NCBI RefSeq assembly: GCF_000758625.1
Contig: NZ_CP009283.1
Location: forward strand, 1,437,501-1,501,500
Length of the DNA stretch: 64,000 nt
Direction: 5' to 3'
From: Paenibacillus sp. FSL R7-0273
GTDB lineage: Bacteria > Bacillota > Bacilli > Paenibacillales > Paenibacillaceae
Below, one piece after another: positions 1 to 64,000 of the stretch; the first letter of the stretch is position 1, and each line of letters begins with the position of its first letter. The notes under the pieces are model-generated. The model ran no database searches and had not been told where the DNA came from. It worked only from the letters and a program-made list of their open reading frames with translations. The translations under genes were made by a program, and so were the position numbers.

Positions 1-1063
1 TGCCGTAATTGCCGGGGACGGAATCGGACCCGAAGTTGTGGCTGAAGCAGAAAAAGTATTGAAAAAAGCGGAAGAAGTATTTGGCTACGCCTTCGAAACC
101 GAGCATGCGCTGTTTGGCGGCATCGCTATTGATGAGCGGGGAACACCGCTTCCGGAGGATACACTGGAAATCTGCCGCAGTGCAGATGCTGTACTGCTGG
201 GGGCTGTCGGCGGACCAAAGTGGGACAACAACCCGAAGGAGCTTCGTCCGGAAACAGGACTGCTCGGAATCCGCAAAGCGCTGGGCCTGTTCTCCAACCT
301 GCGTCCGGCAAATGTATTTGATTGCCTGAAGGATGCATCCACGCTGAAGCCGGAAGTGCTTGAAGGTACAGACCTGATGGTTGTGCGTGAGCTGACCGGA
401 GGGATTTATTTCGGAGACAAGCTGCGCCGCCAGGGCGAACATGGTGAAGAGGCAGTTGATACCTGTGTGTATAATGTAACGGAAGTGGAGCGCATCGTAC
501 GCCAGGCCTTTGAAATTGCCGGCAAGCGCCGCAACAAGCTGGCCAGCGTCGACAAAGCCAATGTACTGGAAACTTCCCGCCTGTGGCGTGAGGTTGTTAA
601 CCGGATCGCTCCTGAATATCCGCAGGTAGAGCTAGAGCATGTGCTGGTCGATAACTGTGCAATGCAGCTGCTGCGCCGTCCGTCCAGCTTCGACGTCATT
701 GTGACCGAGAACATGTTTGGAGATATTCTGAGTGACGAAGCTGCGATGCTGACCGGTTCGATCGGAATGCTTGCTTCTGCTTCACTGGGCGAGGGAAGCT
801 ACGGCCTGTATGAGCCGGTTCACGGCTCCGCGCCTGACATTGCCGGCCAGGGCCTGGCTAATCCGATTGCGACCATCCTGTCGCTGGCGCTGATGTTCCG
901 CATGACCTTCGGCTATGAGGATGCCGCAGCCGCTATTGAAGCAGCTGTAGCAGAAGTACTTGATGCCGGACACCGTACCAGTGATATTGCCGTAGACAAG
1001 AGCAAGGCAATCAGCACTACGGAGATGGGCGACCTGATTGTTGCTGCTATCCGCAAAGCGTAA
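1..1063 (+). CDS. leuB: 3-isopropylmalate dehydrogenase, 5' partial
   Basis: Oxidative decarboxylation of 3-isopropylmalate to 2-oxoisocaproate in cytosolic leucine biosynthesis, NAD+ dependent. The reading frame is open from base 2 and its first visible residues, [13 protein letters not shown], are the conserved N-terminal strand of the family, so only a few codons lie outside the window. The substrate and metal signature ([26 protein letters not shown]) and the NAD-binding end ([20 protein letters not shown]) are present, and the length is normal. The leuACD genes would be expected upstream, out of view. Family assignment is secure. Confidence 0.96.
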
Positions 1064-1125
1064 AACTGCCGCCATATTCCTTTTTTGACTTTGAAAAACA
1101 GAAAACTTCACAAAATGTTGCTTAT

Positions 1126-1140
1126 TTATAATTATTATAA
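1126..1140. promoter_or_regulatory. PerR box upstream of peroxiredoxin
   Basis: TTATAATTATTATAA is an exact match to the 7-1-7 inverted-repeat PerR box consensus of Bacillus (TTATAATnATTATAA). It lies 138 bp before the peroxiredoxin start. A possible sigma-A promoter follows at 1160-1188 (TTGACT, 17 bp, TACCAT). The inference is peroxide-responsive repression. Confidence 0.75.
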
Positions 1141-1277
1141 AAAAGTAATAAGTGTAATATTGACTTTGATTTGGTGCGATGATACCATTTGGTCTATAGC
1201 CGGGAGCAAGCGGCGGACTCATTCCATCAATAAGAGTTTATTGTTTTTCTTACATATTCAAAGGGGGAATTTAAGCA

Positions 1278-1817
1278 ATGGCAGAACGTTTGGTAGGTAA
1301 ACCAGCCCCGGATTTCACAATGGAAACAGTAACAGGCGACGGTAAGGATTTTGGGAAGGTCAGCTTGTCCGACTATCGCGGCAAATGGCTTGTATTCTTC
1401 TTTTACCCGCTGGACTTTACTTTTGTATGTCCGACTGAAATTACAGCGCTCAGCGATGCAGCTGCAGAGTTTGCAGAGCTTGATACAGAAATTCTCGGTG
1501 TCAGCATTGACTCCATTCACAGCCACAAGGCTTGGATTACAACCCCTCGCGACATGAACGGCCTGGGACAAGTGAACTTCCCGCTGGCTTCAGATATCAC
1601 GAAGAAGGTTGCCAGTGATTATGGCGTGCTGATTGAAGAAGAGGGAATAGCTCTTCGCGGATTGTTCATTATTGATCCGGACGGCGAGCTGAAATACGCA
1701 GTGGTCAACCATAATGATGTAGGCCGCAGCGTAGAAGAAACGCTTCGCGTGCTGCAGGCTCTGCAATCCGGCGGTCTGTGTGCAATGAACTGGAAACCGG
1801 GCGACAAGAACCTGTAA
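1278..1817 (+). CDS. 2-Cys peroxiredoxin (AhpC/TSA family)
   Basis: Thiol peroxidase that reduces H2O2 and organic peroxides in the cytosol. The peroxidatic cysteine is C51 in FTFVCPTE and the resolving cysteine is C168 in the C-terminal GGLCAMNWKPG, so this is a typical 2-Cys enzyme of about normal length (179 aa). A strong RBS (AAAGGGGGAA) precedes the ATG. The gene is monocistronic, with an exact PerR box upstream and a terminator downstream. No ahpF-like reductase is adjacent, so the electron donor is unknown. Confidence 0.94.
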   Translation: MAERLVGKPAPDFTMETVTGDGKDFGKVSLSDYRGKWLVFFFYPLDFTFVCPTEITALSDAAAEFAELDTEILGVSIDSIHSHKAWITTPRDMNGLGQVNFPLASDITKKVASDYGVLIEEEGIALRGLFIIDPDGELKYAVVNHNDVGRSVEETLRVLQALQSGGLCAMNWKPGDKNL

Positions 1818-1848
1818 AGGCTGTCCGCTCCTTGAGAGACTAATAAGA

Positions 1849-1886
1849 CCTCCTTGCGGGAAAGTTTTCCGCCAAGGGGGTTTTTT
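1849..1886 (+). terminator. terminator after peroxiredoxin
   Basis: An 8-bp stem (CCTCCTTG with CAAGGGGG, one G-T pair) is followed by six T. Confidence 0.8.
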
Positions 1887-2033
1887 GTAACAAAACGCCT
1901 GTATCCTGCAGTAATGTTGTTTGAAATTAGGCGCCGCGGTTAATATAATGGCTGTAGGAGTGGAATCTCCGGTACTATTTTGTAATACAATAATAAGAAA
2001 TCAATGGAACTTACCCAAGGAGGGTGAACAATA

Positions 2034-2441
2034 ATGAGCTTTTGCTGTGGAGCGAGTATGGTTGGAACGAAGGGAACCCTTAAACATTATCGCACGCAAG
2101 TCCATAATGTTCCCCTGCTGTTTTGCCCGGTATGCCACCGGGTAGAGGTACATTACAAAGTCGAGAACGAGTATGAGATCCTTGCGGAATATGCTCATGG
2201 CGATGGAGTGACTGACGTTGATTTCCAGGATTATGTGATGGAAGATGAGGAAGCCATCTTCGAGAATGTTATTAACATGGAGAGCGAAGACCCGCTGGCA
2301 ATCATCCGCAGCCAGATTGATATGGCGCTTGATCTGCTGGCTGTAGCCAAGCAGATTGGGGACAGCAAGTGGGAGCGGGAGCTTAAGAAGCGTCTGGCTG
2401 TAATGAGTCAGCGCCGCCACCGCCTCCAGCAGAAAGCCTGA
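2034..2441 (+). CDS. zinc-finger-like hypothetical protein
   Basis: 135-aa soluble protein of unknown function. The N-terminus has cysteine pairs that could bind zinc (FCCGAS near the start, then LFCPVCHR around residue 38), resembling YgiT-type fingers. The middle is acidic and the C-terminus basic and helical. A good RBS (AAGGAGGGTGAACAATA) sits before the ATG. It stands alone between two terminators. Function cannot be read from the sequence. Confidence 0.8.
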   Translation: MSFCCGASMVGTKGTLKHYRTQVHNVPLLFCPVCHRVEVHYKVENEYEILAEYAHGDGVTDVDFQDYVMEDEEAIFENVINMESEDPLAIIRSQIDMALDLLAVAKQIGDSKWERELKKRLAVMSQRRHRLQQKA

Positions 2442-2487
2442 TCTTGCAGAGTAATATAATACATGCCGGTTTTATCCGGCACAGGGG

Positions 2488-2512
2488 CCTCCGCTGCAGC
2501 GGGGGTTTTTTT
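2488..2512 (+). terminator. terminator
   Basis: A GC-rich hairpin (CCTCCGCT with AGCGGGGG) is followed by seven T, after the zinc-finger gene. The rest of 2513-2839 is AT-rich with no gene. Confidence 0.75.
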
Positions 2513-2721
2513 GACGAGCATTAATAGGATTTACGGTTATTATGGTGCCGTTTCTTATATATAGATGGCGGAATAATGCAGCTTTCTTCCGGAATTCAGC
2601 TTTCATGTTAATATTTAGTATGCCTTAAGAATCATTTTAATAAGTTTTTTGCTATTCGACAGTTTCTCTGATTGCGTTGTCTTCTTCTCTTGGATATGAT
2701 TGGAATATAGTTGAAACGGTT

Positions 2722-2746
2722 GGATAATATAATACGATTTCCGAAT
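2722..2746 (+). promoter_or_regulatory. possible sigma-H promoter of the histidine kinase
   Basis: TGGATAAT, 11 bp, then TCCGAAT resembles the sigma-H consensus (RnAGGAwWW, 11-12 bp, RnnGAAT). It lies about 95 bp before the kinase start. Sporulation kinases such as KinA are known to be sigma-H dependent. Weak evidence on its own. Confidence 0.3.
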
Positions 2747-2839
2747 GTTCTGGCGGCTTCGTCATATACTCATTTACATAGTAATTTGATGTCGCTTAAG
2801 CGTCTACGCCAAATGCAGTAAAAGGGGGAACTTCGTATC

Positions 2840-3940
2840 GTGATAAGCCAATTTCAAGAAAGCTTAATTTTACCAAGAACGTTTCAATCCGTGGCAATGG
2901 ACACTACATATGAGGATGTGCTGGAGCACATTGACAGCGGAATTATGCTCTTTGATGAAGATGGGGTTTTGACTTTTGCAAATAAACAGATGTTCGGTAT
3001 ACTTGAGCTGCCGAGGCTGGCAATTATGGGCTGCACGATAACGCATCTTCTGGCGAATATTCAGTTAAACCGCTTTAAGAAGAAGCAGATGCTGCGCGGA
3101 TACCGGGAAATGGTGCAGAAGGGTAAGCCGAATTATGAGTTTGCTGACGAATACGGCCGGTACTGGCGGGTAAGCCTGCATTCCGGTGAGCAGATGAAGG
3201 GCAGCTACCTGTTTACGTTCAAGGAAATTTCCGATTATAAGCTGATTGAGCAGACCGCCTATCAGAATGATAGCCTGGCCATGCTGGGCAAATTATCTGC
3301 GTCTATTGCACACGAAATCCGTAATCCGCTGACGGCAATCCGCGGGTTCATACAATTGCTGCATCCTCATCTGCATCAGCTGGGCAAAGAGGAGTACGCC
3401 AAGATTATACTGGCTGAAATTGACCGGGCCAATGACATTATTCACGAGTTTCTGACATCCTCCAAACCGTCTGCCCCGCAGATTGGCTTGGTTCCTGTTG
3501 CTGCACTGCTGAAAGAGGTCGTATTGCTTACGGAGAGTGAGGCCTTGATGAAGGGCTGCCAGATTAACCTGCAGCCGTTACAGGGTGATTTGATTATTTC
3601 CGGCGATGCCAAACAAATGAAGCAGGTAGTATTGAATATGATAAGAAACGCAATGGAAGCGATTACAGAGCGTGGGGATGATTTAGTAGGCAAAATTGAG
3701 GTAGGGGCCCGCAGAGATGGTGCAGAGGTCCGTATCTTCATCTCTGATAACGGAAAAGGGATGGATATCTGCACGCTTGACCGGCTGTTTAATCCGTTTT
3801 TTACTACCAAGGAGAACGGGACGGGGCTTGGATTGTCCGTCAGTGACCGGATTATCAAGAATCATGGAGGCTGTATTTCGGTCAGCAGCAGAGTGAATGA
3901 AGGCACCCGGTTTGTTATCTCCTTGCCGCTGATTCAATAA
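2840..3940 (+). CDS. PAS-domain sensor histidine kinase (sporulation kinase-like)
   Basis: Cytosolic two-component kinase that probably feeds the Spo0F/Spo0A phosphorelay. It has an N-terminal PAS domain (about residues 25-130), a HisKA domain with the phosphoacceptor H158 in ASIAHEIRNPLTAI, and a HATPase domain with N box (NMIRNAMEAI), G1 box (DNGKGMD) and G2 box (GTGLGLSVS). No membrane segment is visible. The start is a GTG after AAAGGGGGAA. There is no adjacent response regulator, which is usual for sporulation kinases of Bacillales. KinB/KinE-like function is inference. Confidence 0.9.
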   Translation: MISQFQESLILPRTFQSVAMDTTYEDVLEHIDSGIMLFDEDGVLTFANKQMFGILELPRLAIMGCTITHLLANIQLNRFKKKQMLRGYREMVQKGKPNYEFADEYGRYWRVSLHSGEQMKGSYLFTFKEISDYKLIEQTAYQNDSLAMLGKLSASIAHEIRNPLTAIRGFIQLLHPHLHQLGKEEYAKIILAEIDRANDIIHEFLTSSKPSAPQIGLVPVAALLKEVVLLTESEALMKGCQINLQPLQGDLIISGDAKQMKQVVLNMIRNAMEAITERGDDLVGKIEVGARRDGAEVRIFISDNGKGMDICTLDRLFNPFFTTKENGTGLGLSVSDRIIKNHGGCISVSSRVNEGTRFVISLPLIQ

Positions 3941-3995
3941 GAGAGGCTGCAGCTGTGTTCTAAGCTGGCTGTACGTTATAATATAGAGATGCTAA

Positions 3996-4049
3996 AGAGG
4001 CTGATTCCTGTGTGGCACGATTACACTTCGTGCAGGAAGTCAGCCTTAT
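3996..4049 (+). terminator. long hairpin, probable terminator
   Basis: Long imperfect inverted repeat (AAGGCTGA-type arms, extended through GCACGA/TCGTGC) after the kinase, followed by TTATCT. The T tract is poor, so termination is uncertain. Confidence 0.4.
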
Positions 4050-4096
4050 CTGCGTAATGCGGGTCAGCAGGTTCAAGAACAGCTGGAGGTTATGCC

Positions 4097-5629
4097 ATGA
4101 ATATTGAATGGAACAATGCCGGAGCAGTGGCCGGTGAGGCAGGAAATGTCTTATGTATTCTGGTATCCGAAGACAGACTGGCGGACAGCAGCCTGCTTAA
4201 CAGCAGTTTGGCTGCCGAATGGAAGGCTGATATAGATTCCATAAACAGAGCGGGGCTTTTTTCAGGTAAGCTGAACCAGATTTATATCCTGCCGGTTACA
4301 GGACAATCCCGGTACCCTATAGTCATTCTAGCCGGAAGCGGAAAGGGAGACCCCGGAACCGGGGAGATCAGGGTGCTGGCAGCCCATATTTGCCGCGCTG
4401 CCGTGCGGTTAAAGACGGAGCTGCTTGACATTGAGCTTCCGGAGCAGCTGCTGCTCCGGGAAGGAGCGGCACAGGCGTTCACGGAAGGCCTGGTGCTGGG
4501 CAGCTACCGCAGAAAGCATTATAAGCAGGAGCAGGCGGTCTATGTGAAGCCGGATAAAATAACCCTGCATCCTGAGCGTCTGGTGGACCCTGCACTGCAA
4601 CAGGTCTGGCTTCAGGGGATAAAGCGTGGCTCCGCGCTGGCAGACGGCACCAATCTTGCCCGCGACCTGACCAATCTTCCCGGCAATATCCTTACCCCCT
4701 CCGGACTTGCCGCCGCCGCAGTCGAAGTGGCCGAGCGGCACGGACTTCCGGTAGAGGTGCTGGATGAACGGGAAATTGAACAGCGTGGAATGGGCGGACT
4801 GCTTGCTGTCGGCAAAGGAAGTGTTCATCCGCCGCGGATGATTGTCATCCGTTATCAGGGTGCCGGAGAATGGACGGACGTTACAGGTATTATCGGCAAG
4901 GGGATCACATTTGATACCGGCGGGATATCGCTCAAGCGGGCGCCTGGAATGGAAGATATGATCAGCGATATGGGCGGTGCAGCCGCTGTATTAGGTGTAA
5001 TGGAGGCGCTTGGCCGGTTGCGGCCGCAGATTAATGTAGTCATGGTCATACCGGCCGCCGAAAATATGCCCTCTGCAGCAGCCTTTAAGCCTGGAGATAT
5101 TGTCACCGCTCTGAGCGGAAAAACAATCGAGGTGCTGAACACCGATGCTGAGGGCCGGATGGTGCTGGGTGATGGTTTGACCTATGCCAGGGAATGGGGA
5201 GCAGAGCGTTTTATTGATGTAGCTACGCTTACAGGGGCCATCCTGTCCATTCTTGGTGATGTGGCTACCGGAGCAGTCACGAACGATGAGCAGCTTATGC
5301 AGGAGCTGCTGGCGGCCTCGGAACGGTCTGGTGAGCCTGTGTGGCAGCTTCCTGCCTATCCTGAATTCCGTGAGATGCTTAGAAGCGAGGTTGCCGACAT
5401 CCGCAATGCTGCCGGCAGGTTCGGAGGCGCGTCCACTGCAGGATTGTTCATCGGCGAATTTGCTGAGGGGCTGCCATGGGTTCACCTCGATATAGCCGGA
5501 ACGGCATTTCTGTCCAAGGAGCGGGGGGTTAATTCCAAAGGTGCATCAGGAGTAATGGTCCGCACCTTACTGGAATACCTGCTGAGTCTCAGCCGGGATC
5601 AGCCGCCGGGACCCTCTGCAAAGAACTAA
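4097..5629 (+). CDS. pepA: leucyl aminopeptidase (M17 family)
   Basis: Di-metal cytosolic aminopeptidase releasing N-terminal residues from peptides. The C-terminal catalytic domain has the metal-binding lysine region (IGKGITFDTGGISLK) and the family signature NTDAEGRMVLGDGL beginning at N348. The N-terminal macro-like domain fills the first 170 residues. Length (510 aa) is normal. A GGAGG-type RBS precedes the ATG. Transcribed alone and closed by a strong terminator. Confidence 0.95.
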   Translation: MNIEWNNAGAVAGEAGNVLCILVSEDRLADSSLLNSSLAAEWKADIDSINRAGLFSGKLNQIYILPVTGQSRYPIVILAGSGKGDPGTGEIRVLAAHICRAAVRLKTELLDIELPEQLLLREGAAQAFTEGLVLGSYRRKHYKQEQAVYVKPDKITLHPERLVDPALQQVWLQGIKRGSALADGTNLARDLTNLPGNILTPSGLAAAAVEVAERHGLPVEVLDEREIEQRGMGGLLAVGKGSVHPPRMIVIRYQGAGEWTDVTGIIGKGITFDTGGISLKRAPGMEDMISDMGGAAAVLGVMEALGRLRPQINVVMVIPAAENMPSAAAFKPGDIVTALSGKTIEVLNTDAEGRMVLGDGLTYAREWGAERFIDVATLTGAILSILGDVATGAVTNDEQLMQELLAASERSGEPVWQLPAYPEFREMLRSEVADIRNAAGRFGGASTAGLFIGEFAEGLPWVHLDIAGTAFLSKERGVNSKGASGVMVRTLLEYLLSLSRDQPPGPSAKN

Positions 5630-5650
5630 GTTCATTGTATTCATACAAAA

Positions 5651-5689
5651 AAGCCGCAACGCTCTTTATAAGAGGGTTGCGGCTTTTTG
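5651..5689 (+). terminator. terminator after pepA
   Basis: AAGCCGCAAC pairs with GTTGCGGCTT and is followed by a T run. The perfect stem could also act on the reverse strand. Confidence 0.85.
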
Positions 5690-5739
5690 CGGTTGCCTGC
5701 GGTTGCCTGCGGGCGGGCCGCCTGCACAGCTGAAACGGT

Positions 5740-5877
5740 TTATCCGTTCCGCTTAGCCTTCACTTGAGAGGTGAAGGACTGGATCCCATTCATAATTTTA
5801 TCGCGTGTATCTTTATTTCTGAGTAAATAGACTGCTCCCAACGCTGCGGTAGTAAATAACGTTTTTTTCGTATTCAT
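5740..5877 (-). CDS. small 45-aa protein, YtxH-like
   Basis: Short reverse-strand gene with an ideal RBS (TAAGGAGGAATAACC) before ATG. The product begins MNTKKTLFTTAALGAVYLLR, a short hydrophobic stretch, followed by a basic helix ending KAKRNG. This layout resembles the YtxH family of small stress-linked proteins, but it is too short to assign. The convergent terminator at 5651-5689 could end its transcript. Confidence 0.7.
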   Translation of the reverse strand: MNTKKTLFTTAALGAVYLLRNKDTRDKIMNGIQSFTSQVKAKRNG

Positions 5878-6128
5878 GGTTATTCCTCCTTAGGTAGTGG
5901 TCTGGCTGCAGTTGCTTATAACAAACATACCCGGAACCCGCGGAGTTTAAACCTGCTGTATAAAGCTGCCAGCGTGCGGCTGCAGACCTGCCTTGAAAAC
6001 AGTTATGGAAGATAGCGAAATAATCTTTACATTTTATTCTTCATTAAAGTATGATTGTACGATAATGATTGCATAGTAAGCTTATGCTGACGGCAATAAT
6101 GAAGGATATGCTGAAGGGAGAACATATT

Positions 6129-7088
6129 GTGAAGAATAATCAGAGTAAAATTGTCGATTGTACCATCCGGGATGGAGGTCTCGTTAACAACTGGGACTTT
6201 AGCGTTGAATTTGTACAGAAGCTGTATGCCGGGCTGAATGAAGCCGGAGTTGAGTATATGGAAATCGGCTACAAAAACTCCCCTAAGCTGCTTAAGGGAG
6301 CGGAAAGCGCCGGACCTTGGCGGTTCCTGAACGATGATTTTCTGCGCAAAGTTATTCCTCAGAAGGGCAATACCAAGCTGTCAGCGCTTGTTGATATCGG
6401 CCGGGTCGATGAAAATGATATCCTGCCGCGCAGCGAGAGCATGCTGGATCTGATCCGTGTAGCCTGCTACAGCAAGGATGTGGACAAGGCATTGCAGCTG
6501 GTTCAGATTTTCCATGACCGCGGGTACGAAACGACCATTAATATTATGGCGCTGTCCAATGTAATGGAGAATGAGCTGCTGGAAGCCTTTGATATGATCC
6601 GTGACAGCGTTGTAGACGTTGTATATATCGTGGATTCATACGGCAGCCTTGATCATAACGACATTAAATACCTGGTGGATAAATTCAAAACCCATCTTCC
6701 TAACAAACGTCTTGGTGTGCATACCCATAATAATCTGCAGCTGGCCTTCTCCAATACTCTTGTTGCTTCTGAGCTCGGGGTAGAGCTGCTGGATGCATCC
6801 TGCTACGGCATGGGGCGTGCGGCGGGGAATTGTCCGACTGAGCTGCTCGTTACCCACCTTAAGAATACGAAATATACGCTGCGTCCTGTGCTTGATATTA
6901 TCGAGCAGCTGATGATTCCGCTCCGTGAAAAGGAAGAGTGGGGATACATCATTCCCTACATGATTACCGGTACGCTGGACGAGCACCCGCGCTCGGCAAT
7001 GGCGCTCCGCGCATCGGAGGATAAGGATAAGGCCGTTGATTTCTATGACAAGCTGACAACACCTGAGGTTACCTTCGGGGATAAATAA
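6129..7088 (+). CDS. DRE-TIM aldolase-like enzyme (HMGL-like family)
   Basis: 319-aa member of the pyruvate carboxyltransferase/HMG-CoA lyase superfamily. It has the metal-binding DCTIRDGG motif at the N-terminus and the HTHNN metal ligand motif about two thirds along. It is closest in type to 4-hydroxy-2-oxovalerate aldolase, but there are no pathway partners beside it, so the substrate is unknown. I chose GTG at 6129 because AAGGGAGAA lies just upstream; the open frame reaches back to 6069 without another convincing RBS. 5878-6128 holds no other gene. Confidence 0.85.
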   Translation: MKNNQSKIVDCTIRDGGLVNNWDFSVEFVQKLYAGLNEAGVEYMEIGYKNSPKLLKGAESAGPWRFLNDDFLRKVIPQKGNTKLSALVDIGRVDENDILPRSESMLDLIRVACYSKDVDKALQLVQIFHDRGYETTINIMALSNVMENELLEAFDMIRDSVVDVVYIVDSYGSLDHNDIKYLVDKFKTHLPNKRLGVHTHNNLQLAFSNTLVASELGVELLDASCYGMGRAAGNCPTELLVTHLKNTKYTLRPVLDIIEQLMIPLREKEEWGYIIPYMITGTLDEHPRSAMALRASEDKDKAVDFYDKLTTPEVTFGDK

Positions 7089-7104
7089 TAATCTGTAAGG
7101 CAGA

Positions 7105-7139
7105 AGCACTTCCCTCTATTGGCGGGAAGTGCTTTTTCT
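7105..7139 (+). terminator. terminator
   Basis: Perfect 10-bp stem AGCACTTCCC with GGGAAGTGCT, then a T run. Confidence 0.88.
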
Positions 7140-7254
7140 TTTATTTGTATGTAAGGAATGTAACTTTACGGGACGGATAAGCCGATATTTATAGAAGAGC
7201 TTAATTACAACATTCACACTAATTATAGATATCATTTTCAGACGCGAGGGACTT

Positions 7255-9381
7255 ATGAGACAAGAAGAGAGAAAGACAATCCAAGCGGCAGTTATAGGGG
7301 CCGTGCTGTTCCTTCTGATTCAGATCTTCCGCACTCCGCTCAGCCAGATTGAGAATCAGGACGTCATGCTGGCGCTTTACCTTATAGCCGGCTGCTGCAA
7401 TATAGCTTTCGGCTTTGCTGTTTTCGCCCAGGGCGGGCTGTTTTTCTCCGATAAATTATCCAAGGCAAGATTGTATATCTCTGCTCTGTTTTTAGGCATT
7501 TGCACCTTTGACTTCTTACACATCCTAAGCTTTGTGGGCATTCCCGCAATATCCTCGATCATCAGCCAGGACCAGTCCCTTTGGCTGCTGACCTTCTCAC
7601 GCCTGGCCAGCGCACTTGGCATTTTGTTTATTTTCAGCAAGGAAGATGAGCCTGTATCGATAAGAGGGAAGAAGAAGGTATTCGCCGTTTCCCTTGTTGT
7701 AATTGCCCTCTCATTAATGCTGATTATCTTCAGTGATATTCTTACACCGGGATTGCAGACATACTCGTGGCTTAGCACGGTCAAGCATCTGATTGATATG
7801 GCGGTGCTGTTTATCTATCTGCTCAGTGTCGGAATGATTGTCTATCCGGGCAGAATTGAGAAATCTGCTTCACTGCTTATCATCATCCGCGCCTTGATCT
7901 TTTTTGCATTGGCCCAGGTGTTCTTTATGAATCTGCTCAGTGTTGGTGAGATGGACAATCTCTTTGGCATGATCAGCAGCGGCATTGCTTATTATCTGAT
8001 GCTGACCGGGGTATACCGGCTGACAATTGAAGAGCCGTTTCATGAGAACCAGCAGGCGGAAGCAAGAATTAACTATCTGGCGTATCACGATGATCTTACA
8101 GGACTGCCCAACCGGCGGAAGCTGATGCAGAGTGTGGAAGAAATGATTATTCAGAGTGAAAAGGAAAAAGGGCGCGGCGGTTTTTCGGCACTGGTCATCA
8201 TGAACATCAACCATTTCAAAAATATCAATGACTCACTGGGGCATAATGCCGGGGACCGGCTGCTGCAGCTGGTGTCAAAGCGGATACTGAACGAGGTAAA
8301 AGGCCATGAGGAGCTGTTCGGTATGGGAGCGGATGAGTTTGCGTTCCTGATGACTGGGCGGACCGGGGTCGAGAGCTGTCTGGTCCGTGCGTCTGAACTG
8401 CTGCAGCTCTTTGAAACTCCGATTCAGCTGGAGTCAGGGGAATATCATATTTCACTGAGTCTGGGGATGAGCATTCATCCCGGAGACGGTAATACAGCAG
8501 AGCAGCTGATTCAGAATGCGGATACGGCCGTCCATAATGCCAAAGAGCAGAATGTGGAAATCCGCCGCTATATCCCGTCCATGCAGATGAAGGCCAAAGA
8601 ACGCCTGAAGCTGGAGAATGATCTGCGCCGGGCACTGGAGCGTAATGAATTCTATCTTGTCTATCAGCCTCAGGTGCTGCTCGAAACCGAAGAGATTGTC
8701 GGAATGGAGGCACTGCTGCGCTGGGAGCATCCGAAGAGGGGAATTGTATCCCCTGTAGAGTTCATCCCGATTGCCGAGGAGAGCGGAATGATCGTACCGA
8801 TCGGTGACTGGGTGCTGAGAACGGCCTGTGAGCAGAATAAAGCCTGGCAGCTGGCAGGGTACCGGCATATCTGCGTTTCCGTGAACCTGTCCATGCGCCA
8901 ATTTCTGCAGCCGAACCTCGCCGGCAAAATAGATATGCTTCTGCAGGAAATCGGACTTGATCCGCGCTATGTTGACCTGGAGATTACGGAGAGTATGACT
9001 CTGGATAAGGAAACTGCCTTTGACCAGCTTAACCGCTTGAAGCGGCTTGGGGTGTTCATCAGTATAGACGATTTCGGCACAGGCTACAGCTCGCTGCACT
9101 ATCTCAAGAATATGCCGATCGACCGGCTCAAAATTGACCGTTCCTTCGTCTCTGATGTGCTGGAGGACAGCAATAATGCGGCGATTGTCTCAACCATCAC
9201 GTCGATGGCCCATCACCTGAAGCTGAAGGTTACGGCAGAGGGTGTGGAGAACAAGGAGCAGCTGCAATTTTTGCGTCAGCAGCATTGCCATGAGGCCCAG
9301 GGATACCTGTTCAGCAAGCCGATCAAAGCGGCCGAATTCGAAGCGGTTTTCCTGAAACCTCTGCTTGGTGTACCCATGTAA
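7255..9381 (+). CDS. membrane GGDEF-EAL protein, probable c-di-GMP phosphodiesterase
   Basis: 708 aa. An N-terminal block of about seven or eight membrane helices (residues 10-255, MASE-type sensor) is followed by a GGDEF domain (about 270-430) and an EAL domain (about 450-700). The GGDEF active-site loop reads G358-ADEF, so the second glycine is lost and cyclase activity is doubtful. The EAL site is intact (E485-ALLRW, DDFGTGYSS, KIDRSF), indicating c-di-GMP hydrolysis to pGpG. The degenerate GGDEF may bind GTP as an allosteric regulator. A GAGGGACTT RBS precedes the ATG. Monocistronic, just upstream of the tRNA. Confidence 0.92.
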   Translation: MRQEERKTIQAAVIGAVLFLLIQIFRTPLSQIENQDVMLALYLIAGCCNIAFGFAVFAQGGLFFSDKLSKARLYISALFLGICTFDFLHILSFVGIPAISSIISQDQSLWLLTFSRLASALGILFIFSKEDEPVSIRGKKKVFAVSLVVIALSLMLIIFSDILTPGLQTYSWLSTVKHLIDMAVLFIYLLSVGMIVYPGRIEKSASLLIIIRALIFFALAQVFFMNLLSVGEMDNLFGMISSGIAYYLMLTGVYRLTIEEPFHENQQAEARINYLAYHDDLTGLPNRRKLMQSVEEMIIQSEKEKGRGGFSALVIMNINHFKNINDSLGHNAGDRLLQLVSKRILNEVKGHEELFGMGADEFAFLMTGRTGVESCLVRASELLQLFETPIQLESGEYHISLSLGMSIHPGDGNTAEQLIQNADTAVHNAKEQNVEIRRYIPSMQMKAKERLKLENDLRRALERNEFYLVYQPQVLLETEEIVGMEALLRWEHPKRGIVSPVEFIPIAEESGMIVPIGDWVLRTACEQNKAWQLAGYRHICVSVNLSMRQFLQPNLAGKIDMLLQEIGLDPRYVDLEITESMTLDKETAFDQLNRLKRLGVFISIDDFGTGYSSLHYLKNMPIDRLKIDRSFVSDVLEDSNNAAIVSTITSMAHHLKLKVTAEGVENKEQLQFLRQQHCHEAQGYLFSKPIKAAEFEAVFLKPLLGVPM

Positions 9382-9403
9382 GCCTAGTTATACTGTTAAA
9401 GGG

Positions 9404-9432
9404 TTGCATTTTATTCAACGAGATGGTACAAT
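9404..9432 (+). promoter_or_regulatory. tRNA-Gly promoter
   Basis: TTGCAT, 17 bp, TACAAT, with the -10 ending 26 bp before the tRNA. It stays on the chromosomal side, so the tRNA rebuilt by integration keeps its own promoter. Confidence 0.7.
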
Positions 9433-9458
9433 ATTCTTTGTCTTCACCGTATTATCTC

Positions 9459-9529
9459 GCGGGTGTAGTTCAATGGTAGAACTTTAGCCTTCCAAGCTAA
9501 TAGCGTGGGTTCGATTCCCATCACCCGCT
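9459..9529 (+). tRNA. tRNA-Gly (TCC anticodon)
   Basis: 71-nt cloverleaf without encoded CCA. The acceptor stem GCGGGTG pairs with CACCCGC, the D loop is standard, the anticodon stem TTAGC/GCTAA frames the loop CTTCCAA (anticodon TCC), and the T loop is TTCGATT. Its 3' half is the attachment core of the prophage and is supplied by phage DNA after integration. Confidence 0.96.
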
Positions 9530-9535
9530 TATACA
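9484..9535. repeat. attL core (tRNA-Gly 3' half)
   Basis: 52 bp identical to 59077-59128. It begins at the anticodon stem (TTAGCC) and runs six bases past the tRNA discriminator base (TATACA). Flanking bases differ on both sides, which defines the repeat exactly. Confidence 0.95.
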
Positions 9536-9549
9536 AGATTTAGCTCTGA

Positions 9550-9576
9550 AACCCTTGCGCCACAAGGGTTTTTTCT
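9550..9576 (+). terminator. phage-supplied terminator for tRNA-Gly
   Basis: AACCCTTG, 5-nt loop, CAAGGGTT, then T run. It mirrors the chromosomal terminator beyond attR (59141-59164), so the phage restores tRNA termination as well as the tRNA. Confidence 0.75.
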
Positions 9577-9615
9577 ATGCGCGCTTTTCGATATACGACA
9601 GGTGACAATAGAGTC

Positions 9616-9636
9616 ATGGGGCAATTCATGGGGCAA
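9616..9636. repeat. candidate integrase arm-type sites, left
   Basis: ATGGGGCAA occurs twice (9616-9624 and 9628-9636), 12 bp apart, at and just beyond the integrase stop codon. The same word recurs twice beside attR at 58945-58964, which suggests arm sites for the integrase N-terminal domain. Confidence 0.5.
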
Positions 9637-10864
9637 TTGTCCGGACTTTTGGATTCATACCTTCAAGATGGTTAATTAAAGTCCGATCGACTGAGACAAC
9701 CTCATGAGTATATCGATTTGTCGTTTCGAGCTTTGAATGCCGCAAGAACTTCTGAATGCTCCGCTGATCAGCTCCGTGCTCTCGCAGTAATGTTGCTGCT
9801 GTATGACGAAGTCCATGAAGCTTCACGTGTGGGAATTTGTATTTCTTTAAAAACTTAGCCCATGTATTTGTTGCGGTACTGGGAAAATACATAACACCTT
9901 TACCACCGTGAAAAATATACTGCTTGTCTTCTCCAAGCCATTTGCGACACTGCAGCTTCTCCTTTTTCCACTGCCTCTCAAAATGTTTTAGCTCATCCAT
10001 ATACCACTTGGGCATAGGCACCCAATCTTCTGATTCTACCGTTTTAACTTCGCTCTCAATCTTTTGGCCATTTTCATCAATTGTAATTTGCTTAGAAATG
10101 TAGATTCTAGAATTTTCGAAATCTAGGTCGGACCATTCAACAGCAAGATACTCTCCTCGTCGGTACCCCCCAAGGATTACTCCCGTAAAGTATAACCGCC
10201 ATCTGGTGGGGAGGTTATACAGCGCGAGTAAGAGCTCGGCCACCTCAGTTTTAAGATAATTTTGCTTAACGTCCTTTAGCCGTTTTTTCTCCTTTTTATT
10301 CGCAGATGGGCGTTCAAAGCCAGTCATAGGATTTTTCTTGATAACTCCCCAATCATAGGCTCGGTCAAAAATCGACTTTAACGCTTTGTAGATATTCAGC
10401 TTTGAGTTCGTAGCAAGAGGACTTCCGTTTTTCAGATTTCTTAAATCTGAGAACCACTCAACCAATTGGAGCGTGGTTATTTCATCAATCCAATAATCTC
10501 CGAACTCAGGGAGAATCCGATTATTCACAATGCTCTCAGTAAAGAATATCGTTCCGCCACTCAGGTTTTCAGAGGCATAAACTTTTCTCCAGGTCGGTAC
10601 AAATTCGGCAAAGGTTTTTTTCTTTGCGCGGCTTCGGTTTTTCCCCTTATCCTCATACTTACCTGACGTGACAAGTTGACTCCACTTATCCTCCTGAACA
10701 GCCAACCAGCTTTCTTTCTTTTTCTCTGATTTTGCATTTGCGATTTCGTACGGCATTTCAACAACCATAGATCGTTTTGGGCGAGAGGCTTTCGCCGGAT
10801 CTCGTTCAACAAGCTTGTACTTATGGCCTCCAAGATGTTCGCTCCAAGCCATATTTTGCATCAC
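9626..10864 (-). CDS. int: tyrosine recombinase integrase
   Basis: 412-aa phage integrase that recombines attP with attB in tRNA-Gly. It has an N-terminal arm-binding region, a SAM-like core-binding domain (about 90-185) and a catalytic domain with the Arg I region (GGYRRGE), H350-GLR353, H376 in LRHS and the nucleophile Y385 in NRYTH. Its 3' end faces attL and overlaps one ATGGGGCAA repeat. The start could be GTG at 10864, ATG at 10861 or ATG at 10852; GGAG spacing does not decide. Confidence 0.95.
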   Translation of the reverse strand: MMQNMAWSEHLGGHKYKLVERDPAKASRPKRSMVVEMPYEIANAKSEKKKESWLAVQEDKWSQLVTSGKYEDKGKNRSRAKKKTFAEFVPTWRKVYASENLSGGTIFFTESIVNNRILPEFGDYWIDEITTLQLVEWFSDLRNLKNGSPLATNSKLNIYKALKSIFDRAYDWGVIKKNPMTGFERPSANKKEKKRLKDVKQNYLKTEVAELLLALYNLPTRWRLYFTGVILGGYRRGEYLAVEWSDLDFENSRIYISKQITIDENGQKIESEVKTVESEDWVPMPKWYMDELKHFERQWKKEKLQCRKWLGEDKQYIFHGGKGVMYFPSTATNTWAKFLKKYKFPHVKLHGLRHTAATLLREHGADQRSIQKFLRHSKLETTNRYTHEVVSVDRTLINHLEGMNPKVRTIAP

Positions 10865-10925
10865 TCCAAACGTATGTTCTATTTTGAGGCATATATAAAC
10901 AGCCTTTCAGCTGGAATTAGAAGGC

Positions 10926-11393
10926 TTATAGGATTTTGGTTACCCCAAGCGGATCAAGCCGGATAGCGTAGTTTTCATATCTAACGTAGAGACCATATAC
11001 TTCTAAATAATGACTGATTGAATAATCTAAGAAATCTTCTGTCACACCTATTAGATCGGCAAACTCGTGCCGGTTTCTTACATTTGCCTCGAAGGCCTGT
11101 ACAAAACTGGACAAGGGGACGAGCTTCTCATATCCCCAGTTGCGGGCTTTCTTTTCCTGTTTCCGGTTCTTAACATCGGTTTGGTCAATAATATGCCCCG
11201 CTGAAGTATAATGATGTCCCAACTCTTCAGCGAGGACGCAAATCCTCTCAAGAGGACTGTCAAGGTTCTTATTGAGCAGAATGATACTGGAACTTCTTGT
11301 TTCTATATACAAGCCTTTAATCCGTTCCGGGAGATCAGCCATGTCGTTGAATGGAATGGGAACCTCGCGGGTGAGTTTGTCGTAAGTGTTCAC
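10926..11393 (-). CDS. ImmA/IrrE-type metallopeptidase
   Basis: 155-aa zinc protease of the ImmA family, which in ICEBs1 and related phages cleaves the CI-like repressor to trigger induction. The active site reads EELGHH (VLAEELGHHYT), the phage variant of HExxH. I chose GTG at 11393, six bases after GGAGGG; a TTG at 11399 is too close to the RBS. It lies directly after the repressor gene, as in known ImmR-ImmA pairs, so the repressor at 11416-11790 is the likely substrate. Confidence 0.85.
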   Translation of the reverse strand: MNTYDKLTREVPIPFNDMADLPERIKGLYIETRSSSIILLNKNLDSPLERICVLAEELGHHYTSAGHIIDQTDVKNRKQEKKARNWGYEKLVPLSSFVQAFEANVRNRHEFADLIGVTEDFLDYSISHYLEVYGLYVRYENYAIRLDPLGVTKIL

Positions 11394-11415
11394 TGGCAAC
11401 CCTCCTGCCGAGATT

Positions 11416-11790
11416 CTAGTTGATATTCTTATTTAAAGCTATTTTCATAGCAAGCTTAATTCTTATCAAATCCTCTTCGGTTAAATCTCCTTCGTACCCT
11501 ACCTGGTGGGCAGCCATAGTTAAAATCTCTTCCTCTGTTAACTTCTCCTCTGTCTGGACATCTGGATACGTTTCTTTAGAAGTAACAGCTTGTCCTTTGC
11601 TTTCTTCACCCATTAGATACTCAAGGGGCACATCGAAATAATCTGCAATCTTTTGCAATTTTTCTCTCTTAGGTGTGTACTTGCCTTGTTTCCAACTTGT
11701 AATCGTAGCTGTAGTTAATCCGGTATCTTTAGCAACACGATATGCAGTCACACCATGCTTCTGTAGTAATTTTTCGAATATCTCGTACAT
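11416..11790 (-). CDS. CI-like XRE-family repressor
   Basis: 124-aa lysogeny repressor with an N-terminal HTH (YRVAKDTGLTTATITSWKQG, about residues 17-36) and an acidic C-terminal part likely to mediate dimerisation or ImmA sensing. Its first 60 residues are clearly paralogous to the divergent Cro-like protein at 12016. Good RBS GGAGGAAAACTA. It should bind the TTAGAAAACT operators in the divergent region. Confidence 0.9.
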   Translation of the reverse strand: MYEIFEKLLQKHGVTAYRVAKDTGLTTATITSWKQGKYTPKREKLQKIADYFDVPLEYLMGEESKGQAVTSKETYPDVQTEEKLTEEEILTMAAHQVGYEGDLTEEDLIRIKLAMKIALNKNIN

Positions 11791-11828
11791 TAGTTTTCCT
11801 CCACAATTTTCTTTTAGAAAAAAATAAG

Positions 11829-11974
11829 TTAGAAAACTAAGCCGAATTACGTTGACGCACTTAGTAAGCTATGCTAATATACAGACATAGCTTAGAAAAC
11901 TATGCTATTAAAACGAAAAGGGCTTAGAAAACTTATTTAACTTAGGCGACACCTCGATTATATAAGTTTTCTTA
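11829..11974. promoter_or_regulatory. immunity operator array
   Basis: Four copies of a 12-bp near-palindrome, TTAGAAAACTNA type: 11829-11840 (TTAGAAAACTAA), 11892-11903, 11924-11935 and, inverted, 11963-11974. They fill the gap between the divergent repressor and Cro-like genes. The last lies at a possible rightward promoter (TTAACT, about 16 bp, TATATA). Binding by the two XRE proteins is inference. Confidence 0.7.
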
Positions 11975-12015
11975 GCTATTCGTCAATACATTTTTTGTAA
12001 AGGAGGATGTTTTGT

Positions 12016-12201
12016 GTGTACGAGAAATTCCTTTGCTTATTAGAGCAGTCTGGGAAAACTTCATATCAGGTTGCTAAAGACACGGGTATTTCTACGGCAA
12101 CGCTGACGAATTGGAAACAAGGGAACTATCAGCCAAAAACCCAAAAACTTAAAATTTTAGCTGATTATTTCGGCGTAACTGTTGATTACTTTTTGGCTTA
12201 A
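12016..12201 (+). CDS. Cro-like XRE-family regulator
   Basis: 61-aa single HTH domain (YQVAKDTGISTATLTNWKQG). I chose GTG at 12016, nine bases after AGGAGG. The ATG at 12007 abuts the Shine-Dalgarno and cannot be used with it, and with the GTG start the protein aligns from residue 1 (MYEKF) with the repressor (MYEIF). It is the first rightward gene after the operator array and probably the lytic switch partner. Confidence 0.88.
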   Translation: MYEKFLCLLEQSGKTSYQVAKDTGISTATLTNWKQGNYQPKTQKLKILADYFGVTVDYFLA

Positions 12202-12213
12202 GGGAGGTGCTCC

Positions 12214-12498
12214 ATGACAACATCTGATTTTCTTGAAGCGATGCGGATAGAAATTAAACAGGGACTTCGAGAAGAGATTCTGGCCGAGTTGCAACCAGAG
12301 ATACAGCGACAGCTACGCTCAAACATTTTCGATCTTGAAGAGGCTGCTGCCTACTTGAAAGTGTCTCCACGGACCATTCAACGCATGATTGCAGACAACG
12401 ATCTTCCCTATTTCCGGCAGCGCAAGCAATTGTTCTTCAGGCAAGTTTCATTGGAGGGTTGGGTCGCTAAAAGGGAACAGAAAGGGGCTAAATCATGA
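12214..12498 (+). CDS. excisionase-like helix-turn-helix protein
   Basis: 94 aa. A charged N-terminal helix is followed by a MerR/excisionase-type winged HTH (AAAYLKVSPRTIQRMIADND). Such proteins act in excision or early control. GGGAGGTGCT RBS; the stop overlaps the next start (ATGA). Confidence 0.8.
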   Translation: MTTSDFLEAMRIEIKQGLREEILAELQPEIQRQLRSNIFDLEEAAAYLKVSPRTIQRMIADNDLPYFRQRKQLFFRQVSLEGWVAKREQKGAKS

Positions 12499-12656
12499 GA
12501 AAAACATGGATTTTGACAGAGAGTGACCGCCCAACTAATTTGCTGATGCAGATGCAAGAGGTCCTGTCCTCCATCCAGAATGGTGCCAGCGTCAATGAAT
12601 CATGGCAAGAGCCGGGTAAGCTCGTCATTGAATTATGGGAGGTTGAGCCTGAATGA
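12495..12656 (+). CDS. 53-aa hypothetical early protein
   Basis: Starts inside the preceding stop codon (ATGA) and its own stop overlaps the following start, so it is translationally coupled on both sides. The product begins MRKTWILTESDRP and ends ELWEVEPE, acidic at the C-terminus. Unknown function. Confidence 0.65.
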   Translation: MRKTWILTESDRPTNLLMQMQEVLSSIQNGASVNESWQEPGKLVIELWEVEPE

Positions 12657-12847
12657 TTCGCGTAACAAGGAAAATAAGTGACAATGAACTGAAAGCCCGC
12701 ATTCTGCTCTACAAGCGCCTGGAGCGCAGCGCAACTGCCTCCGGTCATATGCAAGTGGCCGCTTACTGCCGCCGGCAGCATAATGCTTGTCGGGAGCTGC
12801 TGACAGCTGAGTGGGATAAGCCGCTCAAACGGCTGAGGGCTGGATGA
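12653..12847 (+). CDS. 64-aa basic hypothetical early protein
   Basis: Helical, strongly basic small protein (ARILLYKRLERSATASGHMQ). Overlaps its neighbours by four bases at each end, indicating a tightly coupled early operon. No family recognised. Confidence 0.65.
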   Translation: MIRVTRKISDNELKARILLYKRLERSATASGHMQVAAYCRRQHNACRELLTAEWDKPLKRLRAG

Positions 12848-13032
12848 TGCCGGACGAACTGCTTGATTACCTGGGAGACCTATTTATAAAAGGTGAGTAT
12901 CACAAGCGGTTCGGCGTTACGTTCTTACAGTTTATTGAGGCATGCACAAGCCAGGCGGGCTATTACAGGCTTTCGCGGCGGACATTATTCCAGCAATGGC
13001 TGAAAATTGTAGAGCTTACCCATGAGAAATAA
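12844..13032 (+). CDS. 62-aa hypothetical early protein
   Basis: Coupled start (ATGATG at the previous stop). Helical product with acidic N-terminus and basic C-terminus. Its end overlaps the next gene by 11 bases. Unknown function. Confidence 0.6.
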   Translation: MMPDELLDYLGDLFIKGEYHKRFGVTFLQFIEACTSQAGYYRLSRRTLFQQWLKIVELTHEK

Positions 13033-13210
13033 ATATTCTGGCACCTGTTACCGATGCGGGAGGCTGGTAGAAGCAGGCAAGGGTCATTTCGAAAGGCATA
13101 AAGGTGGTTGGAGATTGCAGCATTTAGTTTGTGCAATAAAGTGTCGTGGTACAGATCAGCACTATTTGAAAGGTGGTGAGAATGATGAGCAAAGTAACCG
13201 GACCACTTGA
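13022..13210 (+). CDS. 62-aa small zinc-ribbon-like protein
   Basis: Contains CYRC near the start and HLVCAIKC later, a plausible four-ligand zinc site, within an otherwise basic sequence. Overlaps the genes on both sides. Role unknown; small phage zinc-ribbon proteins are often DNA or RNA binders. Confidence 0.6.
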   Translation: MRNKYSGTCYRCGRLVEAGKGHFERHKGGWRLQHLVCAIKCRGTDQHYLKGGENDEQSNRTT

Positions 13211-13403
13211 GGTCATTGATTTCTGTGCAAATCCAGTGTGCCAAGATGAAATCTATTTCGGTCAGCGCGCTGTAAAGTACGGCAAGGATCTCTACTGCGG
13301 CAATAACTGCTTATGTGAGGGTATCGGCGCTGTGGTGATCAAGGCAGATGACAACCTTAGAGGGGGTGATGCAACAGAACATGAAAATGACCCAACGGGG
13401 TAG
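13182..13403 (+). CDS. small cysteine-rich hypothetical protein
   Basis: About 73 aa with four or five cysteines (FCANPVCQDEI, YCGNNCLCEG), suggesting a metal-bound fold. Start ATG at 13182 or 13185 after AAGGTGGTGA; upstream GTGs lie inside the RBS. Overlaps the previous gene by 29 bases. Confidence 0.6.
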   Translation: MMSKVTGPLEVIDFCANPVCQDEIYFGQRAVKYGKDLYCGNNCLCEGIGAVVIKADDNLRGGDATEHENDPTG

Positions 13404-13455
13404 GAGCCGTCAGGTCATTGCAATACATCACATTATGAGGTCAGTTTATCACTGA
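13369..13455 (+). CDS. possible 28-aa basic peptide
   Basis: ATG beside an AGGGGGTG motif opens a 28-codon frame ending SVYH, rich in Arg and His. RBS spacing is too short for the first ATG and long for the next, so this is uncertain. Confidence 0.25.
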   Translation: MQQNMKMTQRGRSRQVIAIHHIMRSVYH

Positions 13456-13470
13456 CTGAAGGGAGAAGCA

Positions 13471-14367
13471 ATGTCAAAAATCTGCTATCGGGAAATTAAC
13501 TTCCGTTCGGAAAGCCTGCGTTTGATTGAACAGGTTAACGCTATTATTCATGAATATCAGGATATGGGCTACTCTCTGACACTGCGGCAGGTATATTACC
13601 AGCTCGTTTCACGGGATGTCATTCCCAACAATGAACGCAGTTATAAAAACTTAGGGAATCTCATCTCGGATGGCCGCATGTCCGGGCTCATTGATTGGAA
13701 TGCCATTGAAAACCGCACCCGGAACCTTCGCAAAAACAGTCATTGGACTTCACCAGGCTCCATTATTCACTCTGCGGCTTACTCCTTTGCATACGACAAA
13801 TGGGAGGACCAGGACAGTTATGTGGAGGTGTGGGTGGAAAAAGATGCCTTGGTCGGAATCGTAGGACAGGTCTGTGAAGAGCTGGACATCCCATATTTCT
13901 CGTGTAGAGGCTATGTCTCCCAATCTGAAATGTGGGCAGCGGCTCAACGTCTGGAACAGTTCTCTGCTCAAAAATCTATTCACATTATTCATTTAGGAGA
14001 CCACGACCCGAGCGGGAAAGACATGAGCCGCGATATCGTGGACCGACTGGAACTGTTCGGGGTGTCTGTAGAGTTCCAGCGTATCGCTTTAAACTATGAT
14101 CAGATTGAGGAATACGGCCCGCCGCCTAACCCCACAAAGCTGACCGATAGCCGAGCTTCTGGGTATATTTCAGAGTTTGGACATGAATGCTGGGAGCTGG
14201 ATGCGCTGCGTCCTGATGTAATCGACGGGCTGATCCGTGACGCTGTGACAGACTTGTGTGACTTGGAACTGCTGCAAGAGGCCCGGGACCGTGAAGAGAC
14301 GGCCAAGGACACTTTAAAAGCCGTGGCTCGAGATTGGCCAACGATTGAACGCAATTATTCTAACTAA
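13471..14367 (+). CDS. TOPRIM-domain protein (Spo11/topoisomerase VI A-like)
   Basis: 298-aa phage early protein. An N-terminal winged-helix region (LTLRQVYYQLVSRDVIPNNE) is followed by a TOPRIM-like core with a glutamate in VEVWVEKDAL and the DxD pair D177-H-D179 in GDHDPSG. This order resembles the catalytic A subunit of type IIB topoisomerases. A catalytic tyrosine could be in the RQVYYQL segment, but that is unproven. It sits at the start of the replication block, so a role in replication or recombination is likely. Confidence 0.75.
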   Translation: MSKICYREINFRSESLRLIEQVNAIIHEYQDMGYSLTLRQVYYQLVSRDVIPNNERSYKNLGNLISDGRMSGLIDWNAIENRTRNLRKNSHWTSPGSIIHSAAYSFAYDKWEDQDSYVEVWVEKDALVGIVGQVCEELDIPYFSCRGYVSQSEMWAAAQRLEQFSAQKSIHIIHLGDHDPSGKDMSRDIVDRLELFGVSVEFQRIALNYDQIEEYGPPPNPTKLTDSRASGYISEFGHECWELDALRPDVIDGLIRDAVTDLCDLELLQEARDREETAKDTLKAVARDWPTIERNYSN

Positions 14368-14383
14368 TTAGGAGGTCTCATAC

Positions 14384-14770
14384 ATGCCCGTTCAAATTAC
14401 AATTACCGGTGAGAACGCAAAGGAAGCATTGCAGGAGATTGGAGGACTGGCTGCCGCTCTGGTTGGCGCTGCGCCTGTAACGGATAAGCAGAAGGCCAAG
14501 GCTCAGGCGGCAACGAAACCCGCTGAGACAAAGCAGGAAGAGCCAGAGAAGACCCAAGCCGAAACGAAACCGCAAACAAAGCTAGATGAGGGTTCAGGGG
14601 GAGAGGATCTTCCTACTGCTACAGAACTTAAAGCCAAGGCTACGGAAGTGACCAAGTCAGGGAAACGCGAAGAGGTTAAAGCCCTGCTTACTGAGTTCGG
14701 CTACAAGGCGCTGAGTGACGTAGCCGAAGCAGACCGTGCAGTCTTCATGGAACGCCTGGAACAGCTTTGA
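14384..14770 (+). CDS. hypothetical protein with Ala/Lys/Glu-rich linker
   Basis: 128 aa: a short N-terminal segment, a long low-complexity hydrophilic linker (residues 42-80), then a compact helical C-terminal module (SGKREEVKALLTEFGYKALS). Coupled to the next gene by a 4-base overlap. The conserved position before the DUF2800 gene is known from other Firmicutes phages; function unknown. Confidence 0.7.
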   Translation: MPVQITITGENAKEALQEIGGLAAALVGAAPVTDKQKAKAQAATKPAETKQEEPEKTQAETKPQTKLDEGSGGEDLPTATELKAKATEVTKSGKREEVKALLTEFGYKALSDVAEADRAVFMERLEQL

Positions 14771-15963
14771 GCAAAGAGGTAGGAGCACACGCAGAGCGGG
14801 ATCACGCCATCCTCTCCGCGTCAGGCTCCAAGAAATGGCTCACCTGTACCCCCAGCGCCCGTCTGGAGGAGAAGCTGCCCGAAAAACGTTCTGTGTACTC
14901 TGATGAAGGCTCTGCAGCGCATGAGCTTTCCGAGATTCACCTGGCGTACCACCTGGGGCAGCTTAAGCCCTGGGACCACGGGGAGCGCTGGAAAGAGGCC
15001 CAAAAAGGCCCTTACTACTCCCGTGAGATGGAGGACTACGTGCATGAGTATGTTGGGCTTGTCCTGGAGAGGGTTAACACGGCCAGAGCAAAGTCTACGG
15101 ATGTCATTGTGCTGCTAGAGGAGCGTTTGGATTACTCTGCTTATGCCCCCGAAGGTCGAGGGACAGGAGACGTTGTAATCATTGCTGACGGCTGCCTGGA
15201 GATTATTGACCTGAAGTATGGCAAGGGCGTCCCTGTATCGGCTATTGATAATAGCCAGATGCGGCTTTACGCGCTGGGAGCTGTTGAAGGCTACGATTTC
15301 CTTTACGACATCCAGACGGTGCGCATGACCATTGTGCAGATCCGGCTGGACAGTATTTCTGAGGATGTCATGACGGTGGAAGCCCTGCGGGAGTGGGGCG
15401 AGAGTATTAAGCCCGCAGCAGCTAGGGCGTGGGCGGGTGAAGGTGAATTTGTTCCTGGTCCTCATTGCTCCAGTGGTTTCTGTAAGGCCCGCTTTACCTG
15501 CAAGGCCCGGACTGACTTCTACATGGCGGCGACACAGTACGAGTTCAAGGACCCTGCACTCATGACCCTAGAGGACATAAGCGCGGTGCTGTATGTAGCG
15601 CCGGAATTGCAGAAGTGGGCGAAGGAGCTGGCGAGTTATGCCTTTGAACAGGCGACCAAGCACGGCGCTAAGATTCCGAGCTGGAAGCTGGTTGAAGGGC
15701 GCAGCGACCGTGTGATCCGTGATAAATCAGCGGCTATGGCAGCTCTCGCTGCCGCAGGGGTGCCTGAAACGAAATACCTTAAGCCACAAGACCTGCAAGG
15801 CATTGGAGAGCTGGAGAAGATCGGCAAGAAGGAGCTGGCTAAGATACTGGATGGCCTCATTATCAAGCCTGAAAGCAAGCCGGTACTGGTTCCTGAGAGT
15901 GACCCAAGATCAGTATTAAACAATACCCGCGATGCTTTCGCGGACATTAATCTGGAGGACTGA
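14767..15963 (+). CDS. DUF2800 protein, Cas4/RecB-like nuclease fold
   Basis: 398 aa. PD-(D/E)XK features are visible: an early glutamate region (SDEGSAAHELSEIHL), GTGDVVIIADGCLEIIDLKYGKG with D and EIIDLK as the catalytic core, and a cysteine cluster (CSSGFCKARFTCKAR) that could hold an iron-sulphur cluster as in Cas4/AddB-type nucleases. Part of the conserved DUF2800-DUF2815-DNA polymerase module. Likely a recombination exonuclease; not demonstrated. The start (TTG at the overlap) lacks a strong RBS and relies on coupling. Confidence 0.85.
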   Translation: MSKEVGAHAERDHAILSASGSKKWLTCTPSARLEEKLPEKRSVYSDEGSAAHELSEIHLAYHLGQLKPWDHGERWKEAQKGPYYSREMEDYVHEYVGLVLERVNTARAKSTDVIVLLEERLDYSAYAPEGRGTGDVVIIADGCLEIIDLKYGKGVPVSAIDNSQMRLYALGAVEGYDFLYDIQTVRMTIVQIRLDSISEDVMTVEALREWGESIKPAAARAWAGEGEFVPGPHCSSGFCKARFTCKARTDFYMAATQYEFKDPALMTLEDISAVLYVAPELQKWAKELASYAFEQATKHGAKIPSWKLVEGRSDRVIRDKSAAMAALAAAGVPETKYLKPQDLQGIGELEKIGKKELAKILDGLIIKPESKPVLVPESDPRSVLNNTRDAFADINLED

Positions 15964-15969
15964 TATATT

Positions 15970-16563
15970 ATGACAACCGAACAAACCAGTAAGCTGACCA
16001 CGAATAAAGTACGTTTTGCCTTCGCCCGGGTATTTGAGCCGGAATCATTCGCCGGCGGACCAGAAAAATATTCCGTGCGCCTGCTCATTCCGAAATCAGA
16101 CAACGAATTCCTTGAGCGCTATAAGCAGGCTCTGGCCGTGGCTAAGGAGCTGGGCAAGACCAAGAAGTGGAACGGCAAGGTGCCTACGAAGCTGGACCTG
16201 CCGCTGAAGGATGGTGACGAGGTGGATCTGGAGAAATACCCAGAGCATGAAGATCATTGGTACATCAATGCGAAGAGTACATCAGCACCGGATGTGCTCA
16301 AGCCAAACGGTAAAGACAAGGACGGGCGGAACATCTTGGTGGACATTACGGACACCACAGAGTTCTGGAGCGGCTGCTATGGCCGAGCACGCATTACCTT
16401 GTGGCCGTTCGATGAAGCCGGGAACAAAGGCATCAATGCCATACTGGACGGGGTTGTGAAGACTCAGAACGGTGAGTCCTTCGGCGGAGGCGGCGGGGAT
16501 ACCCGTGAAGCCTTTGCAGATGAAGACCTGGGTCAAGACGATGATGACGATTTCTTGAATTAA
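15970..16563 (+). CDS. DUF2815 protein, probable ssDNA-binding protein
   Basis: 197 aa, beta-rich core with an acidic disordered tail (DEDLGQDDDDDFLN), the architecture of phage single-strand DNA-binding proteins whose acidic tail recruits partners. Adjacent to a nuclease and the phage DNA polymerase. SSB role is inference from family and context. Confidence 0.8.
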   Translation: MTTEQTSKLTTNKVRFAFARVFEPESFAGGPEKYSVRLLIPKSDNEFLERYKQALAVAKELGKTKKWNGKVPTKLDLPLKDGDEVDLEKYPEHEDHWYINAKSTSAPDVLKPNGKDKDGRNILVDITDTTEFWSGCYGRARITLWPFDEAGNKGINAILDGVVKTQNGESFGGGGGDTREAFADEDLGQDDDDDFLN

Positions 16564-16573
16564 GCCATGTAAC

Positions 16574-16601
16574 GGGGGATTCCGCAAGGGTCCCCTTTTC
16601 T
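16574..16601 (+). terminator. terminator after DUF2815 gene
   Basis: GGGGA pairs with TCCCC and is followed by TTTTCTT. Polymerase transcription must restart or read through. Confidence 0.55.
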
Positions 16602-16610
16602 TAACCATAT

Positions 16611-16642
16611 AAAAGAGAAACCTCCCTATTTAATTAGGGAGG
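16611..16642 (-). terminator. reverse-strand terminator of microprotein cassette 1
   Basis: On the reverse strand CCTCCCTA pairs with TAGGGAGG and is followed by TTTCTCTTTT. The stop codon of the microprotein lies inside the stem, so the unit is maximally compact. Confidence 0.7.
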
Positions 16643-16736
16643 CATCAATACCCATGTAAGCTGCAATTAGAGAAACAATTGCAATTAGAACGGGTACTTT
16701 GATGATTAACTCAAAATATCGACATTTGAGTTCCAT
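16626..16736 (-). CDS. 36-aa membrane microprotein (cassette 1)
   Basis: Reverse-strand gene with a strong RBS (AAAAGGAGCTGAGAAA, then ATG). A short charged N-terminus is followed by a single membrane helix (LIIKVPVLIAIVSLIAA) and a short GIDASLIK tail. It is clearly paralogous to the 35-aa peptide at 20102-20209: shared F-x-LII, VL, I-x-S-x-IAA and G-[IL]-D. It runs against the early operon with its own terminator. Size, hydrophobicity and orientation resemble type I toxins, but no antitoxin RNA is proven. The rest of 16737-16960 has no convincing gene. Confidence 0.65.
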   Translation of the reverse strand: MELKCRYFELIIKVPVLIAIVSLIAAYMGIDASLIK

Positions 16737-16960
16737 TTTCTCAGCTCCTTTTCTATGTACATGCAGGGCTTTCACCGTGCACATATGAGCGGAAATACTC
16801 AGCCCGCCCCTATGTATTGGACATAGTAAAACAATAAAGCTATAGATTCAGAAAAGGAGTAAAGCTATGTGTATTGCGGATTAAATATACCACAATTTAC
16901 CTTACTTAGAAATTCGGAACGTTTGTTTGACAGATAACAAATTAATGGAAAGGAGAGCCT

Positions 16961-18925
16961 ATGCCAATCTTACAAATAGATGTTGAGACTTACAGCAGCG
17001 TAGATCTGAGCAAGAGCGGGCTTCATAAGTACGTTGAGTCTCCTGATTTTGAGATTCTACTCTTCGCTTATGCCTATGACGATGATCCCGTGACAATCAT
17101 TGACCTGACCGATTTAGATGAGTTGCCGGAACGGGTGAGGCAGGATCTGCTGGACCCGTTTGTTACCAAGTCCGCATTCAATGCAGCATTTGAGCGGGCA
17201 GCTATCGCCCGGCACTTCGGGATTGAGTGTAACCCTTACCAGTGGCGCTGTACGATGGTGTGGGCCTATGCGCTTGGTCTGCCTGGGTCTCTGGACAAGG
17301 CGGCCAAGGTGCTGAAGCTGGACGCCCTGAAGGATGCCAAGGGTAAAGCCTTAATCAAATATTTCAGTGTACCCTGCAAACCGACCAAGGCCAACGGACA
17401 GCGGACACGGAACCATCCATACCACGACACCGAAAAGTGGGAGCAATACAAGGCTTACAACGTGCAGGACGTTGTGGTGGAGCGGGAAGTGCGGCGGAGG
17501 CTGGAGCGGTTTCCCGTACCAGCAAAGGAGTGGCGGCTGTGGGCCTTGGATCAGATTATTAATGATCGGGGTGTCCGGCTTGATCCGGTGTTCATCGGTC
17601 ACGCCATTGCCTGCGCGGAGCAGTACACCGCCGGGTTGGTCGCTGAGGCCAAGGAGCTGACAGGACTGGATAACCCGAACAGCCTGGCGCAAGTCAAGGC
17701 GTGGCTGGCTGAGAACGGGCTGGAGACGCCGGACGGCCTTGGCAAGGAGTGCATGCCTATTCTACTGGACGCTGCCCCTAACGAGGAGACCAAGCGAATG
17801 CTTGAGCTGCGCCAGGAGATGGGCAAGACCAGTAACTCTAAATATGGCGCCATGGACCGGGCGCTTTGCGCGGATGACCGGGTGCGCGGGATTTTACAGT
17901 TTTGCGGGGCGAATCGTACCTGGCGCTGGGCTGGGCGTAATGTCCAGATGCACAACTTACCTCAGAACCACCTGGAGAATCTGAAGGACCTGGAGCTGGC
18001 CCGCGATACGCTGCGCAGCGGGGACTATGACCTGCTGGAAATGATCTACGGAGCGCCGCCGTTCGTACTCTCCCAGCTTGTGCGTACTGCTTTGATTCCT
18101 TCTGTGGGCAATATGTTCAGAGTGGCCGATTTCGCCGCCATCGAGGCCCGTGTCATTGCCTGGCTTGCAGATGAGCTGTGGGTGCTGGCTGTCTTCTCAG
18201 ATCACGGCAAAATCTATGAAGCCACGGCTGCCCGCATGTTCGGTGTTCCCTTTGATTCCATTACCAAGGGCCACGAGAATTACAAATATCGGGCTTCCGG
18301 CAAAGTGGCCACGCTTGCCTGCGGCTTCGGCGGCGGTGCAGCGGCCATGGAGAAGATGGATAAGAAGAAGGAGATTGTAGCAGATCAGTATGACCCGCTT
18401 GTCCGGCAGTGGCGCGAGGCTAACCCTAACATCCGCAAGCTGTGGTACCGGGCGGAGGACGCTGCCATGAAGGCGGTACGGGAGAAGACCACGGTTAAGC
18501 TGGCCCACGGGGTTCAATACCGTTATGAAGGCGGGATACTCTTCGCTGACCTTCCCAGCGGGCATAGCCTGGCGTACCCGCAGCCGGAGATTAAGCCGGA
18601 TACGAAGTTTAACAAGGACGGCCTTGTGTTCTATGCGCTGGATGACCGCAGCCAATGGGTACAGCAGCGCACCTGGGGCGGGACACTGGTAGAGAACCTG
18701 GTGCAGGCTATTGCGCGGGACTGCCTGGCGGAAAGTCTGGTACGGCTACATGAGGCGCAGTATCCCATTGTGCTGCACGTGCATGACGAGATTGTGGCGG
18801 ACTGCCCGGAGGATTTTGGGTCTGTGGATGAGATGACGGAGATTATGGGGCGTTCAATTGATTGGGCGCCAGGGCTGCCCCTGAAGGCAGCCGGCTTTGA
18901 GTGTGATTTCTATATGAAAGATTAG
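16961..18925 (+). CDS. family A DNA polymerase, phage type
   Basis: 654 aa replicative polymerase. It has an N-terminal 3'-5' exonuclease (DVET at residue 7; the NAAFERA and YNVQDV motifs follow), then the polymerase core with motif A (D390-FAAIEAR), motif B (KVATLACGFGGG) and motif C (HVHDE, D609). GGAAAGGAGAGCCT RBS. Lacks a 5' nuclease domain, as usual for phage PolA proteins. Confidence 0.94.
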   Translation: MPILQIDVETYSSVDLSKSGLHKYVESPDFEILLFAYAYDDDPVTIIDLTDLDELPERVRQDLLDPFVTKSAFNAAFERAAIARHFGIECNPYQWRCTMVWAYALGLPGSLDKAAKVLKLDALKDAKGKALIKYFSVPCKPTKANGQRTRNHPYHDTEKWEQYKAYNVQDVVVEREVRRRLERFPVPAKEWRLWALDQIINDRGVRLDPVFIGHAIACAEQYTAGLVAEAKELTGLDNPNSLAQVKAWLAENGLETPDGLGKECMPILLDAAPNEETKRMLELRQEMGKTSNSKYGAMDRALCADDRVRGILQFCGANRTWRWAGRNVQMHNLPQNHLENLKDLELARDTLRSGDYDLLEMIYGAPPFVLSQLVRTALIPSVGNMFRVADFAAIEARVIAWLADELWVLAVFSDHGKIYEATAARMFGVPFDSITKGHENYKYRASGKVATLACGFGGGAAAMEKMDKKKEIVADQYDPLVRQWREANPNIRKLWYRAEDAAMKAVREKTTVKLAHGVQYRYEGGILFADLPSGHSLAYPQPEIKPDTKFNKDGLVFYALDDRSQWVQQRTWGGTLVENLVQAIARDCLAESLVRLHEAQYPIVLHVHDEIVADCPEDFGSVDEMTEIMGRSIDWAPGLPLKAAGFECDFYMKD

Positions 18926-19017
18926 CACATAGTGAAAAATTCAAAATAGATACAGCGTATAAGACTGGAGCGAAGGTGCTGTAACTGTAACGCATACGGT
19001 TCACCGGGGAGAGACGA

Positions 19018-19776
19018 ATGATGTACTTATCTGATGAAATAAGAGGTTTGATTGAGTCCGGGGCAGTATTCTACTGTTCTCACTCTGGTGGAAAGGACTC
19101 ACAGGCAATGTACGTCAGGCTGCGGGAAGTGATTCCAGCTAACCAACTGGTTGTAGTCCACGCCAATTTAGGAGAAGTTGAGTGGCCGGGGGTTATGGAT
19201 CATATTCGGAAGTTTGTTATACATCCTATGGAAATTGTAAGAGCCAACAAGACGTTCCTGGGGATGGCTGAAGCACGGGGGATGTGGCCCAGCGCAAAAT
19301 TCCGACAGTGCACAAGCGATCTGAAACGGGGGCCGATATTCAAATTTATCCGAAATGACTTGAAAGACCGTGGCGCTACGATTGCAGTTAATTGTATGGG
19401 GTTGAGAGCTGCGGAGTCGGCTTCTCGGGCAAAGCGCGAACCATTGCGCTACAACATCCAGGAGAGTGTGAACGGGCGGGTTGTCCGGCATGTTTGGGAC
19501 TGGCTCCCGGTGTTCGATTTAACTACTGAGGATGTGTTTCGGGAGATCAAGGAAGCCGGAGAAGAACCATTTTGGGCATATGCTGACGGTAATGAGCGCC
19601 TAAGCTGTGTGTTCTGCATAATGGGAAGTATCAACGATTTAAGGCACGGGGCAATCTGCAACCCAGATTTATATCGGCGATATGTGGAGCTGGAGCGGAA
19701 GATAGGGCACACCATGTTCATGAAGGGGAAAGAGTCTATAAGCCTGGAAGATCATGTGGGCATCAAAATTGATTAG
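19018..19776 (+). CDS. PAPS reductase/ATP-pyrophosphatase-like protein
   Basis: 252 aa with the PP-loop SGGKDS (S23-S28), a conserved FRQCTSDLKRGP segment and a CVFC pair. It belongs to the adenylyl-sulphate reductase/DndC-like superfamily. Sulphate assimilation is unlikely inside a phage replication block; nucleotide or tRNA thiolation or DNA modification is more plausible, but the substrate is unknown. The ATG at 19018 or 19021 follows GGGGAGAG. Confidence 0.82.
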   Translation: MMYLSDEIRGLIESGAVFYCSHSGGKDSQAMYVRLREVIPANQLVVVHANLGEVEWPGVMDHIRKFVIHPMEIVRANKTFLGMAEARGMWPSAKFRQCTSDLKRGPIFKFIRNDLKDRGATIAVNCMGLRAAESASRAKREPLRYNIQESVNGRVVRHVWDWLPVFDLTTEDVFREIKEAGEEPFWAYADGNERLSCVFCIMGSINDLRHGAICNPDLYRRYVELERKIGHTMFMKGKESISLEDHVGIKID

Positions 19777-19792
19777 TGCGCGCTACGAAGGA

Positions 19793-19817
19793 TAAAAAAA
19801 AACCGCCCGTAGGCGGT
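19793..19817 (-). terminator. reverse-strand terminator of cassette 3
   Basis: Reverse strand: ACCGCC, 4-nt loop, GGCGGT, then nine T. It points leftward, so it ends a reverse transcript rather than the PAPS-reductase gene. Confidence 0.75.
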
Positions 19818-19868
19818 CAGAAGGTTTGCTGACAATCGTCTTCTATCCGAAGATAGGTCGCTTGACTA

Positions 19869-19922
19869 TTAATGTGGCCGCCGCCACCAAGACGAGGGCA
19901 TGTTCAACATTTTGATTAACAT
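19869..19922 (-). other. third reverse mini-cassette, very short ORF
   Basis: AGAAGGAGTTGATGGT precedes an ATG opening a 17-codon frame (MLIKMLNMPSSWWRRPH). A second frame in the same span encodes a hydrophobic run (ALVLVAAATLIVKRP) without an obvious start, so this may be a frameshifted relic of a membrane peptide. With the terminator at 19793 it forms a reverse unit like cassettes 1 and 2. Confidence 0.3.
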
Positions 19923-20067
19923 ACCATCAACTCCTTCTAGATTAGAAGTTTACAGCATTTATAAATTATTTACAATGTTATATCTCTATCGAACTGCAAT
20001 AAGGTGAGTCGGCGGAGCTTGCGGCGAAGGCATGGCGGCCGCGCTGGGTAGATAAGCCTTATAAATA

Positions 20068-20092
20068 GGAAAAACCCTTCCGGGGGAAGGGT
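20068..20092 (-). terminator. reverse-strand terminator of microprotein cassette 2
   Basis: Reverse strand: ACCCTTCC, 3-nt loop, GGAAGGGT, then TTTTCC. It lies just after the 35-aa microprotein. Confidence 0.7.
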
Positions 20093-20101
20093 AGTCCGAT
20101 C

Positions 20102-20209
20102 CTACGGAAGGGTTACATCGAGACCGTATATCGCAGCAATGATCGAGATGATCGTTACCAGGACACGCGTTTCGATGATGAGCTTAAAGCTTTTGTACTC
20201 TAAGGTCAT
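20102..20209 (-). CDS. 35-aa membrane microprotein (cassette 2)
   Basis: Second member of the microprotein pair. RBS GGAAAGGAGCGTGGAAAT before ATG; the product has a charged start, a membrane helix (VLVTIISIIAAIYGLDVTL) and no tail. About half of the positions match the 36-aa peptide at 16626. A reverse promoter candidate lies upstream near 20410-20435 (TTATCA, 17 bp, TAAAAT). Of 19777-20484, only the reverse cassettes are recognisable. Confidence 0.65.
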   Translation of the reverse strand: MTLEYKSFKLIIETRVLVTIISIIAAIYGLDVTLP

Positions 20210-20484
20210 ATTTCCACGCTCCTTTCCAAGAAATCCTATTCGGATTACCCTCTCACAAAGAGAGGATCCAATTAGGCGTGAGAGCGGTACTATTCATGTC
20301 TGTAGACATGTGTTCTCACTTTCACATCTGGATACCGCTTAAATAGCGGAAGTTCCATATGACGCACATGGCATGCCATGCGACGTCATATTCCTTGGAG
20401 CAACTAAATTTTACCACATAAATAATAACTTGATAATCTGGAACTGTTGTTCTCATTTGATCTATACAAAATTGAGGTGGCACC

Positions 20485-22839
20485 ATGCAAGAGCTTGATA
20501 TCAGCTTCGGCAAGAACCGGAGCGACACCAACTGGAAAACAGAATACTTGTCATGGGATGAATTCGTGGATCGGCTGCGCAAGGTGCGCCGGACGGCAGA
20601 GACGATGGCCGAATATGACCGCTGGGATAACATCCGGCGGGGGAAGGTAAAGGACGGCCCGGCATTTGTCGGCGGGCTTGTCCGGGGCGGCCGGCGCAAG
20701 AAGGAGAACATCGACAGCCGCTGGCTGATCACGCTGGACGTAGACAGCGGGGACGAGGACTTCCTGCTCGCCGTTGACCTGATGATCGGCGGCACGGCCT
20801 ATGTGGTCTACTCCACGCACAGCCACAGGGACGCCCGGCCCAAGTACCGGCTGATCATCCCCGCAAACCGGGCCATGAGCCCGGATGAGTACGCCGCTGT
20901 CAGCCGCAAGCTGGCGGAGCTAATCGGGATGGATTACTTTGACAAGACCACTTTTGATGTCCACCGGCTCATGTATCTGCCGTCCTGTTCCAAGGACGCA
21001 GAGCCGGTGCTGGAGGTGCTGGAGGGCGATGCGCTGGACGTTGACGCCATCCTGGGTCATTACAAGGACTGGACGGACGTCATGCAGTGGCCCCGGCATC
21101 CGCACGCAGCCGATCCGATTCTTTCTAATAAGAAGCCGCAGGACCCCCGCGAGAAGACCGGCACCATTGGCCTGTTCTGCCGTTCGTTCACGCTGGAGGA
21201 AGGCATTGACCGCTTCCTTCAGGAGGAGTACAGCCCGGGCTCTATGGAGAACCGCTACACCTACAACAAGGGGACTTCTGGTAATGGGCTGGAGGTTTTC
21301 CCGGACCAGGAGCTGGCGTATTCTCACCAGGACAGCGACCCAGTGGCGGACGGCCGCAGCTATAACCTGTTCGACTTAGTGCGCATTCATAAGTTTGGCC
21401 ATCTGGATGAGCGGGTGAGTGAGAAAACCAATATTTCCAAGCTGCCGAGTGTCGCGGCAATGGAGGCGTGGGCGATCCAGCTCCCGGAGGTCAAGCGGGA
21501 GCGGATGTCCGAGATATCAGATTCCTATGGTGATCTGGACGATGACAATGACCCGGAGGAAGACACGGCAGAGGATGATGCTTGGAAGGAGCAGCTTGAG
21601 CTGCATAGCAAGACAGGCGACCTGCTGGCCACGGCGGGCAATGTGGAGCTGCTGCTGTCACACGAGGAGTGGGGCGGTGTGCTGGGCTATGATGCGTTTG
21701 GGAACACGGAGGTCATTCGTAAGCCCTTACCGTGGCGGGGCCGTGAGCGCGCGCAAGCGGACTATGAGCCGTGGTTGGGTGCCGATGACAAGCGCCTTCA
21801 GCATTGGTTCGCCAAGGCGCACAAGCTGCGCGGGGCGGCTATGATTCAAAATGCCTTCACAGAGGTGGCCCATGCGCACAAGTTTCATCCGATTAAGGAA
21901 TACATCGAGGCTCAGACCTGGGATGGGGTGCCGCGCTTGGATACGGTCTTTATTGATTATCTGGGTGCTGAGGATACTCACTATATCCGGCAGGTGACGC
22001 GCAAGGCGCTGCTGGCGGCCGTGGCCCGTCTGTATATGCCTGGTTGCAAGTTTGATGAAATGCTTGTGCTGGTGGGCCCGCAGGGGGCCGGCAAGAGCAG
22101 CCTACTGGCGAAGCTGGGGCGGAGGTGGTTCTCAGATTCGCTGCGGACATTTGAAAATAAAGAGGCGGGAGAACACCTTCAGAGCGGCTGGATCTTCGAG
22201 ATCGGGGAGCTGAGCGCCATGAAGAAGTCTGAAGTCGATGAGGTGAAGGCGTTTCTTAGTAAGACAGAGGACCGGTATCGGGTGGCCTATGATCGGCAGG
22301 TATCGGAGTTTCCACGGAAGTGCGTCTTCTTCGGCACGACCAATACACGGGACTTCCTGCGGGATGCCACGGGGAACCGGAGATTTTGGCCTGTGGAAGT
22401 GTTTCCGGTAAAGGCTAAGTTTAGCCATTGGGAACACCTAACGGATTGGACGGTGGGGCAGATCTGGGCAGAGGCGTTACAGGCTTATAATGAAGGGGAA
22501 ATTTTAGCTTTGGATAATGTGGCTAAAGCAGCCGCTGCGTTCATGCAGCAGGAGCATCTTGAAGTTGACCCACGGACAGGTAACATTCAGGAGTGGCTGG
22601 AGAAGCCAGTGGAGGATGAGCTAGGTCAGGTTACGTCCAATTACAGGACGCGAGTGTGTGCCTCTCAGATCTGGACGGAATGCCTGTTTAATAGAGCGGG
22701 GTCTATCCGTCCATGGGAAGCCAGAGAGATTGCGGATATCATGCGTAAAATGCCTGGCTGGGAAGAGCGCAAAGGTAAGGCTAGAATACCAGGTTACGGT
22801 GTTCAATTGGTTTTTGAGCGTTGCCTCCCCCCGTTGTAG
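20485..22839 (+). CDS. VapE-family primase/helicase
   Basis: 784 aa. The N-terminal third resembles a primase-polymerase-like domain (ITLDVDSGDEDF, YVVYSTHSH). The C-terminal half is the VapE superfamily 3-like ATPase with Walker A G531-PQGAGKS, a Walker B/sensor region (FEIGELSAMKKSEVDEVKAF) and a C-terminal winged helix (SIRPWEAREIADIMRKMPGW). Works with the phage polymerase in replication initiation. The TAG stop is followed by 57 further in-frame open codons (see findings). Confidence 0.9.
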   Translation: MQELDISFGKNRSDTNWKTEYLSWDEFVDRLRKVRRTAETMAEYDRWDNIRRGKVKDGPAFVGGLVRGGRRKKENIDSRWLITLDVDSGDEDFLLAVDLMIGGTAYVVYSTHSHRDARPKYRLIIPANRAMSPDEYAAVSRKLAELIGMDYFDKTTFDVHRLMYLPSCSKDAEPVLEVLEGDALDVDAILGHYKDWTDVMQWPRHPHAADPILSNKKPQDPREKTGTIGLFCRSFTLEEGIDRFLQEEYSPGSMENRYTYNKGTSGNGLEVFPDQELAYSHQDSDPVADGRSYNLFDLVRIHKFGHLDERVSEKTNISKLPSVAAMEAWAIQLPEVKRERMSEISDSYGDLDDDNDPEEDTAEDDAWKEQLELHSKTGDLLATAGNVELLLSHEEWGGVLGYDAFGNTEVIRKPLPWRGRERAQADYEPWLGADDKRLQHWFAKAHKLRGAAMIQNAFTEVAHAHKFHPIKEYIEAQTWDGVPRLDTVFIDYLGAEDTHYIRQVTRKALLAAVARLYMPGCKFDEMLVLVGPQGAGKSSLLAKLGRRWFSDSLRTFENKEAGEHLQSGWIFEIGELSAMKKSEVDEVKAFLSKTEDRYRVAYDRQVSEFPRKCVFFGTTNTRDFLRDATGNRRFWPVEVFPVKAKFSHWEHLTDWTVGQIWAEALQAYNEGEILALDNVAKAAAAFMQQEHLEVDPRTGNIQEWLEKPVEDELGQVTSNYRTRVCASQIWTECLFNRAGSIRPWEAREIADIMRKMPGWEERKGKARIPGYGVQLVFERCLPPL

Positions 22840-23013
22840 ATAGATGAAATTCGCAGCAACTTGACAGACATGCTGCAACAGAGCAAAGTTGCTGACGTTG
22901 CGAAGACGTTGCCAGAAAAAACAGTTTCACGGAAACACGCCAAGCGTAAGCCAGGCAAGGATTCAGGCCATATTGTTGCTGATGTTGCTGTGAAACTCTA
23001 CTGTAACGGTTAA
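22840..23013 (+). other. in-frame open extension after VapE amber codon, with GTTGC repeats
   Basis: 57 codons remain open in the VapE frame after its TAG, ending at TAA 23011-23013. The stretch is dense in GTTGC/GCAAC words, in both orientations. There is no independent RBS for an internal start. It could be chance, a read-through tail, or an origin-like repeat region. Confidence 0.3.
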
Positions 23014-23122
23014 ATGTAGATAGCATAGGAGTAGGTAAATTGTGTAAGTGAGCGCCCGTATGCTACACGTAATAGTGCACATACGCGTGTGCGTGCGCGA
23101 CAACAACAAGGGGGTTGAGTGT

Positions 23123-23404
23123 ATGAGAGAGTCAGCACTGGAGCGCCAACTGGTCCGAGAGGTGAAGCGGATCGGTGGCCTGGCTCCGAAGTGGGTAAGT
23201 CCCGGGAATCGTGGGGTGCCGGACCGCCTGGTCATCTTGCCGAATGGGTTGACAGTTTATGTCGAGATGAAGGCCCCAGGTAAGCAACTGGAATCACTTC
23301 AAGAACACTGGAAGCGGAAGCTGCTGAAATTGGGACAGCGGCATTACAAGATAGATTCGCTGGAGGATATCACGAGCTTCATTCGGGAGGTGATGCCGAA
23401 TTGA
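23123..23404 (+). CDS. VRR-NUC domain nuclease
   Basis: 93-aa minimal VRR-NUC (PD-(D/E)XK) enzyme: N-terminal glutamate helix, then GVPDRLVILPNG with the catalytic D and VYVEMKAPGK with ExK. ATG at 23123 chosen after AAGGGGGTTGAGTGT; the frame is open upstream to 23048 but has no RBS there. Overlaps the helicase start. Such proteins process branched or flap DNA. Confidence 0.88.
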   Translation: MRESALERQLVREVKRIGGLAPKWVSPGNRGVPDRLVILPNGLTVYVEMKAPGKQLESLQEHWKRKLLKLGQRHYKIDSLEDITSFIREVMPN

Positions 23405-24786
23405 AGTACATCCCCCACACGTATCAGGATTATGCGACACTGAGAATCTTAGACACTAACTTTATCGCGCTGCTTCTGGAAATGGGCCTAGGCAAGACAG
23501 TGAGTACCTTAACGGCGATTGACCGGTTGCTGTATGACCTGTTCGATGCTTCCCGGGTTCTGGTGATTGCGCCGCTTCGGGTGGCACAGGACACCTGGGC
23601 GCGCGAGACGGCCAAGTGGGACCACTTGCAGCATTTGAGTATCAGTAAGGTGCTGGGCAGTGCAGATGCCCGCAGGAAGGCGCTTAAGACTGACGCGGAC
23701 CTGTGGATCATTAACCGCGAAAATGTGGAGTGGCTGGTTAGTGAGTACGGCAGCAAGTGGCCGTTTGACACCGTGGTCATTGATGAGTTAAGCAGCTTTA
23801 AAAATCACCAGTCCAAGCGCTTCAAGGCGCTGCGGCGAGTGCGGCCGATGATCAAGCGGTTGATTGGCCTGACCGGTACCCCAGCCCCCAATAGTCTGAT
23901 GGATCTGTGGGCACCTGTATACCTATTGGACCAAGGGGAGCGGCTAGGCAAGACGATTACCGGGTATCGGGACCGGTATTTCAACGCTGGAAGCCGCAGC
24001 GGTCATGTGGTTCATGACTGGCGGGTGAAGAAAGAGGCCGAGGAGAATATATACAAGGCGATTGGAGATATCGCAGTCAGTATGAAGGCCGAGGACTGGT
24101 TGGAACTGCCAGAGCGGATTGACCGTACAATCTCCATTCCGTTATCCCCGAAAGCCAGGGAGCAGTACAAGAAGCTGGAGCGGGAGCTTCTGCTGCCCTT
24201 CATGGATTCGGATGTGGTAGCTACAACTGCGGCAGTGCTGTCTGGCAAGCTTCTGCAAATGGCTTCAGGGGCTGTGTATGACGAGGATAAGGGCGTGAAA
24301 CATATTCACGATGCCAAACTGGACGCGCTTGAGGACATCTTCGAGGCGGCCAACGGAAAGCCGGTCATGGTGTTTTATAACTTCAAGCACAGCCTGAGCC
24401 GGATTCAAGAGCGCTTCCCGCAGGCTCAGATCCTTCGCAAGGGTGCCGCAGGTAATGAGGATATCGCGGCCTGGAACAATGACGAGATCCCGCTGCTATT
24501 GCTTCACCCAAAGTCAGCGGGCCACGGCCTGAACCTCCAGGAGTCGAGCTGCCGGACGGTTGTCTGGTTTGATCAGATATGGAGCCTGGAGGAGGACCAG
24601 CAAGCCAACGCCCGGGTTCACCGGCAGGGCGTTAAGCATAACATCGTGGTCATTCGCCTGGTGGCTGAGGATACGATAGACGGCGAAGCCGTAGAAGCGC
24701 TGGAGCGTAAGGCCGCAGGCCAAAACGCCTTAATGGCTGCGGTCAAAGCGCGAATAGATAAATTAGCGAAGGAGGAAGCGGCATGA
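23401..24786 (+). CDS. SNF2-family DEAD-box helicase
   Basis: 461 aa. Motif I E27-MGLGKT, motif II DELS, motif III GLTGTPAPN and motifs V-VI (LLHPKSAGHGLNLQ, ANARVHRQG). TTG start overlapping the previous stop, with GGGAGGTGATG as RBS. The standard partner of the VRR-NUC gene in Firmicutes phages; translocase/helicase in replication or recombination. Confidence 0.92.
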   Translation: MKYIPHTYQDYATLRILDTNFIALLLEMGLGKTVSTLTAIDRLLYDLFDASRVLVIAPLRVAQDTWARETAKWDHLQHLSISKVLGSADARRKALKTDADLWIINRENVEWLVSEYGSKWPFDTVVIDELSSFKNHQSKRFKALRRVRPMIKRLIGLTGTPAPNSLMDLWAPVYLLDQGERLGKTITGYRDRYFNAGSRSGHVVHDWRVKKEAEENIYKAIGDIAVSMKAEDWLELPERIDRTISIPLSPKAREQYKKLERELLLPFMDSDVVATTAAVLSGKLLQMASGAVYDEDKGVKHIHDAKLDALEDIFEAANGKPVMVFYNFKHSLSRIQERFPQAQILRKGAAGNEDIAAWNNDEIPLLLLHPKSAGHGLNLQESSCRTVVWFDQIWSLEEDQQANARVHRQGVKHNIVVIRLVAEDTIDGEAVEALERKAAGQNALMAAVKARIDKLAKEEAA

Positions 24787-25244
24787 GTATTATCAAGGCG
24801 ACATGGATCGAAACCCTGATTGGCCAGTATGCTGCGGAGACGCATGTGTTGGAGAGATACCGGGATACCCTGGACCTCTCCGTCCCTGCGGCAGCAGAGG
24901 AGGCGGAAACAGTCTCCGGGATGTTGGCAGACATGCGGTATGCGTTAACCTGGATGCGGCGCGGCAGACGTCCAGGGAGCCGCAGAGGGGCCGAGCGAAC
25001 GGACGTATACCGGCAGAGGGAAATCTATATCAAACTATCAGCACGGGAGATCACAGAGGCCGAGCGGCTGAGGCTGGTAGATGCGTTGCTTAGTCTGAGC
25101 GACCGGGAGCGGACCTGCTTCCTGTTACACATGGCGCAGGGCTTGACGCTTCAGGAGATTTCAGATAAGCTTGAATTGTCTAAAAACACCGTACGTATGT
25201 ACGTAGATCGGGCAAAACATAAGGTTTCTAAGGAATATTTGTAA
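24783..25244 (+). CDS. sigma-70 region 4-like regulator, probable late activator
   Basis: 153 aa. The C-terminal half is a sigma-factor region 4 HTH (LSDRERTCFLLHMAQGLTLQ, then ISDKLELSKNTVRMYVDRAK). The N-terminal half is helical and unassigned. It is the last gene of the early block, 4-base overlap with the helicase, directly before the packaging region, which is where late transcription activators of Firmicutes phages lie. TGTCGCAC repeats just after it are possible targets. Confidence 0.8.
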   Translation: MSIIKATWIETLIGQYAAETHVLERYRDTLDLSVPAAAEEAETVSGMLADMRYALTWMRRGRRPGSRRGAERTDVYRQREIYIKLSAREITEAERLRLVDALLSLSDRERTCFLLHMAQGLTLQEISDKLELSKNTVRMYVDRAKHKVSKEYL

Positions 25245-25248
25245 ATTT

Positions 25249-25280
25249 TGTCGCACGTACTGTCGCACAACATGTCGCAC
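25249..25280. repeat. three TGTCGCAC direct repeats at exact 12-bp period
   Basis: Copies at 25249-25256, 25261-25268 and 25273-25280. They lie between the late regulator and the terminator before the inserted moron. Iteron-like; candidates for a late-activator or terminase (pac/cos) site. Confidence 0.75.
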
Positions 25281-25312
25281 AACCTACAGTGCTATGAGTC
25301 TGTCTATAAGTA

Positions 25313-25341
25313 AGAGCCCCCATTGCGGAGGGCTCTTTTTC
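25313..25341 (+). terminator. terminator closing the early operon
   Basis: AAGAGCCC pairs with GGGCTCTT and is followed by TTTTTCTTTC. It also lies just past the stop of the convergent moron. Confidence 0.8.
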
Positions 25342-25343
25342 TT

Positions 25344-25982
25344 TCAATTGTACTGAATACAATACTGTGAGAATTTTAATCCAAATGATGTGATATTAAC
25401 ATTTTGAACTGAATGTTCTTTTTTATCGCCTGACCACATGAAGTTTATTCGTGGAAGCTCCAAAAAGCCGAAATTCCGTAGTTTATTTACAGCTCCAACG
25501 AGTGCGTAAACATCATTTGCCGTGTTGGGTATTTTATCCAAAATAACGGGGGAATTATTTTGTGATAAGTAGGACATTACCTCAAAATCCAACAAGTTCA
25601 TTTCACTTAGTGTGTACAGGAAGTGCTTCTGTTCTTCAAAGTTTTGTTGGTCTGTTTGAGTTAGTGTAGAGAGCAAATATTTTTTGAAGTGCCTGAGCTT
25701 ATTTTCAGATATTTCACGTTCAACTTTTTCATTCAGTTCCTCAATCAGAAAAATCAACTCTTCTTGATTGAAATTACTAATATCAGGAAATTCAATTTTA
25801 AGTTGATTAACTGTTTCCGCTAATTCTTTATAGAACGATTCGAGTCGCTTAAATCGTTTCTCTTCCCTTGCACCAAAGTATAACGTGGCAAGGGAGCCTC
25901 CAATATAAGGGATGAGCTGTAAACAAGATTCGGCAACTAAGCTAGTCCATTCTTTCCCATTCAATCTTTCAGTGTTTTCCAT
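25344..25982 (-). CDS. reverse-strand moron, unknown function
   Basis: 212-aa protein read against its phage neighbours, AT-rich, with its own promoter and facing a terminator. One weak hydrophobic segment occurs near residues 18-33 (LQLIPYIGGSLATLYFG), then a charged helical region (residues 40-120) and a mixed C-terminal part that may be a winged helix. No catalytic motif. Such lysogeny-expressed genes between early and late regions often act in superinfection exclusion or defence, but nothing in the sequence proves it. Confidence 0.75.
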   Translation of the reverse strand: MENTERLNGKEWTSLVAESCLQLIPYIGGSLATLYFGAREEKRFKRLESFYKELAETVNQLKIEFPDISNFNQEELIFLIEELNEKVEREISENKLRHFKKYLLSTLTQTDQQNFEEQKHFLYTLSEMNLLDFEVMSYLSQNNSPVILDKIPNTANDVYALVGAVNKLRNFGFLELPRINFMWSGDKKEHSVQNVNITSFGLKFSQYCIQYN

Positions 25983-26007
25983 TATCTAAGATACCTCCAC
26001 AACAATA

Positions 26008-26036
26008 TTAATAGGTATAACGGTTATATTTGTAAA
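26008..26036 (-). promoter_or_regulatory. promoter of the reverse moron
   Basis: Reverse strand TTTACA, 17 bp, TATTAA, 26 bp upstream of the moron start. Independent promoter supports expression in the lysogen. Confidence 0.5.
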
Positions 26037-26073
26037 TAGGTTCCATTTATTTTGAGCAAAAGGAGGCATCCCT

Positions 26074-26568
26074 ATGGCAAAAGGTAAATATCACGATTGG
26101 CTCACGCCTGAAGGGCTGCTGAAGCTTGAGGGCTGGGCACGCGATGGGCTGATAGACGAACAGATAGCCTTAAATATGGGCGTGAAGCGTCAAACGCTGT
26201 ATGACTGGAAGAATAAGTTTCCTGACATTTCAGACGCCTTAAAAAAGGGCAAGGAGGTTGTGGACCGTGCTGTCGAGAATGCGCTACTGAAGCGGGCACT
26301 AGGTTATCAATATGATGAGGTGACCAAGGAAGCTGTGAAGCAGCAGGATGATGAGACCGGCGAATGGGTCACGGTCATAGCGGAGACCAAGCGAGTCACA
26401 AAGGAAGTCCAGGGGGACACCACGGCTCAGATCTTCTGGCTGAAGAATCGCCGGCCGGATAAGTGGCGGGACAAGCAGGAAGTGCAGCACAGCGGTAGCG
26501 TAGATGTAAACAACCCGTATGCCGATCTGACGACAGACGAGCTGAGGAAGCTGATCGACAGTGGATAA
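26074..26568 (+). CDS. terS: terminase small subunit-like protein
   Basis: 164 aa. N-terminal HTH (IDEQIALNMGVKRQTLYDWK) for packaging-site recognition, then an oligomerisation region and a C-terminal helix (FWLKNRRPDKWRDKQEV) typical of TerS. AAAAGGAGG RBS. Overlaps terL by eight bases. Confidence 0.85.
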   Translation: MAKGKYHDWLTPEGLLKLEGWARDGLIDEQIALNMGVKRQTLYDWKNKFPDISDALKKGKEVVDRAVENALLKRALGYQYDEVTKEAVKQQDDETGEWVTVIAETKRVTKEVQGDTTAQIFWLKNRRPDKWRDKQEVQHSGSVDVNNPYADLTTDELRKLIDSG

Positions 26569-27967
26569 GGCGGCAATCATCCGAGGTGCCCGCATGGAGC
26601 TGGCCCGGCGCGAGTTCTTCAGCTTCTGCCAGGTCATGGCGCCGGACTTCTACCGCGCAGAACGGCAGTATCTGGTGGAGCTGTGCGGAGAGATGCAGGA
26701 TTTCTATCAATCAGACGATGATATCCTGATCGTCAACGAGCCGCCCCGACACGGTAAGAGCCGCACCGCTTCTATGCTGGCACAATGGGTGTTTGGTCAG
26801 AACCCGCACGAGAAGGTCATGACCGGTTCCTATAACGAGACACTATCCACAACATTCTCGAAAGCCGTACGTAACGGCATAAGCACCGTAAAGGCGGATC
26901 CGAACGTGATCGTATACAGCGACATCTTCCCGCAGGTCCGAATTCAGCGCGGGGACGGGGCTATGAACCTCTGGAGCCTGGAAGGCGGCTATAACAGCTA
27001 TCTGGCTACGTCTCCTACGGGCACGGCTACCGGCTTCGGGGCCACGCTGCTGATCATCGACGACTTGATCAAGAATGCCGAGGAGGCCAGCAACGAGAAC
27101 GTGCTGGAGAAGCACTGGGAGTGGTTCACCAATACGATGCTGTCCCGCTTAGAGGAAGGCGGGAAGATTATCATCATCATGACCCGCTGGGCCACGGGAG
27201 ACCTAGCAGGGCGGGCGCTGGAGCATTTCAAGGCCGAGAAGAAGCGCGTTCGTCACCTGACTATGAAGGCCCTGCAGGATGATGACACGATGCTCTGTCC
27301 GGATGTGCTGTCCCGGGAGAGTTACGACATGAAGGTGCGGGCCATGGGCGCTGATATCGCCAGCGCCAATTATCAGCAGATTCCGATCAACATTCAGGGC
27401 AGACTGTACAAATCGTTCAAAACGTACACCGATACCCCAGGAGATGAACAAGGGCGTCCATTGTTTGAGAAAATCATATCCTATACGGACACTGCTGACC
27501 AAGGCAGTGATTTTTTATGTTCAATTGTTGCGGGCGTTTACAGGGGCGAGGGATATGTACTGGATGTGCTGTATACCAAAGACGGGATGGAGACCACGGA
27601 ACCAGCTGCGGCGGATATGTTTGTTCGGAATGCAGTGAACCTGGCCGAGATCGAATCCAACAGCGGAGGGCGCGGCTATGCACGTAATGTCGAGCGATTA
27701 ATCTGGGAGAAACATAAGACCCGCTCCGTGGTCGTCAAATGGTTTCATCAGAGTAAGAACAAAATTGCGCGAATTCTATCAAACAGTAATTTTGTGATGG
27801 AACACATTTATTATCCAGTCAACTGGCGTGATCGCTGGCCGGAGTATTACGGAGCTATGACGAGTTACCAAAAAGAAGGTAAAAATAAAAACGATGATGC
27901 CCCAGACGCAACCACTGGATTAGCTGAGATGATAGACAAAAAGACTGGCGTGTCGTTCAAGAAATAA
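26561..27967 (+). CDS. terL: terminase large subunit
   Basis: 468-aa packaging motor. ATPase domain with Walker A (EPPRHGKSR, K66) and Walker B (LLIIDDLIKNAEEA), then an RNase H-like nuclease domain (YTDTADQGSDFL, and DDAPDATTGLAEM near the C-terminus). GTG start. Cuts concatemers and fills the prohead through the portal encoded next. Confidence 0.94.
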   Translation: MDKAAIIRGARMELARREFFSFCQVMAPDFYRAERQYLVELCGEMQDFYQSDDDILIVNEPPRHGKSRTASMLAQWVFGQNPHEKVMTGSYNETLSTTFSKAVRNGISTVKADPNVIVYSDIFPQVRIQRGDGAMNLWSLEGGYNSYLATSPTGTATGFGATLLIIDDLIKNAEEASNENVLEKHWEWFTNTMLSRLEEGGKIIIIMTRWATGDLAGRALEHFKAEKKRVRHLTMKALQDDDTMLCPDVLSRESYDMKVRAMGADIASANYQQIPINIQGRLYKSFKTYTDTPGDEQGRPLFEKIISYTDTADQGSDFLCSIVAGVYRGEGYVLDVLYTKDGMETTEPAAADMFVRNAVNLAEIESNSGGRGYARNVERLIWEKHKTRSVVVKWFHQSKNKIARILSNSNFVMEHIYYPVNWRDRWPEYYGAMTSYQKEGKNKNDDAPDATTGLAEMIDKKTGVSFKK

Positions 27968-27986
27968 CAGGGAAGGAGGTAAAACG

Positions 27987-29438
27987 ATGGAGACCTTACA
28001 GGAGATTCTGGAGAACCTGGACGCTAACGCGCCCATGACGCTCGAGGAAATCATTCAGGCTGAAGTCAGTGACTGGGAGCGCTCCGAGGAACGGAAGTGG
28101 ATGATTACTGGTAAGCGATACTACCGGATCAAAAATGATATCCTGGAGCAGCGCCGGAAGACCATTGATGGCGATGGCCGGCTGGTGACTGCAGACAATT
28201 TGGCCGATAACCGGATCCCTCATGGTTTTTTGCGCAAGCTGGTAGATCAGAAAGCAGGATACTTACTCTCCAAGCCGTTTCTGCCGAAGACGGAGCAGAC
28301 GGCTTATCAGGATGAGCTGGAATCGTTCTTTGGTGACGGCTTCAAGCGGCTTTTCAAGAATGTGGGCAAGGATGCCGTTAACTGCGGCAAAGCTTGGCTG
28401 CATCCGTATTATACTGAGACCGGCAAGCTGGCCTTTATGCGGCTGAATCCGGAAGAGTGCTTGCCGATCTGGAAGGATGCCGCACATACTGAACTGTCCG
28501 CTTTTATTCGGACCTATGAGATTGAGGGGTATGTGGCCAAACGGAAGCAGACAGTGAAGCGCGTAGAGTGGTGGGACGTGGACGGCGTCCGGATTTTTGA
28601 GGAAGACACCGGCAAGCTCAGGCTGCTGGAGAAGCGGAATCACCTTGCTGTCGTCCAGGGTAACGCTGAAAATCCGCTGAACTGGGAGCGTATCCCGTTT
28701 GTCTGCTTCAAGTACAATTCCGAGGAGCAGCCGCTAATTGAGCTGATCAAAAGGCAAGTCGATGACTATGACAAGCAGAAGTCGGCCAACAGTAACAACC
28801 TGGAGGACCTGCCGAATAGTATTTACGTAGTCAAGAACTACAGCGGTCAGGGTGGCGGGGAGTTTCGCGAGAATATTGCCCGTTTCCGGGTGGCCTTTGT
28901 AGACGGTGACGGCGGAGTGGATACCATCAGCCTGGATCTGGATACGGAAGCTTATAAGAACCACATGGAAATGACCCGCAAGGATATATTCGAGTTTGGG
29001 CGTGGGGTCGATACCCAGTCCGACAAGTTTGCCAGTGCCCCCTCTGGCGTGGCTCTCCGCTCCTTGTATCAGGATTTGGATCTGGACTGCAACGACTTGG
29101 AAAGTGAGCTGCAGGCCGGGCTGCAGCAGCTGCTTTGGTTTATTGACACTCATCTGGCCGCTGCAACCGGTAAGGATTATTCTGAGGAGCCGGTGACCTT
29201 TATCTTTAACCGGGATGTTTTGATTAATGAGTCCGAGGCGATTACCGATGCCAGTAACAGCACCGGTGTCATATCCAGGGAGACAATCGTGGCTAACCAT
29301 CCATGGGTAACGGATACCAAGGAGGAGCTGCGACGGATTGAAGCGGAGGAGCAGGCAACTCTGGACAAGATGGACGATTACGGGCTGTCTGCTAAACCGG
29401 GAGGTGAGGGCAATGCTAAGCCAGCAGCCCCAGATTAA
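27987..29438 (+). CDS. portal protein, SPP1 gp6-like
   Basis: 483 aa, the usual length of this family. Conserved parts include IPHGFLRKLVDQKAGYLLSK near residue 75 and IPFVCFKYNSEEQPLIE in the middle. Dodecameric channel for DNA packaging at one head vertex. GGAAGGAGG RBS. Confidence 0.92.
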   Translation: METLQEILENLDANAPMTLEEIIQAEVSDWERSEERKWMITGKRYYRIKNDILEQRRKTIDGDGRLVTADNLADNRIPHGFLRKLVDQKAGYLLSKPFLPKTEQTAYQDELESFFGDGFKRLFKNVGKDAVNCGKAWLHPYYTETGKLAFMRLNPEECLPIWKDAAHTELSAFIRTYEIEGYVAKRKQTVKRVEWWDVDGVRIFEEDTGKLRLLEKRNHLAVVQGNAENPLNWERIPFVCFKYNSEEQPLIELIKRQVDDYDKQKSANSNNLEDLPNSIYVVKNYSGQGGGEFRENIARFRVAFVDGDGGVDTISLDLDTEAYKNHMEMTRKDIFEFGRGVDTQSDKFASAPSGVALRSLYQDLDLDCNDLESELQAGLQQLLWFIDTHLAAATGKDYSEEPVTFIFNRDVLINESEAITDASNSTGVISRETIVANHPWVTDTKEELRRIEAEEQATLDKMDDYGLSAKPGGEGNAKPAAPD

Positions 29439-29450
29439 GGTTGATGACGA

Positions 29451-31256
29451 ATGAAGTCAGCCGCTTATTGGTCCGGCCGGATGGAGCAGCTCAACGAATC
29501 CCTAATCAATAAGGGGGTTCCCTTTACGAAGTCCATGCAGAAGGAATACCGGAAAGCCCAAATCGCTATTCAGACAGATGTGAACAACTTTTACCAGCGC
29601 TTCGCGGACAATAACGGCCTGGTCAGCTTGTCCGAAGCAAAGCGGGTCTTGAAGGCTGGGGAACTGAAGGAATTCAGGTGGACTGTCGATGACTATATCG
29701 CCCGCGGCAAGGAGAACGCCATCGACCAGCGCTGGATGAAGGAACTGGAGAATGCCAGCATCCGTGTGCGTGTGACTCGGCTGGAGAGCATTCAGCTGCA
29801 GATGAAGCAGCATGTTGAGGAGCTGTCAGCGAAACGCCTGGCCGGCACCACGGAGCTACTGGGCAACGTCTACAAGGATGGATACTATCACACGATATTT
29901 GAGCTGGAAAAGGGGGCAGGCATTGGTGCTTCCTTCGCCAAAATCGATAAAAGGGAGTTGGAAGCCATCCTATCCGCTCCCTGGGCAGCAGACGGCAGCA
30001 ACTTCAGCAGCCGGATTTGGACGGATCGGGTTCGGCTGAACGGCGAGCTGCGCAACATCTTCACACAAGGGCTGATCAGTGGGAAGACCTCCAAGCAGAT
30101 GATATTGCAACTGCAGGATAGGCTGGGCGTATCGTACCGGGTTGCGGAGCGGCTCATCCTGACGGAGTCAGCTTTTTTTGCTGGACAGTCTCGCTTGGCG
30201 GGGTATAAGGAGCTGGGAGTCGAGGAATATAGATTCACGGCCACTCTGGATAAACGGACATCAGAAAAATGCCGGGATATGGACGGAAAAGTATTCGCTG
30301 TAACGGATGCTATCGTATATGTTAACTACCCACCGCTACATGCCTATTGCCGTTCCACGACCATCCCGCACTATGAGGACAACATCAAGGAGCGGGCGGC
30401 CCGGGACGATGACGGCAAGACCTATAAGGTGCCGGAGGATATCACCTATCCAGAGTGGGAAAAGAAGTATGCTCCTGAAGCAGCAGAACCGGTTTTGGCA
30501 GAAGCGCCGGCCCGGAAGCAGCCGGAAACACCGCTGACCACAATTGAGATTCCCGGGTCTGCTGATAAAGGTGTGGGCATTCCGCAGCAACAGTCCCTTT
30601 CACTACCAACGATGGATGAGTTTGAGGCATCCGTAGAGGAGCCGCGTCGTGGCTTGGTCAACCGGAGGTACAATCCCCGGGCCAGTTATTTTGCTGACTT
30701 GCCGAATATCCCAGATGACGTGCTGGACAAGGTAGCTGATGTAAACCGGGAGGTTGCCCGAAGCGGGTACAAGGAGAGTAAAGAAATTCTTGTTGCGCTG
30801 GATATGAACAGCGGTGACGAGCTGATTCGGCTATCCGGTTCGGTTAACAAAGTAGCCTTTACTCAGGAAATGCATCAGAAGCTGATAGCAGCACCGCCGC
30901 GGTCTGTCATCTTAACGCATAACCATCCCCGGGGCACGAGGGTAAATGTAAAGGACTCTCTGAACCTGGGAGATTACTTATCCATTCAGGCTGTTGTGGC
31001 TGCAGGTCATAATGGCGGAGTCAGTTTCGTTTATGCTGCGGAATCGGCCGCTGATGGTGTGGCGCTTCGCAGTGTACTACCGGGCATCTTCAAAGAGGTC
31101 AATGCCTTGTTACAAAAGGATAAAAAGTATGCTACAATGTCAAAAACAGCACAAGCAGAGTACTTTGATTACCAGGTACTGCTAAGACTCGTAAAAGAAA
31201 TGGGGTGGGGGTATGAGGAAGACTTCACAGCAACAAAGACTGATCCACGAATATGA
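29451..31256 (+). CDS. MuF/SPP1 gp7-like minor head protein with HNHP C-terminal domain
   Basis: 601 aa. The head morphogenesis (MuF) module covers about residues 190-320 (LTESAFFAGQSRLAGYKELG, HAYCRSTTIPH). A Pro/Glu-rich linker (about 335-390) leads to an extra C-terminal domain with H490-N-H492-P and D502 plus a later AAGHNGGVSFVY strand, resembling a JAMM/RadC-type metal site. MuF fusions with C-terminal effector domains are a known class of phage polymorphic toxins. Whether this domain is an effector or a maturation protease is open. A 53-aa gene overlaps its end. Confidence 0.85.
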   Translation: MKSAAYWSGRMEQLNESLINKGVPFTKSMQKEYRKAQIAIQTDVNNFYQRFADNNGLVSLSEAKRVLKAGELKEFRWTVDDYIARGKENAIDQRWMKELENASIRVRVTRLESIQLQMKQHVEELSAKRLAGTTELLGNVYKDGYYHTIFELEKGAGIGASFAKIDKRELEAILSAPWAADGSNFSSRIWTDRVRLNGELRNIFTQGLISGKTSKQMILQLQDRLGVSYRVAERLILTESAFFAGQSRLAGYKELGVEEYRFTATLDKRTSEKCRDMDGKVFAVTDAIVYVNYPPLHAYCRSTTIPHYEDNIKERAARDDDGKTYKVPEDITYPEWEKKYAPEAAEPVLAEAPARKQPETPLTTIEIPGSADKGVGIPQQQSLSLPTMDEFEASVEEPRRGLVNRRYNPRASYFADLPNIPDDVLDKVADVNREVARSGYKESKEILVALDMNSGDELIRLSGSVNKVAFTQEMHQKLIAAPPRSVILTHNHPRGTRVNVKDSLNLGDYLSIQAVVAAGHNGGVSFVYAAESAADGVALRSVLPGIFKEVNALLQKDKKYATMSKTAQAEYFDYQVLLRLVKEMGWGYEEDFTATKTDPRI

Positions 31257-31374
31257 TGATGTACCGCTAAGTCCGGATTTCAGCAAGAAAGGCGACGAAT
31301 TTATTGATCATTTGATGAAACAGATCCCGCCACTGCCCGATCACCTGAAAGAAAAAATAAAAGATCAATCGTAA
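31213..31374 (+). CDS. 53-aa protein overlapping the MuF gene end
   Basis: ATG at 31213 after a purine-rich GGGGTGGGGGT, 44-base overlap with the MuF gene in another frame. The product ends in an acidic/basic helix (LPDHLKEKIKDQS) and contains DDVPLSPDFSKKGDEFIDHL. Placed exactly where an immunity or chaperone gene for the MuF C-terminal domain would be, and closed by its own terminator. Function unproven. Confidence 0.6.
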   Translation: MRKTSQQQRLIHEYDDVPLSPDFSKKGDEFIDHLMKQIPPLPDHLKEKIKDQS

Positions 31375-31375
31375 A

Positions 31376-31405
31376 AGCACTCTCCAATATGCGAGGGTGC
31401 TTTTT
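31376..31405 (+). terminator. terminator between MuF unit and scaffold
   Basis: AGCACTCTC pairs with GAGGGTGCT (one G-T pair), then five T. Confidence 0.75.
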
Positions 31406-31516
31406 ATGTTGGGCCGCGGATGAGACTACCGCGGCCTATTTGCTCATGGGCCGGAGCATAACGGACCACTCCCGAGCTGGAGAGCAGCTATAAAAATCAA
31501 TGGAGGCGAATTATAG

Positions 31517-32143
31517 ATGGATTGGTTAAAAGAGCTTTTGAAGAAGTTGGGCATTGCGGATACCGAGGTCGAAAAAATTGATGCTGAGGTGCGTAAGACA
31601 CTGCCGCTACACTTTGTACCGAAAAGTCAGTATAACGATGTGTCCGAAGCTAAGAAACAGGCTGAGAAAGACCGTGACAAGGTAGCTGGCCAACTGGAGG
31701 ACCTGAAGAAGTCTGCAGGAGACAATGAGACGCTAAAGGCGGAGATCACCAAGCTGCAGGATGAAAACAAGACGGCCAAAACGGATTATGAAGCCAAGGT
31801 GAAGGATTTGCAGCTGACCACGGCTCTCAAGCTTGCGCTGGCCGGTGAGGCACATGATCCGGATATCGTTGCCGGGCTCCTGGATAAATCGAAAATTGAG
31901 TTGGACGACAGTGGCGCTGTGAAGGGCGGGCTGGAAGACCAGGTGAAGGCCCTGCGCGAGAGCAAGGGCTTTTTGTTTGCCGAGAAACAGGAGGCCAAGG
32001 GGCCGACCTTCAAAGGCTTCAAGTCGCCCGATGGTAAGGACCAATCGAAAGGTGAAGGCGGGGCCAGTGTCGCCGCAGACTTCGCCAAGGCGGCCAACGA
32101 TTCCGGGAAAGCGCCGGCTGCCGCTAATAACCCATGGGCTTAA
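31517..32143 (+). CDS. scaffold protein, phage GP20-like
   Basis: 208 aa. A long coiled coil (residues 45-105) is followed by a charged, Gly/Ala-rich tail, as expected for an internal head scaffold. GGAGGCGAATT RBS. Directly before the capsid genes. The conserved family opening is seen in MDWLKELLKKLGIAD. Confidence 0.85.
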   Translation: MDWLKELLKKLGIADTEVEKIDAEVRKTLPLHFVPKSQYNDVSEAKKQAEKDRDKVAGQLEDLKKSAGDNETLKAEITKLQDENKTAKTDYEAKVKDLQLTTALKLALAGEAHDPDIVAGLLDKSKIELDDSGAVKGGLEDQVKALRESKGFLFAEKQEAKGPTFKGFKSPDGKDQSKGEGGASVAADFAKAANDSGKAPAAANNPWA

Positions 32144-32163
32144 ATCAGAGAGGAGATTAACAA

Positions 32164-32496
32164 ATGCCATATATCAAAGATTACGGGAAGGCCGAAAACA
32201 TCAACTTTTTGGCCAGCTCCAAGTACGTCAGCTACACCTATCAGATTAGTGATGAGGATGTAACTGCCAATGAGCAGGGCCGGAAAATTGTTAAGGCGGG
32301 CACACCTTATCCAGCAAATGATGCTACAGCCATCGGTATTGTATTTACCGACACAGATGTAACACAAGGCCCGCAGCCAGGTGCCGTGCTGGTGGATGCC
32401 TGGATTTTGGAAGCTCGTTTGCCGGTGGCTTTGGCTGCAGCTGCCAAGACGTCCCTGGCGGCTAAGTCGGATATCAAATTTAAACAAAACGTGTAA
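32164..32496 (+). CDS. putative head decoration protein
   Basis: 110 aa, beta-rich, starting MPYIKDYGKAENINFLASSK. Position between scaffold and major capsid gene is that of capsid-stabilising or decoration proteins. GAGGAGATT RBS. Confidence 0.65.
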   Translation: MPYIKDYGKAENINFLASSKYVSYTYQISDEDVTANEQGRKIVKAGTPYPANDATAIGIVFTDTDVTQGPQPGAVLVDAWILEARLPVALAAAAKTSLAAKSDIKFKQNV

Positions 32497-32518
32497 GCGC
32501 GGAAGGAGATTATAAATC

Positions 32519-33538
32519 ATGCCAAGTGTATTGGATCTTTTTAGCCAGCCCGAAATTCTGAACTATCTGGGCAACCGTCAGTACCCGGCTTTGCTGGGTG
32601 AAACCCTGTTCCCTGAGGTCAAGCGGGATTCGTTGGAATTCGACCAGATCAAAGGGGCGGGTATGGTTCCCGTCATTGCCAGTGTTCATGCTTTTGATAC
32701 CGAAGCGGAGATTGATAGCCGTGAAGGTTCAAAGCAAGCGATGGAGCTGGCGCTGATTAAGCGGAAACGTCAAATGAAGGAGAAGGACATTATCGCTTTG
32801 GAGAACCCGCGGACCCCTGCAGAACAGCAGTACCTGATGAAGCAGGTATACAACGATGTGGACGCTCTGACGGCAGGTGTTCGTGCCCGAGTGGAGCTTA
32901 TGCGAATGGAGGCGGCCTCAAATGGTACGGTGACGCTGAATGAGAATGGGCTGAACCTGACTCTGGATTACAAGGTTCCGGCTAATCACAAACAAGTCCT
33001 CTCCGGATCTGATTTGTGGTCTGATCCCGACAGTGATCCAATCACGCAATTGATGGACTGGTACGCTTCCATGGGAACGAAACCAAAGCGCGCTTTGACT
33101 TCTGCCGCTGCCCTGGCTGGGTTGCTGCGGAATCCGAAAGTAATTGGAGCGCTGTTCGGCAATAATTCCGCGCGGGTAGCTACGCGCACCGATCTGAACG
33201 CCTTCATGACCCAGCTTGAGCTTCCTACCATTGCGACATATGAAGAGGTCTACCGCAAACAGAAGGCCGACGGTACCTATGAGCAGCTGCGCTACTTCCC
33301 GCAGAACAAATTCGTGATGCTGCCGGCCGACCCGCTGGGTGAAACGATTTATGGTCCGACAGCGGAGGAAATCCGTCTGGCCCGTAACCCGCAGATCGAC
33401 ACATCCAAGGTCGGTAATGTGCTGGCTATGGTATATGAGGAAGGCAAGGATCCGGTTAGCACCTGGACTAAGGCAGTAGCTACCGCGCTCCCGTCGTTTC
33501 CAGCAGCTGATGAAGTGTTCCAGGCTACTGTACTGTAA
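32519..33538 (+). CDS. major capsid protein E family
   Basis: 339 aa with the capsid E pattern: N-terminal LGETLFPEVKRDSLEFDQIKG-type segment, central helix-rich region and a C-terminal domain ending in FPAADEVFQATVL. No cleavable delta domain is obvious, consistent with a separate scaffold. GGAAGGAGATT RBS. Confidence 0.92.
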   Translation: MPSVLDLFSQPEILNYLGNRQYPALLGETLFPEVKRDSLEFDQIKGAGMVPVIASVHAFDTEAEIDSREGSKQAMELALIKRKRQMKEKDIIALENPRTPAEQQYLMKQVYNDVDALTAGVRARVELMRMEAASNGTVTLNENGLNLTLDYKVPANHKQVLSGSDLWSDPDSDPITQLMDWYASMGTKPKRALTSAAALAGLLRNPKVIGALFGNNSARVATRTDLNAFMTQLELPTIATYEEVYRKQKADGTYEQLRYFPQNKFVMLPADPLGETIYGPTAEEIRLARNPQIDTSKVGNVLAMVYEEGKDPVSTWTKAVATALPSFPAADEVFQATVL

Positions 33539-33575
33539 TTAACGGGCGGTCCGCCGCCCTCAAGGAGGAATTAGC

Positions 33576-33857
33576 GTGAAAGTGGAAGTCAAGGAAATAC
33601 CGATTCGGCATAATGGCCAGCTGTACCAACAGGGGGAGTCCTTCAGCGTGTCAGAGAAGGAGTTTGCCCGGTTGGAGCAGTATGTCACTTTCCTGGAAGA
33701 TGAAGCGCCTGCAGCGATACTGGTAACTGAGATGAAGCTGCCGGAGCTGAAAGTCTATGCCAAAGAACACGGCATCGACCTGGGCGAAGCGACCAAACGG
33801 GAGGATGTGCTGGCCGTAATCCTGAAAGCGGGTGAGGCCGATGGAGGAGCATCTTAA
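33576..33857 (+). CDS. YqbF-like protein with HeH/LEM-type motif
   Basis: 93 aa. N-terminal beta segment, C-terminal helix-extended-helix (TEMKLPELKVYAKEHGIDLG). Matches the skin-element gene YqbF in position and shape. GTG start after AAGGAGG. Confidence 0.75.
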   Translation: MKVEVKEIPIRHNGQLYQQGESFSVSEKEFARLEQYVTFLEDEAPAAILVTEMKLPELKVYAKEHGIDLGEATKREDVLAVILKAGEADGGAS

Positions 33858-34209
33858 ATATCTGCCGAAGCTCAAGGTGCTGCTGGGCATCCCGCTTGAG
33901 AGCGTGACGAAGGATTTCCAGCTGATCTTCGCTCTGGAGTCCATCGTCCAGGCGATCAAGACCTTTTGCAATATTACTTCTATCCCGCGTGAGCTGGACA
34001 CGGTGGTGCTGCAGATCGCGGAGGACTTCTACCGGGCCAAGTATGCGACAGAGTTCGAGCAGACCGCGCCGACCGTCACCAGTATTAAGCGCGGAGATGT
34101 GACAACAACGTTCGGCGGGAGCAAAGCAGTAGTTACCGTCGGCTCTGGTGCAGCTTTTGTACGAAACTATGAGGCGCAGCTGATCGCATTCCGTAGGATG
34201 AGGTGGTAA
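33841..34209 (+). CDS. head-tail connector, YqbG-like
   Basis: 122 aa, helical N-terminus (ESIVQAIKTFCNITSIP) followed by a beta hairpin region, the adaptor fold that docks below the portal. ATG at 33841 overlaps the previous gene by 17 bases; the frame is open to a GTG at 33832. Confidence 0.8.
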   Translation: MEEHLKYLPKLKVLLGIPLESVTKDFQLIFALESIVQAIKTFCNITSIPRELDTVVLQIAEDFYRAKYATEFEQTAPTVTSIKRGDVTTTFGGSKAVVTVGSGAAFVRNYEAQLIAFRRMRW

Positions 34210-34210
34210 T

Positions 34211-34585
34211 ATGCCGAGCTTCGGTAATATCCCTGCAGAGCGGGCCGCGCTGGAAAGTACCTATGAGGGACTGGCGACCGTCATGGAGCAGCGGGATGTC
34301 AAAGACCCGGTAACCGGTAAGACGCGGCAGCAGCCGGTTGTTGTGCTGGCTGACGAGCCCTGTGCGCTGTCTCAATCGTCTCTGCTCGCGGCGACACAGA
34401 CCGTAGCAGCCAATCAGATTAGTTATGACGCTAAGCTATTTATTTCTCCGGATGTGCTTATACAACCCGGTAGCCGGATTACGGTGACGCAGAACGGGAT
34501 GGTCTTCCAAGGCGAGCAGGCAGGGCAGCCGTTCCGCTACGCTACCCATCAGGAGATTAAGCTGCGGGAAGTGAAGAACGCATGA
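34211..34585 (+). CDS. head closure protein, YqbH-like
   Basis: 124 aa, mostly beta. Third of the head-completion genes in skin/PBSX order. Start two bases after the previous stop; overlaps the next by four. Confidence 0.75.
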   Translation: MPSFGNIPAERAALESTYEGLATVMEQRDVKDPVTGKTRQQPVVVLADEPCALSQSSLLAATQTVAANQISYDAKLFISPDVLIQPGSRITVTQNGMVFQGEQAGQPFRYATHQEIKLREVKNA

Positions 34586-34989
34586 GTGGGCTGGGCAGCT
34601 TTGACTTTTCCGATTTTAAGAAGCTGCAGAAGAATCTCCAGCGGATGCGGATGGACTTCCCCACCTTTGTCGAGGATTGCATCCGGGAGCTGGCTGGCCG
34701 GCTGCTGGCCAAGACAATCGCCCGGACACCCGTCTTAACAGGAGAACTGCGGAAAGGCTGGCAGATTGGCGAAGTGGTCCGGCTGCCGGACGGTGGGGTG
34801 CATGTAGAAATCACGAATAACGTGGAGTATGCGCTATATGTGGAATTCGGTCATGTTACCCGCCTCCGCACCGGCTGGGTGAACGGTAAGTTCATGCTGA
34901 CGCTATCTGTGCAGGAGCTCGAGCGGGAGCTGCCGGCGATCATGGAGCGGAAGCTGAAAAAATACATGGAAGGACACATGGGGCGATGA
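34582..34989 (+). CDS. HK97 gp10-like / YqbI-like protein
   Basis: 135 aa with the gp10 pattern: an N-terminal helix (KLQKNLQRMRMDFPTFVEDC), then TPVLTGELRKGWQIG and VEYALYVEFGH. Neck or tail-joining component. Confidence 0.82.
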   Translation: MSGLGSFDFSDFKKLQKNLQRMRMDFPTFVEDCIRELAGRLLAKTIARTPVLTGELRKGWQIGEVVRLPDGGVHVEITNNVEYALYVEFGHVTRLRTGWVNGKFMLTLSVQELERELPAIMERKLKKYMEGHMGR

Positions 34990-35411
34990 GCATGCAGGAT
35001 ATTAAGAACGCACTCATTAAGAAGCTGTCGTTAATTTTACCGGAGCTACCGGTCTATGACGAAGCGGTCGAGCAGGGCATGCAGCAGCCGTGCTTTTTTG
35101 TGCTGCTCATGGAAGGTAACCAAGCCCGCGGAATTAACCGGCGACGCCAGCGGTTTAACTCCTTCGATGTCCATTACTTCCCGGATCGAGATGCAGCACC
35201 ACGGGAAGCCTGTGAGTTGATGGCTGAGCGGCTATATGCGGAAATCGAGTATCTAACTGGCAGTGAGGGGGGATACCGCGGCACCGGCATGCGGCATGAA
35301 ATCGTGGATGGGATTCTGCATTTCTTCGTCCAGTACAATTACCATCTGTTCCGGGAGCGGGATCCGGAAGTGAAAATGCAGACAATGACACAAGGAGGCG
35401 GTTTGAAGTGA
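34986..35411 (+). CDS. tail terminator-like protein, YqbJ-like
   Basis: 141 aa alpha/beta protein (QQPCFFVLLMEGNQARGINR, then a FHVQYNYHLFRE-type C-terminus with FFVQYNYHLFRE visible). Caps the tail tube in this phage class. Four-base overlap with both neighbours. Confidence 0.72.
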   Translation: MSMQDIKNALIKKLSLILPELPVYDEAVEQGMQQPCFFVLLMEGNQARGINRRRQRFNSFDVHYFPDRDAAPREACELMAERLYAEIEYLTGSEGGYRGTGMRHEIVDGILHFFVQYNYHLFRERDPEVKMQTMTQGGGLK

Positions 35412-35626
35412 AAGAACAAAATCAAAAAGGTGCAACCAGCACTGAAAGTATGCCCGCTGCCACGGCCTCTGAGGCTGCATATACGAAGCGGCAATTTTTA
35501 GAGTCAGCCAAGTACTCCTACCAAGATAAGGACGTGCTGGCGGCGCTGCTGGAACAGGAGAAACTATACACCGTGGCCGAGGCGCAGCAAGTGATTGATG
35601 ATTTTAAGAATAAGGAGGCTGAATAG
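35408..35626 (+). CDS. YqzN/YkzM-like small protein
   Basis: 72 aa. Disordered N-terminal half, then YTKRQFLESAKYSYQDKDVL and a helix, as in the skin-element YqzN located at the same place before the sheath gene. GTG start after AAGGAGG. Confidence 0.7.
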   Translation: MKEQNQKGATSTESMPAATASEAAYTKRQFLESAKYSYQDKDVLAALLEQEKLYTVAEAQQVIDDFKNKEAE

Positions 35627-35629
35627 GTT

Positions 35630-36946
35630 ATGGCTGGAGGCACATGGACTTTACAGAATAAAGTCAGACCTGGTGTATACATCAATGTTGAATCGTCAGG
35701 CGGTACGCTTGGTGCTGCGGGCAGCCGGGGAGTAGCCGGTATTGCGTTGTCACTGCCCTGGGGCGCAGCAAAGGTCATCACGCCGATTGTTGCTGGCGAG
35801 GATACGTTGACCCGCCTGGGCTATGACCTTACCGCACCTGAGCTGCTGCTGGTACGAGAGACGCTGAAGCGAGCCCGGACAGTGCTGCTGTACAAACTCA
35901 ATGAGGGTACCAAAGCAGCGGTAACCGCCGGCGTATTGACGGCGACAGCCAAGTATGGCGGCCTGCGCGGCAATGCCCTGAGGGTGGTTGTGCAGACGAA
36001 CCTGGATGACAATACAAAGTTTGATGTCAAGACGCTCCTGGACGGATCCGTTGTTGATACGCAGGTGGTCTCCAATATTGCCGGTCTGGTCGCTAATGAC
36101 TGGATCGTGTGGAGCGGTACCGGAGCCTTGACGGCTTCAGCTGGTGCGCCTCTGGTTGGCGGGGCTAACGGTGCCGTGACTAATGCGGATCACACTGCGT
36201 TTTTGGCTGCGCTCGAGCTATACGACTTCCAGACGGTGGCCCTGCCGTCCACGGACAACGCCCTGAAGGCCGTCTACGCGGCATTTATCCGCCGCCTACG
36301 GGATGCAGAGGGCAAGAAGGTACAGGCTGTGCTGGAGAATTACCCGACGGCGGACAACGAAGGCGTGCTTAGTGTCCGCAATGGTGTGGTACTCTCGGAT
36401 GGCACGACACTGACAGCAGCGCAGGCAACGGCTTGGGTGGCTGGAGCAACTGCCGGTGCTGAGATGAATGAGTCACTGACTTATGCAGCCTATGACGATG
36501 CTGTGGATGTGGCTCCGCGTTACACGAATAGCCAGATCGAGGCGGCACTGAGTGCGGGAGAGTTTATCTTTACACCATCAGGTGGACGTGCAGTGGTGGA
36601 GCAGGACATTAATACTTTCCTGAGCTACACGCCGGCCAAGAATAAATCCTTCCATAAAAATCGGGTGATCCGGGTGTTGGACGGTATTGCGAATGACCTG
36701 AAGCGGATATTTGAGGCTTCCTACATCGGTAAGGTCAGCAATAACGTGGATGGCCGGGCGCTGTTCCGGAAGGAAATTGTCGTTTACCTGGATGCTTTGC
36801 AGGGCATCGACGCCATACAGAATTTTGATGCTCAGACGGACATCACTGTTCTGCCGGGCACTGATTCTGATGCCATCTATGTTGAAGCTAATATTCAACC
36901 GGTGGATTCCATCGAAAAAGTTTATATGAAAGTGCAGGTGAAATAG
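35630..36946 (+). CDS. tail sheath protein, XkdK-like
   Basis: 438 aa contractile sheath subunit. N-terminal GVYINVESSGG segment and C-terminal conserved region (NRVIRVLDGIANDLKRIFEA, then IDAIQNFDAQTDI and VYMKVQVK). Defines the tail as contractile (myovirus type). Confidence 0.94.
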   Translation: MAGGTWTLQNKVRPGVYINVESSGGTLGAAGSRGVAGIALSLPWGAAKVITPIVAGEDTLTRLGYDLTAPELLLVRETLKRARTVLLYKLNEGTKAAVTAGVLTATAKYGGLRGNALRVVVQTNLDDNTKFDVKTLLDGSVVDTQVVSNIAGLVANDWIVWSGTGALTASAGAPLVGGANGAVTNADHTAFLAALELYDFQTVALPSTDNALKAVYAAFIRRLRDAEGKKVQAVLENYPTADNEGVLSVRNGVVLSDGTTLTAAQATAWVAGATAGAEMNESLTYAAYDDAVDVAPRYTNSQIEAALSAGEFIFTPSGGRAVVEQDINTFLSYTPAKNKSFHKNRVIRVLDGIANDLKRIFEASYIGKVSNNVDGRALFRKEIVVYLDALQGIDAIQNFDAQTDITVLPGTDSDAIYVEANIQPVDSIEKVYMKVQVK

Positions 36947-36947
36947 G

Positions 36948-37412
36948 ATGGCATTTTTAAAAGCTGGAGATACCATCAGCGGCCAAGAGGGCCGGGCTTA
37001 CGCTACGATTAATGGCCAATTTGAGGAAATGTTTTATGTGAAGGCAATTGAGGCTACCGCGGAAAAGAATAAAGCGGAAGTGCGCACACTGGGCCGGCGC
37101 GGTGTGCAGCATAAAGCAACGGGATGGACAGGTACCGGGACGATGACTATTTTTTATGTGACGACACGCTTCCGGCAGCTCATGCTGGATTACATCAAAA
37201 CAGGCCGGGATACGTTCTTTGATATCACGGTAACCAATGAGGATCCAACATCGACAATCGGAACACAGACCGTTACACTGCTGGGCGTCAACCTTGACAG
37301 TGTGGTCATGGTGTCTTTGGATACCGATTCTGAGAACCTTGAGGAGGATGTGGAGTTTACCTTTGAGGATGTCGATATTGGTCAAGCTTTCACTACTCCG
37401 ACGCTCGGTTAA
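36948..37412 (+). CDS. tail tube protein, XkdM-like
   Basis: 154 aa, beta barrel subunit with GDTISGQEGRAYATINGQFE at the start and an acidic C-terminus (EEDVEFTFEDVDI). One base after the sheath stop. Confidence 0.92.
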   Translation: MAFLKAGDTISGQEGRAYATINGQFEEMFYVKAIEATAEKNKAEVRTLGRRGVQHKATGWTGTGTMTIFYVTTRFRQLMLDYIKTGRDTFFDITVTNEDPTSTIGTQTVTLLGVNLDSVVMVSLDTDSENLEEDVEFTFEDVDIGQAFTTPTLG

Positions 37413-37432
37413 AATAAAATTTAGGAGGAACA

Positions 37433-37861
37433 TTGAAAATGAGCGAATTCTCAGCATTTTTTGCACAGGCTGCAGCGGTAGCTGCAACAGAGGAGTTTGT
37501 CGTATCCAAGCGGTTCAAGGATAAGGATGGCAAGCCAATTCCGTGGAAGCTCGTAAGCATTACAGAGGAAGAGAACCAGGAGTTGCGGAAAGCAGCCACT
37601 AAAAAGGTAAAGGGCCGTAACGGCGTGTACACACCTGAATTTGATACAAATGATTACCTGGCCAAGATGGTAGGAGCCTCCGTAGTGTACCCGAATCTAA
37701 AGGATGTAGAGCTGCAGAAGTCCTATGGCGTAAGAGGTGCAGAGGCCCTTCTGCGGAAGATGCTGCTGCCGGGCGAGTTCACGGCACTGATGGAGCGTGT
37801 GCAGGCGCTGAATGGTTACGATCAGGATCTGAATGAATTGGTGGACGAAGTAAAAAACTAA
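37433..37861 (+). CDS. tail assembly chaperone, short form, XkdN-like
   Basis: 142 aa, homologue of XkdN. Located between the tube and tape measure genes, where double-stranded DNA phages encode the G/GT-type chaperone pair. AGGAGG RBS. Ends on a slippery A-AAA-AAC heptamer directly before its stop; a -1 slip gives the long form described below. Confidence 0.88.
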   Translation: MKMSEFSAFFAQAAAVAATEEFVVSKRFKDKDGKPIPWKLVSITEEENQELRKAATKKVKGRNGVYTPEFDTNDYLAKMVGASVVYPNLKDVELQKSYGVRGAEALLRKMLLPGEFTALMERVQALNGYDQDLNELVDEVKN

Positions 37862-37906
37862 TCGAGGAGGGCGATCCGGAGGCGAACCTGGCTTACTACG
37901 CCCTCC
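37852..37906 (+). other. programmed -1 frameshift site
   Basis: Slippery heptamer A-AAA-AAC at 37852-37858 in the correct phase (zero-frame codons gta aaa aac taa). A 7-nt spacer follows, then a perfect 8-bp stem: GGAGGGCG at 37866-37873 with CGCCCTCC at 37899-37906. All three textbook elements are present. Confidence 0.88.
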
Positions 37907-38034
37907 ACGAGCTGCATATTTTGCCGCATGAGCTGATGGAGATGACTCCCCGGGAGCGGGCGGGTATCTATGCTATGATATCCGTTCGGATCGATAAGGA
38001 AAAGAAGGATGCGGCCAAAGCTCGTAAAAAGTAA
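37858..38034 (+). CDS. -1 frame extension of the tail assembly chaperone (long form)
   Basis: 58 codons in the -1 frame, without their own start or RBS, beginning LIEEGDPEANLAYYALHELH and ending AAKARKK. Made by slippage at 37852-37858, giving a fusion of about 200 aa. In the lambda gpG/gpGT model the long form bridges tape measure and tube protein. Confidence 0.85.
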   Translation, partial: LIEEGDPEANLAYYALHELHILPHELMEMTPRERAGIYAMISVRIDKEKKDAAKARKK

Positions 38035-38093
38035 TAGACCCCTCAAGCTACCATTTGGTATATTGTTTGTAAATATTACCTTTGGAGGGTGAC

Positions 38094-38486
38094 ATGAAAA
38101 AGTTTTGGAGCGGGTTGTTAATCATCTGTCTGCTGCTGGTTTTCTCGGGATGTTCGTCTAACGAAGCGGATAATCTCACGATGGATAAATTTATTGAGGC
38201 CTTTAACAACTCTGGAGAAGATGTTAATCATGATGTTGACTCAGGGGTAGAAAAAGGAATTAATAGAGAGAAAAAGCCCAAATATGAAATGATTGATGCA
38301 AAAGATGGGATAATATTTAACATAGGTACTAACACTGTTAAATTATACGAATATGAAACAAATGCAAAGGCTAAAAAGGCTATTGAAAAATATAATTCAA
38401 TTATGCAAGACTGGCCGGTTAAAGGCAAAATTGTTCTAGAAACCAATAACGCAAAAGCCAAAGAAATATTTAATAGCGTAGAGTAA
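38094..38486 (+). CDS. lipoprotein moron inside the tail module
   Basis: 130 aa with a lipoprotein signal (KKFWSGLLIICLLLVFSGC, lipobox FSGC). The mature part has an acidic, Asn-rich segment and then a small mixed domain (KLYEYETNAKAKKAIEKYNS). AT-rich against GC-richer neighbours, with its own terminator, so it is an inserted moron. ATG at 38094 follows TTTGGAGGGTGAC. Surface lipoproteins of this kind block superinfection in other phages (for example Ltp of TP-J34, which targets a tape measure); that role here is inference. Confidence 0.8.
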   Translation: MKKFWSGLLIICLLLVFSGCSSNEADNLTMDKFIEAFNNSGEDVNHDVDSGVEKGINREKKPKYEMIDAKDGIIFNIGTNTVKLYEYETNAKAKKAIEKYNSIMQDWPVKGKIVLETNNAKAKEIFNSVE

Positions 38487-38493
38487 TTAAACA

Positions 38494-38519
38494 GCATCCC
38501 ATACTGGGGTGCTTTTTTC
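38494..38519 (+). terminator. terminator of the lipoprotein moron
   Basis: AGCATCCC, 5-nt loop, GGGGTGCT, six T. Separates the moron from the tape measure gene. Confidence 0.8.
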
Positions 38520-38542
38520 ATGCACTCAGAAAGGAGGAGGCT

Positions 38543-41314
38543 ATGCCATCCATTGAAGCCAGCATCAAACTGTATGAGGATTTTACGCAGCGCTTGGCGG
38601 CAGTAGATAATGCAATGAATAGAACCATTGCAATTATGGAGCGGCTTCGTGCGCAGATGCAAATGGCCGTTCGCCTGCAGATCGAAGTGGGAAATGCCGT
38701 GGCGGAGCTTCAGCGAGTCAAGGAGCTGCTGGCAGCACTAGGTCCAGGCAATGCCATACAATTGTCCGTGAACTCGGAACAGGTCTTGCAGCAGCTCCGC
38801 ACGGTGCGGCAGCAAATAGGAGCTGAATATGGCGCATCAGTGCTGGAGGTACGGCTGGCCACATCTGACTTCGCCGCTCAGCTGGCTACGATTCAATCTT
38901 CTTTGCCTGCCCTGCAGTTATCTATCAGACTTGATACGGCAGAAGCAATTCGATCAGTTGCTAATACGCGTGATGAGATTCAGCGCGGCATAGGTGTGAT
39001 TGTAGCTGTGATGAGAGTCGATATTCCGGACCTGCCAGCTCAACTGGCAGCAATTCGGGCAGCAGTGCCGCCTATCTCCATTACAGCGGCGTTAAACGCT
39101 GGAGAGGCTCTGCGGGCTGCTTCCTTATTGGGAGTGCAGCTACAAACCCGGATAGGGACCATAACTGCAGAAGTAAGAATAGAGCTGCCTGAGTCTGCAG
39201 CGGTTAGGTCACAGCTGCATTCCCTCATTCATGGTCTTGGTAGTAACCGAGCTGCTGCTATCCGTGTCAGCGTAACCTTGGACACTGCACGTGCGCTGCA
39301 TCAGGCCACACTGCTGCGTTCTCAGATTGAGGCGCGGATAGGCACCATTACTGCAAGGCTTAACTTGACGCTACCGGCTACACTGGATTCCTTACTACGC
39401 ACCTTGATTACTACGGTTGATCGATTACGTCTGCTTGTAAACCGGATGCTGGGTAGCCGAGGCGGTGGAAGTGGAGGTGGCGCTGGTAGCGGAGGGCGGA
39501 ATGGGAGCGGGGGTCTTGGCGGCGGTATTGGCCTCGGTGGGCTTGTTGGTGGTTACCTTTCTATGTCCGGCATTAAGGCATTGGGAGAGGCGACGATAGG
39601 CGGGGCGATGGAGCAGCAGAAGATGATTGATATGTTTATTGCCCGAACGGGTGATGCGGAGATTGGTACTGCGATGTTTGAGAAGTTTAAGGACGATGCT
39701 CTGAAAGCCGGGCAGGACGTCAATAAGTCTCTGCAAAGCACACTGTCATTTTTCTCTGCCACTCAAAATACGGATCAGCTCACTGCTCTGAATCGTCAGG
39801 TTAAGCAATTGAATGCTTTTGACAGTGCGGGGAATGGGATCGAGGGCGCAGCTTTCGCGCTTAAGGAAGCGATGAGCGGGGATATTGTCTCTCTGGCTGA
39901 GCGCTTTAACATGTCAAAAACAGATATCAGAGCTTTCAAAATTGATGAACTGGGTAAGACAGGCGACATCGACGGCTTTATCAAGGCATTCGACAAGCTG
40001 CTGGAGAAACAAAAGATGGGTCAAGCGGCCTTTGAACAAATGATGGAAAGTCCAGCCAAGCAGATGGAGACATTAGGGAATAACGCCCGGTCTATGTTAG
40101 CGGAAGCAGGCGCAGCAGCTGTCCAGTCCTTAATGCCTCTCATTACAGAGCTTAATGCCGCATTCCAAGCAGGGAAATTTGATCCGTTCTTCGCCTCCTT
40201 AAGCGCAGGACTGGATTGGGTTGTCCGAGGAGGAATGATCCTACTGGACACCGTTACAGCTGTATACAACTTTTTTAACGATAATTGGAAAAATATCGAA
40301 CCTATCGTTTATGGGCTGGTGGCTGCCTTTGCCGTTTGGGAAGCTGGAACACTGGCGGTTGCGGCGGCACAAGGTATCGCGGCAATCGCAACAGGCACAG
40401 GTACCGCCGCTATTTTCCTGCAGACGCTTGCTACGAGCGGGCTATCGGCAGCCTGGGCAACCTTAAATACAGTAATGAAAGCCAACATTTTTATATTTAT
40501 AGCTTCTGCGATTCTTGCTCTGATCGTTTATCTGTATCAGCTGTGGCAGACCAATGATCAGTTCGCTGCGGCCATGTTGCGCGCCTGGAATGTCATTTTG
40601 GGTTTCTTTGATAAAATTCCTCTATTTTTCATGCGGGTTGGCTACGGTATTGCAGACGCATTCGGTTATGCAAAGGTGGCTTCTCTTAAGATTCTGGAGG
40701 ATTTGGCCAATGGAGCAATAGACAGAATTAATGGTCTAATAAAAAAGCTTAAGGATATTCCCGGTGTGACCTTAGACACAATCGGTTATGTCGAATTCGC
40801 AGCCAGCGAAGCTGTCAGAGAAGAAGCTGCCCGGCAGTCCAGGGATGCAAAACTTGCAGCAAAGGAATCGGCTCTTTCAGCCAAAGCAGGGGAACGGGAA
40901 GCAGATGTGCAGAAGTTCCTCAAAGACCGTGAGGACAAGCGAGCTGCTGCGGAGAAGAAGTCAAAGGATGAGGAGGCTGCCGCCAAAGCAGGAGCCGGCA
41001 GCGCCTATAATTTCGATGACTGGAACAAGCGAGCGGACGCTGCCCGGACACCTTATGCGGCTGATGATACGCTGAAGAAGGTTGATAAAGTAGGGAAGAT
41101 TGAAAAGCCGATCGACATCAGCAAGGAAGACATGAGAATCATGCGGGATGTGGCCGAGATGAAAAACATCCAGAATTTTGTCACGCTGACCCCCACCGTT
41201 CAAGTGAAGACGGGGCCGGTAAACAGTGAGGCCCATGTCGATTCCATTGTCAAAAAAATTGGAATAGTGCTTGCTGAAGAAGTCGCCAGCTCGGCCAAGG
41301 GGGTGTACTCCTAA
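38543..41314 (+). CDS. tape measure protein, XkdO-like
   Basis: 923 aa. Long heptad-rich N-terminal half (residues 1-295) with recurring RTVRQQIG/VANTRDEIQ/RSQIEARIGTIT repeats, a Gly/Ser-rich linker (about 306-330), a tape-measure core domain (about 350-530) and several hydrophobic helices (about 590-680), then charged helices. Sets tail length and passes through the membrane at infection. AAAGGAGGAGGCT RBS. Confidence 0.93.
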   Translation: MPSIEASIKLYEDFTQRLAAVDNAMNRTIAIMERLRAQMQMAVRLQIEVGNAVAELQRVKELLAALGPGNAIQLSVNSEQVLQQLRTVRQQIGAEYGASVLEVRLATSDFAAQLATIQSSLPALQLSIRLDTAEAIRSVANTRDEIQRGIGVIVAVMRVDIPDLPAQLAAIRAAVPPISITAALNAGEALRAASLLGVQLQTRIGTITAEVRIELPESAAVRSQLHSLIHGLGSNRAAAIRVSVTLDTARALHQATLLRSQIEARIGTITARLNLTLPATLDSLLRTLITTVDRLRLLVNRMLGSRGGGSGGGAGSGGRNGSGGLGGGIGLGGLVGGYLSMSGIKALGEATIGGAMEQQKMIDMFIARTGDAEIGTAMFEKFKDDALKAGQDVNKSLQSTLSFFSATQNTDQLTALNRQVKQLNAFDSAGNGIEGAAFALKEAMSGDIVSLAERFNMSKTDIRAFKIDELGKTGDIDGFIKAFDKLLEKQKMGQAAFEQMMESPAKQMETLGNNARSMLAEAGAAAVQSLMPLITELNAAFQAGKFDPFFASLSAGLDWVVRGGMILLDTVTAVYNFFNDNWKNIEPIVYGLVAAFAVWEAGTLAVAAAQGIAAIATGTGTAAIFLQTLATSGLSAAWATLNTVMKANIFIFIASAILALIVYLYQLWQTNDQFAAAMLRAWNVILGFFDKIPLFFMRVGYGIADAFGYAKVASLKILEDLANGAIDRINGLIKKLKDIPGVTLDTIGYVEFAASEAVREEAARQSRDAKLAAKESALSAKAGEREADVQKFLKDREDKRAAAEKKSKDEEAAAKAGAGSAYNFDDWNKRADAARTPYAADDTLKKVDKVGKIEKPIDISKEDMRIMRDVAEMKNIQNFVTLTPTVQVKTGPVNSEAHVDSIVKKIGIVLAEEVASSAKGVYS

Positions 41315-42012
41315 TGTCAGATGGCTATAGCATTGAACTGAGCTTTAATAATCGGGCCATATGGTTTGAGCTGCCCGTTCTTCCGGAAGAGATTGAAATT
41401 TCCGGTGAAGGGGACGGGGAGACATATTCCATCACAGACTTGGGCCAGATCAATGTGATTAAAGCACCGGGGCTCAAGACGATTCACTTCGAGAGTTTCT
41501 TTCCGGCCATCCCGCCAGGCGGCACCGTTCCCAAATATGTCTCATCCGCTAACTGGGGGGAGCCGGCTGATTATATACAGCTCATTGAGGATTGGATGAG
41601 CAAGAGGAAGCCGATTCGGTTTATCTTTACCAGCCTGGGCCTCAAGATCAATCTGGCCGTGAGTATTGAGATATTCAATTATAAAGAGGTAGCCGGCGCT
41701 CCCGGTGATTTTGAATATGAGCTGGAGCTGAAGGAATATGTGTTTTACGCTGCCAAGAAGGTGACGCTGAAGACAACCCCGACAGCAGCCGGCACGACCA
41801 AGACAACGACGCAGAAGGAGCCAGCTAAACGTCCAGATGAACGGGCCAAGCCGAAGACGGTAACCGTGAAATCAGGCGATACACTAATGAAGATTGCCAA
41901 GCGCGAACTGGGCGACGGCAGCCGGTGGAAAGAGATCCAAAAACTGAACGGCCTCACGGATGCGCAGCTGAAGACGCTCAAAATCGGCACGGTCCTGAAG
42001 CTCCCGGGGTGA
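41314..42012 (+). CDS. LysM protein, XkdP-like
   Basis: 232 aa. N-terminal baseplate domain, Thr/Lys-rich linker and C-terminal LysM (VKSGDTLMKIAKRELGDGSR, then IQKLNGL). Binds peptidoglycan near the tail tip. Start overlaps the tape measure stop by one base. Confidence 0.9.
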   Translation: MSDGYSIELSFNNRAIWFELPVLPEEIEISGEGDGETYSITDLGQINVIKAPGLKTIHFESFFPAIPPGGTVPKYVSSANWGEPADYIQLIEDWMSKRKPIRFIFTSLGLKINLAVSIEIFNYKEVAGAPGDFEYELELKEYVFYAAKKVTLKTTPTAAGTTKTTTQKEPAKRPDERAKPKTVTVKSGDTLMKIAKRELGDGSRWKEIQKLNGLTDAQLKTLKIGTVLKLPG

Positions 42013-42016
42013 TCGA

Positions 42017-42982
42017 ATGGAACTGCTGATTGACAATAAGGACGGCAACATATGGGATGTCTCGGAGATTGTATCCGATCTTACCTGGAGTACGTACCGG
42101 ATCGGCAAGCCGGCTTCCTTAGAATTTACAATCATAGACCGCGGGATCTACCAGGACAAGGGGTTTAAGATAAACGACGGGGATGTGGTCCGGTATACCG
42201 ATGAGGGGCAAAAAATCTTCTACGGCTACATTTTTAAAATAAATGATGGTAAGACAGAAGAAATTGAGATTCTGGCCTATGATCAGATCCGTTATCTCAT
42301 AAATTCAGGATCATATGTCTTTACGAAGCAGACGGCGACCCAGGTAATCCAGAAAATCGCTAAGGATATGCAGCTCCAAACAGGAACCTTGGAGAACAGT
42401 GGGTATATCATCCCTGCTCAGATCCGGGACAACAAAACCTACATTGATATGATCTGCATGGCCCTGGATGAAACACTGATCAACTACGGGACCAATTTTG
42501 TATTTTACGACAACTTCGGCAGCCTGAGCCTGCGGAACATCACCGGGATGCGTTTCCCGCTGGTCATTGGCGATGACAGCCTAATGACGGATTACGCTTA
42601 TACCCGCAGCATTGATGATGAGACCTATAATCAGATTGTGCTGTACAAGGATAATAAGGAAACGGGCAAGCGGGAGACTTATGTAACCAAAGACAGTAAC
42701 TCAATTAAAAAGTGGGGACTGCTGCAGCTCTATGAGAGCGTGGATGAAAACCTGAACCAGGCTCAGATTAATGAGCAGCTGACGCAATTGCTGTTTCTAC
42801 GGAATCGCGAATCCCGGTCACTCTCCGTTGAAGCTCTGGGCGATTACCGGCTGCGCGCCGGCTATTATATCAATTTGTATATAAAGAAAATGGGTATTAA
42901 TAAATTCTTCCTGGTCGATAGTTGTGTCCACAAGAAGTCGGATAGAGTGCATACTATGGAGCTGGAGCTGAGGCTGGTGTAA
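42017..42982 (+). CDS. baseplate hub protein, XkdQ-like
   Basis: 321 aa, gpD/gp27-like hub fold: begins MELLIDNKDGNIWDVSEIVS, with a central YDQIRYLINSG segment. Sits in PBSX order between XkdP and XkdR homologues. Confidence 0.88.
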   Translation: MELLIDNKDGNIWDVSEIVSDLTWSTYRIGKPASLEFTIIDRGIYQDKGFKINDGDVVRYTDEGQKIFYGYIFKINDGKTEEIEILAYDQIRYLINSGSYVFTKQTATQVIQKIAKDMQLQTGTLENSGYIIPAQIRDNKTYIDMICMALDETLINYGTNFVFYDNFGSLSLRNITGMRFPLVIGDDSLMTDYAYTRSIDDETYNQIVLYKDNKETGKRETYVTKDSNSIKKWGLLQLYESVDENLNQAQINEQLTQLLFLRNRESRSLSVEALGDYRLRAGYYINLYIKKMGINKFFLVDSCVHKKSDRVHTMELELRLV

Positions 42983-42984
42983 AT

Positions 42985-43320
42985 ATGCTGGAAGCCATTA
43001 AGCAAGCGGCGTTGGGCGCAATCGATGCGACCGGGCCGGTCATGGTACAGATGGGAAGAGTCGTAAGCGTAAATCCTCTCAAGGTGATAGTCGATAATCG
43101 GCTGGAGCTGACAGAGGATTTTTTAATTATCCCAGAATCGCTGACGGAGTTAAAGGTAAACCTCCGGCACACCCACACGTCCGGCAGCGGAACGACGGGC
43201 GAAGCACTGACCAGTCCCATTATCTTACGAAAAGCACTGGCTGCCGATGATAAGCTCCTGCTGCTCCGGATGCAGGGTGGACAGCGTTATATCATTTTGG
43301 ACAGGGTGGTGAGTGGATGA
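42985..43320 (+). CDS. DUF2577 baseplate protein, XkdR-like
   Basis: 111 aa with an OB-like segment (VMVQMGRVVSVNPLKVIVDN) and the RHTHTSG motif, as in XkdR. Probable spike-associated baseplate part. Confidence 0.85.
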   Translation: MLEAIKQAALGAIDATGPVMVQMGRVVSVNPLKVIVDNRLELTEDFLIIPESLTELKVNLRHTHTSGSGTTGEALTSPIILRKALAADDKLLLLRMQGGQRYIILDRVVSG

Positions 43321-43730
43321 TCCCTCAGAGTGACATCGTGCTGCTGAATGAGGATATGGAGGAAACACCCCAGCCAAGCCTTACCTATAAATTAGACCTC
43401 TCCAGGGGGCGTATCGGCGGCGTAGCTGTGGATGGGCTAGAAGCAGTAAAGCAAGCCGTTTTTAAGATGCTCTCAACCATTCGCTTTGAGCATCTGATTT
43501 ACAGCGATGCTTATGGTAATGAGGCCGATGTAGGCGCAGTAAGCGGTCGGGCTGTATTTGAGGCAGAGGTGGAGCGCTGGGTCAAAGAAGCATTAAGGCC
43601 AGATGACCGAATCGCTTCCGCGACTCAGTTCCGTTTCTCCTACGAGGGAGATACAGCTCTAGTTCAGTTTGTGGTCGAAAGTGACTATGGCAATTATACG
43701 GATGCACTGGAGGTGAGCAGCAATGTATGA
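43317..43730 (+). CDS. DUF2634 baseplate protein, XkdS-like (gp25 type)
   Basis: 137 aa with the gp25-like pattern (VDGLEAVKQAVFKMLSTIRF, EHLIYSDAYGNE). Overlaps both neighbours. Baseplate wedge component. Confidence 0.86.
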   Translation: MIPQSDIVLLNEDMEETPQPSLTYKLDLSRGRIGGVAVDGLEAVKQAVFKMLSTIRFEHLIYSDAYGNEADVGAVSGRAVFEAEVERWVKEALRPDDRIASATQFRFSYEGDTALVQFVVESDYGNYTDALEVSSNV

Positions 43731-44787
43731 GTCACAAACTTTTGAAGCCATTTTGCAGCGGATGCTGGACCGTGTGCCGGCGGACATCGACAAGCGCGAA
43801 GGCAGTATTATTTATGATGCCATGGCGCCGGCCGCATTGGAGCTCGCGCAAATGTACGTGGAGATGGATATAAACGCAAACCTTATGTTTGCAGATACAG
43901 CCAGCGGCGATTATTTGGATAAAGCCGTATCGTGGTCCGGAGTATCCCGAAAACCTGCTACTGAAGCACAAATACGCGGGCGCTTCTATGATTCTGCAGG
44001 GAGCGCAATGGACGTGCCCGCCGGTAGCCGGTTCTCGGTTGGGGAGATCAATTACAGGGCTATTGATCGGCTGGCCATAGGCGATTATCGGCTCGAAGCA
44101 GAGACAGCAGGATCCGCGGGTAACCAAACCTTTGGACCGCTGCTGCCCATTGACTTTATTAACAATCTGGCTCGGGCTGAATTGGTTGAGATTCTCATCC
44201 CGGGAGTAGACCGGGAGACGGATGCTACTCTTTATGGACGGTACCAGGAGCGCATCTCCAAGCCAATTACCAGCGGCAACCGATACCAATATGAGGAGTG
44301 GGCCCGGGAGATCGCCGGCGTTGGTCGGGCGAAGGCATTCCCATTATGGAATGGGCCAGGTACCGTAAAAGTCTCTCTGCTAAACAATGAGATGCGTGCC
44401 CCGTCGCCGGCTATTGTGGCAGCCGTGCAGAATTATATTGATCCTACAAAGGATGGTATGGGCAACGGAGCTGCTCCGATTGGTCCGGTGGTGACTGTGG
44501 TTGGCGCGACAGAAGTGCTTATACACGTATCCGTAAAGGTTACTCTTGCTACGGGCGCAACCACTGTACAGGTGAAGACACTCCTGGAGGAAGCGTTAAA
44601 GACCTATTTGGCCAGCCTGGCCTTTACCGAAACGCTGGTCAGATACACCCGAATACAGAGTTTGATTCTGGACATCCCACCGGTGGTCGATTATAGCGAT
44701 CTCAAGGTCAATGGTGGTGTGATAAACATCCAAATCGCTGAAGATGCAGTGCCTGTGCTTGGTAATGTGACGGTGACGGCCGCATGA
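43723..44787 (+). CDS. baseplate J-like protein, XkdT-like
   Basis: 354 aa. Conserved J features: KREGSIIYDAMAPAALELAQ, GDYLDKAVSWSGVSRKPATE and PAGSRFSVGE. Wedge protein of the contractile baseplate. Confidence 0.9.
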   Translation: MYESQTFEAILQRMLDRVPADIDKREGSIIYDAMAPAALELAQMYVEMDINANLMFADTASGDYLDKAVSWSGVSRKPATEAQIRGRFYDSAGSAMDVPAGSRFSVGEINYRAIDRLAIGDYRLEAETAGSAGNQTFGPLLPIDFINNLARAELVEILIPGVDRETDATLYGRYQERISKPITSGNRYQYEEWAREIAGVGRAKAFPLWNGPGTVKVSLLNNEMRAPSPAIVAAVQNYIDPTKDGMGNGAAPIGPVVTVVGATEVLIHVSVKVTLATGATTVQVKTLLEEALKTYLASLAFTETLVRYTRIQSLILDIPPVVDYSDLKVNGGVINIQIAEDAVPVLGNVTVTAA

Positions 44788-45332
44788 GCAGCACAGATCG
44801 ATTAAAGGGTTATCTGCCGGGATACTATGCTGAAATCGTGGAGATGAACGAATTATTAGAGGCCGAGGGACCGGAATTTGATTTGCTTGGCAGCAGGGTT
44901 GAAGAACTGCTACATCAAGCCTATCCCGAATATGCTACCTGGGCACTCGATCGATTTGAAAATGAGCTGCATATTGTCGTAGACGCCGGAAAGCCCATAG
45001 ACCAACGCCGGTCAGTTATCATCTCCAAGATGCGCGGTTATGGCAAGGTCTCCGGCGATATGATTAAAAATGTTGCTCAGGCTTATGATGGCGGGACTGT
45101 AGCGGTTGCCGTCGTCCCAGCAGAGTACAGGATCATTATTACGTTTGTAGATACCTTGGGCATTCCGCCAAACTTAGATGATTTGAAGCAAGCACTGGAA
45201 GACCTTAAGCCGGCACACATGGCATTGGAATACAAGTATCGGTATTTGTTGCTGCGGGAGGTGCAGGCAATGACCTTAAATCAACTGCAGCAGCGTAAGC
45301 TTACCGACTTCGCGCCGTTTTTGGATACATGA
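44784..45332 (+). CDS. DUF2313 tail protein, XkdU/YmfQ-like
   Basis: 182 aa; family pattern YLPGYYAEIVEMNELLEAEG and DQRRSVIISKMRGYGKVSG. Links baseplate and tail fibre. Four-base overlap with the J-like gene. Confidence 0.86.
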   Translation: MSSTDRLKGYLPGYYAEIVEMNELLEAEGPEFDLLGSRVEELLHQAYPEYATWALDRFENELHIVVDAGKPIDQRRSVIISKMRGYGKVSGDMIKNVAQAYDGGTVAVAVVPAEYRIIITFVDTLGIPPNLDDLKQALEDLKPAHMALEYKYRYLLLREVQAMTLNQLQQRKLTDFAPFLDT

Positions 45333-45351
45333 AAGGAGGACACTGACGCTT

Positions 45352-48300
45352 ATGCCAAGTAAAACACCGAATTTGGATTTGCTGAAGAAAGATCCGGCAA
45401 CGGACGGTAATGACACATTTAATATTAAGGAAATGCTCAATGATAACTTTGACAAGATTGACACTGCCGTTGGGAATAAGGTAGACAAGGTATCCGGCAA
45501 AGGGCTGTCTGCCAATGATTACACAACGGCCGAGAAAACGAAGCTTTCGGGGATTACGGCTGGAGCTGGCGGCGCTGGGTCGGCTTCGGATTCTGTTATT
45601 GGCAGCCGGACAGCAACAGAAAGTGTAACGCCTAGTCTGACCGGGACGATTACAGCCTTATTCTCCAGTCTTTTTACGCTAATCAAGGGCATAACGGGTA
45701 AGGCGAGTTCTCTAACGGCGCCGGCCATTAACCTGGAGCAGACAAAGGCTCATGTTGATGATACCACCCGGCATATCACAGCTGCGGAACGCACGGACTG
45801 GAACGCCAAGGAGACAACCGGAGGTGCACAAACCAAGGCTAACAGTGCGCAGGCTGCGGCAATAGCTGCAGCTGCTACAGACGCTTCAACAAAGGCAAAT
45901 GCGGTACAGACCAATTTAACCACACATGTTAATGATAACGTCCGGCACATTACTGCGGCCGAGCGTGCGGGTTGGAATGCTTTGGCAACAACAATTACAT
46001 CGTATATTCCTGTCGCTCAGAGAAATGTTGCAAATGGGGTAGCTGCATTAGATTCTGACTCATATGTAGTTGGTAAAGGTGTAGTTCTGGAAGGAGCATA
46101 TGCAGAGAGAGCATTTGCATTCAGTTTTGCTCATGGTACAGCTAACCAGAAAATAGATTACACACTCCCTGCTCAAGCTTTTGGCGGATTTGTAGAGATT
46201 ACAATTGCTGGTAGTTGGAATAATGCAGAGACACAGGGTAGGCTCACGAAAAGATTAGATGTGATGCTGAGTGCGGCAACCACCATACACAGACAAACCT
46301 CGGAATACACTGAAGTATCTGGTGCGATGAGGAACAACGTTTCTATATCCGATATTTATTGGAAGGATGGGCTTTGGACGCTTACCATTGAATCTAGGAA
46401 TACTCAGGGTAATGCTTACGCTGTTAAAATCCAAACTCTCGGACCGATTGGCTCAAAAAGATGGACGCAAGGCGCTCCTTATACAGGTGCAGCGACAACA
46501 CTCCCATTAGCAGTTCAAACGATACCAGATGATACAGTGACACAGTCTGGGTATGAAATTCAAAAGCATGCCCTTACTGGTAATACGGGTTTAGGTAAAG
46601 GCGGAAATCCTACAGTAAGCCCTAATACGCTGCTTGAAACAGGTATGTATACTTTAACCTTTACAAGTCCCGATCTTCCGGTGACAGGCTCGACAACAAC
46701 CGTAATTGTGAAAAGATACAATTCAAGTTATATAACACAAGATGCTGATGTTTATGCAACTGTCAATACTGCAACGACAATCAGAAAGTTTACGAGAGAA
46801 AGTCGGAATAGTGGGTCTTCTTGGTCGGCTTGGCGAGAAATTAAGGTGAAGGCCGCTGCAATGGCCATGAATACAGACCTGAATACACTGTTGGCAGAGG
46901 GAGAGTTTTATACTATCTCAAATGCTCAAGCGGGCACAATGACTAATCAACCAATTACTGGTTCATATTGTTTCAACCTTACTGTAAAAACAACGGTGAG
47001 TACAGATGGTGCAGGTTGCAATCAAACGATAATCTATTACAGTACATCTGCTAGTAGTCCAGCAATATATACACGAAATTATTATTCTAGCACTTGGACT
47101 GCTTGGCAACAGATAGAGACAACTGCCCAAAAGAATGTTTCTGGCGGGTATGCTGGATTGGACAGTAACGGAGATATTGCGTTATCAGCCGTACCAGATG
47201 CGGTTCAGAAATTTTCCTTAACTCAAGATAATGGTAAAAATTTAATTCTTGAGTCTGGCTACAATCTGAATAGTTTGGTCACTGCTGGATTTTATGACGG
47301 TGTGAATCTTGTGAATGCTCCAAATTCAACGAATTGGTGGCATATACAAGTTCAAGTTCATTCTGGGACAAATAACGGTAATGACTATATATCTCAGATA
47401 GCTATAAACCTTAATGCTTCGGGAACCCCGCATCATTTCATGAGAAGAAGAGTCAACAGTGCGTGGGGCATTTGGGTAGGTATACCAAACAGTAGCATGT
47501 ACAATGTTGCGAGCGGGATTGCAGGATTGACATCAGCAGGGGTTCTTCCAGACGCGATCCTTCCACAAAGTGTTACAAGAAGGGTTAATCTGACAGGTAG
47601 TTTACAAACGACATCTTATAGAAGGTCTGTCATAGCGCTTTGCGAGCTTACAAACACAAACCCTTCTGCAAGTTCGTTTAGTAACGGCTTATTGCTAATG
47701 AGAAGACATAACGGACTTAACGGACAGATAACTGCTATGATAGCGGCAGAAAAACGCTTCAACACCACTGCGATGAACTGGTCTTTGTTTAAAATAGGGG
47801 CATCATCTCAAGTGTTTAGACCGTGTACCTTCACATACAATGGTGTGAAATATGGCGGTATAGATGTATATATAACAGATGCAGAATACCAGACAATAAG
47901 CTTTAACGGGGATACAAATTTCAGTATCTTTGGTCTGGACTGGTATAACATTCAAAGTAGTACTGTTTTAAATGCGGAGATAAGCGGCTCGATAAGCTAT
48001 GTGGAAGGAAGCGATTATTTCTATTCTCCAGATATTCATTTCAACGGAGAAAATTTGAATACTAAATATTCAACATTAGCAGGGAAAACCTTGGCCGAAG
48101 TGGTCCAAGGATCTTTGTCGTACGCCGTTACCACCGGCACCTATGCGGCATTAGCGGCCAGCTTAAACCCTGCGCCAGCTGCCCTGACTGTCGGGTTGCG
48201 CTTGACCATCAAGGCCCATGTCGCCAGCCCTGGCCCGGCTACGCTCAATGTCAACGGCCTGGGAGCCAAATCAATCAAAAAGCCAAACGGCAATAACGCT

Positions 48301-49158
48301 GCTTTGGCTCTTGGTGGCGTCTATACGCTTGTTTATGACGGTTCAGTTTTTCAATTACAGGGTGAAGGGGGTGAGTACGGAACGGCGGAAGCAGCACAGG
48401 TATTGTCTGGCTATACAGTGGGCCGAGAGAATGGGGTGGTTAATGGAACAATGCCCGATCACCGGGGCGTAGCTAAGGATGCGGCCGGTACAATCCTAAA
48501 TGATAGCGGGGACCTCTTCTTAAATCCGCCTGCAGGTTATTACGATCCTACAGCGTCGATCCATTCTTATGAGGGAAATTTAGCTAATCGCCGGAATTGG
48601 CGCAGTGATATAACGCTTTTCGGTAAGGCGGGTACGATGCCAGTTATTACGTCAGGTAGTGATCCGGCTCAAGGCGTAGGCATATGGCCGGATGGAGGCT
48701 TGGCTGTTTATCCTTCTGAGGGATATCGAAAAGGGGGTGCGGGTGCCGGAGAAATAAAGGTATCAACAGCACAACTACAATCAGCTGAAACAGACCTTAT
48801 CGCTGCTAATATTCGTAGTGGTGTTAATGTCTTTGGAGTTACCGGCACATTAGTAGAGGGTACACGACGGGCGACAGGCAGTTTCTACACTACTGACGGC
48901 ACGGCCAATATCACCGGATTAGCCTTTAACCCTGGCAGTGTTGTAGTGCGAGTGACGGGGATTAACAATGGAAGCTGGATGACCGCTATGGGTTTTGCCA
49001 ATGGCAGATGGATGTGGTCAAGACGTGATGGTAACGGGACGATGCTCGATTCGGGTCAATTTAATGGAGCTGCCTTTTCTAATGGGTTTTCCGTAACAAT
49101 CCCATTTGTCGATGGGTATGAAGCATTGAGCTGGATAGCGTATCAAGAAACGGTCTGA
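45352..49158 (+). CDS. large tail fibre protein, mosaic
   Basis: 1268 aa receptor-binding fibre. The N-terminal 220 residues attach to the baseplate and contain a twofold repeat (RHITAAERTDWNA, RHITAAERAGWNA). The middle (about 46.0-48.1 kb) is AT-richer and carries pyocin-knob-like repeats ending in WSAWREI, WTAWQQI and WGIWVGI. The end has a beta-rich tip (GSVVVRVTGINNGSWMTAMG). The base-composition change suggests swapping of the receptor-binding part. AAAGGAGG RBS. Confidence 0.9.
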   Translation: MPSKTPNLDLLKKDPATDGNDTFNIKEMLNDNFDKIDTAVGNKVDKVSGKGLSANDYTTAEKTKLSGITAGAGGAGSASDSVIGSRTATESVTPSLTGTITALFSSLFTLIKGITGKASSLTAPAINLEQTKAHVDDTTRHITAAERTDWNAKETTGGAQTKANSAQAAAIAAAATDASTKANAVQTNLTTHVNDNVRHITAAERAGWNALATTITSYIPVAQRNVANGVAALDSDSYVVGKGVVLEGAYAERAFAFSFAHGTANQKIDYTLPAQAFGGFVEITIAGSWNNAETQGRLTKRLDVMLSAATTIHRQTSEYTEVSGAMRNNVSISDIYWKDGLWTLTIESRNTQGNAYAVKIQTLGPIGSKRWTQGAPYTGAATTLPLAVQTIPDDTVTQSGYEIQKHALTGNTGLGKGGNPTVSPNTLLETGMYTLTFTSPDLPVTGSTTTVIVKRYNSSYITQDADVYATVNTATTIRKFTRESRNSGSSWSAWREIKVKAAAMAMNTDLNTLLAEGEFYTISNAQAGTMTNQPITGSYCFNLTVKTTVSTDGAGCNQTIIYYSTSASSPAIYTRNYYSSTWTAWQQIETTAQKNVSGGYAGLDSNGDIALSAVPDAVQKFSLTQDNGKNLILESGYNLNSLVTAGFYDGVNLVNAPNSTNWWHIQVQVHSGTNNGNDYISQIAINLNASGTPHHFMRRRVNSAWGIWVGIPNSSMYNVASGIAGLTSAGVLPDAILPQSVTRRVNLTGSLQTTSYRRSVIALCELTNTNPSASSFSNGLLLMRRHNGLNGQITAMIAAEKRFNTTAMNWSLFKIGASSQVFRPCTFTYNGVKYGGIDVYITDAEYQTISFNGDTNFSIFGLDWYNIQSSTVLNAEISGSISYVEGSDYFYSPDIHFNGENLNTKYSTLAGKTLAEVVQGSLSYAVTTGTYAALAASLNPAPAALTVGLRLTIKAHVASPGPATLNVNGLGAKSIKKPNGNNAALALGGVYTLVYDGSVFQLQGEGGEYGTAEAAQVLSGYTVGRENGVVNGTMPDHRGVAKDAAGTILNDSGDLFLNPPAGYYDPTASIHSYEGNLANRRNWRSDITLFGKAGTMPVITSGSDPAQGVGIWPDGGLAVYPSEGYRKGGAGAGEIKVSTAQLQSAETDLIAANIRSGVNVFGVTGTLVEGTRRATGSFYTTDGTANITGLAFNPGSVVVRVTGINNGSWMTAMGFANGRWMWSRRDGNGTMLDSGQFNGAAFSNGFSVTIPFVDGYEALSWIAYQETV

Positions 49159-49196
49159 GCAGCGCTTTATAATATGAACGTTGGAGGTTTTACAAC

Positions 49197-49748
49197 ATGC
49201 AAATCGGAATGAGAATTTATTATGACAAGGCAACCGGCAATGTAATTCACAACACCGGGGAGTATGTTGGCCGCAGCTACACAGAGCCAACCGAAGACCA
49301 GGATTTTGCTGCCATCAAGGAGCTGGCCCAGCGGGTCCGGGAGACGGTCGGCGTGCTTAAGCTGCAGTACGGCCAGCACTCCCGCGAGTTTGCGCAGGCC
49401 GAAAGCTACCGGGTAGATCCGGGGTCCGGCACCCTGGAGTTTACCTACCCCGGCCCGCAGCCGAATCCACTGGAAGGCCGGTTAGAAGCCGTGGAGACTG
49501 GATCGGCTGACACCGCGCAGCAGCTTGCGGACGCACTTGCCCGGCTCAATGAGACAGAGGCACAGTTGCTGGACACTCAGGCCGCACTAGCAGAGAGCTA
49601 CGAGGAGCTGCAAGAAGCCAAACGGGAGGCGGTAGAAGCGCAGGTCGGTCTAGCTGAGCTTTATGAGCTGGTGCTTGCCGGACAGCAGCCTGTAACGCCG
49701 GAAGACCCAGCAGCCCCCGCAGAGGGAGGTGAAGAAGACAATGGCTAA
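49197..49748 (+). CDS. tail fibre-associated coiled-coil protein
   Basis: 183 aa: N-terminal small domain (MRIYYDKATGNVIHNTGEYV), central coiled coil (residues 95-160), acidic Pro-rich end. In the XkdW slot of PBSX; perhaps a fibre chaperone. TTGGAGG RBS. Confidence 0.75.
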   Translation: MQIGMRIYYDKATGNVIHNTGEYVGRSYTEPTEDQDFAAIKELAQRVRETVGVLKLQYGQHSREFAQAESYRVDPGSGTLEFTYPGPQPNPLEGRLEAVETGSADTAQQLADALARLNETEAQLLDTQAALAESYEELQEAKREAVEAQVGLAELYELVLAGQQPVTPEDPAAPAEGGEEDNG

Positions 49749-49845
49749 AGTATACGTAAACTTGATCCGTAAAGGACTCAGGACGTTGGAGCAGGTGCCG
49801 GAGATTATTCGTTCGGATGTGGCCGCCCTGCTGGAAACTGAATAG
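49741..49845 (+). CDS. xkdX: XkdX family protein
   Basis: 34 aa, overlaps the previous gene by eight bases. The sequence NLIRKGLRTLEQVPE is the XkdX family core. Last gene of the tail module; role unknown. Confidence 0.85.
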   Translation: MAKVYVNLIRKGLRTLEQVPEIIRSDVAALLETE

Positions 49846-49857
49846 AGAATAACGGTA

Positions 49858-49912
49858 GCGCCCATTGAGGCGTTTTTATTTTGCCCTCATACCTGGTGTG
49901 GGGGCTTTTTTA
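49858..49912 (+). terminator. tandem terminators after the tail module
   Basis: Two hairpins: CGCC/GGCG with five T, then GCCC...GGGC with six T. Confidence 0.7.
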
Positions 49913-49940
49913 AACCATAGAAATAGAAGGGAGCGGGGGA

Positions 49941-50240
49941 ATGGATAGCAATAGTGTTTCAAATCTCGAAAAGCTGCTACCGCTCGCAGACAAATACGGC
50001 CTGGCTTATATTGTGGTTATCGTCCTGTTGTTTATCATATTCAGTATCATTCGGGATATTCGGAGCGGGAAAATGGTGCCCCGGGAGCTGCTGGATAAGG
50101 CCGAGGAAGATAGGGACCGGCTGCAGGGCATCCTGGACAAAGAGCGAGCTGACTTTATGGCACCGACGCTTGAGGTGCTGCAGAGACTCAAAATAGATCA
50201 TGCCGCCAGCAGCGGTAATGATGAGGATAGGGGAGGATAA
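49941..50240 (+). CDS. putative holin-like small membrane protein
   Basis: 99 aa with one strong TM helix (YIVVIVLLFIIFSIIRDI, about residues 24-41) and a charged cytoplasmic coiled tail, the layout of BhlA-type holin-related proteins. First gene of the lysis block. Confidence 0.65.
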   Translation: MDSNSVSNLEKLLPLADKYGLAYIVVIVLLFIIFSIIRDIRSGKMVPRELLDKAEEDRDRLQGILDKERADFMAPTLEVLQRLKIDHAASSGNDEDRGG

Positions 50241-50242
50241 CC

Positions 50243-50440
50243 GTGTTTAGTTCCTGGATAAAACGTTTATCGCCCCAGCACAAAAAGAGAGAGAAGGAGC
50301 TGGCGCAGGCGTCCCGCAGGGTCGCATTCTCAATCAAGCGATATAAGGACACGTCCAAAGAAATTCAGGAGGAAATCGCAAATAACGGATTTGCTCCATT
50401 TCTAATTTATGATCGGGGTGTTAATCATGGGGGGCATTGA
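50243..50440 (+). CDS. 65-aa basic hypothetical protein
   Basis: Strongly charged, helical, no TM segment (SPQHKKREKELAQASRRVAF). Two bases after the previous stop, GTG start, overlaps the next gene. Unknown. Confidence 0.6.
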   Translation: MFSSWIKRLSPQHKKREKELAQASRRVAFSIKRYKDTSKEIQEEIANNGFAPFLIYDRGVNHGGH

Positions 50441-50828
50441 TATTTTGCTGTTAATTGCATATGGTATTTCATTTGCTTGTGCGCTGCTGCTGATAGCCGC
50501 GCTTTTTTTATATTTTCGGACTCGCTTCCGGGCACGGGTGGTCAGCCTATTTATGCTGGCTGCTTTCGCGTTCTTGGGAGCTTACACCGTGAAGATGGCC
50601 GTAGCCTTCTGGATTCGATTCAGCAACGTCACCGGGGCCGGGGCCGACTCTGTTTATGCTGCCCTCAAGTCCAATGCCTGGGCCGTCGCTCAAACCTGCA
50701 CAACGTTGGGGCTGCTGATCCTCACCGTGCTGATGTATACCCGCAGGCAGGATCTGTTTATGATATTTCCGGCAGTCCGGGAAAGGGAGGATACCGACGA
50801 TGCTAACACTGGCTCAGGTAAAGCTTAA
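50427..50828 (+). CDS. three-TM membrane protein of the lysis block
   Basis: 133 aa with TM helices at about residues 4-24, 34-53 and 79-98. ATG at 50427 chosen (CGGGGTGTTAATC upstream); an ATG at 50409 has no RBS. It overlaps genes on both sides, so it belongs to the lysis operon; holin-type function possible. Confidence 0.65.
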   Translation: MGGIDILLLIAYGISFACALLLIAALFLYFRTRFRARVVSLFMLAAFAFLGAYTVKMAVAFWIRFSNVTGAGADSVYAALKSNAWAVAQTCTTLGLLILTVLMYTRRQDLFMIFPAVREREDTDDANTGSGKA

Positions 50829-51657
50829 ATCACAGGCCCGGCTTGTTGATCTGCACCCGGTGGTTGTGGCAGCTGCTGTAGCACTTATTGAGCGCATTTA
50901 CGCTCGGGGAGTACAGATCATCATTACACAAGGGTACCGATCCAAGGCTGAGCAGGACGGACTTTACGCGCAGGGCCGCACGAAGCCGGGCAGCATCGTT
51001 ACAAATGCCCGGGGCGGTTACAGCTACCATAATTACGGACTGGCTGTTGATTTTGCACTGCTGCTGCCGGACGGTTCCGGTGCATCCTGGGATATGAAGC
51101 GTGACGGTGATAAGGACGGTATTGCCGATTGGCAGGAGGTTGTACAGCAGGCTAAGGCGCTCGGGTTTGAATGGGGAGGAGACTGGACCAGTTTTAAGGA
51201 TTACCCTCATTTTCAGATAACCTTTGGCCTGTCGATTACCAAGCTGCTGGCAGGGGCCCAGCCGACACCCGCGCAGATTGCTGCTGCTTATGCCGTTATT
51301 GATAAATTACAAGAGGAGGCGGATGAATTGTCAGCTGAGGAAAAGAAGGAACTGGCCGCGCTGCGGTCTGAAGTCAAGGATCTGGCGGCCACAGTAGCCA
51401 GCCTGACTAAAAGCAAGGATGTGCTTAAACAAGCAGTGCAAGAGCAGGGAAACAGCATCGGTAAGGTAGGCGAGCGGCTCAAGAAGCTGGAGGACAGGGC
51501 TGCCCTTGCTAAAATCCCGGATTGGGCAGCTCCATACGTTCAGGCGGCGTACAATGCTGGGCTGATCGACACGCCGGAAGGCGGCAGCTTTGACTTTTAC
51601 CGGCTTATGAAGATATTGGGGCAAGCGGGTATCCTGCCTGCCGGAAAGGAGGGTTAA
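50800..51657 (+). CDS. endolysin, M15 peptidase (VanY/L-Ala-D-Glu peptidase type)
   Basis: 285 aa. N-terminal LAS-type M15 peptidase with zinc ligands H77 and D84 (HNYGLAVD) and H137 (YPHFQI), cutting peptidoglycan stem peptides. A coiled-coil stretch (170-240) leads to a C-terminal IPDWAAPYVQAAYNAGLIDT module resembling an SLH-like wall-binding repeat. No signal peptide, so a holin is needed. Confidence 0.9.
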   Translation: MLTLAQVKLKSQARLVDLHPVVVAAAVALIERIYARGVQIIITQGYRSKAEQDGLYAQGRTKPGSIVTNARGGYSYHNYGLAVDFALLLPDGSGASWDMKRDGDKDGIADWQEVVQQAKALGFEWGGDWTSFKDYPHFQITFGLSITKLLAGAQPTPAQIAAAYAVIDKLQEEADELSAEEKKELAALRSEVKDLAATVASLTKSKDVLKQAVQEQGNSIGKVGERLKKLEDRAALAKIPDWAAPYVQAAYNAGLIDTPEGGSFDFYRLMKILGQAGILPAGKEG

Positions 51658-51658
51658 G

Positions 51659-51865
51659 GTGAATAAAGTGGATTGGAAAGCAAAGTTGTCCAGTCGTAAG
51701 TTTTGGGCGCTGGTTGCTGCATTGGCCACCTCGATCCTGGGGGCCGTAGGTGCTTCAGACGATACAGCGGTTAAAATTACAGGAATCATAGCAGCTGTAG
51801 GTGCCTGTGCCGTATATATGCTGGCTGAAGCCATTACGGATGCTAATAATTCAGATAAAGAATAA
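51659..51865 (+). CDS. putative holin
   Basis: 68 aa with two TM helices (FWALVAALATSILGAVGA and ITGIIAAVGACAVYMLAEAI) and charged ends, typical of small holins placed next to an endolysin. GTG start after GGAGG. Confidence 0.75.
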   Translation: MNKVDWKAKLSSRKFWALVAALATSILGAVGASDDTAVKITGIIAAVGACAVYMLAEAITDANNSDKE

Positions 51866-51908
51866 AAATAAGAACCCACCTCGTTAGTATTTGAGGTGGG
51901 TTCTTTAA
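51866..51908. terminator. bidirectional terminator
   Basis: Near-perfect 13-bp stem (AAGAACCCACCTC with GAGGTGGGTTCTT) with T-rich flanks on both strands. Ends the late operon and the convergent membrane gene. Confidence 0.85.
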
Positions 51909-51910
51909 AT

Positions 51911-52222
51911 TTAATCAATTAGAGCTAAGGCTGAGGAGACTTCGATATCAGAACGAGGCTGCTTTTGATTACAGAGCTCTTTTTCAATGTTATGTACTCT
52001 TAGATTAATCGATTGTAAGTTATCCAGGATAGCAGCAAACGCAAGGATAAACACACAAATTAATAATCCACCTATCCAGTAGGATAGCATAATACCCCAA
52101 GCAAAATTATTAAAAGTTAACGGAAAATCTGTATACTTACCTGCGGTGTTACCAACAATGATCCCGAAAATGTACACCGACACAAACTCGGCATATGCTA
52201 TGATTTTTAAAGCTCTGACCAA
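51911..52222 (-). CDS. two-TM membrane protein, moron
   Basis: 103 aa: TM helices at about 12-28 and 44-66 and a cytoplasmic coiled tail (DNLQSINLRVHNIEKEL). TTG start after CAGGAGGAACTAG. AT-rich and reverse to the late genes, so likely expressed in the lysogen. Unknown function. Confidence 0.65.
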   Translation of the reverse strand: MVRALKIIAYAEFVSVYIFGIIVGNTAGKYTDFPLTFNNFAWGIMLSYWIGGLLICVFILAFAAILDNLQSINLRVHNIEKELCNQKQPRSDIEVSSALALID

Positions 52223-52292
52223 AACTAGTTCCTCCTGTATTGGTTTTAGTTCGAGCTTAACATGATCTCAGTGTATTGTGTACGATAAATAT

Positions 52293-52320
52293 TATGCCCA
52301 CTGGCTTTGCTTGTGGGCAT
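52293..52320. other. hairpin in intergenic region
   Basis: ATGCCCAC and GTGGGCAT form an 8-bp stem with no T run on either strand; not a clear terminator. Possible protein-binding or RNA element. Confidence 0.35.
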
Positions 52321-52429
52321 TGCAAGATAGATAGTTAAAAAACTTGAATAAGAACCTGTGTTCGTATATTATGAAGCATATAGGTCGAATGTAACAAAAA
52401 TTCCCTACCAAAATTCTACAATTTATTGT

Positions 52430-52490
52430 AAAATAAAAAACAGACAAAAGGCGGCTACCTTAATGTCTGTTGAAAAATCAATTTGCAATT
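52430..52490 (-). ncRNA. candidate small RNA
   Basis: Reverse strand. A consensus-like promoter (TTGCAA, 17 bp, TATAAT at 52525-52497) predicts a start near 52490. An intrinsic terminator follows directly: AACAGACA/TGTCTGTT stem enclosing a second AAGG/CCTT stem, then TTTTTTATTTTA. The product would be about 60 nt with no open frame. Divergent from the three-gene cargo operon. Resembles antitoxin RNAs of type I systems, but no toxin gene is seen beside it. Confidence 0.6.
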
Positions 52491-52496
52491 AAGTTA

Positions 52497-52525
52497 ATTA
52501 TACCATTGTAATCTTCTAATTGCAA
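52497..52525 (-). promoter_or_regulatory. strong promoter for the small RNA
   Basis: TTGCAA (52520-52525), 17-bp spacer, TATAAT (52497-52502), reading leftward. Confidence 0.7.
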
Positions 52526-52578
52526 AAGCGTTTTTATCAATAGTCATTTCAGACGCCCCTTAACTGAGGGGGATATCT

Positions 52579-53784
52579 TTGATCACTGAAAGAGTTTTAA
52601 AAAATGTACACATTCAAGAATTGAAAGATTTTTGTACTGCTTTCAAGGTAAAAGGGCGATCAACTAGAATTGAGGCTGCGACTACTAGAATGCGGTACAC
52701 TAAGTATCAAACATTGATTGAGGAAGAGTTGGCTGATGAAGATGTAAGCTTTTCAGCAAGTGACTTTGATAATTTTTTATTTGATCAGCTGTATTATTCA
52801 AATAACAATTTGCATTATCTTTACCAATTTGATCAATGTAGTTTAAATGCTAATTTTGATGCTGATGATGTGCATGATTTTTTTGACGGAAAGAATTCTT
52901 TGAATTTTAACTTGAGTCTGACTGACTGGGATGACAATACAGATAAAATTAATCCTTGTACCACACGCGTTGAATATAATGATAATGGTTTTTTAAAAGC
53001 GTTGCACATTTTGTTACGGATAGATGTTCTGGCACAAGATAACGGTCCAACGAGCGCTTTCTGTGGCATCAATATAAATTTTGAGTCTAATTTTGTTTTG
53101 ATTAAATTTAATCAATTGCAGTTCACTCTTATTAACGGTGAACCATTAAGCATTATTAAATCTATTCAAGACACCGTATGTGGATTAACTTCTTTCGGAA
53201 GAGCGTTTCAATGTCTTAACTTAAATATTATTTCTTTGAATGAAGATAGTGCATTAACCACAATTTACAACATGTTTGCTGAACTTAGCCTTGAAGCCGA
53301 ACAATTATTAGATCTGCAGATGCCGCCTCAAAACATTAAACTAATAACTGATTTTTTAACATCACTTGGTCTAAGTGATATTAAGGAAGAGTATATAGAA
53401 CAGATAAAGGCTGTGGTGTATCAGGATATAAGCAGCAAAATGTTGTCTCAAATTTTTGTAAAAGGATGGGTTTTTAAGTTTTCTTTCAGGGAAGGTGACC
53501 ATAGCAAGGCATCCTCAAATGCTGAAAAGAGATTACCTGTTTATAGTTACAAAGCATTTTGGCAATTAAAAGAAATAATTCATGAAATGGAGAAAATGAA
53601 CGAAGGGGGATTTCATTGGATCATCAATAATAAATTAGAGAATTTTGTAGATGTGCGAATGGAATCAAGAACTGGCACTATTGTAATCAATTATTATGCT
53701 AAGTTAAGAACTGGAAGAAAGGAGAAAGAAGATTATGTATTACGAAAAATTGTTGAACATTTTCCAGAAGAATCAATTATCTAG
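52579..53784 (+). CDS. cargo operon gene 1, unknown 401-aa protein
   Basis: No family recognised. Soluble, rich in Asn, Asp and Phe. The N-terminal 50 residues (LKDFCTAFKVKGRSTRIEAA) look like a SAP-like helical motif, which could bind nucleic acid. The middle (about 85-230) is beta-rich, and the C-terminal part (250-400) mixes helices with a beta sheet (WVFKFSFREGD, GTIVINYYAKL). TTG start after GAGGGGGATATC, with a CCCCTTAACTGAGGGG hairpin over the RBS region. Strongly AT-rich. Probable sensor or regulator of the SLATT protein two genes on; inference. Confidence 0.75.
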   Translation: MITERVLKNVHIQELKDFCTAFKVKGRSTRIEAATTRMRYTKYQTLIEEELADEDVSFSASDFDNFLFDQLYYSNNNLHYLYQFDQCSLNANFDADDVHDFFDGKNSLNFNLSLTDWDDNTDKINPCTTRVEYNDNGFLKALHILLRIDVLAQDNGPTSAFCGININFESNFVLIKFNQLQFTLINGEPLSIIKSIQDTVCGLTSFGRAFQCLNLNIISLNEDSALTTIYNMFAELSLEAEQLLDLQMPPQNIKLITDFLTSLGLSDIKEEYIEQIKAVVYQDISSKMLSQIFVKGWVFKFSFREGDHSKASSNAEKRLPVYSYKAFWQLKEIIHEMEKMNEGGFHWIINNKLENFVDVRMESRTGTIVINYYAKLRTGRKEKEDYVLRKIVEHFPEESII

Positions 53785-54379
53785 ATATTTCTCTTTATCC
53801 TTAGTTCAATATTTGGATGAGTTTATTGATTGGAATCTCAATAAAAGCAAGAGAGATCTAAGCCCTTTTCATTTTGCTAATCTTGCTGGTATTAAGTCAG
53901 ACCAAGCTCTCCGATTCTTTATGTATTATGCTAGAGAGGGAGGTATTTTTGAATTAGTTTATTTTTTTGAATGTAGTACTTTGACTTGTGGAGAACGCAT
54001 ATATTTGGATGCCGATAGTTCAAGAGAAGTAAATTATAGGTTGTTTTGCGACGAATGCGCAAAAAGCTATAACTCGAATGAAATTAAACGTTACATTAAA
54101 ATATACTTTCACCTTAAGGAAAAGATTTATGAGAATGTTGTTGAAGATAATGTATATGATCCTAATTGTGCATTTGATGCAATAAATAGGATGCCTGATG
54201 ATTTAAAGTTGGAATCCCCTTCATCTTCCATCAATATTGAGTCCACTACAAGTGGAGGGGAGAACACAGTTATCAACACTGTGACTTTAGAACAAGTAAT
54301 TGAAATTAACCAAAATAGTGAACAACCTATTATTACAGACCCTTTCTTGCTTGAAATGACGACATTTATACATTCATAA
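53735..54379 (+). CDS. cargo operon gene 2, zinc-ribbon protein
   Basis: 214 aa. An N-terminal helical, wHTH-like region (FHFANLAGIKSDQALRFFMY) is followed by a likely zinc site (ECSTLTCGERI ... FCDECAKSY) and a long Ser/Thr/Asn-rich C-terminal stretch. Overlaps gene 1 by 50 bases with its own RBS (AAAGGAGAAAGAAGATT), so expression is coupled. No known family. Possibly an adaptor between gene 1 and the membrane protein. Confidence 0.72.
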   Translation: MYYEKLLNIFQKNQLSRYFSLSLVQYLDEFIDWNLNKSKRDLSPFHFANLAGIKSDQALRFFMYYAREGGIFELVYFFECSTLTCGERIYLDADSSREVNYRLFCDECAKSYNSNEIKRYIKIYFHLKEKIYENVVEDNVYDPNCAFDAINRMPDDLKLESPSSSINIESTTSGGENTVINTVTLEQVIEINQNSEQPIITDPFLLEMTTFIHS

Positions 54380-54395
54380 TAAATTAGGTGAACCG

Positions 54396-54905
54396 ATGGA
54401 GCAAAATGAGCACTTAGAATCAAGTACTAAATTAAAATATTTAGCCGAAATCATAAAAGCTGACATGAATGGTAGTAAAGCAGCAGGAACTGATTTTAGA
54501 CATTGGGCAAAGTGGCTTAAAATAACTACGATAGTTTTATCCGCCTTAATAACAATCATCCTTGGTTTGACTTTTAATTCAGAAGCCGAATTAAATGGTG
54601 TGCCTGTTGTGAATTTAGTGAAGAATATTGCTGTTATTTTAAGTGCGTTATTAACTGCTGTTAATACGTGGGATGCCTTTGCCAATTATCAAATTAGATC
54701 GACACAAGAATTTTCAATTATTCAAAAACTTAGTTTATTATATAAGGATATTAGTTTACACCTAATCCAAAAAGAGAATTGTAAAATTACAGACTTTGAG
54801 AGCTTTAAGTCAAGATATGATGTTATTCACGAAGAATACAGCCAAGAACGAAACACTTCGAAGGATGAAGGGAAAAAAGAGAACTCGACAGAACCATCAA
54901 CCTAG
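54396..54905 (+). CDS. cargo operon gene 3, SLATT-type two-TM protein
   Basis: 169 aa. Two TM helices (ITTIVLSALITIILGLTF and NIAVILSALLTAVNTWDAF) sit between a helical N-terminus and a long amphipathic helix (RSTQEFSIIQKLSLLYKDIS). This is the arrangement of SLATT (DUF4231-like) domains, which are predicted pore-forming effectors in several bacterial conflict systems, including SMODS- and SLOG-linked ones. 17 bases after gene 2. Effector role here is inference from architecture. Confidence 0.75.
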   Translation: MEQNEHLESSTKLKYLAEIIKADMNGSKAAGTDFRHWAKWLKITTIVLSALITIILGLTFNSEAELNGVPVVNLVKNIAVILSALLTAVNTWDAFANYQIRSTQEFSIIQKLSLLYKDISLHLIQKENCKITDFESFKSRYDVIHEEYSQERNTSKDEGKKENSTEPST

Positions 54906-54957
54906 TAATAAAAAATCAATACATACTAATAAGATAGTCTTTATTAAATAATACTTT

Positions 54958-54986
54958 CCCACCCCCCGCATTAGTGGGGGGGTTTT
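54958..54986 (+). terminator. terminator of the cargo operon
   Basis: CCCCCC pairs with GGGGGG across an 8-nt loop, then TTTT. Confidence 0.75.
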
Positions 54987-55085
54987 ACGTTAAGGAAATT
55001 TCCTTACCTACATATACATAATGTTCCAGATTAATTATAATAAATTCAAGTGGAATGTTAAGAATTAATGTTTGGAGGGGCTTTT

Positions 55086-55262
55086 GTGAATAATCATGAT
55101 CCAGATAAAAAGATACACGAGCTTGAAGAACGAATTTCAAGGCTAGAGAAATCATCTGCTAACGGACCTAGAAAGTTTGTTTGGACCGCATTAAGCATTA
55201 TTATTGGATTTTTTATTATTCTTACAGTAATTGGAGTTATTCAATTCGTTTCTGCAGGTTAG
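55086..55262 (+). CDS. 58-aa single-TM protein
   Basis: GTG at 55086 after TTGGAGGGGCTTTT; the frame opens at 55068 but that start overlaps the RBS. A coiled N-terminus (KIHELEERISRLEKS) is followed by one TM helix (SIIIGFFIILTVIGVIQFV). Unknown. Confidence 0.6.
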   Translation: MNNHDPDKKIHELEERISRLEKSSANGPRKFVWTALSIIIGFFIILTVIGVIQFVSAG

Positions 55263-55273
55263 GATGTGATTGT

Positions 55274-55489
55274 TTGAGTACTACATATAAAGTCCTTGAG
55301 AGTGATATAGACTTCCTAACTGCTGCCTTCGCACAATCAAAAGTATCTGTTTGGTACCGGGAAGAACCGGATCCAGACGGGCACCTTATTGATTATGGTG
55401 GGTTTGTTGAGAAATTCACGCCTGATTCCATTAAGCTATCCGGATCGTTTTTCGTCAGACAAAGTTTTGAATTTAGAGCATACATATAA
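55274..55489 (+). CDS. 71-aa hypothetical protein, weakly YolD-like
   Basis: TTG at 55274 after AGGATGTGATTG. Product starts MSTTYKVLESDIDFL; the second half (IDYGGFVEKFTPDSIKLSG, ending FEFRAYI) resembles the beta-strand pattern of YolD-like proteins. No UV-repair polymerase gene beside it, so the match is only suggestive. Confidence 0.5.
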   Translation: MSTTYKVLESDIDFLTAAFAQSKVSVWYREEPDPDGHLIDYGGFVEKFTPDSIKLSGSFFVRQSFEFRAYI

Positions 55490-55564
55490 TGACCTTCGGA
55501 ATAACTAACATGAGCTGGGACATAATAATAAAAAATCACCTAAACATCACCTCAGACCTCAATA

Positions 55565-55602
55565 AAAGCCCATTAACCTTAATCGGTCGATAGGCTTTTT
55601 TG
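55565..55602 (+). terminator. terminator
   Basis: AAAGCC pairs with GGCTTT around a large loop, then six T. Confidence 0.5.
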
Positions 55603-55657
55603 CTTATATTATAAACTCTGAGAATACAGGCATCCTGAGCAAGGCAGACTGGTCCAG

Positions 55658-55853
55658 TTCCGTATGTGGTTAACCCTGACAGTAGCCGTTCTGTTAGGTG
55701 TGCAGGTTGTATGGGCCATCTTTGGGTTTAAATTAGTCCCCGGTTAAGTATGACGAGGTCACAGCAGCAGTTAATGCGATTCTTGGGACTCTGGTAGTGA
55801 TGAGGATTGTGATAACCCAGAATATTGAAAATGTTTTTTTATCTTCTGATTAA
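55658..55853 (+). pseudogene. decayed phi-LC3-type holin
   Basis: Two fragments in different frames. The first, 55658-55747, reads WLTLTVAVLLGVQVVWAIFG then FKLVPG and a stop. The second, 55758-55853, reads VTAAVNAILGTLVVMRIVIT. Together they follow the phi-LC3 holin family pattern (two TM helices joined by FGFKL...). Start and RBS are missing. Relic of an older lysis cassette or recombination. The rest of 55490-55912 has no gene. Confidence 0.6.
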
Positions 55854-55912
55854 TGTGTATCTGCCCCCTTAAACACATAGGTCGAAGGGGGCAAAAACTT
55901 TGAGAAGCCAAA

Positions 55913-56395
55913 TTATCGGCGGTAACTCTCATATTTAACATCAACTGTAATTGCATCAGACATTTTGGAAGCCATACAAGTTACAAATGCCCCCTTAAAG
56001 GCGGGGGCAGCTGCCGCGACTGCCGCCTTAAGTACTGCAGGGACAATTATTCCGGCGCTAACAGTTGCTGCGGCAGCTCTTAATCCAACCTTAAAGCATG
56101 ACATTATCGCTTCTTTAACAGCTTCTTCTGTGTCAGAGGGGTAACACACTTCCGCGTACAAGCGATGCACTCGCATTCTAACTCTACAACCCCTCCAGGT
56201 GCAGGTAACTCCATCAGGCAAATCAAATGACATTATTGTTTTGTCTTCACATTCTTTGCTTGCAGCCTCCAAAGTAGTATCTACTTGTTTAATGGTCTCA
56301 TCTGACCAGTCATCATCAACTTCTAATTCACTTAGATCGTACTCCTTTAATTCTTCATTAAGATTATCATCCAACGTAGTCACTTTTATTTTCAT
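55913..56395 (-). CDS. acidic/Ala-rich hydrophobic protein, unknown
   Basis: 160 aa. The first 50 residues are highly acidic. A middle Cys-containing part (TCTWRGCRVRMRVHRLYAEV) is followed by an Ala/Val/Gly-rich hydrophobic stretch (about 103-145, with ATVSAGIIVPAVLKAAVAAA). AAGGAGGCTGTATT RBS. A near-perfect palindrome (GAGTACATGTTCTC) lies upstream at 56423-56436. It could be a membrane-inserting peptide or bacteriocin-like protein; no family recognised. Confidence 0.6.
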   Translation of the reverse strand: MKIKVTTLDDNLNEELKEYDLSELEVDDDWSDETIKQVDTTLEAASKECEDKTIMSFDLPDGVTCTWRGCRVRMRVHRLYAEVCYPSDTEEAVKEAIMSCFKVGLRAAAATVSAGIIVPAVLKAAVAAAAPAFKGAFVTCMASKMSDAITVDVKYESYRR

Positions 56396-56524
56396 AATAC
56401 AGCCTCCTTAGAATTAAAACTCGAGTACATGTTCTCCAATTCAAATTATTTTATACAAAAAAATAGATATTCTATTTTTGCACGGATCGGAAGCACCGGA
56501 GCGTCAGTACGAATGCAGCGGTAT

Positions 56525-56550
56525 AAACCCGTCAACCTTAACGGGTTTTA
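56525..56550. terminator. hairpin, probable terminator
   Basis: AAACCCGT pairs with ACGGGTTT, followed by TTA; T tracts are short on both strands. Confidence 0.4.
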
Positions 56551-56574
56551 CTAGTTTTGTGGAAAATCACACCA

Positions 56575-56619
56575 TTGCTAAATATTGATTGTTGGGCATA
56601 TAATACAAACAAATGTTCT
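56575..56619 (+). promoter_or_regulatory. promoter with LexA-like box
   Basis: TTGCTA (56575-56580), 18 bp, TATAAT (56599-56604). CAAACAAATGTTCT at 56606-56619 matches 8 of 10 fixed positions of the Gram-positive SOS box CGAACnnnnGTTCG and overlaps the predicted start point. Confidence 0.55.
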
Positions 56620-56638
56620 TGTTTTTGGAGCGGTCAGC

Positions 56639-56923
56639 ATGAAAATGAACATTGGCCAAACTGTTGAAATCGTGTATCAGGACAAAGCAGGGCAGATTAC
56701 ACAGAGGAAGATTGAAATTAATAACATCCGTGATGGACGGATCCGGGCCACCTGCCTTACAACCGGTTCGCCGCGGGTTTTCCTTTGGGATGCATCCAAG
56801 CCAATCCAGACGGCTGTATTGCTGGCGGGCTGGGAAAGGAACGTGCCATACGATACAACGCCGCAGGGAGGCACACAGACTGCCAGGGACGGCGGTAATA
56901 TTGATTACTGGCTTTACCATTAG
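56639..56923 (+). CDS. 94-aa hypothetical protein, possibly SOS-controlled
   Basis: Starts MKMNIGQTVEIVYQD, beta-rich, with VFLWDASKPIQTAVL in the middle, an SH3/WYL-like look. ATG at 56639 after TTTGGAGCGGTCAGC. First of two genes behind the LexA-like promoter. Unknown function. Confidence 0.65.
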   Translation: MKMNIGQTVEIVYQDKAGQITQRKIEINNIRDGRIRATCLTTGSPRVFLWDASKPIQTAVLLAGWERNVPYDTTPQGGTQTARDGGNIDYWLYH

Positions 56924-56935
56924 GAGGACTTACAT

Positions 56936-57331
56936 ATGATAGAGGTAGGCAAAGGCTTGTTGACGAATGAAGAACGGACGATGGTGCGGGATTTGATCCT
57001 ATTGCCATACATAGATCAGATGGTCGGTAAGAGCATTGAAGAAATTGAGCATTCAGGAAATGTGCTCAGGCAGACCTATATAATAGCCGGCCGATTTATA
57101 CAGAGTCGGATCATGCAGGACATCTATGCCCTTAAACAAGATCTAAAACGGCGGAACATCAAAGTGGTAGACGATGAAGCTGCTGACCAGATCATGTACT
57201 TTAAAATTCTTTACCGTGGGTACCAAGAGCGTTTCGGTCTGATGCGTGAGGTTATGAAGACAGAGATCCGGCTGCGGCTCACTCAATATACAGCTGAGGT
57301 CGGCCAGGCACTGCAGGATCATTTAAAATGA
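56936..57331 (+). CDS. 131-aa helical hypothetical protein
   Basis: All-helical, charged (YALKQDLKRRNIKVVDDEAA). 12 bases after the preceding gene, with AGGAGG RBS, so cotranscribed from the LexA-like promoter. No family recognised. Confidence 0.65.
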   Translation: MIEVGKGLLTNEERTMVRDLILLPYIDQMVGKSIEEIEHSGNVLRQTYIIAGRFIQSRIMQDIYALKQDLKRRNIKVVDDEAADQIMYFKILYRGYQERFGLMREVMKTEIRLRLTQYTAEVGQALQDHLK

Positions 57332-57334
57332 AAG

Positions 57335-57370
57335 AACCCCTATTGACCGTGATGGCTGTTAGGGGTTTTT
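57335..57370. terminator. terminator between convergent units
   Basis: AACCCCTA pairs with TAGGGGTT; T-rich on the + side and TTCTTTCATTTT on the - side. It can serve both the SOS pair and the leftward small-gene operon. Confidence 0.7.
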
Positions 57371-57374
57371 ACGC

Positions 57375-57602
57375 TTAAATCTCAAACTCTTCCCAGCCTG
57401 AAGGCAGCGGCTTCTGCGGCAACTCCTCCAGCGACTCGGGTCTTATAATGATTAGCAGAGGCTCCGCAATATCCACCAGCGCCCCGATCCGGTACGGACC
57501 GCCCTCAAATGTTCCTACCGCCACTACTATGCCGGTCTTGCCTGTATGATAGCCGGCATTGATTTTCACCGGCTGCCCTGGCTTCAGCTCTTCCCATTTC
57601 AT
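57375..57602 (-). CDS. small-operon gene 6, 75 aa, KOW/SH3-like
   Basis: MKWEELKPGQPVKIN followed by GKTGIVVAVGTFEGGPYRIG, a small beta-barrel pattern of KOW type. ATG at 57602 within the previous gene's stop (ATGA). GGGAGGGCACC RBS. Last gene of the leftward operon. Confidence 0.65.
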   Translation of the reverse strand: MKWEELKPGQPVKINAGYHTGKTGIVVAVGTFEGGPYRIGALVDIAEPLLIIIRPESLEELPQKPLPSGWEEFEI

Positions 57603-57841
57603 AAGGTCGGTGCCCTCCCGGTCAGCTGCAGGGCATCTTCGCGGATCCGCAGGCTGTTCAGCCATTCAGTGTCCTGAGTTGAAGCTGCAACATTCGTGAG
57701 CTGCCGCAGCTTCATGGTATCCCAGCAGTACCGCTCATTGATGGCCAGACATTGCAGCAGCTCCGGGCCGTAAGCTTCCGTAAGCTTGCCTGCCTTATGC
57801 AGCCGGTACAGTTCTGCCAATCTTAAGTGTGCGGGCAGCAT
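57599..57841 (-). CDS. small-operon gene 5, 80 aa
   Basis: Helical (LRLAELYRLHKAGKLTEAYG). Start coupled to the previous stop (TAATG). Unknown function. Confidence 0.65.
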   Translation of the reverse strand: MLPAHLRLAELYRLHKAGKLTEAYGPELLQCLAINERYCWDTMKLRQLTNVAASTQDTEWLNSLRIREDALQLTGRAPTL

Positions 57842-57927
57842 TAGCGCCGCCCCCGAGCCTTGACCAGAGCGACCACAGACAGTACCAGTTCCGCGCCTAC
57901 AATAACCCGTGTGTTTATGTTCAGCAT
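57841..57927 (-). CDS. small-operon gene 4, 28-aa membrane peptide
   Basis: AAAGGAGGATACGAC RBS and ATG. One TM helix (TRVIVGAELVLSVVALVKA) and a basic end. Its TAA overlaps the next ATG. Perfect RBS and coupling support a real gene. Confidence 0.6.
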   Translation of the reverse strand: MLNINTRVIVGAELVLSVVALVKARGRR

Positions 57928-57962
57928 GTCGTATCCTCCTTTAGTGGGGCCGTAGCCACGTT

Positions 57963-58118
57963 TTATCTGAAGTAGTAAACCGCCCATTCTCCAGGGTTAT
58001 AATCATCAGGCATGTTTGCCACGAACAACTCAGCCATGTGGATCTGCTGAGCAAGGAACCGATAACTGAGAGCTTCCTGCTCAGTTCCGAAACGACTTAG
58101 AACAACCTCTTTCTTCAT
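57963..58118 (-). CDS. small-operon gene 3, 51 aa
   Basis: MKKEVVLSRFGTEQEALSYR, then a helix and DDYNPGEWAVYYFR. GGGAGGGATAAGG RBS lies in the end of gene 2. Unknown. Confidence 0.6.
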   Translation of the reverse strand: MKKEVVLSRFGTEQEALSYRFLAQQIHMAELFVANMPDDYNPGEWAVYYFR

Positions 58119-58120
58119 CC

Positions 58121-58306
58121 TTATCCCTCCCGCGTATACCCGCCGGCGTATTTATTCTTTCGTTGCCTGTGAATTATTTGAACTGTCCCTGCTTCGTTTG
58201 CATCTATTAAGGCGCTAAACAAAGCTTCGTTAACCAGAAGCAGGGGGAAAATCACATTATCTTTGACAGCGTAATCCAGATAACCACTTAGACGGCGAGG
58301 TTTCAA
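58121..58306 (-). CDS. small-operon gene 2, 61 aa
   Basis: TTG start after GGAGGAGGAATTTATT. Basic ends around a hydrophobic middle (NVIFPLLLVNEALFSALIDA). A stem-loop at 58333-58358 (reverse GGAGGAGC with GCTCCTCTCC-type arm) lies between genes 1 and 2. Confidence 0.6.
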   Translation of the reverse strand: MKPRRLSGYLDYAVKDNVIFPLLLVNEALFSALIDANEAGTVQIIHRQRKNKYAGGYTREG

Positions 58307-58365
58307 AATAAATTCCTCCTCCGATTATATTTAGGAGAGGAGCCTTTCAGCTCCTCCTTGACTTG

Positions 58366-58575
58366 CTACATCCGGCGTTGTTTGGTAATCTTACTGTAAA
58401 GCTCGTAGGCTGCTTCCTCCGCTTCCGTTAGCGCGAATTGCTGGAGAATCTCTGCCTGCCGAGTTCTGAACTCCTCCCGGGAGCTGCGACCGAGTGCGAA
58501 TCGTTCGCGGGCTACTCTCAGGAGGTGTTCGCGTTTCTGGAGCTTTTCAAAAGCTCCGGCTGTTACTTTATCCAT
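58366..58575 (-). CDS. small-operon gene 1, 69 aa
   Basis: ATG at 58575 after GAGGAGGTGATACAC. Helical, highly charged (VARERFALGRSSREEFRTRQ). First leftward gene from the second switch region. Unknown. Confidence 0.65.
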   Translation of the reverse strand: MDKVTAGAFEKLQKREHLLRVARERFALGRSSREEFRTRQAEILQQFALTEAEEAAYELYSKITKQRRM

Positions 58576-58592
58576 GTGTATCACCTCCTCTC

Positions 58593-58620
58593 TATATATT
58601 TATTATATACGAAAATCGAA
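58593..58620 (-). promoter_or_regulatory. leftward promoter of the small-gene operon
   Basis: Reverse strand TTTACT, 17-bp spacer, TATAAT (-10 at 58601-58607 region). The spacer contains the first CGANNNTCG operator copy. Confidence 0.55.
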
Positions 58621-58661
58621 TAAAAGTAAACGAATATCGTATAAAAAATGTGCGATAATCG
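58610..58661. promoter_or_regulatory. second operator array (three CGANNNTCG sites)
   Basis: CGAAAATCG (58610-58618), CGAATATCG (58631-58639) and CGATAATCG (58653-58661), spaced 21 and 22 bp, about two helical turns. They lie between divergent promoters; the third abuts the rightward -35. Probable binding sites of the XRE protein encoded at 58708. Confidence 0.7.
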
Positions 58662-58690
58662 TTGAATATTTTCTTGAACTCGAGTATATT
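58662..58690 (+). promoter_or_regulatory. rightward promoter of the second XRE regulator
   Basis: TTGAAT (58662-58667), 17 bp, TATATT (58685-58690), just before the XRE gene. Confidence 0.6.
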
Positions 58691-58707
58691 AAAGTTGAGG
58701 TGAGCCT

Positions 58708-58926
58708 ATGTTAAAACTAAAGTTGGACAAGCTAATGTATGAGAAAAGACTGAATGCAAACCAGCTATCCAAAATGACGGGGATCAGATATCCAACCATT
58801 TCAGATATGGCTGACAATAAATCAAAGGCGTGGTCACCTGAGAACCTCAATAAAATCATGATCGCTTTGGATTTAGATAGTATTTCTGATCTAATTGAAT
58901 ATGAAAAAGAGCCGCCACAGGAGTGA
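58708..58926 (+). CDS. second XRE-family regulator
   Basis: 72-aa single HTH (QLSKMTGIRYPTISDMADNK, about residues 20-39) of the Cro/C.AhdI-like small class, unrelated in detail to the main CI/Cro pair. Divergent from six small genes across a three-site operator. Good RBS TTGAGGTGAGCCT. Probably represses one or both units. Confidence 0.85.
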   Translation: MLKLKLDKLMYEKRLNANQLSKMTGIRYPTISDMADNKSKAWSPENLNKIMIALDLDSISDLIEYEKEPPQE

Positions 58927-58943
58927 TCCCGGGCGGCTCTTTC
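58908..58943 (+). terminator. terminator of the second XRE gene
   Basis: AGAGCCGCC pairs with GGCGGCTCT, then TTTC; overlaps the stop region of the gene. Confidence 0.7.
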
Positions 58944-58944
58944 A

Positions 58945-58964
58945 ATGGGGCAAAAATGGGGCAT
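58945..58964. repeat. candidate integrase arm-type sites, right
   Basis: ATGGGGCAA at 58945-58953 and ATGGGGCAT at 58956-58964, 11 bp apart, in the same orientation as the pair at 9616-9636 beside attL. The gap 58965-59076 holds only a weak hairpin. Confidence 0.5.
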
Positions 58965-59076
58965 TTAATTTAATTCCTTTTGTCACGAATAGGCGTTTAA
59001 AGTGGGTCGATTAATATCTTTCTTCTATATAAGAAGCCACTTTTCTCCTACTGACCTTAAGTGTCAAACCACCCCG

Positions 59077-59128
59077 TTAGCCTTCCAAGCTAATAGCGTG
59101 GGTTCGATTCCCATCACCCGCTTATACA
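59077..59128. repeat. attR core (displaced tRNA-Gly 3' fragment)
   Basis: Perfect 52-bp copy of 9484-9535, lacking the 5' half of the tRNA, so not a functional tRNA. It marks the right end of the prophage. Confidence 0.95.
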
Positions 59129-59140
59129 GAAATGCCGAAG

Positions 59141-59164
59141 CCCTTGTCGAACAAGGGTTTTTTC
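59141..59164 (+). terminator. original chromosomal terminator of tRNA-Gly
   Basis: CCCTTG, 5-nt loop, CAAGGG, then six T. Counterpart of the phage copy at 9550-9576. Confidence 0.7.
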
Positions 59165-59241
59165 TTTGTTTAATTATAGCTTTGAAGCCCAGACATACGC
59201 GGCCAGCTCGTTACAGCATTTTTCTCACAGTTCGGGGGAAA

Positions 59242-59272
59242 GGGCAGCCTTAATGGCAGCGGGCTTTTTTTG
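59242..59272 (+). terminator. possible terminator
   Basis: Imperfect GGCAGCC/GGCAGC...GGGC hairpin followed by seven T. Confidence 0.4.
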
Positions 59273-59324
59273 GTTTTCTTAATCTGTATGGTAAACTTTA
59301 GGAAAGTAATCTGGAGGGATGGAT

Positions 59325-59867
59325 ATGCATAAGGGAATTTTAGCATTGCTGTTGGTAGTTGTACTAACTGCCTGCGGATCTTCGGATGCCGGTCTTACCA
59401 CGAAAGATTTAGCCATACAAAAGGTGAATGATGATAAAGCGGTTGTTAAATATGGAATGAGCCGTGAAGCTGCGGAGAAGGTGCTCGGCCAGGGTGAAAA
59501 AGCCGGTCTTGGTGATTCATTCTCCTATAGCTCTGGAGTAAGGGTTATGTACCGGGATGATAATGTGGCAGGCATTTATCTTACTGAGGAATCAGAATCT
59601 GCTTATGAGACGGCCGGCGGTATGAAAGTAGGCATGCAAAGTGACGAGATTAGGAAGATTTACGGAGATCAAGCTCTGAGTGATCTTGAGAAGAACCTGG
59701 ATTATGCGTACGATTCAGACAATAAGCAGTTTATACAAGGAACAGAATGGGCCAAAGCATTTGACGATGATACAAAAATCTATTTAATTTCCGTTTTATT
59801 TGATGGCGAAGGAAGCGCCGACACCATTCTGCTAACCGACAGGCAAATGGCGATGACGTTTAGATAA
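59325..59867 (+). CDS. putative lipoprotein
   Basis: 180 aa with a lipobox signal (ILALLLVVVLTAC). The mature part has MSREAAEKVLGQ and MKVGMQSDEIRKIYGDQA, a twofold BLIP/SmpA-like pattern. ATG at 59325 fits the GGAGGG spacing better than ATG at 59319. First chromosomal gene after attR. Function unknown. Confidence 0.78.
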   Translation: MHKGILALLLVVVLTACGSSDAGLTTKDLAIQKVNDDKAVVKYGMSREAAEKVLGQGEKAGLGDSFSYSSGVRVMYRDDNVAGIYLTEESESAYETAGGMKVGMQSDEIRKIYGDQALSDLEKNLDYAYDSDNKQFIQGTEWAKAFDDDTKIYLISVLFDGEGSADTILLTDRQMAMTFR

Positions 59868-59971
59868 GATACGTGAGCAGAGCTCCAAAATAATTCATGG
59901 CTTGAACCCAGTCAATACAAAGCCAGCAGGCATATTCTAAGCTGTACCCACTTGCAAAGGAGGAAAGATCC

Positions 59972-60085
59972 ATGAGCGAGAACGTTGCTGGTTATGGCGG
60001 AGGCTTCGGCGGAATGACTTCTACGGCTGCAATTCTGGTCCTGTTTATTCTGCTGGTTATCATCTCCAAGGCTTTTGTACTGTAG
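59972..60085 (+). CDS. YjcZ-family small protein
   Basis: 37 aa: Gly-rich start (GYGGGFGG) and a TM helix ending FILLVIISKAFVL, the YjcZ sporulation peptide pattern. AAAGGAGGAAAGATCC RBS. Confidence 0.8.
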   Translation: MSENVAGYGGGFGGMTSTAAILVLFILLVIISKAFVL

Positions 60086-60099
60086 TTCTGTAAAATGAG

Positions 60100-60139
60100 A
60101 AGCCAGGGTTCCCGCGCTATGCGGAGACCCTGGCTTTTG
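60100..60139. terminator. bidirectional terminator
   Basis: AAGCCAGGGT pairs with ACCCTGGCTT; shared by the YjcZ-type gene and the convergent dipeptidase. Confidence 0.8.
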
Positions 60140-60157
60140 TTGTTGAGTTTAACTGTG

Positions 60158-61513
60158 TTAGACGGTTTTGAGGAACTCGACGATGGTCAGCAGGCCTTTA
60201 TCAAAGTTCTCCAGATTGAAGTGCTCATCCGGCGCATGCAGGTTCTCATCATCCAGGCCAAAGCCCATCAGCACAACCGGTGCCTTCAGAATGCGGGAGA
60301 AGCTCTCCATGATCGGGATCGAGCCGCCGTCTTTGGTAAAGAGGGCGCGTGTACCGTATACTTTGCCAAAAGCATCCGCTGCGGTCTGCAGAATCGGATC
60401 AGACGGATCAATGTTGAAGGCGCGGGCTTTTTCCATCTGCTGTACCTTTACAGTAGCGCCCTTCTGGATATTGGCCTTCAGGTGTGCTTCCACAGCGTCA
60501 AGGATATGCTGCGGGTCCTGGTCACCGACGAGACGGCAGGTGATTTTGGCATGGGCTTCTTTAGGAATGACGGTCTTGCTGCCTTCACCCTGGAATCCGC
60601 CGTAGACGCCGTTAAGCTCAAGGGTCGGACGGGCACCTACACGCTCAACAAAGCTGTAGCCTTCTTCACCGTAGAGCTGCTCCAGACCGAGGGATTCTCT
60701 GATCTTCTCTTCATTTACGCCCTGCTTGTCAAATTCCTCACGCAGAGAAGCGGACAGCTCAGGCACGCCCTGGTAGAAGCCTTCCACAGCTACGCGGCCT
60801 TGATCATCATGCAGGGAGCTGAGCAGGGACACCAGAGCATGCAGCGCATTGGGTACCCCGCCGCCGTACGAGCCGGAGTGCAGGTCGGTGGAAGCGGTAT
60901 GAACGCTAACTTCCATGGAGCATAAACCGCGCAGTCCGGTGCAGATCGCCGGGCGTCCGCGCTCGAGCAGGGCAGTATCGGATACCAGCACGGCATCAGC
61001 GGCCAGCTTGTCCTGATTAGCTTCCAGGAAAGGAGGCAGATTCACGCTGCCGATTTCCTCTTCGCCTTCGATGCAGAGCTTGATGTTAACAGGGAGAGTG
61101 CCTTCCTGCTTGAGAATGGCCTCAATTGCCTTGATGTGCATGAACACCTGGCCTTTATCATCGGTGGCTCCGCGCGCATACAGCTTGCCGTCACGGATCT
61201 CCGGCTCAAACGGAGGGGTTGTCCAGAGATTCAGCGGATCAACAGGCTGCACATCATAGTGGCCGTATACCAGAACCGTCGGTTTACCGGGAGCATGCAG
61301 GTAGTCCGCATAAACAACGGGATGACCTGCCGTAGGGTGGATTTCAATGTTCTCCAGACCGGCGCGCTTTAGGGTTTCAGTTAGCCAGACAGCGGCGGAT
61401 TGAACATCCTCCTTGTGTACAGAAAGGGCAGAAATACTTGGAATGGACAGCCATTGCTTCAGTTCAGCCAGCTGGGCTTCACGCTCAGCCTGAAAATATT
61501 GTTCATAGGACAT
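60158..61513 (-). CDS. M20-family dipeptidase
   Basis: 451-aa zinc dipeptidase. Motifs: VYGHYDVQPVDP (zinc His and catalytic Asp), GATDDKGQ (bridging Asp), EGEEEIGS (catalytic and zinc Glu). ATG at 61513 chosen after CAAGGAGGTACATAT; the frame stays open to 61549. Cytosolic peptide turnover. Monocistronic. Confidence 0.93.
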   Translation of the reverse strand: MSYEQYFQAEREAQLAELKQWLSIPSISALSVHKEDVQSAAVWLTETLKRAGLENIEIHPTAGHPVVYADYLHAPGKPTVLVYGHYDVQPVDPLNLWTTPPFEPEIRDGKLYARGATDDKGQVFMHIKAIEAILKQEGTLPVNIKLCIEGEEEIGSVNLPPFLEANQDKLAADAVLVSDTALLERGRPAICTGLRGLCSMEVSVHTASTDLHSGSYGGGVPNALHALVSLLSSLHDDQGRVAVEGFYQGVPELSASLREEFDKQGVNEEKIRESLGLEQLYGEEGYSFVERVGARPTLELNGVYGGFQGEGSKTVIPKEAHAKITCRLVGDQDPQHILDAVEAHLKANIQKGATVKVQQMEKARAFNIDPSDPILQTAADAFGKVYGTRALFTKDGGSIPIMESFSRILKAPVVLMGFGLDDENLHAPDEHFNLENFDKGLLTIVEFLKTV

Positions 61514-61728
61514 AAGGGATATGTACCTCCTTGGAGTTTCGCTGCGCATAACCGTCAGGTAAAGCTCAAAACCTCAAACCGGGCCGTTAATTGACCACCG
61601 GCTGGTTTGGCAGTGTAATGCCTTCATTATACTGGAGAAGCTCCCGGAATCAAAGCAGTCCTGCAGTTATTGATTACACCCCATAACCATGCTAGACTTA
61701 ACTGACTTATGAGCAGACAGGAGCGGAA

Positions 61729-62730
61729 GTGACAGTGTCAGTAAACATGGAGCCAGGCAAGGAGCAGGAAGGGCAATTGAACCGGCAGGAAGCAGATCCT
61801 GCTTATATTTATACGTATGCGTGCTCGGGGGACGAGCAGGATTTATGCGGGATGGAGCTGCGTTGCCTGTTCGGTAAGAATATTCCGCAGGGCATCTTCG
61901 GGAGCGGAATCCGGGTGGAGCCCAGCCGCAGCCCGTTCATCAAGGAAATGATCGAGGTCATGTACACAGGCGACAGCCTGCCGGAAATCTATGACCAGAC
62001 TGAGCAGGTTGAGCTGAACGGAAAGACGTTCAAGGTCATTTTTGTAAAAACCAATGACCTGCCGCCTGAGCAAAAAATAGAATATAACGAACGCCGGGTG
62101 ATCGAGCGGGAAATTGGCCTCCGCATTGAGGGCGAGGCGGACGTGAACCGTCCGGAGCTAGTGTATGGCATCGTGACTTTGGGCGGTCGCTGGTATTTCG
62201 GGACCTATCACAAGAACAATGCAACCTGGTTCCGCCAGATCAAGAAGCCGCGCAGCTATTCCATTGCCCTCAGCACACGCGTAGCCCGCGCGGCAGTTAA
62301 CATGGCTGTACCGCAGCCGGAGGGTATCCGGGCTATCGATCCCTGCTGCGGCATCGGGACGGTTATGATCGAGGCGCTGTCCATGGGAATTGATATCGTC
62401 GGCCGGGACATCAATCCGTTCATTGCGCAGGGCGCACGGACCAACATTGACCATTTCGGCTTCAGTGCCCCGGTCACTCTAGGGGATATCGCAGACATTA
62501 CGGAGCATTATGATGCGGCGATTGTGGACATGCCCTATAATTTGTACTCCAGCATTACACCGGAGGAGCAGTTTGATATTCTTGTCAACGCCCGCAGAAT
62601 CGCTGACCGGGTTGTCATTGTAGCGATTGAGGCGATGGATGAGATGATCAGCAGGGCCGGATTCGAGATTATCGACCGCTGCGTGGCCCGGAAGGGCGCT
62701 TTTTCCCGGCATTTGATGCTGTGCGTGTAG
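61729..62730 (+). CDS. TRM11-like RNA methyltransferase
   Basis: 333 aa. N-terminal THUMP-like part, then a Rossmann methyltransferase with SAM motif D204-PCCGIGT and catalytic D267-MPYNL, as in guanine-N2 methyltransferases of the TRM11 type. GTG start after AGGAGCGGA. tRNA is the likely substrate. Confidence 0.82.
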   Translation: MTVSVNMEPGKEQEGQLNRQEADPAYIYTYACSGDEQDLCGMELRCLFGKNIPQGIFGSGIRVEPSRSPFIKEMIEVMYTGDSLPEIYDQTEQVELNGKTFKVIFVKTNDLPPEQKIEYNERRVIEREIGLRIEGEADVNRPELVYGIVTLGGRWYFGTYHKNNATWFRQIKKPRSYSIALSTRVARAAVNMAVPQPEGIRAIDPCCGIGTVMIEALSMGIDIVGRDINPFIAQGARTNIDHFGFSAPVTLGDIADITEHYDAAIVDMPYNLYSSITPEEQFDILVNARRIADRVVIVAIEAMDEMISRAGFEIIDRCVARKGAFSRHLMLCV

Positions 62731-62775
62731 AAGTAATCCGTCATTAAACTTAACCTTGAAGTGGAGGTACCAGCT

Positions 62776-63393
62776 ATGGAAGAGAAATGGTTAACATGGG
62801 CCAAGGAAATCCAGGCCATTGCCCAGACCGGGCTTACCTATGCGAAGGATGTCTACGATATCGAACGTTACCAGGCGCTGCGTGAGCTGAGTGTAGATAT
62901 TCTGGCGAACTATACTTATGAGAGCAAGGAGAAAATCCGTCTCGCCTTTGCAGGGGATGAGGGATATTGCACGCCGAAGGTGGATATCCGCGGGGTTATT
63001 TTTCAGGATAATAAGATTCTGCTGGTCCGTGAAAAGCTTGACGGGAACTGGGCGCTGCCCGGTGGCTGGGGAGACATCGGCCTGTCGCCGAGTGAGGTAG
63101 CGGTCAAGGAGATTGCCGAAGAGTCGGGCTATCAGGCGGAGGCGGTGCGGCTGCTGGCGGTGCTGGACAAAAAGTTCCATGAGCATCCGCCGGAGCCGTA
63201 TCATGTCTACAAATTTTTTATTCTGTGCCGGATTACGGGCGGGGAAGCGGCCGGGGGCGTGGAGACGGACGGAGTAGGCTTTTTTGCGGAAAATGAACTT
63301 CCGGAGCTGTCGCAGGAGCGCAACACGGAGAAGCAGGTCAAAACCCTGTTCGAATTCCTCAAAAATCCTCAAAAACCAGTCATATTGGACTAA
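62776..63393 (+). CDS. NUDIX hydrolase with N-terminal helical domain
   Basis: 205 aa. Nudix box G97-to-G118 (GWGDIGLSPSEVAVKEIAEE, then SG). The N-terminal 65 residues match the Nudix_N-type helix pair found in nucleoside-diphosphate-sugar hydrolases. ATG at 62776 after GTGGAGGTACCAGCT. 46 bases after the methyltransferase gene, perhaps cotranscribed. Confidence 0.9.
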   Translation: MEEKWLTWAKEIQAIAQTGLTYAKDVYDIERYQALRELSVDILANYTYESKEKIRLAFAGDEGYCTPKVDIRGVIFQDNKILLVREKLDGNWALPGGWGDIGLSPSEVAVKEIAEESGYQAEAVRLLAVLDKKFHEHPPEPYHVYKFFILCRITGGEAAGGVETDGVGFFAENELPELSQERNTEKQVKTLFEFLKNPQKPVILD

Positions 63394-63595
63394 TCAGCTG
63401 CATATAATGAAGAGCAGGGCTATTATAAGTTTTATTAGACAAAAATTGGTTAATAAATATTATGAAAGCAGTTACAAAATAAACCGCTGAGCCTTTGTAT
63501 CTAAAAATTAGTTGCGGAAATTCTATCTTTTTAGGCCAGGCGGTCTACATTTTTTCCTCTACTGTGACGATAAGATATTTTAGGAGGGGATCGCA

Positions 63596-63751
63596 ATGGA
63601 ACAAGAAGAGTTGAGACTTCCGCTTACACAGGAGAGCAAGGCACGGCCTGCAGAGGGTAATATTGCCGCTGGACTGGTATGGGGCGTCCTGATCAGCATT
63701 CCCCTATGGATCTCGGTAATCGGCTGGATCATGGGGATATGGGGTAAGTGA
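63596..63751 (+). CDS. 51-aa single-TM protein
   Basis: AGGAGGGGATCGCA RBS and ATG. Polar N-terminus and one TM helix (GLVWGVLISIPLWISVIGWI). Unknown function. 63394-63595 holds nothing else recognisable. Confidence 0.65.
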   Translation: MEQEELRLPLTQESKARPAEGNIAAGLVWGVLISIPLWISVIGWIMGIWGK

Positions 63752-63792
63752 CACTGTTGAATAATAGGTACACTAAATAAACTTATATGGAT

Positions 63793-63829
63793 AAAGGCTG
63801 CCTCTTTGTGAAAAAGAAGCGGCCTTTTT
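63793..63829 (+). terminator. terminator
   Basis: AAAGGCTGCCTCTT pairs imperfectly with AAGAAGCGGCCTTT, then T run. Confidence 0.7.
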
Positions 63830-63919
63830 GGTTCTGGCGGTTGGCAGAGAAGGATTTTTACATGCGGTTAGAGAAGTATTTTAGCGCTGAATATACATCT
63901 TTTGTGGAGGAGACTGGTT

Positions 63920-64000
63920 ATGAAAGAATGGTTGCTGGAGTCGCATAGTATCTTTGGAACTCCGGATATTACAGCAACTGCCGCTTTTTATGAACAAAAG
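63920..64000 (+). CDS. unknown protein, 3' end outside window
   Basis: ATG at 63920 after TGGAGGAGACTGGTT; 27 codons visible, ending ITATAAFYEQK, which could be the start of a glyoxalase/VOC domain. Too short to assign. Confidence 0.45.
   Translation, partial: MKEWLLESHSIFGTPDITATAAFYEQK

What the first reader, a model, noticed from the sequence alone, without database searches (positions are those of the whole stretch)
52579..54905. Three-gene SLATT-containing operon, candidate new defence system
An AT-rich, coupled operon in the classic prophage cargo slot: an unrecognised 401-aa protein with a SAP-like N-terminus, a 214-aa zinc-ribbon protein overlapping it by 50 bp, and a two-TM SLATT-type protein. 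SLATT proteins are predicted membrane-killing effectors switched on by partner sensors. There is no nucleotidyltransferase, SLOG or reverse transcriptase here, so the sensing half would be new: gene 1 as sensor, gene 2 as adaptor.
Basis: partly seen in the sequence, partly recalled or inferred. Interest (0 to 1): 0.78.

Follow-up and report, generated by a model that had tools for sequence, protein, structure and literature searches.

The report
Prophage defence operon with swappable effectors
A prophage in a Paenibacillus-like genome carries two unknown genes that recur as a tight pair beside one of three interchangeable predicted cell-damaging parts, which looks like an undescribed modular antiviral system.

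Summary
Gene 3 is a SLATT_1 protein (47.6 bits, cutoff 41). Genes 1 (gA) and 2 (gB) match no curated family. Profile searches gave 27 distinct loci in Bacilli and viral contigs. gB follows gA in 27 of 27, starting 32-50 bp before gA's stop in the same relative frame. The trio is not fixed: the effector is SLATT in 6, an unrelated two-helix membrane protein (TM2) in 19, and in 2 no membrane gene follows but gB is fused to a weakly Mrr-like nuclease domain. Supported branches of the gA tree force at least three effector changes. One distant gA reaches Pfam's SAP cutoff; gB is a zinc-ribbon protein. Sibling prophages hold other genes in the same slot, once a reverse transcriptase plus an OLD ATPase. 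Best reading: a modular abortive-infection-type system, gA sensing, gB linking it to a replaceable killer. There are no phage or toxicity data and no predicted structure, so sensor and adaptor roles are inference.

The parts
52579..53784 (+). gA, 401 aa, candidate sensor
   Evidence: (no family)
52579..52713 (+). N-terminal region of gA that aligns with the SAP-like start of subtype II relatives (inferred, no hit in this protein itself)
53735..54379 (+). gB, 214 aa, zinc-ribbon protein, candidate adaptor
53972..54058 (+). four-cysteine zinc-ribbon stretch of gB (C80 to C108)
53735..53784 (+). gA/gB overlap (50 bp), likely translational coupling
54396..54905 (+). gC, 169 aa, SLATT membrane protein, candidate effector
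54456..54836 (+). SLATT_1 domain of gC (residues 21-147)
54962..54981 (+). terminator-like stem-loop after gC
   Evidence: consensus scan only
52556..52571 (+). stem-loop whose right arm contains the GAGGGG in front of gA; possible control of gA translation
   Evidence: (consensus scan only)

Best explanation
An undescribed modular antiviral (abortive-infection-type) operon of Bacilli prophages and other mobile elements. Shown: gA and gB form a constant, overlapping pair, and the third element is exchanged between two membrane-protein families or replaced by a nuclease-like domain fused to gB's C-terminus. Inferred: gA detects an infecting phage, probably its DNA or a nucleoprotein state, through its SAP-like N-terminus; gB, joined to gA by its N-terminal and zinc-ribbon part, passes the signal through its C-terminal tail to the effector; SLATT (or TM2) then permeabilises the membrane, or the fused domain cuts DNA, and the competing phage is stopped.
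For: gB follows gA with overlap in 27 of 27 loci; every gB is found by the gB profiles and every TM2 by the TM2 profile (27 of 27 and 19 of 19; the profiles contain many of these rows). Effectors: SLATT 6, TM2 19, gB fusion 2. SLATT and TM2 profiles do not align (hhalign probability 0.8%), while gA, gB and TM2 of the two subtypes do (97.0, 97.8, 99.2%). Starred branches of the gA tree force at least 3 effector changes. Fused domain: Mrr_cat E 0.023 and 0.0059, with EKG..LE, QID and CECKNE kept in both. Sporadic: gA subtype I in 3 and subtype II in 7 of the same 394 family genomes. Variable slot: of 31 viral contigs with the marker gene 3 carry the operon and 18 others have other genes between lysin and marker, one of them a reverse transcriptase (E 1.3e-13 to 7r08) and an OLD-family ATPase (E 3.9e-12 to 6p74). 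SLATT is required for defence in DRT10 (PMC12632851, passages).
Against: No phage, toxicity or induction data. gA has no PADLOC hit and gB only one weak hit in one relative (Cas12f zinc ribbon, E 0.023). Structure prediction could not be had. SAP is detectable in 3 of 6 subtype II gA scanned, above cutoff in 1, and not in the window's gA. Both Mrr_cat scores are below Pfam's cutoff. On the gB tree the effector changes are poorly supported. One SLATT row (L015) scores E 0.016 with the subtype II TM2 profile, so a remote kinship of the two membrane families is not fully excluded. Some of the other genes in the slot (L065, L070) look like tail genes by eye, so the slot is not purely a defence slot.
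Confidence: 0.66

Rival explanations
1. Phage lysis-timing genes: the membrane protein is an accessory holin or antiholin and gA and gB control it.
For: In the window and in 9 of 20 loci tested a peptidoglycan hydrolase lies nearby.
Against: Other loci lie by integrase, recombinase or XRE genes (L010, L011, L013, L016, L017), by smpB (L009) or on a plasmid (L035); two have no membrane gene; 18 sibling contigs have a related lysin but no gA in the stretch held.
Confidence: 0.1
2. Addiction or toxin-antitoxin-like module: gA and gB hold a toxic membrane protein in check and loss of the prophage frees it.
For: Small coupled operon with a predicted toxic membrane protein on mobile elements; PMC12632851 discusses SLATT toxicity held back in uninfected cells (passages).
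Against: A 401-aa partner with a SAP-type relative plus a second conserved protein is more than an antitoxin needs; the toxic part is joined to gB in two loci. Not excluded: defence and addiction can be the same module.
Confidence: 0.14
3. A regulator pair of the phage itself (for example late-gene or lysogeny control) with an unrelated membrane gene behind it.
For: gB has a zinc ribbon and relatives of gA a SAP domain, both found in regulators; some loci sit in lysogeny modules.
Against: A membrane or nuclease partner is present in 27 of 27 loci in operonic position; a plain regulator would not need it. The pair is rare, in 10 of 394 family genomes together.
Confidence: 0.07

Closest known systems
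DRT10 and DRT9 (defence reverse transcriptases with SLATT proteins)
   Same: A SLATT membrane protein in an operon with a non-membrane partner; in DRT10 SLATT is required for defence (PMC12632851 and PMC12483538, passages). The window's gC also scores with PADLOC's RT-associated SLATT profile, E 9.2e-07.
   Different: No RT among gA, gB or gC and no Rfam RNA match; two unknown proteins take that place, and SLATT is replaceable.
CBASS- and SLOG-type nucleotide-signal systems with 2TM or SLATT effectors (Burroughs et al. 2015, recalled; described in PMC7159879, passages)
   Same: A constant sensing part with exchangeable membrane or nuclease effectors
   Different: No nucleotidyltransferase or SLOG hit; no nucleotide messenger is apparent
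DUF5939 (PF19363)
   Same: gB of L037, L052 and L053 score above its cutoff over the N-terminal and zinc-ribbon stretch
   Different: Only positions 15-118 of 281 are covered; the window's gB does not match. That DUF5939 sits before nucleotide cyclase domains is recalled, not tested.
Mrr-type restriction endonucleases (PF04471)
   Same: C-terminal part of gB in L036 and L051
   Different: Sub-threshold in both; fused to a zinc-ribbon adaptor with a SAP-type partner

Membership tests
SLATT effectors | Profile match above a curated cutoff | tested here: met
   NF033634 47.6 bits, cutoff 41; 6 of 6 operon relatives match it at E<=0.01, bits shown only for the window; Pfam SLATT_5 below cutoff, 18.8 against 29.5
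SLATT effectors | Two transmembrane helices | tested here: met
   Hydropathy segments 37-64 and 68-96
DRT9/DRT10 | Reverse transcriptase in the operon | tested here: not met
   No RT family for gA, gB or gC in Pfam, NCBIfam, PADLOC or PHROGs
DRT9/DRT10 | Structured ncRNA upstream | tested here: inconclusive
   No Rfam match at E<=1 in 51850-55100; a new RNA would be missed
CBASS/SLOG systems | Nucleotidyltransferase or SLOG partner | tested here: not met
   No such hit for gA or gB
SAP-domain proteins (gA) | PF02037 above cutoff | tested here: not met
   Window gA: none. Relatives: L052 24.5 bits against 23.9 is above; L037 17.1 below; L036, L038, L051, L053 no PF02037 hit
DUF5939 (gB) | PF19363 above cutoff | tested here: not met
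   Window gB: none. Subtype II: above in L037, L052, L053; below in L036 and L051; none in L038
Mrr/PD-(D/E)XK nucleases (gB C-terminus in L036, L051) | Mrr_cat profile and E, D, ExK residues | tested here: inconclusive
   15.2 and 17.2 bits against 21; residues present by reading; no PDB match for the L036 domain
Antiphage defence system | Protects against phage | not testable with these tools
   Needs a bench test

The most novel reading that the evidence does not exclude
A new immune system class of Bacilli in which a SAP-type protein and a zinc-ribbon adaptor form a constant sensing core that accepts structurally unrelated effectors (SLATT, an unnamed two-helix membrane family, a PD-(D/E)XK-type nuclease), with no nucleotide messenger: direct protein-to-effector signalling from DNA recognition to a membrane killer.
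Probability: 0.5. Interest if true: 0.78.

Novelty: new variant of a known kind. Interest (0 to 1): 0.66.

Why it matters
SLATT proteins are predicted pores whose known or proposed triggers are tied to reverse transcriptases and nucleotide signals. A two-protein core that fires SLATT, another membrane protein or a nuclease would show how a sensor with no evident enzyme signature can be wired to very different killers, and would give a compact test set for asking what opens SLATT. It also names a second effector family (TM2) and gives profiles by which the system can be counted.

Tried and rejected
A single-sequence search with gB found 2 proteins, its own included, the profile 6. gA of three loci has no tblastn match in 50,697 phage records, nor gC; plasmids gave one decayed copy for the window's gA and none for L037 gA or L036 gB. 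Viral scans with the first subtype II gA alignment, with L036 gB and with TM2 found no relatives; a wider gA alignment then found four loci with TM2, so those three scans were insensitive and do not show absence. PDB sequence searches gave nothing significant for gA, SLATT, TM2 or the fused domain; gB only weak zinc-ribbon hits, best E 0.01. The A14-type flank search in phages gave endolysin matches only. DUF5939 sought in 19 genomes and 14 controls: nothing rang anywhere, so it says nothing.

Rejected: family hits of gA and gB with E above 0.1 (EF-G-binding, SF3A3, PRK05541, phrog_9202) as chance; LeoB for TM2 (best E 0.0016 in 2 of 9) as too weak; TM2 as a divergent SLATT (but see the E 0.016 row). 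In print: nine searches gave no listed paper that by title, abstract start or passage describes gA or gB; listings were capped, and the library lacks most subscription journals.

The broken gA of L008 and the truncated one of L035 were left out of the gA trees; L008 gB was left out of the gB tree. The contexts of most of the 18 proteins were not seen. In the slot test 28 of 31 contigs show no gA; 18 were listed; the other 10 had no clear lysin upstream in the stretch held (L089 a short partial hit, L083 a hit on the other strand). Neighbours were one per locus for 20 of the loci, chosen by eye as most telling.

Full report
Observation. Three co-directional ORFs lie at 52579-53784 (gA, 401 aa), 53735-54379 (gB, 214 aa) and 54396-54905 (gC, 169 aa), with a 50-bp gA/gB overlap and 16 bp between gB and gC. 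GC is 0.325-0.333 over 52-55 kb, against 0.505-0.539 to the left and 0.383 rising to 0.443 over the 2 kb to the right. The window is G000:C1:1437501-1501500 of a 7.29-Mb genome; named relatives are Paenibacillus, Cohnella, Bacillus, Priestia, Litchfieldia, Evansella, Heyndrickxia and Aneurinibacillus. The prophage is bounded by a 52-bp exact repeat of the tRNA-Gly 3' end at 9484-9535 and 59077-59128; the operon sits between an endolysin gene (Peptidase_M15_4) and the right end.

Single genes. gC matches NCBIfam SLATT_1 above its cutoff; all six operon SLATT proteins match that model at E<=0.01. gA and gB have no significant match in Pfam, NCBIfam, PADLOC or PHROGs. gA has 18 proteins at E<=1e-3 in a database of 5.77 billion, the window's own included; gB has 2 by single sequence and 6 by profile, own included.

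Conservation. A gA profile found 8 loci in species genomes and 5 in viral contigs. In all 13 gB follows gA. Gene 3 is SLATT in L014, L015, L017, L018 and in L004 (G253), and another membrane protein of about 200 aa (TM2) in L006-L013 and L016. SLATT and TM2 profiles do not align (probability 0.8%); in a direct scan SLATT rows score at best E 0.016 (effective database 1000) with a TM2 profile. A gB profile over 394 family genomes hit 6: three with gA, and three (G256, G338, G097) with gA relatives too distant for the first search. Their gA aligns over full length (hhalign 97.0%, E 8.8e-11), gB at 97.8%, TM2 at 99.2%. A subtype II gA profile over the same 394 genomes hit 7, all with gB; four more came from viral contigs, all with gB and TM2. 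A decayed copy lies on a Priestia megaterium plasmid.

Count. 27 distinct loci (window, L004, L006-L018, L035-L038, L051-L058). gA then gB in 27 of 27, with gA broken in L008 and both genes truncated in L035; SLATT 6, TM2 19, nuclease-like domain fused to gB 2 (L036, L051). Each gB row is found by the subtype I gB profile (27 of 27, worst E 1.6e-07) and each TM2 row by the subtype I TM2 profile (19 of 19, worst E 4.7e-07). The aligned gB start lies 32-50 bp before gA's stop, 2 modulo 3 in 27 of 27 (in L038 the aligned start is one codon before the ATG). Distances of gA and gB in 14 subtype I loci correlate (r 0.80, 0 of 10,000 permutations as high); linked genes would show this anyway.

Effector exchange. 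In L036 and L051 gB continues into about 200 aa with weak Mrr_cat similarity (E 0.023 and 0.0059, both below the cutoff) and EKG..LE, QID and CECKNE kept in both; no membrane gene follows. On the gA tree (25 rows) the fusion is one clade and SLATT falls in two starred clades parted by TM2 rows; starred branches force at least 3 changes of the TM2 label and 2 of SLATT. On a gB tree (21 rows) starred branches force 2 and 1, so gB alone does not settle it. A viral scan with the SLATT alignment returned only the four operon contigs already known.

Domains. SAP (PF02037) is above cutoff in L052's gA (24.5 against 23.9) and below in L037; SAP_new25 is below cutoff in L037, L051 and L052; L036, L038 and L053 have neither; the window's gA has neither. 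The four-cysteine pattern is in 21 of 22 gB proteins scanned. DUF5939 is above cutoff in 3 of 6 subtype II gB. Across six gA of both subtypes the invariant charged residues are D129, E231 and E332 in L037 numbering; no catalytic site stands out, and I take gA as a binding protein (inference).

Context. Of 20 neighbours, one per locus, chosen by eye, 9 are peptidoglycan hydrolases as in phage lysis cassettes, 4 integrases or recombinases, 1 an XRE-type regulator, 1 SmpB, 1 an Mrr endonuclease, 2 ordinary genes, and 2 had no family. A 71-aa marker gene right of the operon occurs in 31 viral contigs; 3 have the operon, and in 18 others a lysin lies upstream with other genes between, in some of which (L065, L070) tail-like genes by eye. 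In L074 these are a reverse transcriptase (best PDB match 7r08, E 1.3e-13; UG15 chains next) and an OLD-family ATPase (6p74, E 3.9e-12). So the slot holds exchangeable genes, at least once of a kind known from defence.

Mechanism. Shown: a constant pair, exchange of effectors, and one effector joined to gB's C-terminus. Inferred: gB's C-terminus is where effectors couple, so gB is the adaptor and gA the sensor; membrane effectors permeabilise, the nuclease cuts DNA. That SLATT is needed for defence is shown elsewhere, in DRT10 (PMC12632851, passages); its pore role is a prediction.

Limits. No structure was obtained. Distribution counts are for the genomes sampled: gA subtype I in 3 of 394 family (single-sequence search), 3 of 398 class and 1 of 398 phylum genomes, the own genome counted in each. 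No experiment bears on function. Papers PMC12632851, PMC12483538, PMC7159879 and PMC9122126 were seen as passages only.

Noticed in passing
window 9484-9535 and 59077-59128: A 52-bp exact repeat bounds a prophage of about 49.6 kb at tRNA-Gly; sheath- and tape-measure-like genes by eye suggest a contractile tail.
   Followed up: partly
window 25344-25982 (-): A 212-aa minus-strand ORF in a second GC-poor patch (0.398 at 25-26 kb) of the prophage; possible second cargo gene.
   Followed up: no
window 51911-52222 (-): 103-aa small membrane protein between lysis genes and operon, on the other strand, with no significant family match.
   Followed up: partly
window 52556-52571: A stem-loop overlaps the GAGGGG in front of gA and could hide it; not compared with other loci.
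   Followed up: no
L074:1882-5507: A reverse transcriptase followed by an OLD-family ATPase sits in the same cargo slot of a sibling prophage; a possible defence pair.
   Followed up: partly
L091:2696-5740: Three genes (128, 466, 417 aa) in the same slot; the first looks like a histone-fold protein by eye (recalled, untested).
   Followed up: no
L076:3554-6103: 849-aa protein in the same slot, no PDB sequence match at E<=0.01.
   Followed up: partly
L038 and L041 (G097); L004 and L040 (G253): Two copies of the operon in one genome, about 60 kb apart in G097 (11.7 kb identical) and on two contigs in G253 (99.7% over 3.9 kb; operon identical); duplicated prophage or assembly effect.
   Followed up: partly
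L053:8184-9200 (-): An Mrr restriction endonuclease gene lies near this copy of the operon.
   Followed up: no
window 59319-59867: A lipoprotein gene just outside attR resembles, by eye, genes inside the cargo slot of L063 and L064.
   Followed up: no
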